Shown here in pieces: positions 1 to 5,137 of a stretch of DNA of 5,137 bases; position 1 is the first letter of the stretch; each line of letters opens with the position of its first letter. Location of the stretch: NCBI GenBank assembly GCA_016209155.1, contig JACQWU010000031.1:1-5137 (forward strand), given 5' to 3'. The position numbers and the translations under genes were made by a program. Under the pieces are notes generated by a model. It was not told the origin of the DNA, made no database searches, and saw only the letters and a program-made list of their open reading frames with translations. This DNA is from Candidatus Desantisiibacteriota bacterium (GTDB lineage Bacteria; JACRDZ01).

Positions 1-197
1 ACATGATTGGTATTAAAACTTTTAATGAATTCCTCATATGTGCCGGAAAAATCATGCGCTTTTATTGTTTGCGGATTTATTCCATATTTACAAAGAAATA
101 AAATTATATTCATACATTCAGAACTTGAAAGTCCTACAATATGAATTTTTTTATTTTGTAAATCATCAATTAAATACTTAATTTTTTCCTGTAGCAA
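1..197 (-). CDS. Putative Mur ligase (MurD-like), N-terminal fragment, TTG start
   Basis: The frame opens at TTG 197, right after an in-frame TAG, with AAGGAG five bases upstream, and runs off the left edge (65 codons plus two bases). It overlaps the peptidase gene by 20 bases. The protein begins MLQEKIKYLIDDLQNKK, then IHIVGLSSSECMNIILFLCK, YGINPQTIKAHDF and EEFIKSFNTNH. A short strand, a Gly-containing loop, a helix, and a strand ending HDF form a Rossmann-like nucleotide-binding unit. This is arranged like the N-terminal UDP-binding domain of Mur ligases such as MurD (strand-GxxxSG-helix-RFL...G-strand-D). MurD adds D-glutamate to UDP-MurNAc-L-Ala in the cytoplasm. The family call depends on the missing central ATP-binding domain, so it is tentative; another Rossmann-fold enzyme remains possible. 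Placement next to a peptidoglycan peptidase supports a cell-wall role. Confidence 0.55.
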   Translation of the reverse strand, partial: MLQEKIKYLIDDLQNKKIHIVGLSSSECMNIILFLCKYGINPQTIKAHDFSGTYEEFIKSFNTNH

Positions 198-1095
198 CTA
201 TTCTCCTTGCACCTGCCGGTATATATTTAACATAAAATTCATTTAAAGATACGCAAACAACTTTTTTATCATAAAGACCGGCATGAATCACAAATAGTTC
301 AGGGCTATTTTTTTTAGATTTATATATTAATCCGACATGAAATATATTTTTTCCTTTTGCTCGTGCAAAAATAAGATCTCCCGGTTTAATCTCTTTTATA
401 GGAATACGTATTCCGGTTTTAAATTGATCAAGCGCATGTTTTGGTAAAATTAATTTAAAAGCTTTTTTAAAAATGATTTGCATCAAACCTGAACAATCGA
501 CTCCATTTATAGATTTACCGCCAAGCAGATATGGAGTCATTAAATATTCCATGGCTGATTTAAACAATGGATCTAAGGAGGGGACATCCATTACTTCATT
601 CTTACGGGCACAGGTTATTTTCCCCCAATAATTTTTTGGAGGCAAAAATTTTATTTTATCATTATATATCCAGCCGAGCGTTGAATCTTCAAGTTGGATC
701 AGGGATTCGTTTTCATCAGCATATAAAATCTTGAACGCATTATCATCTTCGGTTATCTGCGTTGAAATTTTTTTACTTGTTTTATCTTTGCGTACATCAA
801 GTGTTTCTATTGTTTTTCCCCAGCCGCGGATATTTTTATAATCAGGGGAAGAAATAACCTTGAGATTATTAACTACTTTATAATTCTCACTTAAGAGCTT
901 TTCTATCTCATTTTTTTGTTTTTTTAATAATACTTCACCGCTTAAGATAAGATGTTCATTGATTTGATCAAACGCCGGCGAAACAGATATTAATTCTTTT
1001 GTATAATGATTTTCTTCTATCCATTTATCTAATTGAGACTTAACTTTTAAGAGCAATAAATTTCCTCTTAATTTTTTCTCACCGGTATAATTCAT
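178..1095 (-). CDS. NlpC/P60 cysteine peptidase with BON-like and SH3-like regions
   Basis: A 305-residue protein whose ATG overlaps the lipoprotein stop as ATGA, implying coupled translation. The C-terminal domain (about residues 173-298) reads PYLLGGKSINGVDCSGLMQ, then LPKHALDQFKTGIRI, then IKPGDLIFA, FHVGLIY and FVIHAG. The catalytic set is Cys201, His253 and His271, the layout of NlpC/P60 (C40) gamma-D-glutamyl-diamino acid endopeptidases that cut peptidoglycan stem peptides. Residues about 100-150, ending LGWIYNDKIKFL, resemble a bacterial SH3 domain, as in YkfC-type enzymes. Residues about 12-82 (LILSGEVLLKK to YKVVNNLKVIS) look like a BON domain, a rare partner. I see no signal peptide or lipobox: the N-terminus is MNYTGEKKLRGNLLLLKVKS. 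Either it acts on cytoplasmic peptide fragments (recycling) or leaves by another route. Catalytic assignment is strong; the N-terminal domain is inferred. Confidence 0.85.
   Translation of the reverse strand: MNYTGEKKLRGNLLLLKVKSQLDKWIEENHYTKELISVSPAFDQINEHLILSGEVLLKKQKNEIEKLLSENYKVVNNLKVISSPDYKNIRGWGKTIETLDVRKDKTSKKISTQITEDDNAFKILYADENESLIQLEDSTLGWIYNDKIKFLPPKNYWGKITCARKNEVMDVPSLDPLFKSAMEYLMTPYLLGGKSINGVDCSGLMQIIFKKAFKLILPKHALDQFKTGIRIPIKEIKPGDLIFARAKGKNIFHVGLIYKSKKNSPELFVIHAGLYDKKVVCVSLNEFYVKYIPAGARRIVATGKN
203..208 (-). promoter_or_regulatory. Shine-Dalgarno for the TTG-started Mur-ligase-like gene
   Basis: On the minus strand AAGGAG is followed by AATAG and then TTG at 197. The five-base spacing and strong match decide the unusual TTG start. 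The site lies inside the 3' end of the peptidase gene, consistent with an overlapping cotranscribed pair. Confidence 0.75.
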
Positions 1096-2291
1096 TTTTC
1101 TTCTTCTTCAAAAATTTTAACGATATTTGTATTCACTATTTTATCATAATTTCCGGTATCATCAACTAAATAATCTATCAAATTATCTTTATTATCATAT
1201 AAATCTACAAAGAAATTACCTGTACCATCATGAGTTATATGAATTTTTTTATTTCCGGAAGTAAGATTAATATCTTCGATGATTTTATCTCCATGTCCTT
1301 GATAGAACAATGCATGTTTACCTGTTGTTGTAAAGCTCCACACGTGATTTGCTTCCATGGCATTTCCGGCGGCGTCTTTTACAGATGTTGTTATCGTTGC
1401 CGTATATTTAGTGCTATCGGCAAAATTAGTTGAAGGATTAAAAGTTGCGGTCGTTCCGCTATAGCCCACTGTACCAGTTATTCCGCCGCTTAAAGTAAAA
1501 GATGAAGATGTAATAGTTGAAGCATTCATTGCCTCGTCAAATGTTGCAGTAATCAGGGAATTAAGTGCAATATCCACTGCATTATCTAATGGAGTAGTCG
1601 ACGCTACTGTCGGACCTGTAGTATCAGGAGCTGTCCCTGTTGTAAAACTCCATATGTAATTTGAAGCCAGTGTATTACCCGCTGCATCTTTAACCCCTGT
1701 TGTAATAGTAGCTGTATATTTAGTATTAGCTGATAAATTAACAGATGGGGTATATGTTGCTGATGTTCCATTATATTTTATTGAACCGGTAACACTATTA
1801 TCAATTGTAAAATTTGATGTAGTAATTGTTGTAGAATCCATTGTTTCGTTAAATGTTACAGTAATCGAAGTATTAACAACTACATTTACAGCATTGTTAA
1901 TAGGTGAAGTGGATGACACCAGCGGTGCAGTTGTATCTGTTGTGAACTCTATGTCAGGCGCATCAACTTTTTCCGGTTCATAACAGCTCATTCCTGTTGT
2001 TGATTCAACTGTTACAGTTTCTGTTTTATCGGAATAACCGGTTTTTTTAGCTTTAATTGTAAATTTACCTGTTCGTATATTTTTTAGCAGATAATATCCA
2101 TCAGAATTTGTTATACTTGTTTGTTTTCCCGGAGAAATACTTATTGCAACATTGGCAAGTCCGTTTCCATTTGAATCGCGAACATATCCTTTTACATCTG
2201 TTTCTTCCGGAGAAAACGGATTTCTGCATCCGGTTATAAGCCCGAGCAGAATAATAATTAAAAAAACTTTTTTATAGAAAGGAAATTTCAT
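1092..2291 (-). CDS. Lipoprotein with regulatory-like and two Ig-like domains
   Basis: A 399-residue protein. An ATG four codons earlier (2303) is rejected because the GGAGG that serves ATG 2291 lies between them. Residues 6-20 are hydrophobic and end in the lipobox LITGC, so Cys22 should be lipidated; Arg at +2 argues against inner-membrane retention. Residues about 31-96 (VKGYVRDSNGNGLANVAISI, then SDGYYLLKNIRTGKFTIKAKK) match a carboxypeptidase-regulatory-like beta sandwich. Residues 119-218 and 223-322 are two copies of an SbsA/Big_5-type Ig-like domain. Each begins TAP or TGP, contains a KYTATITT-VKDAAGN segment and ends WSFTT. Residues about 327-395 form a small beta-rich domain around THDGTGNFFVDLYD. 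No catalytic motif is seen. The gene lies 43 bases after gspK without a terminator. It may be a secreted or surface adhesin-like protein, a T2SS substrate or an envelope partner; the sequence does not choose between these. Confidence 0.82.
   Translation of the reverse strand: MKFPFYKKVFLIIILLGLITGCRNPFSPEETDVKGYVRDSNGNGLANVAISISPGKQTSITNSDGYYLLKNIRTGKFTIKAKKTGYSDKTETVTVESTTGMSCYEPEKVDAPDIEFTTDTTAPLVSSTSPINNAVNVVVNTSITVTFNETMDSTTITTSNFTIDNSVTGSIKYNGTSATYTPSVNLSANTKYTATITTGVKDAAGNTLASNYIWSFTTGTAPDTTGPTVASTTPLDNAVDIALNSLITATFDEAMNASTITSSSFTLSGGITGTVGYSGTTATFNPSTNFADSTKYTATITTSVKDAAGNAMEANHVWSFTTTGKHALFYQGHGDKIIEDINLTSGNKKIHITHDGTGNFFVDLYDNKDNLIDYLVDDTGNYDKIVNTNIVKIFEEEEK
1326..1937 (-). repeat. 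Tandem duplication encoding two Ig-like domains
   Basis: Two copies of about 300 bases (1638-1937 and 1326-1625) lie 312 bases apart and encode the two Ig-like domains of the lipoprotein. The proteins are closest at the 3' ends, where KYTATITTGVKDAAGNTLAS matches KYTATITTSVKDAAGNAMEA and both end WSFTT. The 5' halves are more diverged. The pattern is that of an older intragenic duplication. The copies could still recombine to gain or lose domains. Confidence 0.75.
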
Positions 2292-2296
2292 TTTTA

Positions 2297-2301
2297 CCTC
2301 C
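2297..2301 (-). promoter_or_regulatory. Shine-Dalgarno of the lipoprotein gene
   Basis: GGAGG on the minus strand lies five bases (TAAAA) before ATG 2291. It is the strongest ribosome site in the window and shows that the ATG at 2303 is not the true start. Its strength suggests that the lipoprotein is translated independently of gspK. Confidence 0.8.
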
Positions 2302-2334
2302 ATTTTATGAATTTCAAATCTCAGATTATTTAAA

Positions 2335-3345
2335 TTATATTTCCTGCCAATATACCACAGAAATTTGCACTTTTGAATCTCTTCGCAGTACTGCGTATAT
2401 TTCAGTTGAAATATTATTAATTGTACCTATTGAATGTATATAAAAAAACCCCGCACTTTTAAATGCTATAGATTTAGAAATACGTCCAAGTATTTCATTG
2501 GTCATCCCTGTCACAGATTTTAATTCTTCTTTTGAATTAAATGGCTTTTCTTTTCTTTTATTAATAACAGATTCCGCTATATCTTTATTTAAATCCAGAT
2601 CCAAAGCCATAATAATTTCAGCAGGCGCTGTATTTAAATTTATTTGATGACTTCCATAAATAGTAATGAAGTCCTTTAACCCTACACGCATAACAAGGGA
2701 ATCTTCTTCGTTTTTTTTGTTTTCATTTGTTCCAAAATAAGTCTCTTCAGTAAAGCCTTTCAGCAAAAATAATTCTCTTATAGTATCAAGAGGCGCATTT
2801 TTACATATATATGGAGGTGCCATGCTCTTATAATCACTATTTTCAGCACCGCCTGATTCTTTCTGATTTTCAAAAATGGTTACTTGATCATCCTTGTCAA
2901 TCCAGTCTATCAGCGCATCAACAAATTTATAATCCTGATTATTAATTTCACATAATCGTTTTAAATTATCAACAGCAGTATTATAAACTTTTTCCTGAGC
3001 TGTCCCTGAATGAAGAACAACAGCATTGACATTAATTTTACTACTTTCATCAATAATATTCAATTTTAAATTTCCGTTTTTAAACATTACGGCTGAAATT
3101 ATTTTCGAATAATCTTTTGCCCAGTCTTCGCTAAGATCATCAATTTCAGGATCATCAGCTTTAAGTGCATATTTGGCAAACTCAATACCGGAACGTGCAA
3201 TCGCATATGTTTCGAGTTTATCTTGATAATTTTTGGCGATTTCAAGCTCAACCCGTACATTTTGCGCAAATTCAAGTATTATTACTGCAAGTATGGCGGT
3301 AACTATAAGCGTGAGAATAAGTGCTACTCCGTTTTCATCATTCAT
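2335..3345 (-). CDS. gspK: T2SS minor pseudopilin GspK
   Basis: A 336-residue protein, the largest pseudopilin as expected for GspK. ATG at 3345 follows the gspJ TAA by 2 bases; GGAG is visible only about 17 bases upstream, so coupling is likely. The leader MNDENG precedes VALILTLIVTAILAVIILEF; no Glu at +5, which is the family norm. Diagnostic segments follow: KINVNAV (about residues 103-109), FVDALIDWIDKDD (about 142-154), then GGAENSDYKSMAPPYICKNA leading into PLDTIRELFLLKGF, and INLNTAPAEIIMAL (about 235-249). A helix-hairpin-helix-like region follows (ESVINKRKEKPFNSKEELKS). GspK caps the pseudopilus tip and its inserted alpha domain limits filament extension. The family binds calcium through acidic residues in the DWIDxDD region. 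The six-residue acidic leader is unusual. Confidence 0.93.
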   Translation of the reverse strand: MNDENGVALILTLIVTAILAVIILEFAQNVRVELEIAKNYQDKLETYAIARSGIEFAKYALKADDPEIDDLSEDWAKDYSKIISAVMFKNGNLKLNIIDESSKINVNAVVLHSGTAQEKVYNTAVDNLKRLCEINNQDYKFVDALIDWIDKDDQVTIFENQKESGGAENSDYKSMAPPYICKNAPLDTIRELFLLKGFTEETYFGTNENKKNEEDSLVMRVGLKDFITIYGSHQINLNTAPAEIIMALDLDLNKDIAESVINKRKEKPFNSKEELKSVTGMTNEILGRISKSIAFKSAGFFYIHSIGTINNISTEIYAVLRRDSKVQISVVYWQEI

Positions 3346-3347
3346 CT

Positions 3348-3983
3348 TTATTTTATTATCTCCGCCAATGGGATAGATACTATTGTCGAAAATGAATATT
3401 CATTTTTATTTGTATCATCCATGAAGGTAATTGCGATTTCAACCATTTTGGGGAGTATCCCCTTGCTATTTGTGTCCCATGAATCAATCCATTCTTCCTT
3501 ATCATAATAACGGAAATTTAATCCTTTTATATTCTGCCCTAAAATTTGTTCATATCCTCCGTTTTCTATATTATCATCAACTGTCCCTGAGTAGCGGCGA
3601 ATAAGGTTTCCCGAGCTTGTATTTTCACCATATTTAATGTAATAGCCAATTTCCATTAAATCACTTTCATTAACATCGGATTTATAGGGATTTAATGTGC
3701 TTATAAAATTTAGTTGGTCACTGTCATTATTATCATTTTTCCCATCATCACCTTTAAAACGTATTAAAATATTCTGTTGGGAAAAAAAAGCTGAGCTTAT
3801 TTCCTTTTCCATCTTGTTTAATATAACACGTGATTCTTGTGATGAGTCTATTCTTGATTTACTTTTTTCAATAGCTTTGCTTGTATTGGAAAAAGTAAAA
3901 TAAATTATAAAAACAACAATCCCAACTATACTGCTTGCAACTAAAATTTCTATTAAAGTAAACCCTTTTTCATCTAAATCCAT
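3348..3983 (-). CDS. gspJ: T2SS minor pseudopilin GspJ
   Basis: A 211-residue protein. I start it at ATG 3983 because AAGGA lies five bases upstream and the leader MDLDEKG is then seven residues long. An in-frame GTG at 4019 would add 12 residues encoded by the inverted repeat upstream. Cleavage is predicted after Gly7, giving FTLIEILVASSIVGIVVFII with Glu at +5. The mature part has a helical stretch (about residues 30-65, rich in Ser/Lys/Glu) and then a beta-rich domain. That domain includes a region read as IGYYIKYGE and a final strand region, EYSFSTIVSIPLAEIIK, as in GspJ proteins of about 200 residues. GspJ joins GspI and GspK in the tip complex. The leader is acidic (two Asp, one Glu, one Lys) rather than the usual basic leader. 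The stop is 2 bases before the gspK start. Confidence 0.88.
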   Translation of the reverse strand: MDLDEKGFTLIEILVASSIVGIVVFIIYFTFSNTSKAIEKSKSRIDSSQESRVILNKMEKEISSAFFSQQNILIRFKGDDGKNDNNDSDQLNFISTLNPYKSDVNESDLMEIGYYIKYGENTSSGNLIRRYSGTVDDNIENGGYEQILGQNIKGLNFRYYDKEEWIDSWDTNSKGILPKMVEIAITFMDDTNKNEYSFSTIVSIPLAEIIK

Positions 3984-3988
3984 TTTTA

Positions 3989-3993
3989 TCCTT
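3989..3993 (-). promoter_or_regulatory. Shine-Dalgarno of gspJ
   Basis: AAGGA on the minus strand is followed by TAAAA and ATG at 3983. It favours this start over the upstream in-frame GTG at 4019, which has no comparable site and lies in the inverted repeat. Confidence 0.75.
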
Positions 3994-4008
3994 AAAAGCA
4001 AAAATTTT

Positions 4009-4075
4009 ACCACAGACACTTAAAACACTGAGTATTTTTTTATATATAATAATTCATTTTCTCAGTGCCTGTAGT
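4009..4075. repeat. Imperfect inverted repeat between gspI and gspJ
   Basis: The gap between gspI and gspJ contains CACTGAG at 4026-4032 and its exact reverse complement CTCAGTG at 4061-4067, with a 28-base AT-rich spacer. The outer ends also match in inverted orientation: ACCACAGACACT at 4009-4020 against the complement of 4064-4075, ACTACAGGCACT, agreeing at 10 of 12 positions. The left arm carries about nine extra bases (TTAAAACAC). The ends resemble the CCACAGAGGCACAGAG-type intergenic repeats that I recall from environmental genomes, from memory only. It could be a degraded dispersed palindromic element. As RNA it could form a weak hairpin inside the transcript. It is not followed by a clean U-tract on the minus strand, so I do not call it a terminator. 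Confidence 0.6.
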
Positions 4076-4090
4076 TTATTTTTTAATTCA

Positions 4091-4468
4091 TTACTTTGCT
4101 TTGTAAAAAGTAACTTTATTTGAGTTCCCATCCGGAGATGAAACTGTTAGTTCGATTTTCCGGACTCCGTCAATACCAAATTCACTCGCATTTTCTACCC
4201 ATTTATAACCCGGGTAATTTTCGAAATCTCCGGACTTTGTTCCTGTTTCAGGATAATCGCTTATTTCAATTTCACTTAATCTACTTTTGGTTAAAAAAGT
4301 CAGCTTTGTAAGTGTTGAAGACCGGTTAAGAGACATAAGATTGAATACATTAAGCTGTAAGAATACAATAAAAACAATTGCAATAATACACACTGCAATA
4401 AGAACTTCAAGCAGAGTGAAGCCTTTATTTTTTTTAAATATTTGATAAAAAAAGTGAAGATTAAAAAT
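4091..4468 (-). CDS. gspI: T2SS minor pseudopilin GspI (non-canonical start)
   Basis: The reading frame encodes KKNKG followed by FTLLEVLIAVCIIAIVFIVF, a textbook prepilin peptidase site (cleavage after Gly, Phe at +1, Glu at +5) and membrane helix. After it comes a short soluble domain with GDFENYPGYKWVENA, typical of GspI. The first ATG/GTG/TTG in frame within the open frame is GTG at 4393, inside the helix; starting there would delete the processing signal, so I reject it. Upstream, the frame is open to TAA at 4489-4487 with no standard start. Candidates are ATT at 4468 (AAGGGG nine bases before it; coordinates given here, 125 residues), ATT at 4474 (overlapping the gspH TAA), or ATA at 4441. 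The ATA would give a seven-residue leader like that of gspJ and is one base from ATG. GspI forms the tip complex with GspJ and GspK. Function is certain; the start is not. Confidence 0.85.
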   Translation of the reverse strand: MFNLHFFYQIFKKNKGFTLLEVLIAVCIIAIVFIVFLQLNVFNLMSLNRSSTLTKLTFLTKSRLSEIEISDYPETGTKSGDFENYPGYKWVENASEFGIDGVRKIELTVSSPDGNSNKVTFYKAK

Positions 4469-4469
4469 T

Positions 4470-4976
4470 TTAATAAACCCCTTTCTTTACATATTTATCA
4501 AAAATAGAAACTTTGCCTGATATGGAATTTGTAATCAGTGAAAAATTTTTATCTTTTCTGTCTGTAATATGAATAATCACGCTATCCATATAGCCCAAAT
4601 ACGTAAATCTTATTTCTCCTATCCCATTATTAACCGTAAAATTATCCGCTTGAGTGATTATATCCTTAAAAAACACACCTTCAGGAAGGAGAATTTTGCT
4701 TTTTATTTCTCTCCATTCTCCTTCCTTATATGAAAATACACTGTAAGAATTTGCATTTGTAAAATCAATTTCAATTTTATATGACGTCTTGCTTAATACT
4801 GATTGATTAAAATAGTAATTGATTTCACCTGAAAATTTACGGGCAAAACTACTGAGATTCTGAACTGCAAAAAAATCCATCCGCGGCAAAGCAATACTTG
4901 TAATAATTGCCATTATAAAAACTGTCATTAATACTTCTATTAAAGTTAATCCTTTACTATTTGTATATGTATTCAT
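4470..4976 (-). CDS. gspH: T2SS minor pseudopilin GspH
   Basis: A 168-residue protein starting with ATG 3 bases after the gspG stop (TAA TCA ATG), so translation is probably coupled; a weak GGA lies about 7 bases upstream. The leader MNTYTNSKG is followed by LTLIEVLMTVFIMAIITSIALP, a class III prepilin signal. Cleavage is predicted after Gly9, with Leu rather than Phe at +1 and Glu at +5, followed by the hydrophobic helix to about residue 31. The rest is a soluble domain rich in beta strands. It has the spaced aromatic/Gly pattern of GspH (for example LLPEGVFFKD near residue 98 and GIGEIRFTYLGYMDS near 118). Length fits the family. GspH sits near the pseudopilus tip. Identity as GspH rather than another minor pseudopilin rests on position between gspG and gspI and on length, since this subunit is poorly conserved. 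Its stop overlaps the possible start zone of gspI. Confidence 0.85.
   Translation of the reverse strand: MNTYTNSKGLTLIEVLMTVFIMAIITSIALPRMDFFAVQNLSSFARKFSGEINYYFNQSVLSKTSYKIEIDFTNANSYSVFSYKEGEWREIKSKILLPEGVFFKDIITQADNFTVNNGIGEIRFTYLGYMDSVIIHITDRKDKNFSLITNSISGKVSIFDKYVKKGVY
4478..4483 (-). promoter_or_regulatory. Possible Shine-Dalgarno of gspI
   Basis: AAGGGG on the minus strand, inside the last codons of gspH, lies 3 bases before ATT 4474 and 9 bases before ATT 4468. It is the only purine-rich ribosome-like site in front of the gspI prepilin signal. It therefore supports initiation in this area even though no ATG, GTG or TTG is available in frame. Confidence 0.45.
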
Positions 4977-4979
4977 TGA

Positions 4980-5137
4980 TTATTCCGAACTCCAGCTATT
5001 AATATCCTTAGCATCACCTTCCCCGCCTTCCTGCCCGTCTTTTCCATAACTTAAAATATCATAGTCGGGATTATTAACTCCGGGAGAAACATAAAGATAT
5101 GGGTTCCCCCATGGATCATTCGGGATTTCCTTTTTCC
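4980..5137 (-). CDS. gspG: T2SS major pseudopilin GspG, C-terminal fragment
   Basis: This is the last 51 codons of a gene whose 5' part lies beyond the right edge; it ends in TAA at 4982-4980. The translation contains DPWGNPYLYVSPG, then DILSYGKDGQEGGEG, then DINSWSSE. The DPWGxPY...DxxSxGxDGxxGGEG...DIxxW pattern is the signature of the GspG C-terminal lobe. In studied homologues the acidic loop after this motif binds calcium and stabilises the major pseudopilin. GspG is processed by the prepilin peptidase and polymerises in the inner membrane into the periplasmic pseudopilus that drives substrates through the outer-membrane secretin. The gene lies 3 bases upstream of gspH, the usual order. 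The N-terminal prepilin signal cannot be seen. A type IV pilin is unlikely because this C-terminal motif is specific to T2SS major pseudopilins. Confidence 0.93.
   Translation of the reverse strand, partial: KKEIPNDPWGNPYLYVSPGVNNPDYDILSYGKDGQEGGEGDAKDINSWSSE

What the first reader, a model, noticed from the sequence alone, without database searches (positions are those of the whole stretch)
4391..4492. gspI has no standard start codon in front of its prepilin signal
The gspI frame carries a perfect KG/FTLLEVLIA processing site, but between that site and the upstream in-frame TAA (4489-4487) there is no ATG, GTG or TTG. The available near-cognate codons are ATT 4474, ATT 4468 (AAGGGG nine bases upstream) and ATA 4441. 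The ATA would give a seven-residue leader and differs from ATG by one base. An ATG at 4492 is in frame but is followed at once by TAA. Either the gene uses a rare AUU/AUA start, perhaps to keep this tip subunit scarce, or a point mutation or assembly error removed the start. Automatic callers will choose GTG 4393 and lose the signal.
Basis: partly seen in the sequence, partly recalled or inferred. Interest (0 to 1): 0.6.

Follow-up and report, generated by a model that had tools for sequence, protein, structure and literature searches.

The report
Secretion gene lacking standard start codon
In this draft genome of an uncultured bacterium, the gene for one small part of a protein-export machine (gspI) has no ordinary start codon; it may begin at the rare codon AUU, as a handful of known bacterial genes do, but with no close relatives or raw reads a mutation or an assembly mistake cannot be excluded.

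Summary
In the gspI frame (minus strand) no ATG, GTG or TTG lies between the in-frame TAA (4489-4487) and the prepilin site KG/FTLLEV. None occurs in any frame over that stretch, so a single small indel cannot recover a start. Among 313 other pilin-like genes only two lacked a standard start: one a repeat frameshift, one probably not a real pilin gene. ATT 4468 is the best-supported start. It lies 1 nt after the gspH stop and has AAAGGGG at good spacing (-7.2 kcal/mol, stronger than about 73% of this genome's genes). The same genome's infC starts at ATC with a similar layout, so near-cognate initiation exists here. Against this, the implied 16-residue leader is more hydrophobic than every control, near-cognate starts are not enriched genome-wide, and about 2% of sampled genes look frame-broken, so a lost start is credible. 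No relative close enough to test conservation is held. Verdict: a real anomaly, probably SD-assisted, gspH-coupled AUU initiation (about 45%), or a lost or misassembled start (about 35%).

The parts
4983..5137 (-). gspG (major pseudopilin), 3' end only, cut by the contig edge
   Evidence: PF08334 T2SSG 2.1e-17; TIGR01710 3.4e-14
4470..4976 (-). gspH, ATG 4976, stop TAA 4472-4470
   Evidence: TIGR01708 9.4e-8, below its cut-off; N_methyl 3.5e-6; position between gspG and gspI
4478..4484 (-). SD-like AAAGGGG inside the end of gspH, 9 nt before ATT 4468
   Evidence: -7.2 kcal/mol in a fixed register with ACCUCCUUU, aligned spacing 6-7 nt; -7.6 in free duplex, stronger than 73% of this genome's genes, 2.9% of random coding positions as strong
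4466..4468 (-). ATT, best-supported candidate start of gspI, 1 nt after the gspH stop; leader MFNLHFFYQIFKKNKG (16 residues)
   Evidence: predicted unpaired in an RNA hairpin loop
4472..4474 (-). ATT overlapping the gspH stop by one base; alternative start with too short an SD spacing
   Evidence: aligned spacing 1 nt
4439..4441 (-).
   Evidence: no pairing with the anti-SD
4091..4468 (-). gspI reading frame from ATT 4468 to its stop; signal GFTLLEV cleaved between 4421 and 4420
   Evidence: N_methyl 6.2e-7; TIGR01707 gspI is the best NCBIfam match, 33.9 bits against a cut-off of 44.35
4390..4520 (-). predicted RNA hairpin across the gspH/gspI junction, SD largely paired, ATT 4468 in the loop (weak evidence)
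   Evidence: z -2.55 for 4510-4400; z -2.6 and -3.6 for 111 and 141 nt; 3-5% of control windows as extreme as -2.4
3348..3983 (-). gspJ, ATG 3983
   Evidence: T2SSJ 1.9e-10; TIGR01711 3.9e-10
2335..3345 (-). gspK, ATG 3345
   Evidence: NF037980 5.5e-46, above its cut-off; T2SSK_1st 1.3e-18

Best explanation
gspI is an intact minor-pseudopilin gene translated from the near-cognate codon AUU at 4468, decoded by initiator fMet-tRNA. Ribosomes finishing gspH at UAA 4472-4470 stop one nucleotide before it. The AAAGGGG in the last codons of gspH would hold the 30S subunit in register to reinitiate. Prepilin peptidase then removes the 16-residue leader after KNKG. By analogy with other AUU starts, initiation should be inefficient (around a tenth of AUG) and sensitive to IF3. 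Shown here: no standard start; the SD and its spacing; the tight gspH-gspI junction; a near-cognate (ATC) infC start in the same genome, read from sequence; a prepilin peptidase gene. Inferred: that AUU is used, coupling, IF3 sensitivity, any benefit.
For: No standard start in any frame. SD of -7.2 kcal/mol at aligned spacing 6-7, where this genome's genes centre on 4-5; a random codon has so strong an SD in register about 1% of the time (159 of 14705). The same genome's infC begins ATC (ISKELLINNMIRAKTV) with AGGAGGU at the same 9-nt gap. In about 45 T2SS loci with a measurable junction, gspI usually starts at -8 to +13 nt of the gspH stop, most often -4; ATT 4468 is at +1, ATA 4441 at +28. 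Leaders of 12-19 residues are common. The frame is intact for 110 codons past the signal and matches GspI relatives. Precedents: AUU cvfC1, AUA ccpN and AUA infC in S. aureus, all with extended SDs, with the tested sites at about 10% of AUG (PMC13009471); GTC sigR and ATT/ATC infC (PMC5472188).
Against: The leader FNLHFFYQIFKKNKG is 47% hydrophobic, above all 109 control leaders of 12 or more residues and all 52 from AT-rich loci (maximum 45%). The codons between 4468 and 4441 look non-coding. ATT/ATC/ATA with strong SDs are no commoner than other codons across about 374 kb of the genome. About 6 of 256 sampled genes look frame-broken, so a damaged or misassembled start is credible. No relative tests conservation. 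The 16S tail is missing from the assembly, so the anti-SD is assumed.
Confidence: 0.45

Rival explanations
1. The start was lost: a substitution, a larger deletion or misjoin, or a wrong consensus base removed a normal start. Either the gene is newly inactivated or the deposited sequence is wrong here.
For: The draft genome (352 contigs, 79% complete) has several frame-broken genes: a 28-bp tandem duplication in nnrD, broken secF and others, about 6 of 256. A CRISPR-like array in the same genome runs straight into a phage head gene, a possible misjoin. The stretch is very AT-rich. The leader from 4441 (MFKKNKG) would be an ordinary pseudopilin leader.
Against: No single small indel can restore a standard start. 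A lost start does not explain the SD at correct spacing before ATT 4468. The rest of the gene and the operon are intact.
Confidence: 0.35
2. Initiation at AUA 4441 giving the typical 7-residue leader MFKKNKG, without an SD.
For: Leader length, charge and hydrophobicity are typical; codons upstream look non-coding.
Against: No anti-SD pairing at all; all AUU/AUA starts described in PMC13009471 have strong SDs; predicted to be base-paired.
Confidence: 0.1
3. AUU 4474, overlapping the gspH stop, is used by direct reinitiation.
For: Overlap of stop and start resembles the common -4 ATGA junction of other gspH-gspI pairs.
Against: SD spacing is only 1 nt.
Confidence: 0.05
4. A +1 frameshift near the end of gspH (GGGG run) makes a GspH-GspI fusion that prepilin peptidase cleaves internally.
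For: gspH and the gspI frame overlap over 4486-4470 with a GGGG run.
Against: No known strong +1 signal; the GspI signal would sit inside a fusion after a periplasmic domain, where prepilin peptidase should not reach it from the cytoplasmic side (inference).
Confidence: 0.03

Closest known systems
infC (IF3) AUU/AUC/AUA starts
   Same: Near-cognate start with an SD at workable spacing; this genome's own infC starts ATC with the same 9-nt gap after the SD.
   Different: infC has a stronger SD (-10.8 against -7.2), near-cognate starts in many bacteria, and a known autoregulatory role; nothing comparable is shown for gspI.
S. aureus cvfC1 (AUU) and ccpN (AUA) (PMC13009471)
   Same: Rare AUU/AUA start aided by an SD.
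   Different: Those are mapped by ribosome profiling and conserved; gspI is a secretion component predicted from one draft genome.
Streptomyces sigR GTC start (PMC5472188)
   Same: Near-cognate first codon within an operon, mis-called by annotation, expected to be IF3-repressed.
   Different: sigR was shown experimentally and uses GTC.
GspI pseudopilin (TIGR01707) in gspGHIJK operons
   Same: Gene order, N-terminal signal, length and sequence profile.
   Different: Every gspI frame found in the 80 T2SS loci holds a standard start upstream of its signal, though in a few it lies more than 30 codons away.

Membership tests
GspI minor pseudopilin | Prepilin N-terminal cleavage/methylation signal G/FxxxE with hydrophobic helix | tested here: met
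   PF07963 6.2e-7 above cut-off; TIGR02532 24.1 bits against 16.3
GspI minor pseudopilin | GspI profile TIGR01707 | tested here: inconclusive
   Best match, 3.3e-8, 33.9 bits, below the 44.35 cut-off
GspI minor pseudopilin | Lies between gspH and gspJ in a gspGHIJK cluster | tested here: met
GspI minor pseudopilin | Prepilin peptidase encoded in the genome | tested here: met
   PF01478 1.8e-21 on G000:C39
Genes with a near-cognate (AUU/AUC/AUA) start | No AUG/GUG/UUG able to give the conserved N-terminus | tested here: met
Genes with a near-cognate (AUU/AUC/AUA) start | Strong SD at proper spacing before the near-cognate codon | tested here: met
   ATT 4468: -7.2 kcal/mol, spacing 6-7. Anti-SD assumed, since no 16S is in the assembly. 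Not met for ATA 4441.
Genes with a near-cognate (AUU/AUC/AUA) start | Conservation of the codon in close relatives | not testable with these tools
   No close relatives held: GspK identities about 26-42%; the phylum has 4 genomes, and in G002 the contigs break between gspH and gspJ
Genes with a near-cognate (AUU/AUC/AUA) start | Initiation shown by N-terminal peptide or ribosome profiling | not testable with these tools
   Needs an experiment

The most novel reading that the evidence does not exclude
A type II secretion operon sets the amount of one tip pseudopilin by an IF3-sensitive AUU start placed one nucleotide after the gspH stop, with its SD inside gspH and possibly masked by a hairpin that gspH translation opens.
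Probability: 0.15. Interest if true: 0.55.

Novelty: new member of a known kind. Interest (0 to 1): 0.33.

Why it matters
Genes with true near-cognate starts are few and are missed by gene callers, which drop or truncate them. If AUU initiation is real here, it would extend the list to a secretion-machine subunit and link pseudopilus assembly to IF3 levels. If not, it is a reminder that N-terminal signals can expose start-codon damage or errors in draft genomes. Either way, automatic annotation would truncate this protein at GTG 4393 and lose its signal.

Tried and rejected
Close relatives: genome-contig scans with GspI (none) and a GspK alignment (80 loci, all about 26-34% identical), viral contigs (none), phylum search and the G002 contigs gave no usable ortholog junction. 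A cysS gene that seemed to start at ATA has an ATG immediately before it, so it is ordinary. Genome-wide enrichment of ATT/ATC/ATA after strong SDs: none. Small-indel explanation: rejected. L127 gspG and L031 as further start-less pilins: a repeat frameshift and a probable false match. 16S tail for the anti-SD: absent. Papers combining T2SS or pseudopilins with non-canonical starts: none found.

Full report
Observation. The window is one contig (G000:C238) of a 3.08-Mb, 352-contig draft genome, 79% complete. It carries gspG (3' end), gspH, gspI, gspJ and gspK on the minus strand, then an Ig-like (Big_5) protein and an NlpC/P60 protein. The gspI frame opens after TAA 4489-4487 and reaches KG/FTLLEVLIA with no ATG, GTG or TTG. 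There is no ATG, GTG, TTG or CTG in any frame from 4491 to 4424, and frame +2 is open from TAA 4497-4495 with no start either. A single small indel therefore cannot give a normal start; it could only fuse gspI to gspH.

How unusual. I scanned pilin-like N-termini in 66 loci from the window's own and other genomes (84 sites, one of them the window gspI) and in 80 T2SS loci of GTDB genomes (230 sites). Outside the window two of 313 lacked a standard start. L127 gspG has an ATG with GAGGAGG put out of frame by an expanded GGGTTC repeat, and L031 is probably a false match. The window gspI is therefore a real outlier.

Which codon. This genome uses Shine-Dalgarno sites: the best start of each gene has a median anti-SD energy of -6.2 kcal/mol against -2.4 at random coding positions. 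ATT 4468 follows AAAGGGG (4484-4478) by nine bases. The fixed-register energy is -7.2 kcal/mol at an aligned spacing of 6 (7 by the counting), in the stronger quarter or so of the genome. A random codon has so strong an SD in register about 1% of the time; with two or three candidate codons, chance is a few percent. ATT 4474 is too close to the SD. ATA 4441 has no SD at all. The anti-SD is assumed because the assembly holds no 16S.

Internal control. The genome's infC begins ATC AGC AAA GAA (ISKELLINNMIRAKTV) nine bases after AGGAGG, with an energy of -10.8 at an aligned spacing of 7. Near-cognate initiation therefore very probably operates in this organism, as it does for infC in other bacteria (ATT in E. 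coli, ATC in Streptomyces: PMC5472188; AUA in S. aureus: PMC13009471). Across about 374 kb, however, ATT, ATC and ATA do not follow strong SDs more often than other codons do, so it is no general habit.

Junction. In the T2SS loci with a measurable junction, gspI most often starts 4 nt inside the gspH stop, and most lie between -8 and +13. ATT 4468 is at +1 and ATA 4441 at +28. Reinitiation in E. coli falls with intercistronic distance, is helped by an SD and is sensitive to IF3 (PMC2268962). An RNA hairpin is predicted across the junction, with the SD mostly paired and ATT 4468 in the loop (z -2.55; -2.0 to -3.6 depending on window). But 3-5% of control windows are as extreme as -2.4, and the window was chosen after the fact, so this is weak.

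Evidence against. The leader from ATT 4468, FNLHFFYQIFKKNKG, is 47% hydrophobic. All 109 control leaders of 12 or more residues are lower, as are all 52 from AT-rich loci (maximum 45%). Its codons look non-coding. The leader from ATA 4441 is ordinary. The genome also holds broken genes: by my reading about six of 256 sampled show a frameshift or loss near the N-terminus, including nnrD with a 28-bp tandem duplication. A CRISPR-like array running into a phage head gene looks like a possible misjoin. A lost or misread start is therefore a serious rival.

What could not be tested. No genome close enough to test conservation is held. GspI and GspK relatives are at about 26-42% identity, the phylum has four genomes, and in G002 the contigs end between gspH and gspJ. 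Raw reads are not available.

Weighing. The SD, spacing and junction favour AUU 4468. The leader composition and the state of the assembly favour a lost start. I put AUU 4468 at 0.45, a lost or misassembled start at 0.35, AUA at 0.10 and the rest at about 0.10; these are judgements, not computed posteriors. If AUU initiation is real, this is a new member of a known, rare kind. The idea that it serves to keep the tip subunit scarce is untested, and gspI starts elsewhere are not weaker than those of neighbouring genes.

Noticed in passing
L066 (G000:C275), infC near locus position 1725, minus strand: infC starts at ATC with AGGAGGTG nine bases upstream and would be mis-called at TTG or ATG downstream.
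   Followed up: yes
L147 (G000:C1), 6351-7370 minus strand: nnrD-like frame broken by an exact 28-bp tandem duplication (AAAAAATAAATACACAAATTTTTCTTCG twice) near the NnrE/NnrD join.
   Followed up: partly
L170:17160-17609 (+); L182:6330-7028 (-); L179:2595-3581 (+); L175:9797-10132 (+); L174:356-805 (-): Coding frames with no standard start whose N-terminal parts lie in another frame or are missing (e.g. a secF-like gene), suggesting decay or assembly errors in this draft genome.
   Followed up: partly
L185 (G000:C39), 1-400: CRISPR-like array (six repeats of about 36 nt ending GGATTGAAAC, spacing 71-74) whose last repeat runs directly into a Mu-type phage head gene; possible spacer-to-protospacer misassembly.
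   Followed up: partly
L127, positions about 1430-1600 and pilin genes downstream: T2SS pilin genes in a MAG labelled Klebsiella pneumoniae have long N-terminal extensions made of simple repeats (GGGTTC, CTCGAAA), one of which frameshifts gspG; the organism label looks doubtful.
   Followed up: no
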